In this document: one piece after another, positions 1 through 42,640 of the stretch
Layout of the letters: every line of letters starts with the position of its first letter
How positions within the stretch are numbered: the stretch's first letter is position 1
Origin: Lachnospiraceae bacterium
GTDB lineage: Bacteria > Bacillota > Clostridia > Lachnospirales > Lachnospiraceae
Length of the DNA: 42,640 bases
NCBI GenBank assembly: GCA_029062895.1
Contig: JAIDPF010000064.1
Coordinates: 1-42,640 of the forward strand
Direction of reading: 5' to 3'
Position numbers and translations under genes: made by a program
Notes under the pieces: model-generated
What the model was told of the DNA's origin: nothing
The model's input: the letters and a program-made list of their open reading frames with translations, nothing else
Database searches by the model: none

Positions 1-203
1 GATTAAAATATACCATATTCAGGAAAATAAGTAAATACCTAAATTGCTTGAGCTTCCGCAGTTTTATCCACAATAACTGAATTTCAAGCGGTTTAGTTAT
101 AAAACTTTCATCAACTGCTAAAAAATAAGGAAACTCATTCCTTTTTGATGTAAAATTAATTCACCACAAATAATCCTATTAAGCAAAAAAGAAAGGATTC
201 CTT

Positions 204-517
204 ATGGTTAATTTTACATCATCTACTTATCAAATGAAAAGAGAAATTTTATCTTTTTCCAATAAAATTTCTTTTAAACTGTCTAAGCCAGAAAGAAAAT
301 TCTGCCCTCTTTGTAAAAACCACTTTCGTTATGAACAGGGGCTATGATGACAACAAGATGTTTCTAAAACTCGATGAACTGAAACAGAATTATGTCATCC
401 GCCTTACTGCCAGCTCTGCCTCAAGCTGGCCGTCTGATGCTTTCAAAAATCGGCAGATTTGTACTTTGGACAGCTATACCTACTTTCTGGTTACAATTTG
501 CGGAAACTCAAGGTTAA
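204..517 (+). pseudogene. Remnant of an IS transposase (internal deletion, frameshifts)
   Basis: A 47-codon reading frame starts at ATG 204 behind the ribosome site AGAAAGGA. Its first ~33 residues (MVNFTSSTYQMKREIL and on) look like the N-terminus of a DDE-type transposase as found in Clostridia. The frame then stops at about 347. A different frame carries on with GYDDNKMFLKLDEL and YVIRLTA (331-411), which resembles an internal transposase block containing a catalytic-region Asp pair. A third frame ends at about 517. This is best read as one transposase gene with a large internal deletion and at least one frameshift, so it is not functional. The exact IS family is recalled from pattern only and I could not identify terminal inverted repeats. 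The sequence before 204 is AT-rich and shows no gene. Confidence 0.45.
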
Positions 518-545
518 ACAGGATTTTCGGTCTGTTTTCATTTTT

Positions 546-2387
546 TCAACTGCATTCCAGACTTTTTGTCTGTTCCTTCAGCCACGCCCTCTCATCCTCT
601 GACAGATGCGGAGACAGCCGATCATAGACCATCCGATGATAGCGGTTCAATGCTTCGATGTCGCTTCGCTCCATATAGACCGGATCAATCCCCTCCGAAT
701 CCAGCGGCACCAGCGTCAATGGTTTAAATCCCATAAACTGACCGTCCTCATTAGATTCCCGCTTTTCACAAAGCAGGATATTTTCGATCCGGATGCCATG
801 GCTTCCCGCAATATAAACCCCCGGTTCATCAGATACCAACATGCCTTCCTCCAGGACCGCTTCCTTCGCATTACCAGATCTCCAGCTGATATTCTGAGGG
901 CCTTCATGTACGCTTAGCATATAGCCGACGCCATGGCCTGTACCACATTTATAATCCATCCTCTGCTGCCACAGGGGACCTCTTGCAAGGATATCCAGAT
1001 TACGTCCCGTACAGCCGTATAAAAACACTGCATTCTGCAGTCTCAGCATCCCCACGGCTGCTAGCGTGTAATGTTTTTTCATCTCCTGTGTGATACTTCC
1101 CATAATGATGCTTCTTGTCACATCCGTAGTGCCGCCCTCGTACTGTCCGCCGGAATCTACCAGGTAGATTCCCTCCGGTCTTAACACCGCATCCCTTCCG
1201 GGCACTGCCTCATAATGCATCATTGCCGCGTTCGCTCCATAAGCGCTGATAGTCGGGAAAGACAGATCCATAAACCCTTTTATCTTCCGGCGGTATTCCT
1301 CCAATATCTTTGCCGCCCCGCTTTCCGTCAGCCCATCCGCCCGATGTTCCTTAATATACCGGATATATCTTGTGAGCGCAACACTGTCCAAAAGATAAAC
1401 TTGCTCTATATGTCCGATCTCAACCGGATTCTTGACCGCTTTCATGAGTTCCGTCGGATTCTTTGTTTCCACCGTCTCCGCATACTCCTCAACAATCCTG
1501 CAAACCGTATAATTGACCACCCCGGGATCAAGCATCACCCTTGCTTTTCTTCCAAACGTCTTCTCCGCCTGTTTCAGACGCTCCGGAAGTTCCCTGATAA
1601 AATCCTGATACGGATGCCATTCAATACCGTTCGCCTCTGCAAAACGGACATTCTCTTCCTTCTCACGCAGGGCGGCTATGGATTTCTCCTTCAGATAGAC
1701 GAGCACCTTTTCTTTTGAGATCAGGGTAAATGCATATGCCACCGGATTGCATGCAATATCGCCTCCCCTGATATTAAACAGCCACATCTGGTCTTCTAAT
1801 CCGGAAAGCAGCAGATGATCCGCTTTCCGCTCCTCCATCTTCTCCCTGACGCGCAGTAGTTTTTCGCTACAGCTTTCCCCAGTCAACCTTTTCTCTAAAA
1901 TGCGTATGGGAGCTCCACTGTCAGCCGGTCTGTCCTCAAAGACGGATTCTGCCAGATCGTTCTGATGGACGATTTCGCCCTGCTTTTCTTTCATGAGTTT
2001 CTCCAGTCTTTTTCCAAGAGAGGCATTCACACAAAATCCATACAATCCCAGTTTCATGCCTTCCTTTAGATGAGACTTTAAATATTCCTCCAACTCCGGA
2101 ACACCCTGCTGCCGGCTTCTCATCAAAAGGATGCCTGTACCTTCCAGTTCCTGTTCCGCCTGCACAAAATATCTTCCGTCCGTCCAGAGCAGACATTCCT
2201 CCTCCCCGACCAGAAGATCTCCGTTAGACCCGGTAAATCCCGACAAAAATTCCCGTTCCTTATAATGATCATTAATGTATTCCGACCCGTGAGGATCTGC
2301 CGTCACTACCAAATAATAATGCACCCCGGCAGCCTTCATATTCTGCCTGAGTGCATGGACACGTTCCCTAATGACCTTATTTTCCAT
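546..2387 (-). CDS. pepP: Xaa-Pro aminopeptidase (M24B, long form)
   Basis: Cytosolic metallopeptidase that removes an N-terminal residue preceding proline, used in peptide turnover. The protein has two creatinase-like N-terminal domains followed by the pita-bread catalytic domain. The metal ligands are recognisable: the Asp pair in VDSGGQYEGGTTDVT, the His in GTGHGVGYMLSVHEGP, and the Glu residues in EPGVYIAGSHGIRIEN. At about 613 residues it matches the long aminopeptidase-P class (~600), not the short ~350-residue form. I start it at ATG 2387 (MENKVIRERV), because GAGGAAGG sits about 12 nt upstream, whereas an in-frame ATG at 2411 has no ribosome site. It follows the RR-DeoC fusion by about 45 nt and is probably the last gene of thrC-deoC-pepP. 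Function is secure; the start is likely. Confidence 0.93.
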   Translation of the reverse strand: MENKVIRERVHALRQNMKAAGVHYYLVVTADPHGSEYINDHYKEREFLSGFTGSNGDLLVGEEECLLWTDGRYFVQAEQELEGTGILLMRSRQQGVPELEEYLKSHLKEGMKLGLYGFCVNASLGKRLEKLMKEKQGEIVHQNDLAESVFEDRPADSGAPIRILEKRLTGESCSEKLLRVREKMEERKADHLLLSGLEDQMWLFNIRGGDIACNPVAYAFTLISKEKVLVYLKEKSIAALREKEENVRFAEANGIEWHPYQDFIRELPERLKQAEKTFGRKARVMLDPGVVNYTVCRIVEEYAETVETKNPTELMKAVKNPVEIGHIEQVYLLDSVALTRYIRYIKEHRADGLTESGAAKILEEYRRKIKGFMDLSFPTISAYGANAAMMHYEAVPGRDAVLRPEGIYLVDSGGQYEGGTTDVTRSIIMGSITQEMKKHYTLAAVGMLRLQNAVFLYGCTGRNLDILARGPLWQQRMDYKCGTGHGVGYMLSVHEGPQNISWRSGNAKEAVLEEGMLVSDEPGVYIAGSHGIRIENILLCEKRESNEDGQFMGFKPLTLVPLDSEGIDPVYMERSDIEALNRYHRMVYDRLSPHLSEDERAWLKEQTKSLECS

Positions 2388-2432
2388 ACTGCCCTTAATC
2401 CTTCCTCGCATTTTAAAACGCCTATAAAACCC

Positions 2433-3533
2433 TTATTTTATAAAGTCAGTCGTCGCTGATGCCCCGATCCGGTCACAGCCAAGCTCCGCATATGTCATCA
2501 ATGCTTCTTTCGTGCGGATTCCACCGGCCGCCTTAATCTTTACATCCTTACCTATGTTCTCTTTAAACAGTATAATATCCTCTTCCCTTGCTCCTGCCGT
2601 GCCAAAGCCGGTGGAAGTTTTGATATAGTCCGCTCCCGCCTTTGTTACGATCCGGCATAAACGGATCTTTTCTTCCTCTGTCAGATAGCAGGTCTCAATA
2701 ATGACTTTTAAGATCTTCCCCTGACATGCCGCGCGTACAGCTCTGATCTCCTGTTCCACAAAATCATAACTGTCATTTTTCACATCCCCGATATTAATCA
2801 CCATATCGATTTCATCCGCGCCATTTTTCACAGCATCCTCTGTTTCAAATACTTTCACCGCAGTAGTCGCATATCCCAGCGGAAAGCCGATTACCGTACA
2901 GATCTTCAATCTGTCGCCGTATGTTTCCCTGATCCTTGCGATATAAGATGGCGGCACACAGACGCTTGCTGTCCGATATTCTATTGCTTCCTCACACAGC
3001 TTTCTGATATCTTCCCATGCCGCATACGCTTTTAACATCGTATGATCGATCTTATGAACCGCCTCCCATACTTCTACATCCGTATAGTCCCGTTTTACCT
3101 CCGCCTCACCTAAATGAAGTCCCGAAAGCACTTCCTCTCCGGTTTCCCCAAGAAGATTTTTACGCATATCCTCCATCTGCAAAACCTTTTCGATCCTGCC
3201 TAACATGGCCTCCGCCTTAAAGGGCTTCGTAATAAAATCCATCGCGCCCATTTGCAGTCCTTTGCGTTCACTTGCCTGCTCGACATCCGCCGTCAAAAAG
3301 ATGATGGGGATCCCGGCCGTCAATGGGTTCAATTTGATCTGCTCCATGACAGAATAACCATCCATTTCCGGCATCATCAGATCCAGAAGAATCAGATCCG
3401 GTATATTCTTTTTTAAGAACTGCAGCGCCTGTTTACCTGATTTCGCCATCGACAGTTGATAATAAGGATGCAGGACTTCCGCCGCGCTCTTTAAATTTGT
3501 CGTGCTGTCGTCTACCATCAAAATGTGTTTCAT
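2433..3533 (-). CDS. Response-regulator receiver domain fused to deoxyribose-phosphate aldolase (DeoC)
   Basis: One uninterrupted 366-residue frame encodes two normally separate proteins. Residues 1-122 are a CheY-like receiver with the acidic pair D8/D9, phospho-acceptor D51 (LILLDLMMPEMDG), T81 and K103 (TKP). After a linker (about 123-155), residues 156-366 form a complete class I DeoC aldolase, which cleaves 2-deoxyribose-5-phosphate to acetaldehyde and glyceraldehyde-3-phosphate. The E. coli-type catalytic residues are present: D243 (EIDMVINIG), Schiff-base lysine K305 (IKTSTGF) and K334 (KAAGGIRT). The start codon overlaps the thrC stop (ATGA), so translation is coupled to threonine synthase. 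No histidine kinase is encoded nearby. Both halves look catalytically or phospho-competent, so phosphorylation may control the aldolase, but that is inference. Confidence 0.92.
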   Translation of the reverse strand: MKHILMVDDSTTNLKSAAEVLHPYYQLSMAKSGKQALQFLKKNIPDLILLDLMMPEMDGYSVMEQIKLNPLTAGIPIIFLTADVEQASERKGLQMGAMDFITKPFKAEAMLGRIEKVLQMEDMRKNLLGETGEEVLSGLHLGEAEVKRDYTDVEVWEAVHKIDHTMLKAYAAWEDIRKLCEEAIEYRTASVCVPPSYIARIRETYGDRLKICTVIGFPLGYATTAVKVFETEDAVKNGADEIDMVINIGDVKNDSYDFVEQEIRAVRAACQGKILKVIIETCYLTEEEKIRLCRIVTKAGADYIKTSTGFGTAGAREEDIILFKENIGKDVKIKAAGGIRTKEALMTYAELGCDRIGASATTDFIK

Positions 3534-5020
3534 ATCCCCAGAAATCCTCTTACCATCATCTGCATCTCATCTTTTTCACATACGGTATCATGGAGCACCG
3601 GAGCCTGTCTGATCTCCTCAACCGCTTTTGGCACCTCCACCTTAGAAATCTTACATAATTCATCTATCAGTGTAAAATCATCCAGATCCTGATAGGAAGA
3701 ATCGATTGAAGTCATAACGCTTCTTGCAAATTTATAAGGACTTGCCGTAGACGCGATGACGCTGACACGCTCATCCTCCGAATCCGCCTTATATGTTTCA
3801 TAGACCGCAGATGCAACCGCCGTATGCGTATCGATTACATATCCTGTTTTTCCATACAGATCCCGGATTTTCTTTGCCGTCATTTCTTCTGAAGCATATC
3901 CGCCGTAAAAATCAGCAAGTTTTTCTTTCATGCCAGAAGTAATTTCATACACACCGGTTTCTGTAAGCTTTGACATCAGCTCCCTATTCTTTTCCGAATC
4001 ACATTCCGAGATTATATAAATCAGACGCTCCAGATTACTGGAGATCAGGATATCCATCGACGGGGAACTGGTCAATACAAATTCCCTGTTCCTGTCGTAA
4101 ATGCCGCTTTGAAAGAAATCATATAATACCTTGTTTTCATTTGACGCACAGATCAGCTTATGTATAGGAAGTCCCAAATTTTTCGCGTAATATGCCGCCA
4201 GAATATTTCCAAAGTTACCAGTCGGAACGACAACATTAATTTCATCGCCCTCCTGTATCTTTCCGTTTTTCAACAGATTCACATAGGCATAAACATAGTA
4301 AACGATCTGTGGAACAAGACGCCCGATATTGATGGAATTGGCAGAGGAAAATACAAAACCATGTTCCTTCAGTTCCTTTTTCAATTCCTGATCGGAAAAC
4401 ATCTTCTTTACACCGGTCTGGGCATCATCAAAATTGCCTCGGATACCGATGACTTTGACATTCTTCCCTTTCTGCGTCACCATCTGTTTTTCCTGTACAG
4501 CGCTGACACCGTTCTTCGGATAAAATACAACGATCCTTGTTCCTTCCACATCCGCAAAGCCTGCCATTGCAGCCTTTCCGGTATCCCCGCTGGTCGCCGT
4601 CAGAATAACGATCTCTTCTTTTAACTGATTCTTCTTTGCTGCCGTCGTCATCAGATAAGGAAGAATGGACAACGCCATATCCTTAAACGCGATCGTCGCC
4701 CCATGAAAGAGTTCCAGATAATAAGCGCCATCCGCATATGAAAGCGGCGCAATCTCTTCTGTATCAAACTTGCTGTCATATGCACTATTAATACAATGCA
4801 TCAGCTCATCCTTTGTATAATCGGTCAGGAATAATTTCATCACTTCATAAGCAATCTGCCTGTAATCCATAGAAACCATATCCCTAAATCCAAGATCTAA
4901 TTCCGGCAGACGGTCCGGAACATATAATCCGCCGTCATCCGCCAGTCCCTGTAATACCGCCTTTGATGCGGTAACCTTTTCACCCGCATTTCTTGTGCTG
5001 CTGTACATGATATCCATCAT
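3530..5020 (-). CDS. thrC: Threonine synthase
   Basis: PLP enzyme that converts O-phospho-homoserine to threonine, the last step of threonine synthesis. The protein is 496 residues, the usual size for the ThrC1 type with the N-terminal extension (VTASKAVLQGLADDGGLYVP). The PLP lysine is in ELFHGATIAFKDMALS, and the phosphate-binding segment includes TATSGDTGKAA and PTGNFGN. Start ATG 5020 is preceded by AAGGAC at a 5-6 nt spacing; a second ATG follows immediately. Its stop overlaps the start of the RR-DeoC gene by 4 nt, which indicates co-translation. The threonine T-box in this window lies upstream of thrS and not of this gene. Confidence 0.96.
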   Translation of the reverse strand: MMDIMYSSTRNAGEKVTASKAVLQGLADDGGLYVPDRLPELDLGFRDMVSMDYRQIAYEVMKLFLTDYTKDELMHCINSAYDSKFDTEEIAPLSYADGAYYLELFHGATIAFKDMALSILPYLMTTAAKKNQLKEEIVILTATSGDTGKAAMAGFADVEGTRIVVFYPKNGVSAVQEKQMVTQKGKNVKVIGIRGNFDDAQTGVKKMFSDQELKKELKEHGFVFSSANSINIGRLVPQIVYYVYAYVNLLKNGKIQEGDEINVVVPTGNFGNILAAYYAKNLGLPIHKLICASNENKVLYDFFQSGIYDRNREFVLTSSPSMDILISSNLERLIYIISECDSEKNRELMSKLTETGVYEITSGMKEKLADFYGGYASEEMTAKKIRDLYGKTGYVIDTHTAVASAVYETYKADSEDERVSVIASTASPYKFARSVMTSIDSSYQDLDDFTLIDELCKISKVEVPKAVEEIRQAPVLHDTVCEKDEMQMMVRGFLGI

Positions 5021-5084
5021 TTATGTCCTTGCCTTTCTCAATAATCCAAAGACAAGTATAGCATAAAGGTTGTTTTCATGCAAT

Positions 5085-5708
5085 CTATCTGAAAAATTCA
5101 TGGCCGCCGTGCTGCGTAACACTAGTAAGATTGTTTTCAAACCATGCAAGTCCGTCTGAGTCCGCATATTTTCTTGAAATAAAATACAAAGCCCCGTCTG
5201 AGATATCTTCCCCTAACAATGCGGCATAAACCGCTTCCCTCGTTTCTTCTGTCACAACAACGTCATTAATCCTTCCATTTCCCACAGGCGAAAACTGATA
5301 GACTCCATCGACGTGCTGAAATACCACACTCTCCACATCATCCGGAAATCTTGGGTTTTCCACACGATTTATGATCACATCCGCAACCAACATTTTGCCC
5401 ATGACATCCTCTCCGCCGGCTTCCGCCTGAACAATACGACAAAGAATCTCTATCTCCTGTTCATCAAGATCGAGCCGGTAATTCCGATGGATACTTAAAC
5501 ACTCTACTGTTCTTTCATTGCCATAGATCTGTTCCATAGTCTTTTCATATACTTTGTTAATCCTTCGCTCATTTATCCTTTCAATCACTGATTCCTTTTG
5601 TACTCTATATGAATATTCTCTCATGTCCGTCAGCAGTTTTGCATTAATGAATACAATTGCCAACATTACATACAATACTACAAAGTAACAGGAATAACGT
5701 TTATACAA
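5085..5708 (-). CDS. SleB-type cell wall hydrolase (Hydrolase_2)
   Basis: A 207-residue protein with one N-terminal membrane segment or uncleaved signal (residues about 8-23). A linker follows, then a SleB/CwlJ-like lytic domain from about 82 to 207. The predicted catalytic glutamate is E96 in RIVQAEAGGEDVMGK, and VADVIINRV, YQFSPV and GALYF are family hallmarks. Such proteins cleave the spore cortex or vegetative peptidoglycan, and the membrane anchor would place the domain outside the cytoplasmic membrane. The start codon is TTG at 5708, with GGAGG about 10 nt upstream; no usable ATG precedes the membrane segment. A spore role is likely because this organism also carries sigG, but a vegetative role is possible. 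Confidence 0.85.
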   Translation of the reverse strand: MYKRYSCYFVVLYVMLAIVFINAKLLTDMREYSYRVQKESVIERINERRINKVYEKTMEQIYGNERTVECLSIHRNYRLDLDEQEIEILCRIVQAEAGGEDVMGKMLVADVIINRVENPRFPDDVESVVFQHVDGVYQFSPVGNGRINDVVVTEETREAVYAALLGEDISDGALYFISRKYADSDGLAWFENNLTSVTQHGGHEFFR

Positions 5709-5811
5709 AATATCATGTCCTCCAAAAATACTTTCCTAATATTTTATTCAGACATGTCCCAAAATATACCAGTCCAGTTCACCACAAATACCGACATAAG
5801 AAACCTGTTTT

Positions 5812-5850
5812 TTGCAAATATTTGCAACAACTATTATATTCTGCTATAAT
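5812..5850 (+). promoter_or_regulatory. Promoter with overlapping 16-bp palindromic operator for the AP2 gene
   Basis: A perfect palindrome, TTGCAAATATTTGCAA, spans 5812-5827. Its right half supplies a -35 element (TTGCAA, 5822-5827), followed by a 17-nt spacer and a perfect TATAAT (5845-5850) with an extended TGC before it. The layout implies a dimeric repressor blocking the -35. The most economical candidate is the product of the downstream gene itself (start at 5953), but no test is possible here. Confidence 0.6.
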
Positions 5851-5952
5851 CCACATAGCAAATCCGGGATATCAAAAGACATCAACCTTCCGGTCGTATG
5901 ATGAACATCTTACGACCATGCATTAAGAAAAGGACTGATATTAAGAATCAAT

Positions 5953-6762
5953 ATGAACGCGAAAAAAGAAGGAAAACATCTTGCCGGTGTCACGCCAGCC
6001 ATAAAAAAGGATCATACTGTTTATTACCGTGCTTCCATAACATACCGTGGAAAGCATATCAGCCTTGGCAGCTTTTCAACAGCACAGCAGGCGCATATGG
6101 CTTACAGAGAAGCATCTTCCATTCTATCTGATCCAAATACTGTGCTGGAAAAATATTCTTCCACTTCCACGCTCACGTTTGAGAAGCAGGTATGCCTTAT
6201 TAATTACCGTGATAATGGCATCTATATCGTGCACCCCATCTACATCCGCCCTAAGATGTTTTATTACTATTTGTCACCGGACGAAATTTTAAAATTTGAT
6301 GTGGATGATCTTTTTTACTATTCTTCTCATAAGATCATGAAGCGGGGCGGTCATCTTTTTGTCGCCGATTACGGCGCCCAAATCAGCGTGGCAGGCAGAT
6401 ACGGCATCAAGCGTTATGCTGTAGAAGGACGCGACTACCGCTTTAAAAACGGAGATTCTCTGGATTTCCGCTATTCCAATATTGAGATCCTCAACTCCTA
6501 TCATGGTGTCAGACGACATGAGAAAAATAATAACGTATCTTTCCGGGCTTTGATCCATATCAAAGGCAATTATGTGATCGGCACATATCCAACTGAGATC
6601 GAAGCGGCGGTCGCCTATAATAAAGCAGTGGATCTTCTTCATCAGAAAGGTGTGCAAAAAAACTACGCCATCAATTTTGTTGACGGCGTAAGTCCTTCCG
6701 AATATGCAAAAATTTATAAACAGGTCAAAATCTCCAAGCGCATCATGGATTATATTCCATAA
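5953..6762 (+). CDS. Protein with two AP2-like DNA-binding domains and a degenerate HNH-like core
   Basis: A 269-residue protein. Residues about 11-57 (YRASITYRGKHISLGSFST, then AHMAYREAS) and about 185-245 (FRALIHIKGNYVIGTYPTE, then AAVAYNKA and INFVD) each match the AP2/integrase-like three-strand-plus-helix pattern. Between them, about 125-182, is a segment whose end (FKNGDSLDFRYSNIEIL) matches the tail of HNH homing-endonuclease domains, where DNRxxNL is usual. The expected HNH catalytic histidines are absent (EGRDYRFKNGD). It may therefore be a domesticated homing-endonuclease relative acting as a DNA-binding regulator. The start is ATG 5953; the ribosome site is weak (AAAGGA lies ~20 nt upstream). 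It is transcribed alone, facing the GH25 gene. Function is not known. Confidence 0.75.
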   Translation: MNAKKEGKHLAGVTPAIKKDHTVYYRASITYRGKHISLGSFSTAQQAHMAYREASSILSDPNTVLEKYSSTSTLTFEKQVCLINYRDNGIYIVHPIYIRPKMFYYYLSPDEILKFDVDDLFYYSSHKIMKRGGHLFVADYGAQISVAGRYGIKRYAVEGRDYRFKNGDSLDFRYSNIEILNSYHGVRRHEKNNNVSFRALIHIKGNYVIGTYPTEIEAAVAYNKAVDLLHQKGVQKNYAINFVDGVSPSEYAKIYKQVKISKRIMDYIP

Positions 6763-6791
6763 TAATCCTCCTGTCAGAGCCTCAAATTGCT

Positions 6792-6827
6792 GATTGAAAA
6801 ATAAGCTATCGAGCTTATTTTTCAATC
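6792..6827. terminator. Bidirectional hairpin between convergent genes
   Basis: A perfect 16-bp inverted repeat with a 4-nt loop (arms 6792-6807 and 6812-6827). The arms contain runs of A and T, so either strand gives a stem with a U-rich 3' arm. It lies between the convergent AP2 and GH25 genes. The outer arm (GATTGAAAAA / TTTTTCAATC) is the same as in the dispersed repeats at 12325, 13871 and 33132, so it may be a partial copy of that family. Confidence 0.7.
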
Positions 6828-6882
6828 TAATTCCTGATTCCAACCTCCATATCAGTACAGATCACTGCGATCACTGCAGGTT

Positions 6883-8034
6883 TTATTTCACTGAATAATC
6901 AATAAAGCAAATATTCAGATTGGCATCTCCTGCAATTCCTGGAATGGAACCATGCGTCGTATACTGCCACATGACAAACTGATATGGATAATCCGGAATA
7001 TCCATCTCCTGAGACAGCCATACATCATACCCGATCATGGAGCCTAAACTCAGCTTCTGAATCAGCCATTCCTTATCCCCATAGACCATCGGAAAATATC
7101 CGTTCTCACGAATCTTATCCATAAACGCAAGCGCAATATTGGTGCGCTCCATCTTATCCAGAGAATCAATCCTTGAAACCTCATTTGGTATCGTATCCAT
7201 GGCAAAAACCACCGGATACTGTATCTTATTTTCAGAAAGCGTGTCAATAACAAACTGTGCTTCCTCCTCCGCTTCCTCCACAGTGACCGCCTGTGAGAAA
7301 AAATAAACTCCGACGTCCAGTCCGGCTTCCGAGGCACGTTTCAAGTTATCCATAAAATATTCATCCATTGTGATTTCTCCGGAACTATATCCCCTTTGTC
7401 CAAGCCTCAGCATCACAAATTCGATCCCTGCGCGTTTCAATTCCAAAAAATCTACATAATCCTGAGTTTTGGAAATATCCACGCCCACATAGGAGACTCT
7501 TGTATTGTTCTCATAATATTTCATCAGCGGTCTCTGATACACCAGTCCCGAATAATCATAATCATTTCTCGCAAGATACTGATTGATGCTTACCCACTCT
7601 TCCGTGCCGTTATCATGTATAATCAGCGTATGCAGTCCATCCGTAGACGGATCGTCCTTTATCACAACCGAAGAAGGCTCCTCCGGTTCATTTTCCACTG
7701 CCGTATCACCCGGACGTTCCTCCCAGATATCCAGATCATCTGCCGTCAGCGTACTGCCGCTCAGCAGTTCTTCCACGCTGTTCTCCAGCTGGAGATTCTG
7801 AGCATGCTCCTGCTCTGCCGCCGACACGCCGGAATATTGGGAAGACCCCTGCGCGCCGCTTCTCTGTCCATTTCCGCTATTGAGCAGTAATACAATAAGC
7901 AATATCCCCAAAACAGAAACACTGCCGATGATCACCGCATAACGAAACGTAGCAGTGCTGCTACGGTGCGTCATCTCATGATCGTAATAATCATCATAAT
8001 CATATTCATCTTCAAAATCATCATCTAATCTCAT
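6883..8034 (-). CDS. Membrane-anchored GH25-like (lysozyme-fold) protein with altered catalytic site
   Basis: A 383-residue protein. It has an acidic Asp/Tyr-rich cytoplasmic N-terminus (residues 1-20), one membrane helix (about 32-52), a Ser/Glu-rich stalk to about 170, then a GH25-like domain (about 178-383). Family features present are VGVDISKTQ (D186), the GVYFFSQA strand, and DVWLSQEMDIPDYPYQFVMWQYT near the end (quoted parts DVWLSQEM and FVMWQYT). The usual DxE catalytic motif at the end of the YPVV strand (consensus YP-V-x-D-x-E) reads YPVVFAMDT here, with Ala278 in place of Asp and Asp280 in place of Glu. It may thus be a peptidoglycan-binding pseudoenzyme or have weak activity. The start is ATG 8034, with AGGG about 11 nt upstream. 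Confidence 0.85.
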   Translation of the reverse strand: MRLDDDFEDEYDYDDYYDHEMTHRSSTATFRYAVIIGSVSVLGILLIVLLLNSGNGQRSGAQGSSQYSGVSAAEQEHAQNLQLENSVEELLSGSTLTADDLDIWEERPGDTAVENEPEEPSSVVIKDDPSTDGLHTLIIHDNGTEEWVSINQYLARNDYDYSGLVYQRPLMKYYENNTRVSYVGVDISKTQDYVDFLELKRAGIEFVMLRLGQRGYSSGEITMDEYFMDNLKRASEAGLDVGVYFFSQAVTVEEAEEEAQFVIDTLSENKIQYPVVFAMDTIPNEVSRIDSLDKMERTNIALAFMDKIRENGYFPMVYGDKEWLIQKLSLGSMIGYDVWLSQEMDIPDYPYQFVMWQYTTHGSIPGIAGDANLNICFIDYSVK

Positions 8035-8155
8035 TGCTATGTTGTCCCTTTTTTAGTATAAGTGTTATTCAATAAGGATTGCGAAAATCCTTCGACGGAA
8101 TTTCGATACAGTCAACTGTCTGCAACAAATATTGGTCTGGGAAATATGGAATGTT

Positions 8156-8575
8156 TCAATCCAAGTCAAGCCAGAACGCTGGCACATAACATTCTTTATA
8201 TTGAGGACAATTCGGATAATCCTCCAGCAAATATTGTTTCAACTTATCATTACTTTCAAAATAAGTAATTTCATTTGCAGGGATTTCACTGAACCAGCCA
8301 TCGCTATATTGGCTTTGAGGACCTCCAAGTCCACAAGCCGGATGACTGTCATGTACATGACACCACCAAGTAAATCCTTTGATCTTGATACCCAATTGTT
8401 CCATACAATCTATAAATTCACCGATATTTTCAACAGGACAAATCAAATCTATGTAACCATTTCCAACAGGCTGGATATGGAGCTTTTTCATAATATTATC
8501 AAGATTATTTTTCAATTCAAAATCCATAGCAATCACGCTCTTTATATCGAAATGTATCGTTTTGAATTTTATCAT
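8156..8575 (-). CDS. Conserved-looking protein of unknown function
   Basis: A 139-residue soluble protein that I cannot assign to a named family. It has a predicted alpha/beta pattern and a striking central block, FTWWCHVHDSHPACGLGG, rich in Trp, His and Cys, followed by YSDGWFSEI. The His/Cys cluster could bind metal. The start is uncertain: ATG 8575 has no ribosome site, and ATG 8527 (MDFELKNN) has a weak one and would give 123 residues. Codon use and hydrophobic periodicity look like a real gene, and it lies alone between the GH25 and apbE regions. It resembles the single-domain immunity-type or SUKH-like orphans seen in accessory regions, but this is only an impression. Confidence 0.6.
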   Translation of the reverse strand: MIKFKTIHFDIKSVIAMDFELKNNLDNIMKKLHIQPVGNGYIDLICPVENIGEFIDCMEQLGIKIKGFTWWCHVHDSHPACGLGGPQSQYSDGWFSEIPANEITYFESNDKLKQYLLEDYPNCPQYKECYVPAFWLDLD

Positions 8576-8689
8576 AGGTATCTACGCGATTCAATATCCT
8601 TTCGTGAAATCGCCGAAGTTTGCCGGAGCAACATCAATCATAAACAGAAGCACTATGTTACTCCATTATTCAAAACTATAAATTTATGA

Positions 8690-8767
8690 TATAATAAACG
8701 CAGTAAAAATTATATGACATATCATCACCGGACACGCTTTCATTACGTGTTCTCCATGTGATATGTC
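8690..8767 (+). promoter_or_regulatory. Putative -10 and leader stem-loop upstream of apbE
   Basis: A perfect TATAAT at 8690-8695 lies about 150 nt before apbE; its -35 is poor. A long imperfect stem-loop follows at 8716-8767. Its outer arms are GACATATCA and TGATATGTC, with an inner GACACG/CGTGTT stem. It is not followed by a U-run, so it is more likely a leader structure or operator than a terminator. It does not resemble the FMN riboswitch as far as I can see. Confidence 0.35.
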
Positions 8768-8846
8768 TATATTACACAACTAATTATAAAAAATCAATCA
8801 TTTCGCATTTGCCTAAAAATTACACAATCAGAAAGGAAACTGCATC

Positions 8847-9860
8847 ATGCCCGAATCCACTCCCTGCATATCCCATAAACTTCCAATCATAATCTCTTTG
8901 ATATGCCTGTCCTTTTTGATATCCTCCTGCACCCCTGCTGCAGAAGTCACCACTGTCGAAGGATTTTTCTTCGATACCTTTGTCAACATCGTAATCTATG
9001 ATCCCTGCAACAGCGACATAACCGACGGATGCATCGAACTTTGCAGCTATTATGACAATCTGTTTTCCAAATCCATCCCGGAAAGCGATATCTATCGGAT
9101 CAACCATTCCGGCGGCATTCCGGTCACTGTATCTGAGGATACTGTTTTCCTTTTATCAGAAGCTATCCGATATGCCGAACTAACTGGCGGAAAGATCGAT
9201 CCCACAATCGAAACAGTGGGTTTCCTCTGGGACTTTCACCCCTCCGATACGCCGGAACTTCCCAATGAAGCAGAGATTGCAAGCGCTCTGACACACGTTG
9301 ACTATCGCAACATTGTGATCACCGACTCTACAGTCACTTTGACCGATCCCGAAAGTTCCCTTGACCTTGCTTTTCTTGCCAAAGGCTATATTGCCGACAG
9401 GATCAAAGAATATCTTCTAGCAAATGGCATCCAAAATGCCATCATCAACCTTGGTGGTAACACAGTGGTGCTTGGCTCCAAACCTGACAATGAACCTTTT
9501 ACGGTAGGTGTAGAAAAACCCTTCGGGGACGGCGTTCCCATAGCCAGCTTTGCCCTGACTGACTCTACACTCGTAACTTCCGGCGTCTATCACCGCTATT
9601 TTTATGATGGAGAAACCCTGTATCACCATATTTTAGACACTGCCACCGGCTATCCCGTGGAAAATCATCTTTACAGCGTCAGTATTCTGGGGGAAAGCTC
9701 CCTTACCTGTGATGCTTTAAGCACGACATGTTTTGTCTTGGGTCCGGAAGATGGTATGAAACTCATTGAAACTTTAGACGGCATCGAAGCCATGTTTATC
9801 ATGGACGATGACAGCATACGGTATTCCAGCGGATTTCCGGAACCCCTCTCCGAATATTAA
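8847..9860 (+). CDS. apbE: FAD:protein FMN transferase, lipoprotein
   Basis: Extracytoplasmic enzyme that uses FAD to attach FMN covalently to a threonine in S/T-G/S-A-T motifs, notably of RnfG and RnfD. The 337-residue product has a signal with lipobox LISSC (lipid-modified C28). It has typical ApbE blocks: TGGKIDPTI, LDLAFLAKGYIADRI, AIINLGGN, TLVTSGVYHRYF, HHILDTATGYPV and the closing CDALSTTCFVLG. The ribosome site is GAAAGGA, 9 nt before ATG 8847. It lies next to, but on the opposite strand from, the rnf operon, whose two FMN-acceptor subunits are both encoded here. It is therefore probably the dedicated maturase of that complex. Confidence 0.95.
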   Translation: MPESTPCISHKLPIIISLICLSFLISSCTPAAEVTTVEGFFFDTFVNIVIYDPCNSDITDGCIELCSYYDNLFSKSIPESDIYRINHSGGIPVTVSEDTVFLLSEAIRYAELTGGKIDPTIETVGFLWDFHPSDTPELPNEAEIASALTHVDYRNIVITDSTVTLTDPESSLDLAFLAKGYIADRIKEYLLANGIQNAIINLGGNTVVLGSKPDNEPFTVGVEKPFGDGVPIASFALTDSTLVTSGVYHRYFYDGETLYHHILDTATGYPVENHLYSVSILGESSLTCDALSTTCFVLGPEDGMKLIETLDGIEAMFIMDDDSIRYSSGFPEPLSEY

Positions 9861-9873
9861 ATTGAAAGTTGTA

Positions 9874-10062
9874 TTAGAAAACACTGACTAATATAATCGC
9901 AATAATTATAAAAATAATATTAAATACCCATGTCCACTTATTTCCCAAATTCATGGTGTAACCAAACCCACTTTGCGGTCTCTTAATAATTATTCTTTTA
10001 TCTTCTCTGTTGAAATATATTCTTCCAGTTATCCATCCATCATCCCTATCGCTTGATTTCAT
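9874..10062 (-). CDS. Small membrane protein with DUF5808-like segment
   Basis: A 62-residue protein starting at ATG 10062, which has AGGAGAG 5 nt upstream; an upstream frame extension would overlap the preceding gene. Residues about 9-45 (GWITGRIYFNREDKRIIIK, then GFGYTMNLGNKW) match the pattern of the DUF5808 domain. A single hydrophobic helix follows (about 42-62). The role of the family is unknown. The gene sits 49 nt after the alpha/beta hydrolase stop, so the two are probably co-transcribed, and it converges on apbE with only 13 nt between stops. Confidence 0.7.
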   Translation of the reverse strand: MKSSDRDDGWITGRIYFNREDKRIIIKRPQSGFGYTMNLGNKWTWVFNIIFIIIAIILVSVF

Positions 10063-10111
10063 AAAGCTCTCCTTTACAACTTCCAGTTTAGCAATATGCA
10101 AAAACCGGAAT

Positions 10112-10798
10112 TTACTGAATTGTTTGCAAAAAGTCTTCAACCTCTTTATTAAATGCAACGTATCTCTTATTGGCGATAAAGTGATTGCCTTTCATAATCG
10201 ATAATTTTGCATTGGGTATATTTTCCGCAATCTCTTTTGTATGGGATTCCTTAATCATATCATTTCTTCCGCAGATTACGAGGGTAGGAGCTGTTATTTT
10301 TGATAGTTCGTTTCGTTCAATATTCGGCTCATTAACCATTAACCCAAGCATTTCAGCATTCTTCTTTGCATCAGACGATTTGAAAGCAAATCGGCTTGCT
10401 ATTTTGTATCCTATTTCGATTGGAATTTGTGTCGCTCTTTTTACTCCTTTTGGATTCAGATTGCCACCGTTTAAGATCAATGCCCTTACCTTGTTTGGAT
10501 ATTTCATTGCAAACTTCATTGCTATATTTGCTCCATCCGAAAATCCTAAAATAACTGCATTTGAAATACCAAGACCTGCCATAAAATCGTATAGGTCACA
10601 GGAAAACTGCTCAATAGTAAAAGGTTTTGTACCTCTTGGCGATTTCCCGTGACCTCGTGTATCTAAAGCAATCACTCTGTATCTGTCGCTAAAATAATCT
10701 ATTTGATGCTCAAAATATGAGCCATCCTCTCCGTTTCCGTGCAAAAGGATAAACGGCTCTTTATTTCCCTTTTCTTGATAAAATAAATCTATATCCAT
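10112..10798 (-). CDS. Alpha/beta hydrolase
   Basis: A 228-residue cytosolic hydrolase of the alpha/beta fold. An oxyanion HGNG motif occurs in FILLHGNGEDG. The nucleophile elbow is GFSDG (Ser), the acid is the Asp of CGRNDMI, and the catalytic His is in MKGNHFI, so the triad is complete. The pattern RVIALDTRGHGKSPRG is typical of small-ester or epoxide-type hydrolases; the substrate cannot be told. I start at ATG 10798 (MDIDLFYQ), which has GTGGAAG upstream; an in-frame GTG at 10810 lies within that ribosome site. It lies downstream of rnfB with a 39-nt gap, so read-through from the rnf operon is possible. Confidence 0.88.
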   Translation of the reverse strand: MDIDLFYQEKGNKEPFILLHGNGEDGSYFEHQIDYFSDRYRVIALDTRGHGKSPRGTKPFTIEQFSCDLYDFMAGLGISNAVILGFSDGANIAMKFAMKYPNKVRALILNGGNLNPKGVKRATQIPIEIGYKIASRFAFKSSDAKKNAEMLGLMVNEPNIERNELSKITAPTLVICGRNDMIKESHTKEIAENIPNAKLSIMKGNHFIANKRYVAFNKEVEDFLQTIQ

Positions 10799-10837
10799 TG
10801 ATGCTTCCACGCAACTTTAAATTTTTAAGTTTCTATA

Positions 10838-11635
10838 TTAATGTGTATGGATTGTTTTTTTCGGACATTTTTCCTTACATGTTCCGCAAGCAGTACATTT
10901 CTCCGGATCGATCTTTGCCAGAAAATCCGTCACATCGATTGCATCGCTTGGACAATTCTTCCTACAGATCCCACAGCCAATACATCCCACCTGACATTCC
11001 TTCATTACAACAGGCCCTTTTTCATTAGAAGAACACGCCACAACATACTCCGCATCGTATGGGATCATCTCAATGATATGCTTCGGGCATACGGTAACGC
11101 ATTTACCGCAGGCCTTACATTTATCCTTATCTACGACTGCTATCCCATTTTCCAGATGGATGGCGTCAAAGGGACATTCCTTTACGCAGGAGCCATATCC
11201 AAGACAACCGTAATTGCAAGCCTTGGGACCGCCGTTCGGCACAAACTGCAGCATCCTGCAGTCCTGTACACCGCTGTATTCATAGTCTGTCGCCGCTTTA
11301 TCACAGTCTCCGGCACATTTGACGTATGCTGTCATACGTATACTTTCCCCAGCTTCCACCCCCATGATCTTTGCAATCTCTTTGGCGACCTTGTCACCGC
11401 CTACCGGGCAGGCATTAACAGCCGCTTCCCCTTTCACGATGGCAGCCGCAAGCGCAGAACAGCCTGCATAACCGCACCCTCCACAGTTGTTGCCGGGAAG
11501 CGTGTTTACCACCTGTTCTTCCTTTGGATCAACATCCACCTTTAATTTTAATCCCGCAATTCCCAGAAATAATCCGATGAAAATCCCCACCAGACTGATC
11601 ACCAGAACAGCTGTTATAATCGCTCCAAAATCCAT
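10838..11635 (-). CDS. rnfB: Rnf complex ferredoxin subunit B
   Basis: Membrane-anchored iron-sulfur subunit that takes electrons from reduced ferredoxin and passes them into the ferredoxin:NAD+ oxidoreductase (Rnf). One N-terminal helix (residues ~6-30) precedes a CxxCxxxxCx16C cluster (NNCGGCGYAGC ... ACP). Several 4Fe-4S motifs follow: GCLGYGSCVKECP, CKACGKCVTVCP, GCIGCGICRKNCP and CTACGTCKEKCP. This makes five cluster sites in all, typical of clostridial RnfB. The start at ATG 11635 has GAAAGG about 11 nt upstream; ATG 11647 is only 1 nt from that site and is unlikely. It is the last gene of rnfCDGEAB, with 74 nt after rnfA. Confidence 0.96.
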   Translation of the reverse strand: MDFGAIITAVLVISLVGIFIGLFLGIAGLKLKVDVDPKEEQVVNTLPGNNCGGCGYAGCSALAAAIVKGEAAVNACPVGGDKVAKEIAKIMGVEAGESIRMTAYVKCAGDCDKAATDYEYSGVQDCRMLQFVPNGGPKACNYGCLGYGSCVKECPFDAIHLENGIAVVDKDKCKACGKCVTVCPKHIIEMIPYDAEYVVACSSNEKGPVVMKECQVGCIGCGICRKNCPSDAIDVTDFLAKIDPEKCTACGTCKEKCPKKTIHTH

Positions 11636-11709
11636 ATCGATAACCATACCTTTCTCTTAACCTGCACATCTAATCTATTGATACCGTCACACAGATCATA
11701 TCGGCCTCT

Positions 11710-12297
11710 TTATAGCAGTCCGGAAAATCCGCAAAACGCAATCGCCATCAATCCTGCCGTAACAAGCACAATAGGCATTCCCTGAAATGGTTTCGGAATG
11801 TCATTATACTGCATCTTCTCCCGAATACCCGCAAGGATGCAGATAGCAATGGCAAATCCTCCGGCAGTTGCAAATCCGTTCACCACACCATACAAAATAT
11901 TATATTCCTTCTGCACATTGGTCAGTGCCGTACCAAGCACCGCGCAGTTGGTGGTGATCAACGGCAGGAATACGCCGAGGGACTGATACAGCGCCGGAAT
12001 CTTTTTCTTTAAGAACATCTCCACAAACTGCACCAGAGCTGCAATCACCAGAATAAATACGATCGTTCTTAAATATTCGATTTGAAACCTCTGCAGGATA
12101 AACTGATAGATCGCTCCGGAAACCAGCGACGCCAGTGTAATGACAAAGATTACCGCAATGCCCATACCGCTTGCCGTTTTAAGCTGTTTTGACACGCCCA
12201 GGAAGGGACAAAGTCCATAGAACTGACTTAAAACAACATTGCTGACCAGTGCGGAACCGATCGCTATGATCAATAATTCTCTCAATGTTTCTCCCAT
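11710..12297 (-). CDS. rnfA: Rnf complex membrane subunit A
   Basis: Integral membrane subunit of the Rnf complex, about 195 residues with six predicted helices. The family signatures are SNVVLSQFYGLCPFLGVSKQL and the half-membrane repeat LITTNCAVLGTAL; the two Cys positions (GLCPF, TNCAV) are those that bind the intramembrane iron centre shared with RnfE. The start is ATG 12297 with GAGGTGG 6 nt upstream; an in-frame GTG at 12306 lies inside this ribosome site and is rejected. It is separated from rnfE by a 177-nt spacer holding a dispersed repeat and two further stem-loops. Confidence 0.96.
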   Translation of the reverse strand: MGETLRELLIIAIGSALVSNVVLSQFYGLCPFLGVSKQLKTASGMGIAVIFVITLASLVSGAIYQFILQRFQIEYLRTIVFILVIAALVQFVEMFLKKKIPALYQSLGVFLPLITTNCAVLGTALTNVQKEYNILYGVVNGFATAGGFAIAICILAGIREKMQYNDIPKPFQGMPIVLVTAGLMAIAFCGFSGLL

Positions 12298-12324
12298 ATC
12301 TTCCACCTCAATTTATTTTTTTAC

Positions 12325-12410
12325 ACTAATAACCATGCCTTTTCCATAGCCCGCGAACTTTGGGCCGCAGGCACAAATTCGCGATTGAAAAATCAAAGAT
12401 TTTTCAATCT
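12325..12410 (-). repeat. Dispersed two-hairpin intergenic repeat, copy A (rnfE-rnfA)
   Basis: About 86 nt, nearly identical to copy C at 33132-33215. It shares the edge ACTAATAACCATGCCTTT (plus strand), the block CATAGCCCGCGAACTT, the complementary GCCGCAGGCACAAATT, and a terminal stem GATTGAAAAATC/GATTTTTCAATC. Read on the minus strand, the GGAAAGGCATGG end faces the start of the next gene, rnfA, 27 nt away. The first pair of blocks forms one stem, the A/T-rich pair a second. Confidence 0.8.
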
Positions 12411-12419
12411 AATCATCCA

Positions 12420-12479
12420 TGTCAGCGCAGCTTGCTGCGATGACATGCGATGAGAAATCCGCACAGGCGGTTTCTCATC
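12420..12479 (-). other. Two further stem-loops after the rnfE stop
   Basis: Stem 1 (12420-12445): arms TGTCAGCGCAG and CTGCGATGACA with a CTTG loop and one mismatch. Stem 2 (12449-12479): arms GATGAGAAATCCGC and GCGGTTTCTCATC with one bulge, its foot covering the rnfE stop codon. Neither is followed by a U-run on the minus strand. They probably protect or process the polycistronic message and do not look like terminators. Confidence 0.6.
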
Positions 12480-13251
12480 TGCCTACTGCGCAATCCTTCC
12501 CGTCCGGATCATAAAAACGATGCTCACAGGAGGACTCTCCGCAATTCATACAATCATGACTGCACCCGCTCTGGATCTTTGTCTTCTCTCCCCGCTGTTC
12601 CTTTTTACTCCGCACTACATTCTGAATCGCCGTCAATGCCGCAAGCACGAAAAATGCTCCCGGTGCCATAACAAAGATGGCGATCGGGCTCTGACTCTGC
12701 AGCCATCCCGTCACACCTTCTCCCGCGCCGATCATCGCTGCCAGCTCCGCAAAGGAAATACCAAAAATCTTATGCGCGCCCAAAAGTTCCCTGACCAGAC
12801 CGATACAGGTCAATGCCACAGTAAAACCAAGTCCCATGCCCAGTCCATCAAACATGGATAAGATAAAATTATTTTTAGAAGCAAATGCTTCCGCGCGTCC
12901 CAGAATAATACAGTTCACTACAATCAGAGGAATAAACATTCCCAAAGCATCATTTAAGGCAGGAATATAAGCCTCCAAAAACTGCCCAACGATCGTTACA
13001 AAGGATGCGATGATCACAATGAATGCCGGAATCCGCACCTTATCCGGAATGATATTTCGCAGCAGGGAAATGATGATATTACTCATCGTCAGTACAACCA
13101 TCGTCGTCATCCCCATACCAAAACCGTTGATGGCAGAAGTCGTAACCGCCAAAGTAGGACACATGCCGAGCATCAGGACAAATGTAGGATTTTCTTTGAT
13201 CAGTCCATTGAAAAATACTTTTCCGGCTGTCATTTCATTCTCCTTACTCAT
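12475..13251 (-). CDS. rnfE: Rnf complex membrane subunit E with Cys-rich tail
   Basis: Membrane subunit homologous to RnfA, about 258 residues. The core has the paired motifs LMLGMCPTLAVTT and IVVNCIILGRAEAFA, whose cysteines form the shared intramembrane iron site with RnfA. Helices fill residues ~20-212. A hydrophilic tail (about 214-258) follows, with C230, C234, C237, C242 and C254 plus H232 and H244, arranged C-x3-C-x2-C-x4-C and resembling a metal site. The start at ATG 13251 overlaps rnfG by 8 nt and has GGAGGG upstream. A second ATG at 13233 has an equally good AAGGAG at 6 nt, so the true start may be six residues shorter. Confidence 0.95.
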   Translation of the reverse strand: MSKENEMTAGKVFFNGLIKENPTFVLMLGMCPTLAVTTSAINGFGMGMTTMVVLTMSNIIISLLRNIIPDKVRIPAFIVIIASFVTIVGQFLEAYIPALNDALGMFIPLIVVNCIILGRAEAFASKNNFILSMFDGLGMGLGFTVALTCIGLVRELLGAHKIFGISFAELAAMIGAGEGVTGWLQSQSPIAIFVMAPGAFFVLAALTAIQNVVRSKKEQRGEKTKIQSGCSHDCMNCGESSCEHRFYDPDGKDCAVGR

Positions 13252-13861
13252 TGCTCATCCCTCCTTCCATCAGATATCTATGAAAATAATCAAGACCGGC
13301 ATTGACGCCATTTACCACGGCATTGGTCGTGATTGTCGCCGAACTGATGGCATCCACTTCGCTCTCCGCCATCGCTCCGGTCTTCGTATATACAAAAGAA
13401 GTAACATTCTTACCGGCAAACTGCGGTGCCAATACAGTCTGTGCTTCCAGTCCAAGTCCGACTGTCTCGCTGGTTTCCAGAATGGAAATACCGTTTAACG
13501 TACCGTCCATCTTGATCCCCATGACAAACTGGATATTGCCACCATATCCTTCCTTGTTGGTCACCGTCAGGACATATCCGACCTTCTGCCCCGCCGTGTC
13601 ATAGGCCATATTGATCTCATTAATCTCACTCAACGGGTGCGCTTCTCCAAAAGGTGCGTATTCCGGTGCCGTCATATCCGGCAGCGCCAACATTTCAAAG
13701 GTCGCCGCATCCGCGAACACCGCCTGAAATGCCTCCGTCTTTTTCTGCTGCTCCTGCGCTGCGATCGGCTCTTTTGTGATCTCATTGACCAACGCCAAAA
13801 GAATCCCCGCAACCGCTGTTATAGCAAATAATATCAATGCGTCTTTGATAATCTGTTTCAT
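13244..13861 (-). CDS. rnfG: Rnf complex FMN-binding subunit G
   Basis: A 205-residue subunit with one N-terminal membrane helix (about 8-26) and an extracytoplasmic FMN-binding domain. The flavin attaches to the threonine of the SSAT motif, T176 in DAISSATITTNAV, the site modified by ApbE, which is encoded at 8847. SETVGLGLEAQ is the usual flavin-pocket loop. The start at ATG 13861 has AGGATT upstream, directly joined to repeat copy B. Its 3' end overlaps rnfE by 8 nt, so the two are translationally coupled. Confidence 0.95.
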   Translation of the reverse strand: MKQIIKDALILFAITAVAGILLALVNEITKEPIAAQEQQKKTEAFQAVFADAATFEMLALPDMTAPEYAPFGEAHPLSEINEINMAYDTAGQKVGYVLTVTNKEGYGGNIQFVMGIKMDGTLNGISILETSETVGLGLEAQTVLAPQFAGKNVTSFVYTKTGAMAESEVDAISSATITTNAVVNGVNAGLDYFHRYLMEGGMSNE

Positions 13862-13870
13862 GTTAATCCT

Positions 13871-13998
13871 CCATGCCTTTCTATAGCCTGTGAATTCCCG
13901 CCAACGAAAAGCGTAAGCTTTTTGTTGTATGCTACCGCAGGCACAAATTTACAAAACGAATTTATTCGTTTTTGAAAAACTCTTCGATTTTTCAATTT
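13871..13998 (-). repeat. Dispersed intergenic repeat, copy B (rnfD-rnfG), longer variant
   Basis: About 128 nt. It shares with copies A and C the edge CATGCCTTTCTATAGCCTG, the block CCGCAGGCACAAATTT and the closing GATTTTTCAAT. It differs by two inserted stem-loops: AACGAAAAGC/GCTTTTTGTT, and AAAACGAA/TTCGTTTT. On the minus strand its GAAAGGCATGG end directly abuts the rnfG ribosome site. The distal end touches the rnfD stop codon. Confidence 0.7.
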
Positions 13999-14954
13999 AC
14001 TTTTTTTGTATCCGCTTTCTTCTTACCAAAATAGGCAGGTACAGATATCTTCTCGATCAAGGGAACCAAAAGATTGCCGATGATGATCGCATAGGATACA
14101 CCTTCCGCGGAGGGACCAAACAAACGGAAGATACCGGTCAGAACCCCCAACAGGATACCATAAATGATCTGTCCTTTTCTGGTAATGGGTCTGGTCACAT
14201 AATCCGTCGCCATAAAGAATGCCCCCAGCATCAGTCCGCCACCGGAAATGTGTGCGGAAAGATAATACCAATCCAGTCCCCTTCCTGCAAAAAGCAGAAC
14301 AAAAATTGCAAAGGATAATATATAAGTCCCCGTCACCACCATATCGATGATGCCTGCCATGATCAATATACATCCACCAAAAACAATCGCAAGCATAGAG
14401 GTCTCACCGATCGTCCCCTGAACCGTACCTAAAATCATGTCTCTCACAACTACCGGATCTCCATTTTTCAGACATGCCAACGGCGTTGCCCCACTGATCA
14501 CATCTGCTCCGCCGGGAACAACGTAGGAAAAATCCGTCATAATCTTAGAAAAGGAAATCAGAAGAAAACATCTGGCGCCCAGCGCCGGATTCATAAAATT
14601 CTGCCCCAGACCGCCAAACAACATCTTCACAACAACAATCGCAAACACCCCGCCAATCACGCCGATCCACCAAGGCGCGCTGACCGGCAGATTCATAGCA
14701 AGCAGCATCCCTGTTACAACTGCGGAAAAATCACCGATGGTATTCTTCTTTTTGACAGCCAGACAAAACAGCCATTCCGAAAGCACACAAGTCGCCACGG
14801 TGATCAGAATCAGCAGGAGAGCCTTCCATCCAAAATGCCACACTCCAAATCCAGCCGCAGGAAGCAGCGCAATCGCCACTGTCAGCATAATACGCGCTGT
14901 AGAGTCTTTCGCCCTAACATGCGGAGTAGATGATACCTTCATCAATTCACTCAT
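13992..14954 (-). CDS. rnfD: Rnf complex membrane subunit D
   Basis: A 320-residue integral membrane subunit with about nine or ten helices that carries a covalent FMN and takes part in ion translocation. The FMN-attachment motif is SGAT in ADVISGATPLACL, with acceptor T157, again a predicted ApbE target. QNFMNPALGARCF and GGLMLGAFFMATDYVT are conserved blocks of the NqrB/RnfD family. The start at ATG 14954 has GTGAGG upstream, 36 nt after the rnfC stop. Confidence 0.96.
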   Translation of the reverse strand: MSELMKVSSTPHVRAKDSTARIMLTVAIALLPAAGFGVWHFGWKALLLILITVATCVLSEWLFCLAVKKKNTIGDFSAVVTGMLLAMNLPVSAPWWIGVIGGVFAIVVVKMLFGGLGQNFMNPALGARCFLLISFSKIMTDFSYVVPGGADVISGATPLACLKNGDPVVVRDMILGTVQGTIGETSMLAIVFGGCILIMAGIIDMVVTGTYILSFAIFVLLFAGRGLDWYYLSAHISGGGLMLGAFFMATDYVTRPITRKGQIIYGILLGVLTGIFRLFGPSAEGVSYAIIIGNLLVPLIEKISVPAYFGKKKADTKKVN

Positions 14955-14990
14955 TTTCCAAACCTCACTATTTTTTATCCTTTTTCTTCA

Positions 14991-16310
14991 TTAGCCTTTC
15001 TTCCGGTTCGCCAGTACAGTCTTGCGCATGGTTTTGATCGACTGTGCAAGCTGACGTTTCGCCGGGCAGATATAAGTACAGGAACCACATTCCACACATT
15101 CCATGCCATTCAGTTCCAAAAATCCTTCGGTATTAAAATGATCCGCATGTTCTGCCAATCGGGTAGGGATCAGCCTGGAGGGACATACCTCCACGCATCT
15201 GCCGCAATTGATACACGGACCGACTTCCCATCTGGACACCTCGTCCTTTGTCATACACAACAACGCAGAGGACGTCTTTGTCACGGGTACATCCGTATCA
15301 AAGATGGCAAACCCCATCATCGGACCGCCGGATATGATCTTCTCCGGTTGTTCCACAAATCCACCGGCCTCCTCGATCAACTCTGAATACAGCGTTCCTG
15401 TCTTCACACGGAAATTCTGCGGGGCCCTGACTGCATCCCCCGTCACCGTCACGATCCTATGCATCAAAGGTTGTCCTTCGTCTATGGCATTGCGTATGGC
15501 AATGACCGTATCCACATTATTCACCACACAGCCCTGATCGGCTGGAAGCATTTTGGAATTGATCGTTCTTCCCGTCACGGCATAGATCAGCTGCCGTTCC
15601 GACCCCTGCGGGTATTTTGTCATCAGGGCGCGCACAAAGATATGATCCAGGTTTTCCGTCTGTTTTCTAAGCTTCTCAATACAATCCGGTTTATTATCTT
15701 CCACCGCAAGGATGCCCTGCGCTCCCGGAAACAGACTTAACATAATCTGAAGTCCACGCACCAGCTTGTCCGGTTCCTCCAGCATCTTACGATAATCTGA
15801 CGTCAGATAAGGCTCGCATTCCGCACAGTTGACAATCACATAATCAATCTTGTCCGGTTCTTTGGGCGAGAGTTTTACCTGTGTCGGAAAACCGGCGCCG
15901 CCCATGCCGACAATGCCCGCTTCGCCTATAATATGTATGATATCTTCCCGCTTCATATCCTTATAGTTCATGGTATGGATCGGCGGCGCAGCCTCGTACT
16001 GCATATCATTCTCAATTACGATACAGATGATGCTGTCCCCGGTCACGGTACGGCGGGGTTCGATACACTTCACCGTACCGGATACTGACGCATACACCGG
16101 CGAGGATACAAATCCTCCTGCCTCCGCAATCTTTTCACCTGCCAGCACTCTCTGACCTTTTTCCACAATTGGTTTTGCCGGTGCGCCAATATGCTGGGAC
16201 AAAGGATATACCAGTTCTCCCTTCGGCAGAATATCCTTGATCGGTTTATCTTTGGAAAGCGCTTTCCCATCATAAGGATGTACGCCTCCCTGAAATGTCC
16301 GTTTTGCCAT
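14991..16310 (-). CDS. rnfC: Rnf complex NADH-binding subunit C
   Basis: A 439-residue peripheral subunit that binds NAD(H) and FMN and closes the electron path from ferredoxin to NAD+. An N-terminal RnfC barrel (TFQGGVHPYDGKALS) is followed by the nucleotide-binding Nqo1-like domain (GMGGAGFPTQVKL, then VNCAECEPYLTSD). Two C-terminal 4Fe-4S motifs are CINCGRCVEVCP and CVECGSCTYICP. It is the first gene of rnfCDGEAB. The start at ATG 16310 has AGGGAG about 12 nt upstream. Confidence 0.97.
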   Translation of the reverse strand: MAKRTFQGGVHPYDGKALSKDKPIKDILPKGELVYPLSQHIGAPAKPIVEKGQRVLAGEKIAEAGGFVSSPVYASVSGTVKCIEPRRTVTGDSIICIVIENDMQYEAAPPIHTMNYKDMKREDIIHIIGEAGIVGMGGAGFPTQVKLSPKEPDKIDYVIVNCAECEPYLTSDYRKMLEEPDKLVRGLQIMLSLFPGAQGILAVEDNKPDCIEKLRKQTENLDHIFVRALMTKYPQGSERQLIYAVTGRTINSKMLPADQGCVVNNVDTVIAIRNAIDEGQPLMHRIVTVTGDAVRAPQNFRVKTGTLYSELIEEAGGFVEQPEKIISGGPMMGFAIFDTDVPVTKTSSALLCMTKDEVSRWEVGPCINCGRCVEVCPSRLIPTRLAEHADHFNTEGFLELNGMECVECGSCTYICPAKRQLAQSIKTMRKTVLANRKKG

Positions 16311-16675
16311 GAATCTGTCCCCACTCCCTTTATCACTCTCAGCTTATCGCAATGCTCTCTTCAAAGCAGTATAAGCCCCTGCCTATAATATACTCCTTTT
16401 TGGAAAAAAGTTCTACAACAATTTCATACTTACTGAATTTTAATCTATAACACCAATTTCATTGTTCTATAATAACGATATCCGCCAGTAATTTCAGGAA
16501 ACCGGCATGATACCGGCAACAGAATCATACAAATATCTATATATTTCAAAAAAATGCTACATCTATTTCCATTCTTGTGTTATGATAGTAGCAAAACAAT
16601 AAGCGATAAAACAGATATATCAGCAACTGACCAGAGACGCGGTCAGCAATAAAATAATATAAAGGCAGGATCACA
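16311..16675. promoter_or_regulatory. Divergent intergenic region of rnfC and the yprB-like gene
   Basis: A 365-nt stretch without a gene. Towards rnf (minus strand), a TATTAT or TATATT -10 lies at 16385-16392, about 75 nt before the start; its -35 is weak. Towards the plus-strand gene, a TATGAT preceded by TG is seen near 16579, and a small stem (CTGACC/GGTCAG, about 16628-16647) lies in the leader. The middle is AT-rich with no other structure that I can see. Confidence 0.35.
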
Positions 16676-17800
16676 ATGAAAACAATCACTACAAACCTAC
16701 GCCAACTTGCGCCGGACTACCCGATCGAACATTTATCTCAGGATAATGACGTCTCACCTTCCGACGTTCTTTTTCTGGATATTGAGACGACGGGACTGAC
16801 TGCAAAGAATTCCAATCTGTTTCTGATCGGATGCGTATATTATGAAGACCGCGAATGGCGCGCCATTCAGTGGCTAGCGGAAAAATATGAAGAAGAGCTG
16901 CAGGTTCTGACTGCATTTTTTGATTTTTTAAAGAAGTACCGTTACTTAATTCATTACAATGGCAACCAGTTTGACATTCCATATCTGCTGCAGAAATGCC
17001 AACAGTTTTCTCTTGATTATAATTTTGACAACTGCGAAGGAATTGATATCTACCGAAGATCTATACCCTATCGCGATATTTTAGCGCTTCCTGACCTAAA
17101 GCAGAAAACAGTAGAGGATTTTCTGGGTCTTGTCAGGGAAGATACCTGTTCCGGACACGATATGATCAGCAAATATCATGATTACGTCTGCACTCAGGAC
17201 GAAACCCTGTTAAATGAACTGTTACTACACAATGAAGATGATTTAAAAGGCATGTTAAAGGTCATCTCCATCCTCTCCTATTCTGATCTGTTTCACCTGC
17301 CGGTCCGCGTCATGAAAGCGCAGGCAAGCTACTATCATGACAGTAATAAAAAACGCTGTCAAGAGATTATCATGCGGCTCCGCTTCCAGTCTCCTGTCCC
17401 TGTACCCTTTTCTTTCAGGGCGTTGGGTTGCTATTTTAGTGCAGAGGGAATCGACGGCACCTTAAAAGTACCTATCTATGAAGAAGAGATGAAGTTTTTC
17501 TATTCTAATTATAAAGAGTATTATTATCTTCCTGCAGAAGATATGGCGATGCACAAGTCAGTGGCTTCCTTCGTTGACAAGTCTCACCGCGTACAAGCCA
17601 CAGCTGCTAACTGTTATACCAGAAAGCATTCTATGTATCTGCCGGAATGGGATATCCTATTTACACCCTTCTTCAAACGGGAATACCGTTCCAAAGAATT
17701 TTTCTTTGAACTGACCGATGAATTCAAGAAAAGTCGTTCCGGCTTTTCCATGTATGCGGAACACGTATTGCTATCCATGTTTGAGCAGTGGAGACAATAA
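16676..17800 (+). CDS. RNase H-fold exonuclease domain protein (YprB-like)
   Basis: A 374-residue protein with an RNase_H_2 / DnaQ-like exonuclease domain in residues about 30-205. The acidic residues are D35 and E37 (VLFLDIETTG), D100 (HYNGNQFDIPYL), and H185-N186 with D189 (LLLHNEDDLKGML). It should therefore bind two metals and cut nucleic acid 3'-5'. The C-terminal part (about 210-374) is a family-specific extension of unknown role. Bacillus YprB is the nearest named relative, itself not well characterised. The start at ATG 16676 has GGCAGGA 6 nt upstream. It is divergent from rnfC. Confidence 0.85.
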   Translation: MKTITTNLRQLAPDYPIEHLSQDNDVSPSDVLFLDIETTGLTAKNSNLFLIGCVYYEDREWRAIQWLAEKYEEELQVLTAFFDFLKKYRYLIHYNGNQFDIPYLLQKCQQFSLDYNFDNCEGIDIYRRSIPYRDILALPDLKQKTVEDFLGLVREDTCSGHDMISKYHDYVCTQDETLLNELLLHNEDDLKGMLKVISILSYSDLFHLPVRVMKAQASYYHDSNKKRCQEIIMRLRFQSPVPVPFSFRALGCYFSAEGIDGTLKVPIYEEEMKFFYSNYKEYYYLPAEDMAMHKSVASFVDKSHRVQATAANCYTRKHSMYLPEWDILFTPFFKREYRSKEFFFELTDEFKKSRSGFSMYAEHVLLSMFEQWRQ

Positions 17801-17854
17801 CAGCCTTGCCTTTGTCACCGGAACCGGAATATTCCGTATCGAAAGGAGAACTGT

Positions 17855-18217
17855 TTGATTATGATTAATAGAAAGGAATATCTCATTTTATCATCGGTAT
17901 CATTTTGCTTTTATTTTTTCGTATATGGGTCTTTGGGTGCATGCAATAGAGAATATCTGGAACTTCCATTTAACGGCTATGTAGCATTTTTGATATATGG
18001 CTTTGGGGGAGGTCTATTAATCGGCGGAATAATATCCGGTATGATACTTTTTGCCAACATTATAAAAAGGCAGAAACTGTTTATTAAGATATTGGCGTGT
18101 GTTTTATTTCCGATTACGCTGATGCTTATCTTTTCGGGAGGGATTTTTTCCTTTATTCCATATGGAATATATAACTTTATCGTTATGAACAGAAATCAAC
18201 CACCGGAGGCAACATAA
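17855..18217 (+). CDS. Small integral membrane protein, unknown
   Basis: A protein of about 118-120 residues with three predicted membrane helices (about 10-28, 42-66, 78-102), Gly-rich in the second (GFGGGLLIGGIISG). I recognise no family. Start: TTG 17855 lies 6 nt from GAAAGGAG, while ATG 17861 lies 12 nt away; either is possible. It lies 54 nt after the exonuclease gene and 8 nt before the next gene, so the two small genes probably share a transcript. Confidence 0.65.
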   Translation: MIMINRKEYLILSSVSFCFYFFVYGSLGACNREYLELPFNGYVAFLIYGFGGGLLIGGIISGMILFANIIKRQKLFIKILACVLFPITLMLIFSGGIFSFIPYGIYNFIVMNRNQPPEAT

Positions 18218-18225
18218 AGGATAAT

Positions 18226-18660
18226 ATGAAATATAATGAGCAGACCATGAACCAGATATTGAACGGAATGCTTTGGGCAGGGCAGGAAAGCCTCTGCCCC
18301 ATTTACTGCGTGTTCAAGCTGACAAATTGGGGGTATTTGAGTGGTGATATGCTTATGGGGTACGCCACCTGCACAAGCGGCGGCTGGCTGCTGCTTGTGA
18401 TGTATTCTTCTTTGCAGCAGTTCCTCAACAACCCAGCACCGACATATGCGACATATGAAATTGCGCTTGCGAAAAGCCTGAAAATCAGAAAAACAATTTT
18501 CGGACAGTATGTTATAAAAATAGTATTTCCCACCGAGAAAAGGGACATGAAGATCAGACTGCAAGCCACTCCCAAAGTACTCGGCTCAAACTTCCCGAAT
18601 CAGAAAAAAAATCTTGAAAAGATGGTAGAAATACTCAACCATATCCACGAAAATAATTGA
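18226..18660 (+). CDS. Unknown protein, possible PH-like fold
   Basis: A 144-residue protein with AAAGGA 5 nt before ATG 18226. The first half is rich in Cys, Gly and aromatic residues (LCPIYCVF, GYATCTSGGWLLLV); the second half is basic (LKIRKTIFGQYVIKIVF, then KRDMKIRLQATPK). The alternating strands followed by a final helix (NLEKMVEILNHIHE) would fit a bacterial PH-like domain, but this is a guess. It ends at a strong terminator and faces rplT. Confidence 0.6.
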   Translation: MKYNEQTMNQILNGMLWAGQESLCPIYCVFKLTNWGYLSGDMLMGYATCTSGGWLLLVMYSSLQQFLNNPAPTYATYEIALAKSLKIRKTIFGQYVIKIVFPTEKRDMKIRLQATPKVLGSNFPNQKKNLEKMVEILNHIHENN

Positions 18661-18694
18661 AAATTCCAGCAGAATAATTCTGCTGGAATTTTTT
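18661..18694. terminator. Bidirectional terminator between the orphan gene and rplT
   Basis: Near-perfect palindrome with arms AAATTCCAGCAGAAT and ATTCTGCTGGAATTT, followed by TTTT on the plus strand and preceded by A-residues for the minus strand. It serves the plus-strand gene ending at 18660 and the rplT operon ending at 18718. Confidence 0.9.
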
Positions 18695-18717
18695 AACGCC
18701 ACATAATCTGTTCGTAT

Positions 18718-19074
18718 TTATGCAATCTTACTCTTTGCAAGCTCTGCCAGAGACGCAAATCCTTCTGCGTCATTCACTGCCATTTCAGCCAACATCTTAC
18801 GATTGATGTCAACCTCAGCCAGCTTTAAGCCATACATAAACTTGCTGTAGGAAAGTCCGTTCATTCTTGCAGCTGCATTGATACGTGCAATCCAGAGCTG
18901 TCTGAACTGACGCTTTTTCTCTTTCCTGCCGGCATAAGAGGATGCAAGCGCTCTCATAACTGACTGCTTTGCCACACGATACTGCTTTGATCTAGCTCCT
19001 CTGTATCCCTTTGCAAGCTTTAACACTCTATTATGTTTCTTTTTAGCATTCATACCGCCTTTGATTCTTGCCAT
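18718..19074 (-). CDS. rplT: 50S ribosomal protein L20
   Basis: A 118-residue protein with the L20 signature [19 protein letters not shown] and the basic N-terminal half that binds 23S rRNA domain [19 protein letters not shown]-like text appears as [20 protein letters not shown]. It is required early in 50S assembly. Third gene of infC-rpmI-rplT, with AAGGAGG upstream of ATG 19074. In Firmicutes L20 also represses this operon through the infC leader. Confidence 0.99.
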
Positions 19075-19095
19075 GTCTGTTCTCCTCCTTACCGC

Positions 19096-19293
19096 TTATA
19101 CATATGGTAATATCTTCTTCATATTCTTAACATTCGTTGCGTCTACAACAACATCCTGTCTCAAAGCTCTCTTTCTCTTTGTAGATTTCTTGGTCAGGAT
19201 ATGTCTCTTATAAGCTTTATTTCTAACCAGCTTACCGGTTCCTGTCTTTTTAAAACGTTTTGCTGCCGATCTGTTTGTCTTCATTTTAGGCAT
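19096..19293 (-). CDS. rpmI: 50S ribosomal protein L35
   Basis: A 65-residue basic protein with the standard L35 start [20 protein letters not shown] and KRKRALRQD. Part of the large subunit. It lies between infC and rplT in the universal order, 21 nt before rplT, with TAGGAGGA before ATG 19293. Confidence 0.99.
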
Positions 19294-19343
19294 AATCTTG
19301 TTCCTCCTAATTCTTAATCTTTCTATTTTAACTGATTACCCGC

Positions 19344-19850
19344 TTAATGTTTCTCAGCTAAAAACATAGTCATGCTCCTACCTTCTACTTTGGCAGGTTT
19401 TTCTACTACCGCTATGTCGGTCAAGCTTTCAGCAAAATCATCCAGAATATGCTTGCTGTTCGCCATATGCGCCATTTCACGTCCCCTAAAACGCAGCGTG
19501 ATCTTTACCTTGTCACCCTTAGAAAGGAATTTTCTTGCAGCATTGATCTTCGTATTCAGATCATTGGTATCAATATTTGGAGACAATCTGATCTCCTTGA
19601 TCTCTACCGTCTTCTGCTTTTTCTTGGCTTCTTTTTCTTTACGCATCATATCATAACGATATTTCCCGTAATCCACCACCCTGCATACAGGCGGCTTTGC
19701 TACCGGTGCAATCAAAACCAGATCTACCTCTGCCTGATCTGCCAGCGCCTGTGCCTCCTGAATAGACATCACGCCTAGCTGTTCACCGTTTTCGCCAATC
19801 ACTCGTACTTCTTTCTCTCTGATTTGTCCATTGATAAGTAAATCGCTAAT
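19344..19850 (-). CDS. infC: Translation initiation factor IF-3 (ATT start)
   Basis: IF-3 binds the 30S subunit, keeps it from joining 50S and checks start codons. The frame extends 16 codons upstream of the first ATG-class codon (GTG 19802) and reads I-S-D-L-L-I-N-G-Q-I-R-E-K-E-V-R, the normal IF-3 N-terminus. No ATG is available, so the start is most likely ATT at 19850 (another ATT lies at 19853), 7 nt after GGGGTG. The product is then about 168 residues, normal for IF-3. Rare AUU starts are known for infC and allow IF-3 to limit its own synthesis. First gene of infC-rpmI-rplT. Confidence 0.95.
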   Translation of the reverse strand: MSDLLINGQIREKEVRVIGENGEQLGVMSIQEAQALADQAEVDLVLIAPVAKPPVCRVVDYGKYRYDMMRKEKEAKKKQKTVEIKEIRLSPNIDTNDLNTKINAARKFLSKGDKVKITLRFRGREMAHMANSKHILDDFAESLTDIAVVEKPAKVEGRSMTMFLAEKH

Positions 19851-19853
19851 AAT

Positions 19854-20078
19854 ATCACACCCCGCTCACATAATAAAATAGTGGATAGCATAACTATCCA
19901 CTCACATCTTTCCTAATCATCCCCTGCAGTCCAACTGATTTTTATCGACGGGAAGCTACTTAAGCCAAACATCTTCCGCCTTTGATATCAACCTGACAAT
20001 ACAGTATCTAATAGAAACTATTAACACCTGAAACACAATCGTCGCAGGGTGAGAGTGGATACTCTGCTTCAGCTACAT
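19854..20078 (-). promoter_or_regulatory. infC operon leader with attenuator-like alternative hairpins (L20 leader type)
   Basis: A ~225-nt untranslated leader. Near the gene, a perfect 9-bp hairpin (arms 19880-19888 and 19894-19902; minus strand AGTGGATAG/CTATCCACT) is followed by ATTTTATT, like a weak terminator. About 150 nt upstream, 20049-20061 (minus strand TATCCACTCTCAC) is complementary to the 5' arm (GTGAGTGGATA), so the two pairings exclude each other. This is the logic of the L20-controlled attenuation known for the Bacillus infC leader. Assignment to L20 rests on position and logic. Confidence 0.65.
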
Positions 20079-20079
20079 T

Positions 20080-20108
20080 AGATTACCATACTACTCAATA
20101 TAAGTCAA
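20080..20108 (-). promoter_or_regulatory. Promoter of infC-rpmI-rplT
   Basis: -35 TTGACT (20103-20108), 17-nt spacer, -10 TAATCT (20080-20085) preceded by TGG, an extended -10. It lies just upstream of the leader. Confidence 0.75.
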
Positions 20109-20137
20109 GGACTTTTTTAATTTTTTATATAAAAGCC

Positions 20138-21340
20138 TTAATTGCCGCCATGCTCGCGACGCCATCTTTCCTCATCTGACCGCATCAAAAATTCAAGACT
20201 TAGTCCGCTGGGATCCTCCGCTTCCACATTTCCATAAACCGGGTTCGCATTCTGCGTCGTACCCGCATTTCCATAGATCGGGTTCGCATTCTGCGTCGTA
20301 CCCGCATTTCCATAGATCGGATTCGCATTCTGCGTCGTACCCGCATTTCCATAGATCGGGTTTGCATTCTGTGCTGCTCCTGCACCTCCATAGATTGGAT
20401 TTGCATTCTGTGCCGTGCCCGCATTTCCATAAATCGGATTTGCATTCTGTGCTGCTCCTGCACCTCCATAGATTGGATTTGCATTCTGTGCTGCTCCCGT
20501 GTTTCCATAAGAAGAATATGTATTCTGCGTGCTTTCCGTACTGCCGTACATATTCTGTCCGTAAGTATTCGTTCCGTAGGTCGTACTACCATAAGCAACC
20601 GGCGCCGTCGTAACGTCATCCGGCTCATAATATGTTCCCTCCGGCTTTGCCATATCCCGCGGACGCTGGTACATCATGGCTGCATTCCTTTTCTCTCTGC
20701 TTTTGGTAATCACAAGGATCGATATCGGAATAACCAGAAGAACTAATCCAATCAAAGTCATAGGTAATGCTGCATTCAAGTTCTGTATCAGGATCACATA
20801 AGGCACCACATATTTTTCAGCTTCCGAACGATTACAATCCATAACATAAGTAATGTAATCAATCATATAGTCCTTTTCTTCCTCTGTCATCTTGCGAAGC
20901 CGTCCATCTACTTCCAGAGTCGTGTAGCCGTAATCCACCTTACCGGTCTCATCAGACCACCACTCATACGTTTCGTCCGATATTTTTTCCAAAGTACCAC
21001 AAGCAGAATTGCCTGCAGATACCCTGATCGCAATCATTTTATCTATCATGATCCAATCGCCTTCCACTTTCAGATAAGGAAGCGCATAATATCTTGCCGA
21101 CTCTTTTTCAGCAGATACCTGAATCCCATTAACGGTATCATAGGAAGTCTCCTCGATAAACTGATCCAAGACCAGATCTACCGTAGTATGTACATGCATC
21201 CCATTGGTCAGCGAGGCGGGATCCTCATTCAAAATATCTACCGGTTCTTTCCAGAGTACCAGCAAGTCTTTGATACCCATAAATGATAACGTTGCCCCTA
21301 AAATGATTGCCAAAAAAATAAGCCGTGATTTGAATGTCAT
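20138..21340 (-). CDS. Membrane protein with C-terminal 13-residue tandem repeats
   Basis: A ~400-residue protein, chosen to start at ATG 21340 (MTFKSRLIFLAIILG), with GGAG 6 nt upstream. Upstream in-frame codons overlap a terminator and the DUF1540 gene. It has an N-terminal helix (~4-22), an external domain to about 190, a second helix (~195-217), and a cytoplasmic tail. The tail holds a Tyr/Gly/Thr-rich stretch and then about eight 13-residue units of the type NANPIYGNAGTTQ. It ends with an acidic/basic motif (LRSDEERWRREHGG-like). The two-helix topology with DUF-like outer domain is not one I can name. The tail repeats suggest a flexible, multivalent binding region. Confidence 0.75.
   Translation of the reverse strand: MTFKSRLIFLAIILGATLSFMGIKDLLVLWKEPVDILNEDPASLTNGMHVHTTVDLVLDQFIEETSYDTVNGIQVSAEKESARYYALPYLKVEGDWIMIDKMIAIRVSAGNSACGTLEKISDETYEWWSDETGKVDYGYTTLEVDGRLRKMTEEEKDYMIDYITYVMDCNRSEAEKYVVPYVILIQNLNAALPMTLIGLVLLVIPISILVITKSREKRNAAMMYQRPRDMAKPEGTYYEPDDVTTAPVAYGSTTYGTNTYGQNMYGSTESTQNTYSSYGNTGAAQNANPIYGGAGAAQNANPIYGNAGTAQNANPIYGGAGAAQNANPIYGNAGTTQNANPIYGNAGTTQNANPIYGNAGTTQNANPVYGNVEAEDPSGLSLEFLMRSDEERWRREHGGN
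20227..20512 (-). repeat. 39-bp tandem repeat inside the membrane-protein gene
   Basis: About seven and a third units of 39 bp encoding the 13-residue repeat. The three units nearest the 3' end of the gene (20227-20345) are almost identical in DNA; those towards the 5' side differ by silent and Gly/Asn, Ala/Thr changes. The period keeps the reading frame, so unit number could vary without breaking the gene. Confidence 0.9.
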
Positions 21341-21464
21341 AAATTTCTCCATTTCCCATATGCCAGTGTAAGTCTCTGGCTTGCACTGGCAGATCATTTT
21401 TAACAGGTACAGTATAACATATTTATCCCTGTTTGAATAGTTGCGATTCCAAAAAAGCATCGAA

Positions 21465-21500
21465 TCCAAAAAGGACATCGCAGGAACAGCTGCAATGCCC
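21465..21500 (-). terminator. Terminator after the DUF1540 gene
   Basis: On the minus strand, arms GGGCATTGCAG and CTGCGATGTCC (with G-U pairs) and a short loop are followed by TTTTTGG. It follows the DUF1540 stop codon by 25 nt and ends transcription from thrS or the DUF1540 gene. Confidence 0.7.
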
Positions 21501-21524
21501 ACTTTTAGATAAATTAAATTTGTT

Positions 21525-21839
21525 TTATCGCTCGATAAATGTAGCACATTCCGTACCGTGTGAGTTCTTTGCGCCCAATCCGCTGATATCCACATGCTCG
21601 GCCGCGCATTTATAATTGGAATTATAAGCGCATTTTACCGCTTCGCAGTCAATGCTGATCGTTCTGCTGGGGTGATCCATGGAACTGGTATAAGCGCCCT
21701 CGCTCTGCTCCCTAAAGGAATCGCAACAGGTATCGCAGGAACAATCCGCATTGCATCCTCCCACCATGATATCCCCTTTGCAACAGCATTTATCACTGTT
21801 GTAAGCGCAATTCTCTACACCGCATTTTAATTCTGCCAT
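21525..21839 (-). CDS. Tandem DUF1540 cysteine-rich protein
   Basis: A 104-residue protein with 14 cysteines and two DUF1540 units. Unit 1 is residues 6-41 (LKCGVENCAYNSDKCCCKGD, then DTCCDSF). Unit 2 is 65-101 (IDCEAVKCAYNSNYKCAAEH, then TECATF). Each has the family's C-x4-C-x-YN-x4-5-C pattern with a closing C-x-S/T-F, suggestive of a zinc or other metal site. Unit 1 has extra cysteines (18-20, 29, 33, 35). Common in Clostridia, with function unproven. It lies 72 nt after thrS on the same strand, with GGAGGTAGG before the start. Confidence 0.9.
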   Translation of the reverse strand: MAELKCGVENCAYNSDKCCCKGDIMVGGCNADCSCDTCCDSFREQSEGAYTSSMDHPSRTISIDCEAVKCAYNSNYKCAAEHVDISGLGAKNSHGTECATFIER

Positions 21840-21911
21840 ATCCTACCTCCAAAATGTTCTTTTAAAGGTAGTATGGTCTTTTTGCCCGATTCTATGCATC
21901 AGGCAGCCAAT

Positions 21912-23867
21912 TTATTCCTCAGCAGCCTCCTGCCGGATCTCCTTTGTGCGGATCTCCTCACAAATTGCATTGATAAAATCAGACAGTGCCTTTGCACCCT
22001 CATCCCCTAAAAATCTGCTGCGGACGGATACCGTCTTGTCTGCTTCTTCCTTCTCGCCGACGATCAGCATATAAGGCACCTTCTGAAGCCTTGTCTCACG
22101 GATCTTATAACCGATCTTCTCGGAACGCTGATCTACCGATGCAAGGATACCATGCTTTCTAAGCTCTTTATATACTTCCTCTGCATAATCGGAGTACTTC
22201 TCTGAGATGGGAAGCACGCGCACCTGTTCCGGACAGAGCCATGTCGGGAATTTGCCCATATATTTTTCCGTCAGCCACGCCAGAGTCCTCTCATAGCATC
22301 CCATACTTGTTCTGTGAATAATATAGGGTCTGATCTTATCGCCCTTCTCATCAATATAATACATGTCAAACTGCTCTGACAAAAGCGCATCCCACTGGAT
22401 CGTGATCATGGTATCCTCTTTGCCATAGACATTCTTTGCATTAATGTCAACCTTCGGTCCGTAAAAAGCCGCTTCCCCGATATCCTCAGTAAACGGAATT
22501 TCAAGCTCCGTCAGGATCTTACGGATGCTTTCCTCCGTCTGATTCCATACTTCCGGCTCCCCGATATATTTTGCCGGATTCTCCGGATCCCATTTGGAAA
22601 GATGATAGGTGACATCTTCTTCCACGCCAAGGGTCTTTAAACAGTATTTTGCCAGCGCGATACAACCCTTAAATTCCTCCACCATCTGATCCGGTCTGAC
22701 GATCAGATGACCTTCTGAAATCGTAAACTGCCGCACGCGGGTGAGTCCGTGCATCTCGCCGGAATCCTCATTTCTAAATAGTGTAGATGTCTCTCCATAT
22801 CGCAGCGGCAGGTCGCGGTAGGATTTCTGGCTTGCCTTATAAACATAATACTGGAAAGGACAGGTCATGGGACGAAGTGCGAATACTTCCTTATCCTTCT
22901 CCTCATCCCCCATGACAAACATGCCTTCCTTATAATGATCCCAATGCCCTGAGATCTTATACAGATCGCTCTTAGCCATCAGCGGCGTCTTGGTGCGGAC
23001 ATAGCCCCACTCATTATCCTCTAGGTCTTCGATCCATCTCTGCAGCGTCTGGATGATCTTTGCACCCTTCGGCATCAGAAGCGGAAGTCCCTGCCCGATC
23101 ACATCCACTGTGGTAAATAGTTCCATTTCGCGGCCGATCTTATTGTGGTCACGCAGCTTGATCTCTTCCAGATATTTCAGATAATCCTGCAGTTCATCCT
23201 TCTTCGCAAATGCCGTCGCATAGATCCTCTGAAGCACCGCCTTATTAGAATCGCCGCGCCAGTAAGCGCTGGAAGATGAGATCAGTTTAAATGCCTTGAT
23301 ATTTTTTGTACTCATCAGGTGCGGTCCCGCACACAGATCCACAAAATCTCCCTGCCGATAAAATGACAGTTCCGCGTCTTCTGGCAAATCCTCAATCAAT
23401 TCCACCTTATAGGGTTCGTTGCGGTCCTGCATCAGCTTAACCGCTTCTTCCCGGCTTAAAACAAACCGTTCAATCTTTGCGCCCTCTTTAATCACCTTTT
23501 TCATCTCCGCCTCGATCTTATCCAGATCTTCCCTCGAAAATGCAGCATGATCAAAATCATAGTAAAATCCATTTTCGATCGCAGGTCCGATGGTCAGTTT
23601 TGCCTCCGGGAACAGCCGCTTCACCGCCTCCGCCATCACATGGGCCGCCGTGTGGCGATATACCTTTAAACCTTCTTTATCATTGGCTGTCAGAATATTT
23701 AAACTCACATCAGAATCAATGATCGCACGAAGATCGACCACCTTTCCGTCAACTTCTCCCGCACAGGCTGCCCGTGCCAGTCCCTCGCTGATATCCATTG
23801 CAATATCATAGACGCTCATTGCCTGAGCATATTCTTTGCTGCTTCCATCCTTTAACGTTATTTTCAT
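21912..23867 (-). CDS. thrS: Threonyl-tRNA synthetase
   Basis: Charges tRNA-Thr. The 651-residue protein has an N-terminal TGS domain (1-61), the second additional editing domain (about 62-230, with HTAAHVMAEAVKRLFP and the metal-binding CAGPHL), the class II catalytic core (motif 2 with FRNEDSGEMHGLTRVRQF), and a C-terminal anticodon-binding domain (PTWLCPEQVRVLPISEKY). Length and order are normal. The start at ATG 23867 has GAGAGGAG upstream. A Thr-specifier T-box lies about 0.9 kb upstream, separated by two small genes, and probably controls this gene by read-through. Confidence 0.98.
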   Translation of the reverse strand: MKITLKDGSSKEYAQAMSVYDIAMDISEGLARAACAGEVDGKVVDLRAIIDSDVSLNILTANDKEGLKVYRHTAAHVMAEAVKRLFPEAKLTIGPAIENGFYYDFDHAAFSREDLDKIEAEMKKVIKEGAKIERFVLSREEAVKLMQDRNEPYKVELIEDLPEDAELSFYRQGDFVDLCAGPHLMSTKNIKAFKLISSSSAYWRGDSNKAVLQRIYATAFAKKDELQDYLKYLEEIKLRDHNKIGREMELFTTVDVIGQGLPLLMPKGAKIIQTLQRWIEDLEDNEWGYVRTKTPLMAKSDLYKISGHWDHYKEGMFVMGDEEKDKEVFALRPMTCPFQYYVYKASQKSYRDLPLRYGETSTLFRNEDSGEMHGLTRVRQFTISEGHLIVRPDQMVEEFKGCIALAKYCLKTLGVEEDVTYHLSKWDPENPAKYIGEPEVWNQTEESIRKILTELEIPFTEDIGEAAFYGPKVDINAKNVYGKEDTMITIQWDALLSEQFDMYYIDEKGDKIRPYIIHRTSMGCYERTLAWLTEKYMGKFPTWLCPEQVRVLPISEKYSDYAEEVYKELRKHGILASVDQRSEKIGYKIRETRLQKVPYMLIVGEKEEADKTVSVRSRFLGDEGAKALSDFINAICEEIRTKEIRQEAAEE

Positions 23868-23918
23868 CGTATTTCTCCTCTCCCATCTATCCTATCATCC
23901 GTAATACTGTCGTGCAGA

Positions 23919-24164
23919 TTATATCATTTTCTCAACATTCTTATTTCTACAGCATTTTCCTTTTTTCTTTTTGTTTTTTTTCTGCTCATCGCAGGCAGTT
24001 GTGGTATTATTAGATCCGATCATAATATGTTTCTTAGGAGAAAAGAAAATCCCCAGAACCATTCCATAAAGAAATGCCACTGCCACCATCAGGCAGAATT
24101 CCTTCTTCGTAATCGATTTTTCTTCTCCCATTAATTCCTGCAATTCTTCCCATTTTTCTTTCAT
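23919..24164 (-). CDS. Small single-helix membrane protein with Lys/Cys tail, unknown
   Basis: An 81-residue protein. A charged N-terminus (KEKWEELQELMGEEKS) leads to one membrane helix (about 24-43, FCLMVAVAFLYGMVLGIFF) and a tail with KKNKKKKGKCCRNKN. The start is ATG 24164, 8 nt after AAGGAGG; the in-frame TTG at 24170 is too close to that site. It lies between the T-box and thrS in the same direction and ends 51 nt before thrS. No family is recognised. Confidence 0.7.
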   Translation of the reverse strand: MKEKWEELQELMGEEKSITKKEFCLMVAVAFLYGMVLGIFFSPKKHIMIGSNNTTTACDEQKKNKKKKGKCCRNKNVEKMI

Positions 24165-24203
24165 TTTCAAAACCTCCTTAAAAATAATTTTTCTACTCTC
24201 TTT

Positions 24204-24617
24204 TCATAATACATCTTTGTCTGCCTCAACAATTAGCACTGGATAGGGGAGAACTGTCCAGCCACCATCCGTTGTAACCAAAACCTTATAATGATCAGAT
24301 TCAGGTTCTAATAGGATTTCATTGGATAATATCCCATCCATAGTTATTGCAAAAACAGACTTTACATTTTCATCCGTAATTTCAATTTTCAGCATCTCTC
24401 CATTTTTGATCGGCATTCCCCATTCCTGTGGATTAAAATCCATCCGTGGAATCGGATGTCCAAATTGGGTTATCTCACAGGAACGATCATCAGTAAGTTC
24501 ATATTTTTTCATAAAATCTTCTTTTGAAATTGAAAAGACTATCCAATAAGGCATAAGCGCAGAAAAAAACTGTTTTTTGCGATAAATCGTTAATTTTTTC
24601 GTAGCCGTTTGAATCAT
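24204..24617 (-). CDS. Unknown protein between the threonine T-box and thrS
   Basis: A protein of up to 137 residues, mainly beta-strand by pattern, with the closing segment VLVTTDGGWTVLPYPVLIV. I recognise no family. The start is uncertain: ATG 24617 touches its AGGAG with no spacer, but the residues after it (KKLTIYRKKQFFSALMPYW) still look coding. ATG 24512 (MKKYELTDD) has only AGAAG upstream. It is the first gene after the T-box, so it is either part of a threonine-regulated operon or an insertion between leader and thrS. Confidence 0.6.
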   Translation of the reverse strand: MIQTATKKLTIYRKKQFFSALMPYWIVFSISKEDFMKKYELTDDRSCEITQFGHPIPRMDFNPQEWGMPIKNGEMLKIEITDENVKSVFAITMDGILSNEILLEPESDHYKVLVTTDGGWTVLPYPVLIVEADKDVL

Positions 24618-24750
24618 CTCCTATTTTCGAAAAGGGAGTAATTTTTTACATTTCCCAAACATTTTACCCATATTGTATTTATATAATGCAGTATCGGTAA
24701 TACTTTCCCTCATTGGACAAACGTTGTACCAAATAGTCCTTTACCTGCCT

Positions 24751-24990
24751 CAAAATATAAAATCCCTTACACCAGACTTCTCTGATGTAAGGGACGAAAT
24801 ACAATTCCGCGGTTCCACCCTGATTGCCTGCCTTAGCAGACCTCTTTCTTTGATGATAACGGCATCACCGGACTCCGATTAAGGATCGCTCAGGGGTGGT
24901 CTTCACAAAATATCTGCCGCCGCGCTTCCAGCCAATGGCACGGCTCTCTGTCAACAGTTTACTCTGTTACTCTTCCCATCAACGCTTTCT
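24751..24990 (-). promoter_or_regulatory. T-box leader, threonine specifier (ACC)
   Basis: All parts of a T-box riboswitch are visible on the minus strand. The Stem I beginning GATGGGAAGAGTA comes first. The distal Stem I follows, with the specifier loop GAAG-ACC-ACCCC (ACC at 24898-24900, a Thr codon, followed by A). The invariant AGGGTGGAACCGCGG (24805-24821) binds the tRNA acceptor end. A 14-bp terminator comes last (arms 24763-24776 and 24781-24794) with a U-rich tail to 24751. Uncharged tRNA-Thr should stop termination and raise downstream expression. The next gene is the 24204-24617 orphan, not thrS. Confidence 0.93.
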
Positions 24991-25002
24991 ATCTTTCTTA
25001 AT

Positions 25003-25031
25003 ATAGTATCTCTTTTTTATTCTTTTGTAAA
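25003..25031 (-). promoter_or_regulatory. Promoter of the T-box transcript
   Basis: -35 TTTACA (25026-25031), 17-nt spacer, -10 TACTAT (25003-25008), about 13 nt before the T-box start. Confidence 0.75.
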
Positions 25032-25079
25032 CTGCTTTTCAAAAAAACTTTTAAAATAACTTTTAAAAATTTCTAAATG

Positions 25080-25307
25080 CTATTCCAGATTCTTCAGAAT
25101 CTCTATCAGTTCCATATCCGATGCAGTCAGCTTCACATTGGTTTCCAGACGCTTCCCTTCCGGTGTCACAACAGCGATCTCTATAATCGACTCCTCTTTG
25201 ATGCCGCTCTGCTGCACCGCCTTGATAAACAGCGGGAATTTGGGATGATTTGCCGAAAAGGTATCCCAAGCCCCTTTGATCTTAAACAATATTGCCGGAT
25301 TTAACAT
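25080..25307 (-). CDS. Small conserved protein of unknown function
   Basis: A 75-residue protein starting at ATG 25307 with AAGGAGG 6 nt upstream. It begins MLNPAILFKIKGAWDTFSAN, has NHPKFPLFIKAV, and ends in a small amphipathic helix; no membrane segment or motif. I recall such proteins as common in Lachnospiraceae without an assigned role. It stands alone between the T-box promoter and the ylmC-like gene; 25326-25480 is AT-rich with nothing recognisable. Confidence 0.75.
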   Translation of the reverse strand: MLNPAILFKIKGAWDTFSANHPKFPLFIKAVQQSGIKEESIIEIAVVTPEGKRLETNVKLTASDMELIEILKNLE

Positions 25308-25480
25308 CGTCAGCCTCCTTGCCACAACTGTTTTTTATGACCATTCCCAAAATACTTGTCCTGTCTGACCTGAACAAAAAAGGATTGGCAATTATCTGCT
25401 TTGATAAAATTAAAGTACTTTATAATCATATTATATTTTTAAGAAATTATCAAATATATTAATTTAAAACAACAATTTTC

Positions 25481-25708
25481 TCATATATCTACCAATATGA
25501 TATCCGGTCCGATCTGTTTGATCTCCGCGTACTGGATCACGCAGCCAGCGTCACAACTGAAACAGCTCAAAAAATGAAATTTCCCCTGCACCGTAATGGA
25601 ACAGATCTTCCCCGTACAATGGTCAAATTCCAGATCCGTAACATTTCCCAGTTTTTTACAGTTATTGATATTGATTACCTCTTTACAGCGAAGTTCCGAA
25701 AAAAGCAT
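25481..25708 (-). CDS. YlmC/YmxH-family PRC-barrel sporulation protein
   Basis: A 75-residue protein starting at ATG 25708 with AGGAGGTG 5 nt upstream. MLFSELRCKEVINI, the GNVTDLEFD strand and the later PDIILVDI match the small YlmC/YmxH family with a PRC-barrel fold, found near sigG and other sporulation genes. It has a CFSCDAGC motif with three cysteines. A much longer in-frame upstream reading is rejected because of the strong ribosome site at this start. It diverges from sigG with 114 nt between starts. Confidence 0.85.
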   Translation of the reverse strand: MLFSELRCKEVININNCKKLGNVTDLEFDHCTGKICSITVQGKFHFLSCFSCDAGCVIQYAEIKQIGPDIILVDI

Positions 25709-25754
25709 AATTTCACCTCCTGTAATACTATATGCGCAAAACTTCAAATCGTAA

Positions 25755-25784
25755 GTATAAAACATTTCATTTTCGCACAAGATA
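25755..25784 (+). promoter_or_regulatory. Possible forespore-type (SigF/SigG) promoter for sigG
   Basis: GTATA (25755-25759) matches the forespore -35 pattern G[T/C][A/T]TA. It is followed after 15 nt by GCACAAGATA (25775-25784), a partial match to the SigF/SigG -10. The fit is imperfect (three mismatches in the -10), so it is only a candidate. A control of sigG by SigF and by itself is known in other spore formers. Confidence 0.3.
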
Positions 25785-25822
25785 AATATGCAGCTGACAA
25801 ACTTATAAAGGCAGGAACTCTG

Positions 25823-26599
25823 ATGGCAGTTCAAAAAGTAGAAATCTGCGGTGTCAATACCGCCAAACTTCCATTACTCAAATCCCATGAAACGGAAGAA
25901 TTATTTAAAAAGATCAAGCAAGGGGATATGGCTGCAAGAGAGCAATTTATCAAAGGTAATCTGCGCCTTGTCCTTAGTGTCATTAAACGTTTTTCTTCCA
26001 CCAATGAAAATGTTGACGACCTGTTCCAGATCGGATGCATCGGTCTGATCAAAGCAATAGATAATTTTGATACCACTCTGAACGTGAAATTCTCCACGTA
26101 TGCAGTTCCAATGATCATTGGAGAGATCCGTCGTTTTTTGCGCGACAACTCCTCCATCCGCGTCAGCCGTTCTTTAAAGGACACGGCATACAAGGCAATC
26201 TATGCCAGAGACTATCTGACCCGTAAAAATGCGTTGGAACCCACCATTGCGGAGATTGCTACGGAGATCGGCATGACCAAGGAAGATATCGTCTATGCTC
26301 TGGATGCGATCCAGAGTCCGCTTAGTCTATATGAACCGGTCTATACGGAAGGCGGAGATACGCTGTATGTCATGGATCAGATCTCGGACAAGAAAAATAA
26401 AGAAAGTCGCTGGGTAGAGCAGCTCTCACTGACAGAAGCCATGAAGCATCTGAATGAACGGGAACATGAAATCGTCACACTGCGCTTTTTTGAAGGCAAA
26501 ACACAGATGGAAGTTGCCGATATGATCGGTATCTCTCAGGCGCAGGTGTCCCGTCTTGAGAAAAATGCCCTGCGTGTCATGAAGGACTATCTGATTTAA
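25823..26599 (+). CDS. sigG: Late forespore sigma factor SigG
   Basis: A 258-residue sigma-70-family factor that directs RNA polymerase to late forespore genes after engulfment. The N-terminus KVEICGVNTAKLP is diagnostic for SigG. Region 2 (DDLFQIGCIGLIKAIDNFD) contacts the -10, region 3 follows, and region 4 ends in a helix-turn-helix (TQMEVADMIGISQAQVSRLE). The start at ATG 25823 has AGGCAGGA 7 nt upstream; the longer in-frame upstream reading has no ribosome site. It diverges from the YlmC/YmxH gene and converges on pnp. Confidence 0.97.
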   Translation: MAVQKVEICGVNTAKLPLLKSHETEELFKKIKQGDMAAREQFIKGNLRLVLSVIKRFSSTNENVDDLFQIGCIGLIKAIDNFDTTLNVKFSTYAVPMIIGEIRRFLRDNSSIRVSRSLKDTAYKAIYARDYLTRKNALEPTIAEIATEIGMTKEDIVYALDAIQSPLSLYEPVYTEGGDTLYVMDQISDKKNKESRWVEQLSLTEAMKHLNEREHEIVTLRFFEGKTQMEVADMIGISQAQVSRLEKNALRVMKDYLI

Positions 26600-26601
26600 A
26601 T

Positions 26602-26637
26602 AAAAAACCGGCACAACCTGTTAAGCGGATGTGCCGG
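26602..26637. terminator. Terminator shared by sigG and pnp
   Basis: Arms CCGGCACA (26608-26615) and TGTGCCGG (26630-26637). On the minus strand the stem is followed by TTTTTTATTT, a strong terminator for pnp; on the plus strand it is followed by ATCTTTTCTT, weaker, for sigG. Confidence 0.9.
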
Positions 26638-26661
26638 ATCTTTTCTTACTTTACCTTATAC

Positions 26662-28752
26662 TCAGTTCTGTGCGCAATCCTTGATGGAAAAGCTCATTCT
26701 ACCCATCTTATCCTTGCCAAGGCATACGACTCTGACCTCATCACCAAGATGCAGGACATCCTCCACCTTATTGATCCTTTCCTTCGCAATTCTGGAAATG
26801 TGTACCATTCCCTCCTTGCCCGGAGCGAACTCAATAAACGCACCAAACTCCTTGATGCTGACTACTTTGCCTTCAAATATCTGTCCTTCCGCGAAGTCAG
26901 TCACGATGGTCTGGATCATGTCTACCGCCTCATCCATCTTCTCCATATCCGTGCCGCATACACTAACAGCACCGTCATCCGTAATATCAATCTTTACGCC
27001 GGTACGAGCAATGATCTCATTGATTGTCTTACCGCGCTGTCCAACGACATCACCGATTTTCTCAGGATCAATTTTGATCTGAATGATCTTCGGTGCGTAT
27101 TTTCCGACTTCCTCACGCGGCTCCGCAATTGCTTTGGACATACACGTCTCCATGATAAACATCCTTGCGTCGCGGCATCTTGCGATAGCACCCTCTACGA
27201 TGGGTCTTGTCAGACCATGGATCTTGATGTCCATCTGGATCGCGGTAATACCATCCTTTGTGCCTGTAACCTTAAAGTCCATATCGCCGAAGAAATCTTC
27301 CAACCCCTGAATATCTGTCAATAATACAAAATCATCATCTGTTTCCCCTGTTACCAGACCACAGGAAATACCAGCCACCATTTTCTTAATGGGTACGCCG
27401 GCTGCCATAAGCGACATACAGGAAGCACAGGTAGATGCCATGGATGTGGAACCGTTGGACTCAAATGTCTCAGATACGGTTCTGATCGCATAGGGGAACT
27501 CCTCTTCCGAAGGAAGCACCGGCACCAGCGCACGCTCAGCCAGCGCACCATGACCGATCTCCCTACGTCCCGGTCCGCGGCTGACTTTGGTCTCACCTAC
27601 AGAATAAGACGGGAAATTATAATGATGCATATATCTCTTTGCCTTATCATTCTCATCAAGTCCGTCGATTCTCTGTACCTCAGACAACGGAGCCAGCGTA
27701 CATACATTACAGATCTGAGTCTGTCCACGGGTAAACATGGCGGAACCATGAACTCTGGGGATGATATCCACTTCTGCGGCAAGTTTTCTGATCTGTGTCA
27801 GCTCCCTGCCGTCCGGACGCTTGTGATCTTTGAGGATCATCTTTCTGACCGTCTTCTTCTGATACTGATAAAGCGCTTCCCCTAAGATGGCAAGCCACTC
27901 TTCATTTTCCGCAAAAGCTTCTTCCATCTTTGCCTTGATATCGCGGATATTTGCTTCCCTGATCTGCTTCTCATCCGTAAATACAGCTACTTCCATTTCC
28001 TCCGGTGTTACGATCTTCTTCATAGCGTCAAACATCTCTTCCGGAATCGCGCAGCTGGTATATTCATGCTTTTCTTTGCCGACTTCTGCCACAATATCGT
28101 TAATCCACTTGATCAGCGACTGGTTAATGTCATGCGCCTGATAGATTGCCTCAAGCATCTTCGCCTCCGGCACTTCATTGGCGCCGGCTTCGATCATGAT
28201 CACTTTTTCCGCCGTAGACGCAACCGTCAGCTGCATATCTCCGGTTCTCCAGATCTCCTGACTCGGATTGATGATTAATTCTCCGTCAACAAGTCCCATC
28301 TGTGTCATCGCACAGGGACCGCAAAACGGAATATCGGAAATACATGTTGCAATAGCGGAACCGATCATAGCCACCAGTTCCGGGCGACACTCGGGATCCA
28401 CGCTCATTACAAGGTTATTTAATGTCACATCATTACGATAATCCTTCGGGAACAACGGTCTCATCGGGCGGTCGATCACACGGCTTGTCAGGACTGCGTT
28501 CTCCGATGCCTTACCTTCACGCTTATTAAATCCACCCGGAATTTTTCCAACGGAATAAAGTTTCTCTTCATATTCAACGGAAAGCGGGAAAAAATCGATC
28601 CCATCCCTCGGCTTTTCCGACGCGGTTGCGGTAGATAATACGGTAGTCTCGCCATAATGCATAAATGCTGCGCCATTGGCCTGTGCGGATACTCGTCCAA
28701 TATCAACGCTTAAAGTACGTCCGCCAATTTCAATACTAAATGTCTTGTACAT
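26662..28752 (-). CDS. pnp: Polyribonucleotide nucleotidyltransferase (PNPase)
   Basis: 3'-5' phosphorolytic exoribonuclease of the RNA degradosome, 696 residues, the usual size. It has two RNase PH cores separated by an all-alpha domain (catalytic pattern GSAMFTRGQTQ in the second core and FPLSVEYEEKLYSVGKIPGG in the first). A KH domain (KIDPEKIGDVVGQRGKTIN) and a C-terminal S1 domain (FEGKVVSIKEFGAFIEFAPG) follow. The start at ATG 28752 lies behind GGAGAG. It follows rpsO, the common rpsO-pnp order, with an intervening terminator that read-through must pass. Confidence 0.98.
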   Translation of the reverse strand: MYKTFSIEIGGRTLSVDIGRVSAQANGAAFMHYGETTVLSTATASEKPRDGIDFFPLSVEYEEKLYSVGKIPGGFNKREGKASENAVLTSRVIDRPMRPLFPKDYRNDVTLNNLVMSVDPECRPELVAMIGSAIATCISDIPFCGPCAMTQMGLVDGELIINPSQEIWRTGDMQLTVASTAEKVIMIEAGANEVPEAKMLEAIYQAHDINQSLIKWINDIVAEVGKEKHEYTSCAIPEEMFDAMKKIVTPEEMEVAVFTDEKQIREANIRDIKAKMEEAFAENEEWLAILGEALYQYQKKTVRKMILKDHKRPDGRELTQIRKLAAEVDIIPRVHGSAMFTRGQTQICNVCTLAPLSEVQRIDGLDENDKAKRYMHHYNFPSYSVGETKVSRGPGRREIGHGALAERALVPVLPSEEEFPYAIRTVSETFESNGSTSMASTCASCMSLMAAGVPIKKMVAGISCGLVTGETDDDFVLLTDIQGLEDFFGDMDFKVTGTKDGITAIQMDIKIHGLTRPIVEGAIARCRDARMFIMETCMSKAIAEPREEVGKYAPKIIQIKIDPEKIGDVVGQRGKTINEIIARTGVKIDITDDGAVSVCGTDMEKMDEAVDMIQTIVTDFAEGQIFEGKVVSIKEFGAFIEFAPGKEGMVHISRIAKERINKVEDVLHLGDEVRVVCLGKDKMGRMSFSIKDCAQN

Positions 28753-28777
28753 TTGTTTTCTCTCCTTTACTCAACCA

Positions 28778-28814
28778 TAAAAGCGGATAATGAGACTTTT
28801 GTCCCATATCCGCT
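28778..28814 (-). terminator. Terminator between rpsO and pnp
   Basis: Arms TATCCGCT/AGCGGATA (28782-28789 and 28807-28814), followed on the minus strand by TTTTATG. It would attenuate rpsO-pnp read-through. Confidence 0.75.
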
Positions 28815-28826
28815 TCTCTTCTCTAA

Positions 28827-29093
28827 TTATTTTCTGATTCCGAGACGCTCGATTAGGGAACGGTATCTTTCGATATCCACTCTCTTAAGATAATCCAAAA
28901 GACCACGTCTCTTACCAATCATCTTGTACATACCACGTCTTGAATGATGATCCAAAGGATGCTCCTTCAAATGTGCCGTAAGTTCCTCAATCCTTGCTGT
29001 CAGTATGGCGATCTGTACCTCAGGTGATCCTGTATCGCCCTCTTTCGTTGCATACTTTGCAATCACTTCCTGTTTCTTTTCTGCTGAAATCAT
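28827..29093 (-). CDS. rpsO: 30S ribosomal protein S15
   Basis: An 88-residue protein with standard S15 text ([37 protein letters not shown]). It binds 16S rRNA and helps to join subunits. I start at ATG 29093, with TAGGAGG 7 nt upstream; the longer in-frame reading into the leader is rejected because it runs through the ribosome site and promoter-proximal leader. Confidence 0.98.
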
Positions 29094-29223
29094 GATATAT
29101 CCTCCTAATTGATATTCTGCCAGTCCGGGGTGACGGTCGGAGAAACCGGTCATCTCAGTCCTGGTTAACTGTGGTTCTGACCACACACTGATATATAATA
29201 TCACAATACCTTCTTATTGTAAA
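29094..29223 (-). promoter_or_regulatory. rpsO promoter and structured leader
   Basis: -35 TTTACA (29218-29223), 17-nt spacer, -10 TATTAT (29195-29200), all on the minus strand. The transcribed leader of about 95 nt holds a GTGGT-CAG-AACCAC hairpin and a GACCGG/CCGGAC-type pairing upstream of the ribosome site. S15 often represses its own messenger through such leaders; that this one does so is inference. Confidence 0.6.
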
Positions 29224-29226
29224 GTA

Positions 29227-29898
29227 TTATTTAATTGCAACAATTACAGCAAATTTTTGATAGGAGTAAACACACTTAACAACATTAAATTTACAATTTA
29301 TTAACATATCTACTTCTTGTTCAACAGAACATTCTTTATCTAATTTTCTGCGTTCTCTCCATAACTCTATATCTTTATCCGTTAATCCACTGTGCTCTAT
29401 CTGACTTTCCCAATAAGAATTAAACCAATGATTCATTTGCAACTGCTCTGCGCAAAATTGATCATAGTTTACAAACAGTCCGCCACTTGGCAAATGATCA
29501 TATATTCTTGAAAATAATTTTATCTTATCGCTATTTTCCAAATGATGAATGGAAAGTGCTGAGATCACCATATCAAAAATAGTATTTGGCAATTTATGAA
29601 TGTAATTCTCTATTTGATATGATATGCTTTCAATACCATCAAATCTTTTCCGGGCAACATTCAGCATTTCATCTGCAATATCGACAAGCACATATTTAGA
29701 ATTCGGACATTGCCGATACCAAAAATAAGTTAATAACCCTGTTCCTGCTCCTAAATCAATAACTCGTTTTGGCTCATCTATGTTGGAAACAATAAATTCT
29801 GTTGTTTGTTGATAGAAATCATCAAAACAGGGAATAAATTTTCTACGATTGTTATCATATTCTTTCGCAATCAAATTAAACTGTTCTTCTATATTCAT
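29227..29898 (-). CDS. Class I SAM-dependent methyltransferase
   Basis: A 223-residue methyltransferase. Motif I is VIDLGAGTGLL, followed by the acidic end of strand 2 (KYVLVDIADEML) and motif IV region DMVISALSIHHL. FVNYDQFCAEQLQ marks motif VI. The substrate is unknown, and the fold does not tell. It overlaps the preceding HAD gene by 4 nt, so the two are co-translated. The stop is only 4 nt from the rpsO promoter. Confidence 0.9.
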   Translation of the reverse strand: MNIEEQFNLIAKEYDNNRRKFIPCFDDFYQQTTEFIVSNIDEPKRVIDLGAGTGLLTYFWYRQCPNSKYVLVDIADEMLNVARKRFDGIESISYQIENYIHKLPNTIFDMVISALSIHHLENSDKIKLFSRIYDHLPSGGLFVNYDQFCAEQLQMNHWFNSYWESQIEHSGLTDKDIELWRERRKLDKECSVEQEVDMLINCKFNVVKCVYSYQKFAVIVAIK

Positions 29899-30677
29899 TT
29901 GAAAGTATTATCCTTGAGTATATTTTTTTCAATCCAATCTGCAACGCCATCCTCATCATTTGACAACGCGACACAATCTGCAACAACTTTTACATCCTCA
30001 ACAGCATTGGAAACAGCAACTCCTGTGCCACAGATTTGGAGCATTTCCATATCATTGATATCATCGCCAAAAGAAACAATATCACTTAGAGATATGTTCA
30101 ACGACTTTGCTAATTCATGGATTGCCTGTATCTTACCTGATTTTTCCGGCAGAAAAGCATACCAGTTCTCTCCCCGGTAACTTTGTAGACGACAGCGATT
30201 TTTATTTGCAATTTTTAAGGCTATATTACTGTCAGAAAGTTCTGCTACAATTTTATTAATTGGACAACATAACGGCTTTTTATAATCATTAAAAACTGCT
30301 TTATGCAATTTTTCAGATTCTGATATGTGGTTACTGTTCCATAAAACCTGACGCCCTGCTGCCACAGTTATTTCCGTATTTGGATTCTGTTTCATCAAAT
30401 CCTGTATGATTTGATTTGCATCAATCGTATCCATGCAGCAACTATAGATTTGTTTCCCTCGCTGATGGATAAGCGTTCCATCTGTTGTGATCTCATAATC
30501 CGGTTGAATTTCTTCTATGTAACGTTCCGCCCCTATCCAATATCGGGCAGTAGCCATCACAATAAGAATTCCATAGCTCTGACATTTTTTCAAAATCTGT
30601 TTTGTATATTCTGATATGCCGCCATCAGAACGAAGCAATGTATGATCAAGGTCTGTCAAAATCATTTTGGCATTCAT
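29895..30677 (-). CDS. HAD-family phosphatase (Cof type)
   Basis: A 260-residue haloacid-dehalogenase-fold phosphatase of the C2-capped Cof group. Nucleophile D9 and D11 occur in LTDLDHTLLRSDGG, with the cap between about 85 and 185. The metal-binding motif SFGDDINDMEML is near the end, after the conserved Lys region. Members hydrolyse sugar phosphates or nucleotide phosphates; the specific substrate is unknown. The start at ATG 30677 has AAGGGG about 10 nt upstream. It is followed by the methyltransferase gene with a 4-nt overlap. Confidence 0.9.
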   Translation of the reverse strand: MNAKMILTDLDHTLLRSDGGISEYTKQILKKCQSYGILIVMATARYWIGAERYIEEIQPDYEITTDGTLIHQRGKQIYSCCMDTIDANQIIQDLMKQNPNTEITVAAGRQVLWNSNHISESEKLHKAVFNDYKKPLCCPINKIVAELSDSNIALKIANKNRCRLQSYRGENWYAFLPEKSGKIQAIHELAKSLNISLSDIVSFGDDINDMEMLQICGTGVAVSNAVEDVKVVADCVALSNDEDGVADWIEKNILKDNTFK

Positions 30678-30730
30678 GAGCTAAAATCCCCTTAATCGTT
30701 ATAAGTATATCTTTTTAAGTAATTTTCAAT

Positions 30731-30759
30731 AAACTATCATAATTCTGTTTTATCGTCAA
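30731..30759 (-). promoter_or_regulatory. Promoter of the HAD-methyltransferase pair
   Basis: -35 TTGACG (30754-30759), 17-nt spacer, -10 TAGTTT (30731-30736), about 50-55 nt before the HAD start. Its presence suggests that this pair is separate from the radical-SAM peptide operon upstream. Confidence 0.55.
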
Positions 30760-30839
30760 GTAACAATTTTCAAACAAAATTATCAGGATTACGGAAACAA
30801 ATCAGAATTTCATATATTTGTCTTTCTGCCTGTATCATG

Positions 30840-31457
30840 TTATCCTCGCTTTTCCACTGCCTTTACAGGGCATACTTCATAACAGTTGCCGCAATGCAGA
30901 CAATGTTCCTGCTTTATTTGATAATGATTCCCTGGTTCAATACACCGCTGTGGGCAGTTATTCAAACAAGTGCCACAACTAATACAGGATTCGCTAATCT
31001 GATATCCTTTGCAGGTGATATGGCTGCTACCAATGGTATAATTCTCTCGGAAAATAGGATTGACGCCAAGATTGAAATACTCAATTTCAGCATCCGTAAT
31101 CTGAAACACAATCCCCGCTAAATTTCTAGTATCACCTGGATATACATTTGACAGATACGGCTGCTCAGAAAAAATTGTGTCTATCCATTTCTTTTGATCT
31201 GATTCCGGAGCAGGAATAGCTTTTGCAGATAAGCGAATCATTTCCTTATATTTTGTGTAGCCGAGAACCTGAACACGCCCGTCGGTTAACAATTCCTTAC
31301 AGAACGCTTTTCCTTTAGCGGTAAAGAAATACATAGCTTGCGACTCATAATGAATCGCACTGATATTACGGATTTGTGGAGCGCCGTATTCATCCACCGT
31401 GGCGAAAGCAAGTACTCCTACATATTGCAGTTTTTGTAAACAGGTTTTTGCATCCAT
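30840..31457 (-). CDS. Pyridoxamine-phosphate-oxidase-like flavin domain fused to 2x[4Fe-4S] ferredoxin
   Basis: A 205-residue protein. Residues about 1-135 have the split-barrel FMN-binding fold of pyridoxamine 5'-phosphate oxidases (VGVLAFATVDEYGAPQIRNI, MYFFTAKGKAF, VQVLGYTKY). Residues 155-200 carry two 4Fe-4S motifs: C158-x2-C161-x2-C164-x3-C168 and C186-x2-C189-x2-C192-x3-C196. It could pass electrons between a flavin and a ferredoxin-type partner, perhaps supplying the radical SAM enzyme or nitroreductase. It starts at ATG 31457 with AAAGGAGG upstream and is the last gene of the presumed peptide operon. Confidence 0.85.
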   Translation of the reverse strand: MDAKTCLQKLQYVGVLAFATVDEYGAPQIRNISAIHYESQAMYFFTAKGKAFCKELLTDGRVQVLGYTKYKEMIRLSAKAIPAPESDQKKWIDTIFSEQPYLSNVYPGDTRNLAGIVFQITDAEIEYFNLGVNPIFRENYTIGSSHITCKGYQISESCISCGTCLNNCPQRCIEPGNHYQIKQEHCLHCGNCYEVCPVKAVEKRG

Positions 31458-31497
31458 TAATAATTTCCTCCTTTATTCAAACCTTCTGTCGGATAAT

Positions 31498-32079
31498 CTA
31501 TTCAACAATTTTGCTTCTGCTTTCTTTCCTCGGTTTTACCTGCGGGTATTCTCCATCACAATACCCCAGAAGAACAAAGCAGCGGGCAATATAATTTGCA
31601 GGGATCTCCCATTCCTTCAAAAATGCTGCACCCACCTCATTATCAAAGGTTTCCTCACCCCTTGCAATAATACAAGAGGAAATGCCCAGTTCCGCCGCCA
31701 TCAACACCATATTCTCCGCACAACAAAAAGCATCGGGAATACTATATAGAAAATTCTTCTGTGCAAAAACCACACAGACCGTTGGCGCTCCATAAAAACC
31801 GCTTTTCATAGACGGATCATCGATCACGCTGGGCTGCTCCTTTGAAACATAGCTGCCCGACAGACTGCTTCGGTCAAAACGAGCAAGGTTCAACCGTCCA
31901 ATCTTCTCGACTAACGCCTGATTACGGATGCCCAAAATGATACTGCGCTGACCCCCTCCGGCGTTTGGCGCATAAGTTCCGGCTTCTATGATTTTCTCCA
32001 AATCCGATTTTGAAATCTGCCTATCCTGATATTTACGGATAGAGCGGCGATGTTTCATCAGTTCCAAAAGTTCCATCAT
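31498..32079 (-). CDS. Nitroreductase-family flavoprotein
   Basis: A 193-residue NAD(P)H-dependent flavoprotein of the nitroreductase fold. RRSIRKYQDRQISK is the FMN-phosphate-binding start, and APNAGGGQRSIILG, CCAENMVLMAAELG and WEIPANYIARCFVLLGYCDG are family blocks. It overlaps the radical SAM gene by 4 nt and so is co-translated. In other peptide-natural-product loci such enzymes oxidise or reduce backbone bonds (for instance dehydrogenation); a similar role here is inference. Confidence 0.9.
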   Translation of the reverse strand: MMELLELMKHRRSIRKYQDRQISKSDLEKIIEAGTYAPNAGGGQRSIILGIRNQALVEKIGRLNLARFDRSSLSGSYVSKEQPSVIDDPSMKSGFYGAPTVCVVFAQKNFLYSIPDAFCCAENMVLMAAELGISSCIIARGEETFDNEVGAAFLKEWEIPANYIARCFVLLGYCDGEYPQVKPRKESRSKIVE

Positions 32080-33131
32080 TCAATCTCCTTCCAACATTGT
32101 GGATCAGCATCATAAAAATCCCCCTGCACTCCGCTGGCAACCGCCGGACAGCCACGGCACCATGCTTTTAATTCGCATTTGCTGCATTTCTTGAACTTGT
32201 CATATTCCCGGTAGGCTTCCATTTCACAGACCCAAACATCGGCGATCCTGTCCCGGGAAACATTGGCCACACGGCTATTCTGCACCCGGCGGCAGGCATA
32301 AATATCACCCGTTGGCAGGATTGTCAAGTGGCAGTTCCCGCAATTGCAGCCGCCGTAGATCATACCTTCCTGAGCAGTTTCGGGAATTTTAAACGTCCCC
32401 GTTTCATACTCATACAGCGTCCAAAGATGATCCTTTTTATTGAAGTAGGTTTCGCAGCCTGCCGCTTCATACTCTTTGAATTTTTTATCACAGGCTGCAA
32501 GCAATTCCCGGTAACGCATAGGCTCTATGCCTGTATCCTTTTCCTCACTGGTTGGGCAATAACGGGCAAAAGCGAACACATCCACTTTTGCTGCAACCAC
32601 CGTGTCTATGATAGCGGGAATTTCCTCAATGTTTTTGCCGGAAACAGTTGTCATCACCACGCTGCGGATTCCGGCTTTTTTGATACAGGCTACTTTTTCT
32701 AAGGTAATATCAAAGGAGCCGGGTTTTCTGAACCAGTCGTGGGTTTCCCGCATACCATCAAGGGAAAGCTGATATTTCTGACAACCGCATTCTTTCAGCT
32801 TCTGACACACCTCATCATTTAGGTGGAAGGGATTTCCAAGGATCGTAAAAGGAATAGCGTGTGTTTTCAGAAGTTCAAGTAGTTTCCAAAAATCCGGATG
32901 CAGGATCGGATCTCCGCCTGTAATATAAAAGTACGGCAGGCGATGATACATTTCGCAGAAATCCAAGCAGTTATAAAAGGTATCCTGTATTTGCTCCCAT
33001 GTCATAGCATCCGTTTTTTTACAGCCATCCTCTGAAAATATGTAGCAGTGCTTGCACCTCTGGTCGCACTCATCTGTGATATGCCATTGAAAAGCGAAGT
33101 ATTGCTTCGCTTCAGGAAAATATTGTTTCAT
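32076..33131 (-). CDS. Radical SAM/SPASM peptide-modifying enzyme (ACGX-type system)
   Basis: A 351-residue enzyme. The radical SAM cluster motif is C22-x3-C26-x2-C29 (DECDQRCKHCY), with the SAM motif YITGGDPIL. The C-terminal SPASM/twitch region has further cysteines (C262, C264, C267, C280, C316, C319, C325, C328, C346) for two auxiliary clusters. It should cleave SAM to a 5'-deoxyadenosyl radical and modify cysteine-linked positions of the peptide at 33315-33488. The start at ATG 33131 removes 27 in-frame codons that are only a translation of an intergenic repeat. It overlaps the nitroreductase gene. The name follows my recollection of the ACGX radical-SAM family. Confidence 0.85.
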   Translation of the reverse strand: MKQYFPEAKQYFAFQWHITDECDQRCKHCYIFSEDGCKKTDAMTWEQIQDTFYNCLDFCEMYHRLPYFYITGGDPILHPDFWKLLELLKTHAIPFTILGNPFHLNDEVCQKLKECGCQKYQLSLDGMRETHDWFRKPGSFDITLEKVACIKKAGIRSVVMTTVSGKNIEEIPAIIDTVVAAKVDVFAFARYCPTSEEKDTGIEPMRYRELLAACDKKFKEYEAAGCETYFNKKDHLWTLYEYETGTFKIPETAQEGMIYGGCNCGNCHLTILPTGDIYACRRVQNSRVANVSRDRIADVWVCEMEAYREYDKFKKCSKCELKAWCRGCPAVASGVQGDFYDADPQCWKEIE

Positions 33132-33215
33132 ACTAATAACCATGCCTTTCCATAGCCTGCGAATTGGGGCCGCAGGCACAAATTTGCGATTGAAAAATCT
33201 TTGATTTTTCAATCT
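33132..33215 (-). repeat. Dispersed two-hairpin intergenic repeat, copy C (precursor-radical SAM)
   Basis: About 84 nt, nearly identical to copy A at 12325. It pairs GCCTGCGAATT with CCGCAGGC, and has a second stem GATTGAAAAATC/GATTTTTCAATC. On the minus strand it directly abuts the radical SAM start codon and supplies GGAAAGG about 13 nt before it, the only ribosome site I see. Confidence 0.85.
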
Positions 33216-33277
33216 GTTGTCCTCACTTTATATGTAATCGGTTTTACCGAGTAACGATCGAATGTTCCCGACGAGAG

Positions 33278-33294
33278 CGTTCCCGCCGGGAACG
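33278..33294 (-). other. GC-rich hairpin after the precursor gene
   Basis: Perfect stem CGTTCCC-GCC-GGGAACG, about 20 nt after the precursor stop codon, with no U-run after it. Together with copy C it gives three stems in the 183-nt spacer. Such a spacer could stabilise the precursor message and reduce expression of the downstream enzymes. Confidence 0.6.
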
Positions 33295-33314
33295 GCTTTA
33301 AAGATGGCCGTTAA

Positions 33315-33488
33315 TTACTTGTCGCCAGCACCGCAGGCAGAGCCACAAGCAGCAGGCTTTTCTTCCGGCTTGTCACCGGCACCGCAGGCAGCAGGAGTTT
33401 CGCTCGGCTTATCAGAAGCCCCACAAGCAGCTCCGCAAGCGGAAGCAGCCTGTTCCTCAGTCCATCCAGCAAGATTAGAAAGTGCCAT
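33315..33488 (-). CDS. ACGX-repeat precursor peptide
   Basis: A 57-residue peptide starting at ATG 33488, 8 nt after AGGAGG. Residues 1-16 (MALSNLAGWTEEQAAS) look like a leader. The core has five ACG[A/S] motifs, with C18, C22, C35, C48 and C52 the only cysteines, spaced by Gly/Asp/Lys/Pro/Glu-rich linkers (GASDKPSETPA, GAGDKPEEKPA). Next to a radical SAM/SPASM gene this is the arrangement of a RiPP precursor. Likely modification is a thioether or other Cys-centred bond, though the real chemistry is unknown. The longer in-frame upstream reading (to 33641) crosses the promoter and is rejected. Confidence 0.88.
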   Translation of the reverse strand: MALSNLAGWTEEQAASACGAACGASDKPSETPAACGAGDKPEEKPAACGSACGAGDK

Positions 33489-33539
33489 AAAAAAGTCCTC
33501 CTTATATGTATTTAGGGAGCTTTTCACCCCGTGACAATC

Positions 33540-33567
33540 ATTATACCGGGATTTTCCTGTCCCACAA
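33540..33567 (-). promoter_or_regulatory. Promoter of the precursor peptide operon
   Basis: A perfect -10 TATAAT (33540-33545, minus strand) about 50 nt before the precursor start. The -35 is weak (TTGTGG, 33562-33567, 16-nt spacer). A strong -10 with a weak -35 and repeats just upstream (33569-33595) fits a promoter that needs an activator. Confidence 0.6.
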
Positions 33568-33568
33568 G

Positions 33569-33595
33569 TACGCACAATTTTATGGGGATACGCAC
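33569..33595. promoter_or_regulatory. Direct-repeat candidate operator in the divergent region
   Basis: Two exact TACGCAC units (33569-33575 and 33589-33595) with a 20-nt period, two helical turns, immediately upstream of the precursor -35. It is a natural candidate binding site for the HxlR protein encoded next door. Confidence 0.5.
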
Positions 33596-33659
33596 TTTTT
33601 TGTAACCTTTGTGGATTTACGTTGTTTCCCGGCACCAACAATTTTGGCGCCTCCTTCTA

Positions 33660-33688
33660 TTGCATTTAATAAAAGGTTATACTATAAT
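33660..33688 (+). promoter_or_regulatory. Promoter of the HxlR regulator gene
   Basis: -35 TTGCAT (33660-33665), 17-nt spacer, perfect -10 TATAAT (33683-33688), about 35 nt before the ribosome site GGAGGTG. Confidence 0.75.
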
Positions 33689-33728
33689 TGAGATGTAACA
33701 TTCTTTTTTGAAGTAATGGAGGTGTGAC

Positions 33729-34061
33729 ATGAAAACAAAAGCCGAATTGCTGCCTGACTGTCCGGTAGCTACAACTGTTCAGCTTATCGGAAACAAATGG
33801 AAGTTATTGATTATCCGCAACCTTCGAATCCGACCGTGGCGTTTTAATGAATTGCAGAAAAATTTGGACGGTATCAGTCAAAAGGTGCTGACTGACAGCC
33901 TGCGTTCTATGGAAGCGGATGGACTGATTACCCGCACTGTATATGCAGAAGTGCCGCCAAGAGTTGAATATGCCTTATCGGAATTGGGGGAAACCATGCG
34001 CCCGATTCTTGATGCCATGGAAGCGTGGGGAAATTCCTATAAATCAATAAAAAGTGATTAA
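33729..34061 (+). CDS. HxlR-family winged-helix regulator
   Basis: A 110-residue DNA-binding protein. The HxlR pattern is complete: CPVATTVQLIGNKWKLLIIR, RFNELQKNL, ISQKVLTDSLRSMEADGLI, and the wing VPPRVEYALSELGE. It has one cysteine near the N-terminus (C12, in DCPVAT), the position that senses redox or electrophiles in several HxlR/MarR-like relatives. It diverges from the precursor peptide and probably controls the peptide operon. The start is ATG 33729 behind GGAGGTG. Confidence 0.93.
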   Translation: MKTKAELLPDCPVATTVQLIGNKWKLLIIRNLRIRPWRFNELQKNLDGISQKVLTDSLRSMEADGLITRTVYAEVPPRVEYALSELGETMRPILDAMEAWGNSYKSIKSD

Positions 34062-34090
34062 AAGTACATAACTAAGTATTTTTCATTTCA

Positions 34091-34137
34091 AAAACGACCT
34101 CCAATCGTTAGAATTTTAAGTCTAACAATTGGAGGTC
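34091..34137 (-). terminator. Strong terminator after the NlpC/P60 gene
   Basis: A 17-bp stem (34096-34112 and 34121-34137) with one G-U pair, an 8-nt loop, and on the minus strand a GTTTTTG tail. It ends minus-strand transcription of the NlpC/P60 gene and may also stop plus-strand HxlR transcripts. Confidence 0.85.
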
Positions 34138-34151
34138 CGTTCATATCTCAC

Positions 34152-35306
34152 TTAATCAAACAGACTGACCGCCACATACGGCGTCCTGTAGTTCACACTG
34201 GAAATCCGTATGCCCGTTGACGGACTGCTGGCGTGGATGACCTGTCCATTGCCGATATACATCGCCACATGGTTGATCGAACCGCCCTTTGTATAAAATA
34301 CCAGATCTCCCGGCTGCATCTGCGACAAAGCAACTCTCCGTCCGCAATTTGCCTGTGCTCTGGAAGAATGTGGCAGTGTAATACCATATTTCGCATACAG
34401 ACTTAAGACAAATCCGGAACAGTCCGCGCCTCTGGTCAAAGAGGTTCCTCCCCATACATAAGGATTGCCCACAAACTGTTTCGCATACTGACAGATATCT
34501 ACCCGTACATCAGATACCCCTTCACCATACAATAATTCAGACATCGTGATTGCCGTAGGGAGTCTTTCCGCTACCGAAACATACTCCGCCGAAACATAAG
34601 CCGCCTCCCCGTCCAAATCGATCTCTACCCAGCCGTCCAATACGGAACGCACTTCAAGCACCTCCCCATAGGGAACTGTGGTAATCACGGCACACTCCAC
34701 ATTCGGCTCCTCCCTGACACGCAGGACTTCCGTCTCCACACTGGCGACAGGTTTCACAACCTGTTCTGCCCTAACCACTGCCGTAGGTCCCGTCAGGAGA
34801 TAATCCGTGCTGACATACCCGTCCAGCTTGCCGGAAGTGACATGCGCCCAGCCATCCACCACCTCTAATATCTCGCAGGCCGCATTATTGCTCATCTTGC
34901 CGATCAGTTTTCCGTCTTCTCCGGGCGTCTCCCGTACATTTAAGTGATTATCCACATTGGCGATGCCAAGATTCGTGTAGCCCCAATACTTCGCAGGGCC
35001 ATCCCAATGTTCCAGATCCGTCATACTCTCCTGAAGCGCCTGTGCCGTACCAGCAGTCATCAAATCCTCCGTAGAAGCTGTAAAATTCTCCACGGGAGTG
35101 GTATTCCATTCTATGACATGCACCTCCGTCATCCGTTCCTCTGTCACATCGGTCACTTCGATATCCATCTTCGGTGAAACTGTCACCCCGAATGCTTCAC
35201 TCATCTCCTGATGCTCCTCCGGCGTCGTCGCAAATGCCACAGACCCCAGAAACACCGTCAGTATCATGACCAGTATGCTGCAATACCTATAATATCTATA
35301 TTTCAT
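34152..35306 (-). CDS. Secreted SH3-NlpC/P60 peptidoglycan endopeptidase
   Basis: A 384-residue secreted protein. A cleavable signal peptide (residues 1-27, ending VAFAT) is followed by a linker, SH3-type repeats at about 115-175 and 188-245 (LNVRETPGEDGKLIG, VLRVREEPN), and a C-terminal NlpC/P60 domain (~265-384). The catalytic residues are C296 (GADCSGFVLSLY), H346 (INHVAMYIG) and H358 (VIHASSP). The enzyme should cut D-Glu-meso-DAP bonds in wall peptides. The promoter is not clear, and the 170-nt region upstream is AT-rich. Confidence 0.95.
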   Translation of the reverse strand: MKYRYYRYCSILVMILTVFLGSVAFATTPEEHQEMSEAFGVTVSPKMDIEVTDVTEERMTEVHVIEWNTTPVENFTASTEDLMTAGTAQALQESMTDLEHWDGPAKYWGYTNLGIANVDNHLNVRETPGEDGKLIGKMSNNAACEILEVVDGWAHVTSGKLDGYVSTDYLLTGPTAVVRAEQVVKPVASVETEVLRVREEPNVECAVITTVPYGEVLEVRSVLDGWVEIDLDGEAAYVSAEYVSVAERLPTAITMSELLYGEGVSDVRVDICQYAKQFVGNPYVWGGTSLTRGADCSGFVLSLYAKYGITLPHSSRAQANCGRRVALSQMQPGDLVFYTKGGSINHVAMYIGNGQVIHASSPSTGIRISSVNYRTPYVAVSLFD

Positions 35307-35479
35307 ATAAAAACCTTCCTACCTAAAAATAAAAACAGAACGTAATATTTGTTACGAAATTGTTACGCAAATATTACATCCTATTATATCTATCCCGATT
35401 CTATCCGTCAAGCTTAGTTTTTTGTCAAATATTTCCATATATCCGTAACTGCCGCCCTATATCGTCAAAATAGTCTCCT

Positions 35480-37162
35480 TTAACCGGCCGTTCTCTGGAC
35501 TTCTTTCGTCGATTCTTCGTGATCTCCCCTTGTAATATACATGGCAATATTCAGCGCATGATCAGCAACGCGTTCCAGACCGGATGCGACATCGGAAAAA
35601 AGCATTCCGGCTTCCGGCGTACAGTTCTGATCCGTCAGCCTGTCGATATGATTCTGCTGCAACTCTTTTTCTTTAGCATCTACTTTATTCTCCAATTCAT
35701 AAAGCTCAGACATTGCCTGATCGATACTTGCCGCACTGCCTGTCCCGGGTATTATCTTTAAGGAACGTTCCAACATGGCATTGACCAGCTCCAACATCCC
35801 GGCAAGTTCCTGCTGTGCCTCTTCGCTGAATTCCACACCGGTTTCTTTCCTTCTGACCGCCATATCCGCAATATTTTCCGCATGATCGCCGATCCTTTCA
35901 ATATCTCCTACCACATGGAATAATGCACCCAGTCCCTGCAAATCCTCAATGGGCAGGGTAGACTGATTGATCTTTACAAGATAATGGGTGATGGCGTGAC
36001 TTAAGAAATCAATGTTTTTCTCCATCTCATATACTTTCTGGATGTCCTCTTCATCCAGTGTAACCAATGCATTCATTGCACGGTTCAGATTATCATCCGC
36101 CAGAGAAGCCATACGCTCCAACTCCTTTAACCCATTGACAACCGCTGTGGAAGGATTTAATAACACTCTGTCGCCGATATATTTTAACTGGAAAGTATCC
36201 AAATATCCTACCTTCTGATCCTTACCGGGTACTAACAGACAGGTAAGCTTGACGATCAAACCGGAGAACGGCAGCAATACAAGCACCTGCACCATTTTAA
36301 ACAGGGTATGCGCATTAGCCACAAACCGCCCGTCATCTGCCGAGAACGAATGAATAAAGGCGGAAACATAATCCATAGCCAGCTGCAATACGATAAACAT
36401 CAGAATCGTTCCTATGATATTAAACAGCAGATGAATCAACGCCGCACGCTTCGCTTCCTTGTTTCCCGCCAGAGAAGCGATCAAAGCCGTCGCACAGGCA
36501 CCGATATTGCATCCCAGAATGATATACAGACAAATATTGCAGTCATTAAAAAGTCCCTGCTGCGCCATCAACAGTACGATCGAAACCGTTACGGAAGAAC
36601 TCTGCACGATGGCGGTAAGCAGTGTACCTACCAAAATTGCAATTAGTGGATTCGTCAGTCCCTGCAGGATCTCCACGATCTGACCGGATTCTTTCATGCT
36701 CTCCATCGCAGAAGACATCATGGCGATTCCCATAAAAAGAACACCAAAACCTACCACAACATCCCCGATCTTCTTCACTTTTTGATTTTTGGAAAACATC
36801 GTTGCGACGACACCGCCTAATAAAAATAGCGGCGCGTATCTTGATAAGTTAAAGGAAACAAGCTGCCCGGTAATGGTAGTACCGATATTGGCGCCAAAGA
36901 TAACGCCTGCAGCCTGATAAAGATTCATCAGTCCGGAATTGACAAAGCTGACTACCATGGTTGTACATGCGGATGAGGATTGAATAATACCGGTAAAGAC
37001 AACTCCCACGACCATTCCCATGACACGATTGGTCGTAAACATCTCCAATATCTTTCTCAGCTTCTCACCGGCAGCCTTCTCGATTCCCTCGCTCATCTGT
37101 GTCATTCCGAGCAGGAACAAACCCAGACCACCCGCCAATGACAATAGTTGCGCGATCCCCAT
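35480..37162 (-). CDS. Na/Pi-cotransporter family protein with PhoU-like domain
   Basis: A ~560-residue membrane protein. Two inverted Na_Pi_cotrans repeats carry the conserved QSSSA/QSSSV motifs (GIIQSSSACTTMV, TAIVQSSSVTVSIV), followed by a cytoplasmic PhoU-like helical domain (about 340-545). It imports or exports phosphate with sodium. Start: the frame can be read from TTG 37180 or ATG 37177, but ATG 37162 (MGIAQLLSLAGG) has GGAG at 6 nt spacing and matches the usual family start. It stands alone, between the NlpC/P60 gene and ribF. Confidence 0.92.
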   Translation of the reverse strand: MGIAQLLSLAGGLGLFLLGMTQMSEGIEKAAGEKLRKILEMFTTNRVMGMVVGVVFTGIIQSSSACTTMVVSFVNSGLMNLYQAAGVIFGANIGTTITGQLVSFNLSRYAPLFLLGGVVATMFSKNQKVKKIGDVVVGFGVLFMGIAMMSSAMESMKESGQIVEILQGLTNPLIAILVGTLLTAIVQSSSVTVSIVLLMAQQGLFNDCNICLYIILGCNIGACATALIASLAGNKEAKRAALIHLLFNIIGTILMFIVLQLAMDYVSAFIHSFSADDGRFVANAHTLFKMVQVLVLLPFSGLIVKLTCLLVPGKDQKVGYLDTFQLKYIGDRVLLNPSTAVVNGLKELERMASLADDNLNRAMNALVTLDEEDIQKVYEMEKNIDFLSHAITHYLVKINQSTLPIEDLQGLGALFHVVGDIERIGDHAENIADMAVRRKETGVEFSEEAQQELAGMLELVNAMLERSLKIIPGTGSAASIDQAMSELYELENKVDAKEKELQQNHIDRLTDQNCTPEAGMLFSDVASGLERVADHALNIAMYITRGDHEESTKEVQRTAG

Positions 37163-37180
37163 GGTCTTCTCCATCATCAA

Positions 37181-37233
37181 GGTGTCAGGCTCCCTGTCCC
37201 TGCCACCTGTATTAGCTAATACGATATATTATA
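37181..37233 (-). promoter_or_regulatory. -10, palindrome and leader hairpin of the Na/Pi transporter gene
   Basis: A perfect TATAAT at 37228-37233 (minus strand) is followed 5 nt later by the perfect palindrome GTATTAGCTAATAC (37209-37222), covering the expected transcription start. A leader stem (GGTGGCAGG/CCTGACACC with one mismatch, 37181-37207) follows. The -35 is poor. The palindrome is a candidate operator. Confidence 0.45.
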
Positions 37234-37385
37234 ACCAAAACATAAAAATGATGATCTTCATATATTAAAGTTATATGAAACTACAATTAATTCTAACGAA
37301 AATTTTCGGTGATTACAAGTATGGTAATTTATTTTCTCTATATCCAGCAGATAATCATAAAAAACGACATAATTTTTGGTAAAAT

Positions 37386-38345
37386 TTAGGGATGACCTGT
37401 AAATCCAAAATATTTCTCAGCCCGCTCCACATCCTGCCGGATCTGTTCCATCAGCTGTTCTTTTCCAGCAAATTTTTGCTCCGGTCTGGCATATTCCATT
37501 AATTCCACCCGTACCAAAAGACCATATGCCTGCCCCTGATAATGAAATACAAAGGTTTCTACCGTCACTTCTTCCCCGTCATGCACTGTGGGCTTCCTGC
37601 CGACATTGGTCACTGCCTGATACATGGTTCCCTCTATCTCCACCTGACTATGATATACGCCAAACGGCGGCAAAAGCTTTTCTTTCTCTGGAACCAGATT
37701 CAGGGTCGGAAAACCTAACGTCCTCCCAATCTCCGTACCATGCCGGACGATTCCTTCCACGCAATACCAGCTGCCCAGATATACCCTTGCCGCTTTCATA
37801 TCTCCCTGTTCTACGGCCTCTCTGACTCTGGTAGAGCTGATCTCCCTTCCGCCTATGCCAACTTTTTCTATCTGTCTGGCTTCATAATGATATTTTTCAG
37901 CATACTGCCTTAAAAGAGCAAAATCGCCCTTTCCCTGTTTTCCAAAAGAAAGATCGGGACCCGCCACAATCAGCTTTACGTGCATACGCTCCACCAGAAT
38001 CGATGTAATATACTCAACCGGCTCTATGGCGGCTGTGGTTAAGTTTAACGGATATTCCACCAGATAATCGATCCCCGCTTCTTCCAAATATCTTCTTTTT
38101 TCTGCTCTGGTGCTAAGAGACTGAAACCGCCGGTCAAAAGGCTGCGTCCCTACTTTCCCTTGTCCGAAAACCACGGCCGGCAATGGATAGAATGTAAAAA
38201 CCACGGCCTTCAGCCCATGTTTTTTTGCATCCAGTATCTCCTGAAGAAGAGCCTTATGCCCCCGATGTATGCCATCAAATTTACCGATGGCAACAGCTGT
38301 GTCTTCCTCAATATGAAGTTGTTCCATGCTGTCAATGATCTGCAT
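37386..38345 (-). CDS. ribF: Bifunctional riboflavin kinase / FAD synthetase
   Basis: A 319-residue enzyme that makes FMN from riboflavin and then FAD. The N-terminal adenylyltransferase domain has GKFDGIHRGHKALL (HxGH-type motif) and SSTRVREAVEQGD. The C-terminal kinase domain begins near 185 with GTEIGRTLGFPTLNL. The start at ATG 38345 (MQIIDSMEQL) has GAAAGG 8 nt upstream, better than ATG 38363. It is the last gene of infB-rbfA-nrnA-truB-ribF, 35 nt after truB. FAD made here would feed ApbE and the flavoproteins in this window. Confidence 0.97.
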   Translation of the reverse strand: MQIIDSMEQLHIEEDTAVAIGKFDGIHRGHKALLQEILDAKKHGLKAVVFTFYPLPAVVFGQGKVGTQPFDRRFQSLSTRAEKRRYLEEAGIDYLVEYPLNLTTAAIEPVEYITSILVERMHVKLIVAGPDLSFGKQGKGDFALLRQYAEKYHYEARQIEKVGIGGREISSTRVREAVEQGDMKAARVYLGSWYCVEGIVRHGTEIGRTLGFPTLNLVPEKEKLLPPFGVYHSQVEIEGTMYQAVTNVGRKPTVHDGEEVTVETFVFHYQGQAYGLLVRVELMEYARPEQKFAGKEQLMEQIRQDVERAEKYFGFTGHP

Positions 38346-38380
38346 GAGGATAACCTTTCTCATTTTATTTTTCCTGCATT

Positions 38381-39289
38381 TTACGGGATATGCGGAAATA
38401 TTTTATCCGGCATAAACAGCCGGGTCTGTTTATTATAAATGTATATGGCCGCCAGTTCCCCCTCCGCATCATATACCCAGTATCGCTGTCCGGGTAACGG
38501 CACAGACTTCTCCATGTCCAAAAAAAGATCCGCGCTCATGGGATTTCCATTATCAATTTTCTTCTTCCCTTCAGGACGTACAGCCAGCTTCGGATAATCA
38601 AAAGCGCTATCCAATGGCTGCACGACAGTCCCAAGCCTGTCCTGATCACGTGCTTCTTCTATCTCCCGCAGAGTCAGTGCATCGTCTATTCCGTAGTTGC
38701 CGGAACACGTTCTGAGAAGATGCTCCATACAACCGCCGCAGCTAAGCTTTTCCCCTATATCATGGCACAATGTCCGGATATAAGTACCCTTGCTGCACTT
38801 GACGCGGAATGTCACTCTTGGAAGCTGTATCGAACAGATCACGATTTCATAAATCTCTATCCTGCGCCCTTTGCGCTCTACGGTCTTCCCTTCTCTTGCA
38901 AGTTCATAAAGACGCTTTCCGTCTACTTTTAATGCCGAATACATCGGCGGGATCTGCTCATATACTCCGACAAAACTCATGATCGCTGTTCGGACCTCTT
39001 CCTCTTTGCAATCCACCGGACGCTCCGATAAGACAGTACCCGTTGTATCCTGTGTATCCGTGGTCTTCCCCAGCAGAAGAACCGCTTCATATTCTTTTGT
39101 CTTGTCCGTCAGAAGTTCGCAAAGCTTTGTGCCATTACCTAAACAAACCGGAAGCACGCCCTCTGCCGCAGGGTCAAGTGTTCCGGTATGTCCAATCTTT
39201 TTTTGTTTTAATATGCCGCGGAGTTTTGCCACCACATCAAAGGAGGTGTAACCCGCTTCTTTATATACATTGATAATTCCGTGTATCAT
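38381..39289 (-). CDS. truB: tRNA pseudouridine-55 synthase
   Basis: A ~302-residue enzyme that makes pseudouridine at position 55 of the T-loop. The catalytic Asp is in GHTGTLDPAAEGVLP; other family blocks are INVYKEAGYTSFDVV, YSALKVDGKRLYELAR and CSKGTYIRTLCHDIG. The start ATG 39289 (MIHGIINVYK) matches the family N-terminus, but the nearest GGAG lies ~17 nt upstream, so translation may be coupled to the gene before. ATG 39313 has no ribosome site. Confidence 0.97.
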   Translation of the reverse strand: MIHGIINVYKEAGYTSFDVVAKLRGILKQKKIGHTGTLDPAAEGVLPVCLGNGTKLCELLTDKTKEYEAVLLLGKTTDTQDTTGTVLSERPVDCKEEEVRTAIMSFVGVYEQIPPMYSALKVDGKRLYELAREGKTVERKGRRIEIYEIVICSIQLPRVTFRVKCSKGTYIRTLCHDIGEKLSCGGCMEHLLRTCSGNYGIDDALTLREIEEARDQDRLGTVVQPLDSAFDYPKLAVRPEGKKKIDNGNPMSADLFLDMEKSVPLPGQRYWVYDAEGELAAIYIYNKQTRLFMPDKIFPHIP

Positions 39290-39323
39290 AATACTGTCGA
39301 TGATTATCTCCATTATAAAAAAT

Positions 39324-40283
39324 TTATGCCGTAATCTGCCTGGAGATCATCTCCACCAGCTTATCTTCTAATGCCGATAACTCCATCCTGGCATCAAATC
39401 CGGATGCCCTGACATGACCGCCACCGCCAAACTCCACCGCAATCTTTGCCACATCCACCAGATCAGAAGATGCCCTTAAGCTGCATTTAAAGCACCCTTT
39501 TTCTTTTTCATATATAAATGCTGCACATTCAACGCCTTCCGTAATCCTCAGTTGGTTCACTACCCCTTCAAAATCCTCTTTCTTGGCATCGTATGTCCTT
39601 ATAAAATTATAATCAGCTGCGCCGATGATGATCCTGCCATCCATATACCTGCGGCTGTCCAAGATGATTCTGCCGAGGATCTGATTCTGCAAATATGTTT
39701 TTTCATAAAATGTCTCATCGATCAGCTTCGGGAAATCAAAACCATACTCCAACAAGTCTGCCGCTACACGCAGTGTCTTGGGCGACGTATTGGAATAATG
39801 GAAGACTCCGGTATCATGCGCCATCCCCATATACAGAAGCTGCGCAATCTCTGCATCCAGATAAGAATGATCGATCACATCATAGATAAGCTCGCTGGTG
39901 GCGCTTGCTTTCGGCACCACGTAATTAACCATAGCAGCATCCGCCTGATTACTGATATGGTGGTCGATATTGATCGTCTTATCCGCCCTCTTATATAAGT
40001 CCAGCGCTGCGCCCATCCGTTCCGGCACCGTATCCAAAGCGATAAATACATCCACCGCCTCCCATTCCCGATAATCCTTCTCGGAATAAATACATTCAAT
40101 TCCGGGGATATCGCGGAACGAATTGCCGGGGCGTTCCAAAAAAACAAAGATATCCGCTTCCGAAAGCCTTTTTTTCAGGTAAAAATACAGTCCCAACGAT
40201 GCGCCAATGCAATCTCCATCCGGCCTGATATGTCCGCCAATTCCAATCCTTTGATACGATTTTACTTCTTCGTATATATCCAT
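39324..40283 (-). CDS. DHH-DHHA1 phosphoesterase (NrnA-like)
   Basis: A 319-residue phosphoesterase that degrades nano-RNAs or pAp and, in some relatives, cyclic dinucleotides. The DHH domain has DGDCIGASLGLY, FIALDTVPE and INIDHHISNQ. The DHHA1 domain has GGGGHVRASGF, which binds the substrate base. It sits in its standard place between rbfA and truB. The start at ATG 40283 has GGGGAG upstream. The exact substrate preference is not evident. Confidence 0.95.
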   Translation of the reverse strand: MDIYEEVKSYQRIGIGGHIRPDGDCIGASLGLYFYLKKRLSEADIFVFLERPGNSFRDIPGIECIYSEKDYREWEAVDVFIALDTVPERMGAALDLYKRADKTINIDHHISNQADAAMVNYVVPKASATSELIYDVIDHSYLDAEIAQLLYMGMAHDTGVFHYSNTSPKTLRVAADLLEYGFDFPKLIDETFYEKTYLQNQILGRIILDSRRYMDGRIIIGAADYNFIRTYDAKKEDFEGVVNQLRITEGVECAAFIYEKEKGCFKCSLRASSDLVDVAKIAVEFGGGGHVRASGFDARMELSALEDKLVEMISRQITA

Positions 40284-40319
40284 GCATCAATCTCCCCATG
40301 TGAATATTCATTAAAGAAA

Positions 40320-40703
40320 TCAGCCTTCTTCGATCTTATCCTCATGAGACAATCCTCTGTTTGCTTCTTCAATCAGCTTCGACATATGATTGCCATACTC
40401 AATACTCTTATCCAGATAAAATCTCAATTCCGGTGTATTACGAAGATTCAGTTGTCTGGCAAGCTGATTCTTCATATATCCTTCCGCGCTCTTTAAGCCG
40501 GCCATTACGTCCTTTTCCTGCTCTGCGGAACAGAATGCGCTAACCCATACTTTGCAGGTCTTTAAGTCCGGCGCCACCTGAACATCCACAACCGAAGTAA
40601 ACTGCGGAATCCTCGGATCCTTGATTCCGCTCCGTATCACTTCTGCAAGAACCTTCTGTACCTCAGCATTTATCCTTGTGTTCTTGACACTATTCTTTCT
40701 CAA
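40320..40703 (-). CDS. rbfA: Ribosome-binding factor A (TTG start)
   Basis: A 127-residue KH-fold assembly factor that helps mature the 30S subunit. The N-terminus RKNSVKNTRINAEVQKVLAE and the IRSGIKDPRIPQFTSVVDV block are typical. The first codon is TTG at 40703, with GAGAGG about 12 nt upstream; no ATG is present near it. It lies 36 nt before the DHH gene and 119 nt after infB. Confidence 0.95.
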   Translation of the reverse strand: MRKNSVKNTRINAEVQKVLAEVIRSGIKDPRIPQFTSVVDVQVAPDLKTCKVWVSAFCSAEQEKDVMAGLKSAEGYMKNQLARQLNLRNTPELRFYLDKSIEYGNHMSKLIEEANRGLSHEDKIEEG

Positions 40704-40822
40704 TTTCTATTGCTACCTCTCTAATTCCCTGTGTCACCAGCTTGTTTTTCCCTTGTGGTTATTACTCATACTTCGCTTCTCGTTTCGCCAAACAACCACT
40801 TCATCCCACTTACAGTTTTGCC

Positions 40823-42640
40823 CTATGTTCTCGGCACTTCGACCATGATATACGCTTCTACGATATCCAGCTCCTGCATCTGATCAAAATCCTCAAATAC
40901 AAGACCACACTCATAGCCTGCCTTAACTTCCTTAACGTCATCCTTAAAACGTTTTAACGAAGCCAATGCGCCCTCATAGATCTGCTCACCCTCTCTGGTG
41001 ATCCTGATCTTACAGTTTCTCTGGAATTCACCATCCAATACAAAGGCTCCTGCAATATTACCGATCTGGGATGCCTTGAAGATCTGACGCACTTCTGCAT
41101 GACCGATGATCTTCTCTTCGAAAATCGGATCCAGCATACCTTTCATAGCCGCCTCAATATCTTCAATCGCCTGATAGATAACCCTATAAAGCCTTAAATC
41201 AACGCCCTCCCTTTCTGCCGTCTGTTTCGCCATCGCATCGGGACGCACATTAAAGCCAATGATGATCGCATTAGATGCGCTTGCCAGAATGACATCCGAC
41301 TCATTGATTGCACCAACACCGCCATGGATCGCCTTGACCACCACTTCCTCATTGGACAGTTTCAGAAGCGACTGTTTAACTGCCTCTACACTACCCTGTA
41401 CATCCGCTTTAATGATCAGATTCAGTTCTTTCAGATTACCTTCCTTGATCTTTGAGAACAAGTCATCCAAAGACATCTTCGCCTTAGTGTCTTCCAGAAG
41501 TTTTACCTTATTCTGCGCAATAAACGTCTCGGCATATGTCTTCGCTTCTTTATCATTGCTATGACAGATAAATATCTCGCCCGCATTCGGAACATCATTT
41601 AGACCTAATATCTCAACCGGCGTGGAAGGAAGCGCTTCTTTCACTCTTCTTCCCTTATCATCCACCATGGCTCTCACCTTACCATGAGACGCGCCCGCCG
41701 AAATAAAATCTCCTACATGAAGCGTACCCTTCTGCACCAGCACAGTCGCTACCGGTCCACGTCCCTTATCAAGCTCAGCTTCAATCACAAGTCCTCTTGC
41801 GCGGCGATTGGGATTGGCCTTAAGCTCCAGTACATCAGCAGAAAGCAGTATCATCTCCAGAAGTTCTTCGATACCTTCTCCCGTCTTTGCAGAAACGTTG
41901 GCAAAAATCGTCGTACCGCCCCAGTCTTCCGGAATAAGTTCGTACTCTGACAATTCCTGTTTTACACGATCAATATTTGCGCCCGGCTTATCAATCTTAT
42001 TCACTGCCACCACAATTTCAATCCCAGCTGCTTTTGCATGATTGATGGCTTCCACTGTCTGCGGCATCACACCATCATCTGCCGCAACAACAAGAATTGC
42101 GATATCGGTGGAATTCGCTCCACGCATACGCATAGAGGTAAACGCTTCATGCCCCGGCGTATCCAGAAACGTAATCTGCCTTCCATCAATCATTACCGTA
42201 TAAGCGCCAATATGCTGCGTAATACCGCCGGCTTCACGATCAGTAACATTTGTCTTACGGATCGCATCCAACAGAGAGGTCTTACCATGATCTACATGCC
42301 CCATAACACAGATGACCGGTGGTCTGGGAATAAGATCCTCCGTATCTTCTTCCTCTTCTTTTAACAACTCCGCGATTACATCGACCTTTTCTTCGCGTTC
42401 ACACATAATTTCATAATCAAGCGCAATCTCCTCTGCACGCTCAAAGGAAATCTCCTGATTAACAGTCACCATCTCACCTTGCAGAAACAACTTCTTTACG
42501 ATGGCGGACGGCTGTATCTTCATCTTATCCGCAAGATCCTTGATCGTAATCTCATCCGGGATCACAATCGTTTTGATATCCTCTACAACCTCTTCCTTTT
42601 TCTTCTCCGGCTTAATGAAACGTCCGGCCTTGTTGTTACG
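40823..42640 (-). CDS. infB: Translation initiation factor IF-2 (5' end beyond the window)
   Basis: At least 605 residues are encoded; the N-terminus is cut by the window edge, since the reading frame stays open to 42640 without a start. It is a GTPase that brings initiator tRNA to the ribosome. The visible parts are the end of the N-terminal region, the GTPase with [12 protein letters not shown] (G1), DTPGHEAF (G3) and NKIDKPG (G4), and the C-terminal beta-barrel and tRNA-binding domains. Typical IF-2 has 700-950 residues, so a few hundred are missing. It heads the visible infB-rbfA-nrnA-truB-ribF set. Confidence 0.97.

Follow-up and report, generated by a model that had tools for sequence, protein, structure and literature searches.

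An ACGX-peptide/radical SAM operon beside a divergent HxlR regulator in a Lachnospiraceae bacterium, and its association with SirTM and Zn-macrodomain genes

Lipoyl-GcvH-L of staphylococci and streptococci undergoes reversible ADP-ribosylation in vitro (excerpts of PMC4518038 and PMC11490716). The corresponding extended operon comprises a carrier, a carrier modifier, the class M sirtuin SirTM, a Zn-macrodomain protein and two oxidoreductases, and in the excerpt GcvH-L is described as the sole target of SirTM known so far, those of other SirTM pairs being elusive (PMC11490716). Regulators of the DUF24 type sense quinones, diamide and HOCl via an N-terminal Cys residue, and the azoreductase AzoR1 and the nitroreductase YodC belong to DUF24 regulons (excerpt of PMC6943732). 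The ACGX system, a Cys-repeat peptide (AcgA, TIGR04341) paired with a radical SAM enzyme (AcgM, TIGR04340), is catalogued under family names without a function. No publication on the system, on AcgM or on a radical SAM-SirTM link was found among the matches listed, in agreement with a preceding sequence-only reading, which had called the pair a bioinformatically defined system with no described product; no description of a product was found in the literature searched.

The window, i.e. the whole analysed stretch of 42,640 nucleotides from a Lachnospiraceae bacterium, carries this pair on the minus strand. The 57-residue precursor with five ACG[A/S] motifs that had been read from the sequence is indeed present (acgA, 33315..33488; Cys 18, 22, 35, 48 and 52), and none of 100,000 shuffles of its residues yielded five motifs. 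It is followed by acgM (32076..33131, 351 aa), encoding an enzyme with Radical_SAM and SPASM domains in Pfam; the start was set to the ATG at 33131, though translation could also begin further upstream, at a TTG (33212). A profile search against the curated ACGX families, which had been proposed as a check, placed both proteins far above the NCBIfam cut-offs (AcgA: 69.7 bits against TIGR04341, cut-off 28; AcgM: 607.5 bits against TIGR04340, cut-off 400). The two genes are adjacent and in the order acgA-acgM of Roseburia sp. 831b; nothing in the core sets the pair apart from the catalogued system. The predicted C22-x3-C26-x2-C29 motif was found in AcgM, while the claim of nine further Cys residues holds only if the SPASM region was meant (Cys 262, 264, 267, 280, 316, 319, 325, 328 and 346), as the enzyme contains 23 in all.

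ACGX peptides are short and consist of a conserved N-terminal segment and subsequent repeats, with the maturase gene adjoining. Although the number of repeats varies, 79 of 92 peptides end in DK; this set was restricted to peptides with the leader pattern, those without it being left out, and 11 repeat copies were removed by name, so that a few repeats may remain. In one genome a flavin reductase carries ACGX repeats as its tail, with a leader-like stretch in between. Bufferin precursors have Sec signal peptides according to the excerpts, whereas none was apparent in AcgA when the sequence was inspected by eye.

The spacer of 183 nt between the two genes (33132..33314, minus strand) is structured and forms GC-rich hairpins. 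Its folding energy was −65.6 kcal/mol (z −5.45), and none of 200 shuffled sequences was equally stable. Possibly the hairpins lower the expression of acgM relative to acgA.

AcgA is probably chemically modified by AcgM. The second-best NCBIfam match of AcgM was SbtM (TIGR04082), which spans most of the enzyme but scored 164.5 bits, far below the curated cut-off of 350. SbtM is reportedly a thio(seleno)oxazole maturase. Because SbtM is the next-best family, a first guess is that AcgM may turn Cys residues of AcgA into a thiooxazole-type heterocycle. The AlphaFold model of AcgM is of middling confidence (mean pLDDT 69.9, pTM 0.75), and four solved chains match the enzyme by sequence, the best being 5wgg (E 1.3e-10). 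In bufferins and captophorins, too, several Cys residues of a small peptide are modified under stress, as would apply to AcgA; these peptides are MNIO-made and copper-linked (excerpts of PMC12668002 and PMC12452194), whereas the ACGX maturase is a radical SAM/SPASM enzyme.

The divergent HxlR regulator noticed in the sequence was confirmed on the opposite strand (33729..34061, plus strand; PF01638, 106.8 bits). HxlR and acgA are divergent in 59 of 67 related loci. The protein shows both sequence features of DUF24 redox sensors, the HxlR domain and the conserved N-terminal Cys. This single invariant residue, Cys11, was found in 94 of 96 aligned copies, a set in which some loci are represented more than once, and the other two are gapped there. 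An N-terminal sensor Cys is common to this HxlR and to HypR and YodB of B. subtilis (excerpt of PMC6943732); here, control of the nitroreductase is suggested by gene position. In contrast to the B. subtilis DUF24 regulons as described in the excerpt, the regulon would additionally comprise the ACGX peptide with its radical SAM enzyme and, among relatives, SirTM and Zn-macrodomain genes.

A putative HxlR operator, the 18-base site GTTACAAAAAAGTGCGTA, lies at 33589..33606 (minus strand). With up to two mismatches it occurs at two sites in the 3.07-Mb genome (reversed control: 1), one upstream of acgA and the other upstream of the SirTM gene, which is unlinked, and binding by HxlR is presumed from the sequence. 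A second copy, GTGCGTACTTG (33565..33575, minus strand), overlaps the −35 element of the predicted operon promoter, which was read by eye as TTGTGG-16 nt-TATAAT (33540..33567, minus strand). Furthermore, of 70 nonredundant intergenic regions between HxlR and acgA, 61 contain GTGCGTACT. The core GTGCGTACTT is not exclusive: a paralogous HxlR/FMN-reductase pair has a copy. It also lies ahead of the Macro/SirTM operon in 6 of 19 other loci that lack ACGX.

Two redox enzymes are encoded downstream of acgM on the minus strand. The gene for a nitroreductase-family flavoenzyme (31498..32079; PF00881) follows acgM directly, its start overlapping the acgM stop as ATGA, and is presumably translated with it, as had been read from the sequence. 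Pfam (PNPOx_N) likewise bore out the next gene (30840..31457) as coding for a PNPOx-like (FMN split barrel) protein with a 2x[4Fe-4S] ferredoxin tail, of which the eight cluster Cys residues are invariant in 27 aligned copies. The neighbourhood survey that had been suggested revealed conservation of both. Among 68 related loci the nitroreductase is an immediate neighbour in 44 and the PNPOx-ferredoxin is at most 2.2 kb away in 47, and the HxlR gene is conserved as well. In 19 of the 68 loci, however, an unrelated MDR/zinc dehydrogenase occupies the nitroreductase position; no locus has both and five have neither. On the enzyme tree, parsimony required 13 switches between the nitroreductase and dehydrogenase states, and at least five are forced by strongly supported branches if the loci with neither gene count as a third state. 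Nitroreductase distances correlated with enzyme distances (r 0.53). The earlier idea of a second modification by the nitroreductase is weakened by these repeated switches, and a dedicated tailoring role is unlikely because an unrelated dehydrogenase replaces the enzyme and the two never occur together.

The ACGX system was found in 51 of 397 genomes of the family sample, about one in eight. Counts from the 80-locus set refer to the best 80 of 534 confirmed loci and therefore lean to near relatives, while the 397-genome sample was drawn independently. The gene order in relatives is divergent HxlR, ACGX peptide, radical SAM enzyme, oxidoreductase, PNPOx-ferredoxin and, often, Zn-macrodomain and SirTM. 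Among 56 loci with 5 kb available downstream, SirTM was located within this distance in 38 and absent from 18, and the Zn-macrodomain in 22. All 44 ACGX-linked SirTMs carry the class M motif TQG (QG replacing HG), and the Zn-macrodomain motif was present in 28 of 28. On a plasmid of Roseburia sp. 831b the annotated order is acgA-acgM-nitroreductase-4Fe4S-ADP-ribose hydrolase-Sir2. In the independent sample, SirTM matches, defined by E ≤ 1e-40 and not by the QG motif, occurred in 46 of 51 ACGX genomes, leaving five without, as compared with 138 of the 346 remaining genomes (Fisher test without regard to kinship, p 4e-12). At least 23 of 53 enzyme loci of this sample have a same-strand SirTM up to 8 kb downstream, a lower bound since SirTM places were counted among the matches listed. 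No SirTM gene stands beside the ACGX operon of the window; in this genome the operon is on contig 77, SirTM (with the TQG motif) on contig 30 and the macrodomain on contig 17.

SirTM is not unique to ACGX loci, being common in genomes without them (the 138 above), and strict co-evolution with the enzyme was not found. SirTM distances followed enzyme distances only weakly (r 0.15, a value reached in 8 of 300 permutations). Linked SirTMs are mixed among unlinked ones: the label changes 12 times, against a mean of 17.2 under shuffling, and 2 of 500 shuffles gave as few changes; this comparison left out the SirTM of a decayed ACGX locus.

Two further genes of the window, for a methyltransferase (29227-29898) and a HAD phosphatase (29895-30677), were left out of the operon since they follow acgM in only 2 and 5 of 56 loci, respectively; locus L002 has both after acgM in the order of the window. 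A scan for exporters and peptidases covered 61 non-core ORFs of 90 aa or more, taken from 62 loci and lying on the acgM strand in the 3.5 kb that follow the gene; among the families listed (25 of 67), none of these types recurred in two or more ORFs. No viral contig with any of the six peptide patterns searched was found. Plasmid matches comprised four records, two of which are versions of one; a methanogen plasmid carries ACGX with SirTM not adjacent.

Compared with the extended SirTM/Zn-Macro operon (excerpts of PMC4518038 and PMC11490716), the likeness of the relatives' loci lies in the component set and the redox-stress setting. The carrier is GcvH-L there and a Cys-repeat peptide here, the carrier modifier the lipoate ligase LplA2 there and a radical SAM enzyme here, and OYE and LLM correspond to nitroreductase or MDR dehydrogenase plus PNPOx-ferredoxin. 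SirTM and Zn-macrodomain share the operon in the described system, whereas in the genome of the window both lie outside it. Neither GcvH-L nor LplA2 was found in the eight Pfam-scanned genes of the window or in the recurring neighbour clusters read.

The reading we prefer, tentatively and somewhat short of an even chance, is an HxlR-controlled thiol/electrophile-stress operon in which AcgM would act on AcgA at the Cys of its Ala-Cys-Gly-(Ala/Ser/Thr) units, converting it to an organosulfur group. Modified AcgA would not be exported but serve inside the cell, either as a carrier of modified cysteine or as a redox tail, and the nitroreductase or dehydrogenase together with PNPOx-ferredoxin may detoxify electrophiles or else pass electrons to and from it. 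In genomes where SirTM and the Zn-macrodomain share the operon or regulon, reversible ADP-ribosylation by this pair would be the carrier's off/on switch, as with lipoyl-GcvH-L. This proposal builds on the SirTM/Zn-macrodomain linkage, the genome-level co-occurrence, the Roseburia plasmid order, the 18-base site, the GTGCGTACTT core ahead of other Macro/SirTM operons, the invariant HxlR Cys of the kind through which DUF24 regulators sense electrophiles, the flavin-reductase fusion, the absence of recurrent exporter or peptidase families among those listed and the GcvH-L parallel; what we infer is AcgA as a SirTM target, along with the Cys chemistry, the redox function and HxlR binding. A plain detoxification of electrophile or disulfide stress, doubtful but quite possible, would instead have HxlR as the sensor, the exchangeable enzymes and PNPOx-ferredoxin as quinone reductases and modified AcgA as an intracellular thiol/electrophile buffer, with SirTM and macrodomain sharing the regulon and acting on other proteins. 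It accounts well for reductases swapped at one position, a redox-type HxlR with one invariant Cys, weak SirTM co-inheritance, the 18 long loci without SirTM nearby and the ACGX-free SirTM operons behind the same core, but less well for SirTM downstream in most long loci, its over-representation in ACGX genomes and the one 18-base site before both ACGX and the unlinked SirTM in the genome of the window.

That AcgM makes thiooxazoles of the bufferin/captophorin kind, with which AcgA would sequester a soft metal such as copper in the cytosol, appears improbable. This reading would fit the Cys-Gly repeats, the distant similarity of AcgM to SbtM and the copper binding of Cys-derived thiooxazole peptides (excerpts of PMC12668002 and PMC12452194); nevertheless, the regulator is of the thiol-redox type and not a metal sensor, the maturase is not an MNIO, and no metal transporter or regulator occurred among the recurring neighbour clusters read or the downstream families listed. 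Still less probable is AcgA as a conventional RiPP that is exported to act as an antimicrobial or a signal, with the flavoenzymes tailoring it. A short precursor with conserved N-terminal segment, repeats and adjoining maturase is what such a system would offer, yet no exporter or peptidase recurs downstream among the families listed, the leader-like stretch is retained in the flavin-reductase fusion, an unrelated dehydrogenase can take the place of the presumed tailoring enzyme and the C-terminal DK persists at varying repeat number. Set against the carrier and switch proposal itself are the 18 of 56 loci and the window without SirTM nearby, the five ACGX genomes lacking a SirTM match, the 138 SirTM genomes without ACGX, the weak co-inheritance, the mixing of linked with unlinked SirTMs, a fusion in one genome, GTGCGTACTT elsewhere and the SbtM score below cut-off.

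The ACGX pair was already catalogued; new is its context, namely the SirTM/Zn-macrodomain partners, the shared putative operator, the flavin-reductase fusion and the absence of a recurring exporter or peptidase among the families listed. In view of its operon neighbours and the shared control site, AcgA may be a so far missing target of reversible ADP-ribosylation and not an exported antibiotic. A more specific proposal goes further: AcgA would be a SirTM substrate without a lipoyl group, the first of its kind, and as a ribosomal peptide or a tail fused to a flavin enzyme would acquire a built-in organosulfur cofactor by radical SAM chemistry. ADP-ribosylation would switch this cofactor off and on under an HxlR redox sensor, in gut Clostridia and, with no SirTM alongside, on a methanogen plasmid. 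As it stands, this is rather unlikely. By SirTM linkage and shared operator AcgA becomes a concrete SirTM-target candidate, testable with a handful of proteins. If true, this would give a function to a peptide-radical SAM pair present in about one eighth of the family-sample genomes, and a radical-SAM-modified peptide would serve as an intracellular redox part and not as a secreted product.

Profile searches assigned the 57-residue peptide encoded by acgA (33315-33488, minus strand) to TIGR04341 (69.7 bits, cut-off 28) and the 351-residue radical SAM/SPASM enzyme encoded by acgM (32076-33131, minus strand) to TIGR04340 (607.5 bits, cut-off 400). Both exceed the curated cut-offs, which places them in the catalogued ACGX system, as the sequence-only reading had claimed, and its five genes with their coordinates were confirmed from the window sequence and Pfam. 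Among the matches listed by a literature search covering few subscription journals, no paper dealt with ACGX, AcgM or the family accessions, in agreement with a pair defined by profile and lacking a described product. The locus in the window is an ordinary member of this known pair. The second-best family of AcgM was SbtM, with 164.5 bits under the cut-off of 350, from which thiooxazole-type Cys chemistry might be guessed. A radical SAM enzyme that forms thiooxazoles was reportedly described by Lewis et al. in 2021.

The nitroreductase start falls within the acgM stop codon (ATGA), and the last gene of the operon encodes a flavin barrel of the PNPOx type with a two-cluster ferredoxin part (PNPOx-ferredoxin); the eight Cys residues of the ferredoxin part are invariant among 27 aligned copies. 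The acgA-acgM spacer in the window is more stably folded than shuffled sequences (z −5.45); this structure may hold the enzyme level below the peptide level. A class I methyltransferase is encoded at 29227-29898 (minus strand), and a 66% identical copy lies within the operon of locus L043, which combines ACGX with a class M sirtuin (SirTM).

Peptides were surveyed in 119 rows, some loci being represented twice and several rows ending at contig edges; three rows (L022, L039, L076) held no candidate and L060 was a spurious frame. Motif counts refer to the 92 peptides that show the leader pattern; leaderless rows and 11 repeat copies were excluded. These peptides contain 2 to 15 Cys residues each, 596 in total, which are directly followed by Gly in 595 cases and directly preceded by Ala in 567, with Ala, Ser or Thr at the second position after Cys in 592. 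Asp is present in 90/92 peptides, DK forms the C-terminal end of 79/92, and the N-terminus is short, most commonly MALSNL-x-GW. Among 61 non-core same-strand ORFs (at least 90 residues, up to 3.5 kb after acgM, from the 62 of the best 80 of 534 loci with 3.5 kb of sequence) 67 families were matched. Each of the 25 most frequent matched at most four ORFs, and those of the 25 with two or more matches include no peptide exporter and no leader peptidase; the amino-acid transport family AzlC matched two of the 61 ORFs, and DUF1848, also found after Sir2 in Roseburia sp. 831b, matched three.

One genome (G071, contig 28) encodes a 249-residue ORF (L104:2920-3669, minus strand) whose C-terminal end consists of ACGX repeats. 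Its flavin reductase domain (PF01613) scores 47.3 bits vs. 27, and a leader-like GLSQLAGW stretch is kept as linker between this domain and the repeats. No second ACGX match was found in this genome. The fusion, seen in one of 46 genomes with ACGX matches in that sample, fits an ACGX peptide working uncleaved and beside flavin. A distant copy is located on plasmid pNP174 of the archaeon Methanosphaera sp. ISO3-F5 (76920-91935), with BREX genes nearby. Its 85-residue peptide has six ACG units and one PCG unit, all of them continuing with x-Glu, and is counted as ACGX-like only, since it scores 12.9 bits against the family cut-off of 28. Downstream follow a radical SAM gene, which has 59% identity and is split into two pieces in the annotation, and a zinc-binding (MDR) dehydrogenase gene; an HxlR protein (33%, N-terminal Cys retained) and a PNPOx-ferredoxin (42%) are encoded divergently, and the annotation shows no SirTM within 7 kb. 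What survives to the archaeal peptide is Cys-Gly with an acidic residue nearby.

Gene neighbours were counted in the best 80 of 534 loci, 68 of which extend at least 2.2 kb beyond acgM. The partners proposed from the window recur in these relatives: next to acgM 44/68 loci have the nitroreductase, and PNPOx-ferredoxin lies within 2.2 kb in 47/68. A divergent HxlR gene was found within 2.5 kb in 59 of the 67 loci with 1.3 kb upstream. In 19/68 loci a zinc dehydrogenase (MDR) is next to acgM; none has both reductases and five have neither. The one MDR copy scanned matched best a PIG3-type quinone oxidoreductase, under the cut-off (144.7 vs. 296.8 bits). Parsimony on the enzyme tree requires 13 changes of the nitroreductase/MDR label, and with "neither" as a third state at least five changes are forced by strongly supported branches. 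The sequence-only reading had left open whether the redox partners perform a second modification or supply electrons. Because two unrelated reductases alternate at one position, detoxification or electron supply fits better than a dedicated tailoring step. In five loci (L006, L048, L054, L062, L063) a fusion of an additional nitroreductase with a two-cluster ferredoxin replaces or adjoins the PNPOx-ferredoxin gene. A DUF5131 gene lies downstream of acgM in 7/56 long loci (L009, L011, L043, L057, L063, L076, L078) and in L016.

Of these best 80 loci, 56 extend 5 kb or more downstream; a divergent sirtuin occurs in 38 of them and a macrodomain in 22. All 44 linked sirtuins carry the class M TQG motif and all 28 macrodomains the zinc motif; one of the macrodomains was scanned and exceeds the protein-ADP-ribose hydrolase cut-off (365.8 vs. 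272 bits). In Roseburia sp. 831b the record of a named plasmid holds the complete annotated series, with acgA and acgM under these names: divergent HTH regulator, acgA, acgM, nitroreductase, 4Fe-4S protein, protein-ADP-ribose hydrolase and Sir2. In a sample of 397 Lachnospiraceae genomes, 51 have acgM over the cut-off, and at least 23 of 53 acgM loci are followed by a same-strand SirTM gene at a distance of up to 8 kb. With matches defined by E-value rather than by the QG motif, a SirTM match was found in 46/51 acgM genomes vs. 138/346 others at E ≤ 1e-40 (p 4e-12, kinship ignored) and in 37/51 vs. 96/346 at E ≤ 1e-95 (p 1e-9, kinship ignored); SirTM is thus also frequent without ACGX.

Linked SirTM copies cluster to some degree, yet form no single clade, as the linked/unlinked label changes 12 times on the SirTM tree vs. 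a shuffled mean of 17.2, with equally low values in 2/500 shuffles. SirTM and acgM distances are weakly correlated (r 0.15, 8/300 permutations as high), vs. 0.53 for nitroreductase, 0.52 for MDR, 0.37 for macrodomain, 0.34 for HxlR and 0.26 for PNPOx-ferredoxin (each 0/300). Together with 12 changes of SirTM presence on the acgM tree, the mixed SirTM tree and the weak correlation indicate that SirTM is often gained and lost by the acg operon. At a decayed locus (L162, genome G350, contig 94) a truncated ACGX peptide continues into what is left of the PNPOx-ferredoxin gene; the radical SAM match is absent, while SirTM and GTGCGTACTT, a putative HxlR operator, are retained. Some SirTM operons lacking ACGX combine a divergent HxlR with an NAD(P)H-binding gene (L160:6560-7267, L168:6664-7308, L173:6596-7231; PF13460 in the one scanned), an alternative layout of the same proposed stress module.

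No SirTM match was obtained on the contig of the window. Elsewhere in the genome, one SirTM (72% to L017) lies on contig 30 and a zinc macrodomain on contig 17, and contig 78 holds a weak sirtuin-like match (26%). The HxlR-acgA intergenic region of the window contains a repeated A-rich/GTGCGTA site, and GTGCGTACT was found in 61/70 nonredundant regions of relatives. The best 80 of 534 loci contain 68 copies of GTGCGTACTT, of which 63 lie on the acgM strand, at most 900 bases ahead of that gene. The window's genome holds seven occurrences vs. two of the reversed control: two precede acgA and SirTM, three are inside ORFs, one lies in a gap between two ORFs that run against its direction (contig 47), and one (L180, contig 24) between a paralogous HxlR gene and a divergent NADPH-dependent FMN reductase gene (PF03358). 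As this pair shares the GTGCGTACTT core, the box is wider than the acg operon. The 18-base form GTTACAAAAAAGTGCGTA has two sites at up to two mismatches vs. one for the reversed control; both are perfect, one before acgA and the other before SirTM. Among 20 ACGX-unlinked SirTM loci (19 from other genomes and the window genome's own), GTGCGTACTT precedes the macrodomain/SirTM operon in seven (L125, L167, L168, L169, L171, L175, L176) and is absent in the other 13. Three genes in the window's genome match the window's HxlR at E ≤ 1e-8 (100, 40 and 41% identity). We read acgA and the unlinked SirTM of this genome as one putative regulon, joined by a candidate shared operator.

The window's divergent regulator is an HxlR protein whose top NCBIfam matches, RrpB (118.2 bits, cut-off 175) and RrpA (84.9 bits, cut-off 185), carry the label redox transcription factor and score below those cut-offs. 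The HxlR alignment contains a single Cys column, Cys11, occupied in 94/96 aligned copies, the remaining two being gapped. In Bacillus subtilis an N-terminal Cys of DUF24 regulators senses HOCl, quinones and diamide, and AzoR1 and the nitroreductase YodC are induced together with DUF24 regulons (PMC6943732).

The literature search, which covered few subscription journals, found among the matches listed no paper linking a radical SAM enzyme with SirTM or a macrodomain, nor one on the ACGX system. A precedent is the GcvH-L operon, where LplA2 lipoylates GcvH-L, SirTM then ADP-ribosylates it and a Zn-macrodomain reverses this; two flavin oxidoreductases are associated, and the lipoyl group is proposed as an oxidant scavenger (PMC4518038, PMC11490716). 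The acg operon repeats this plan part by part, but its carrier and modifier differ. From this likeness we propose, as the new element, that the acg operon is a form of SirTM/Zn-macrodomain operon in which a peptide serves as carrier: the peptide would be an intracellular carrier of modified cysteines, which thiol stress would induce and which, where SirTM is present, ADP-ribosylation would gate.
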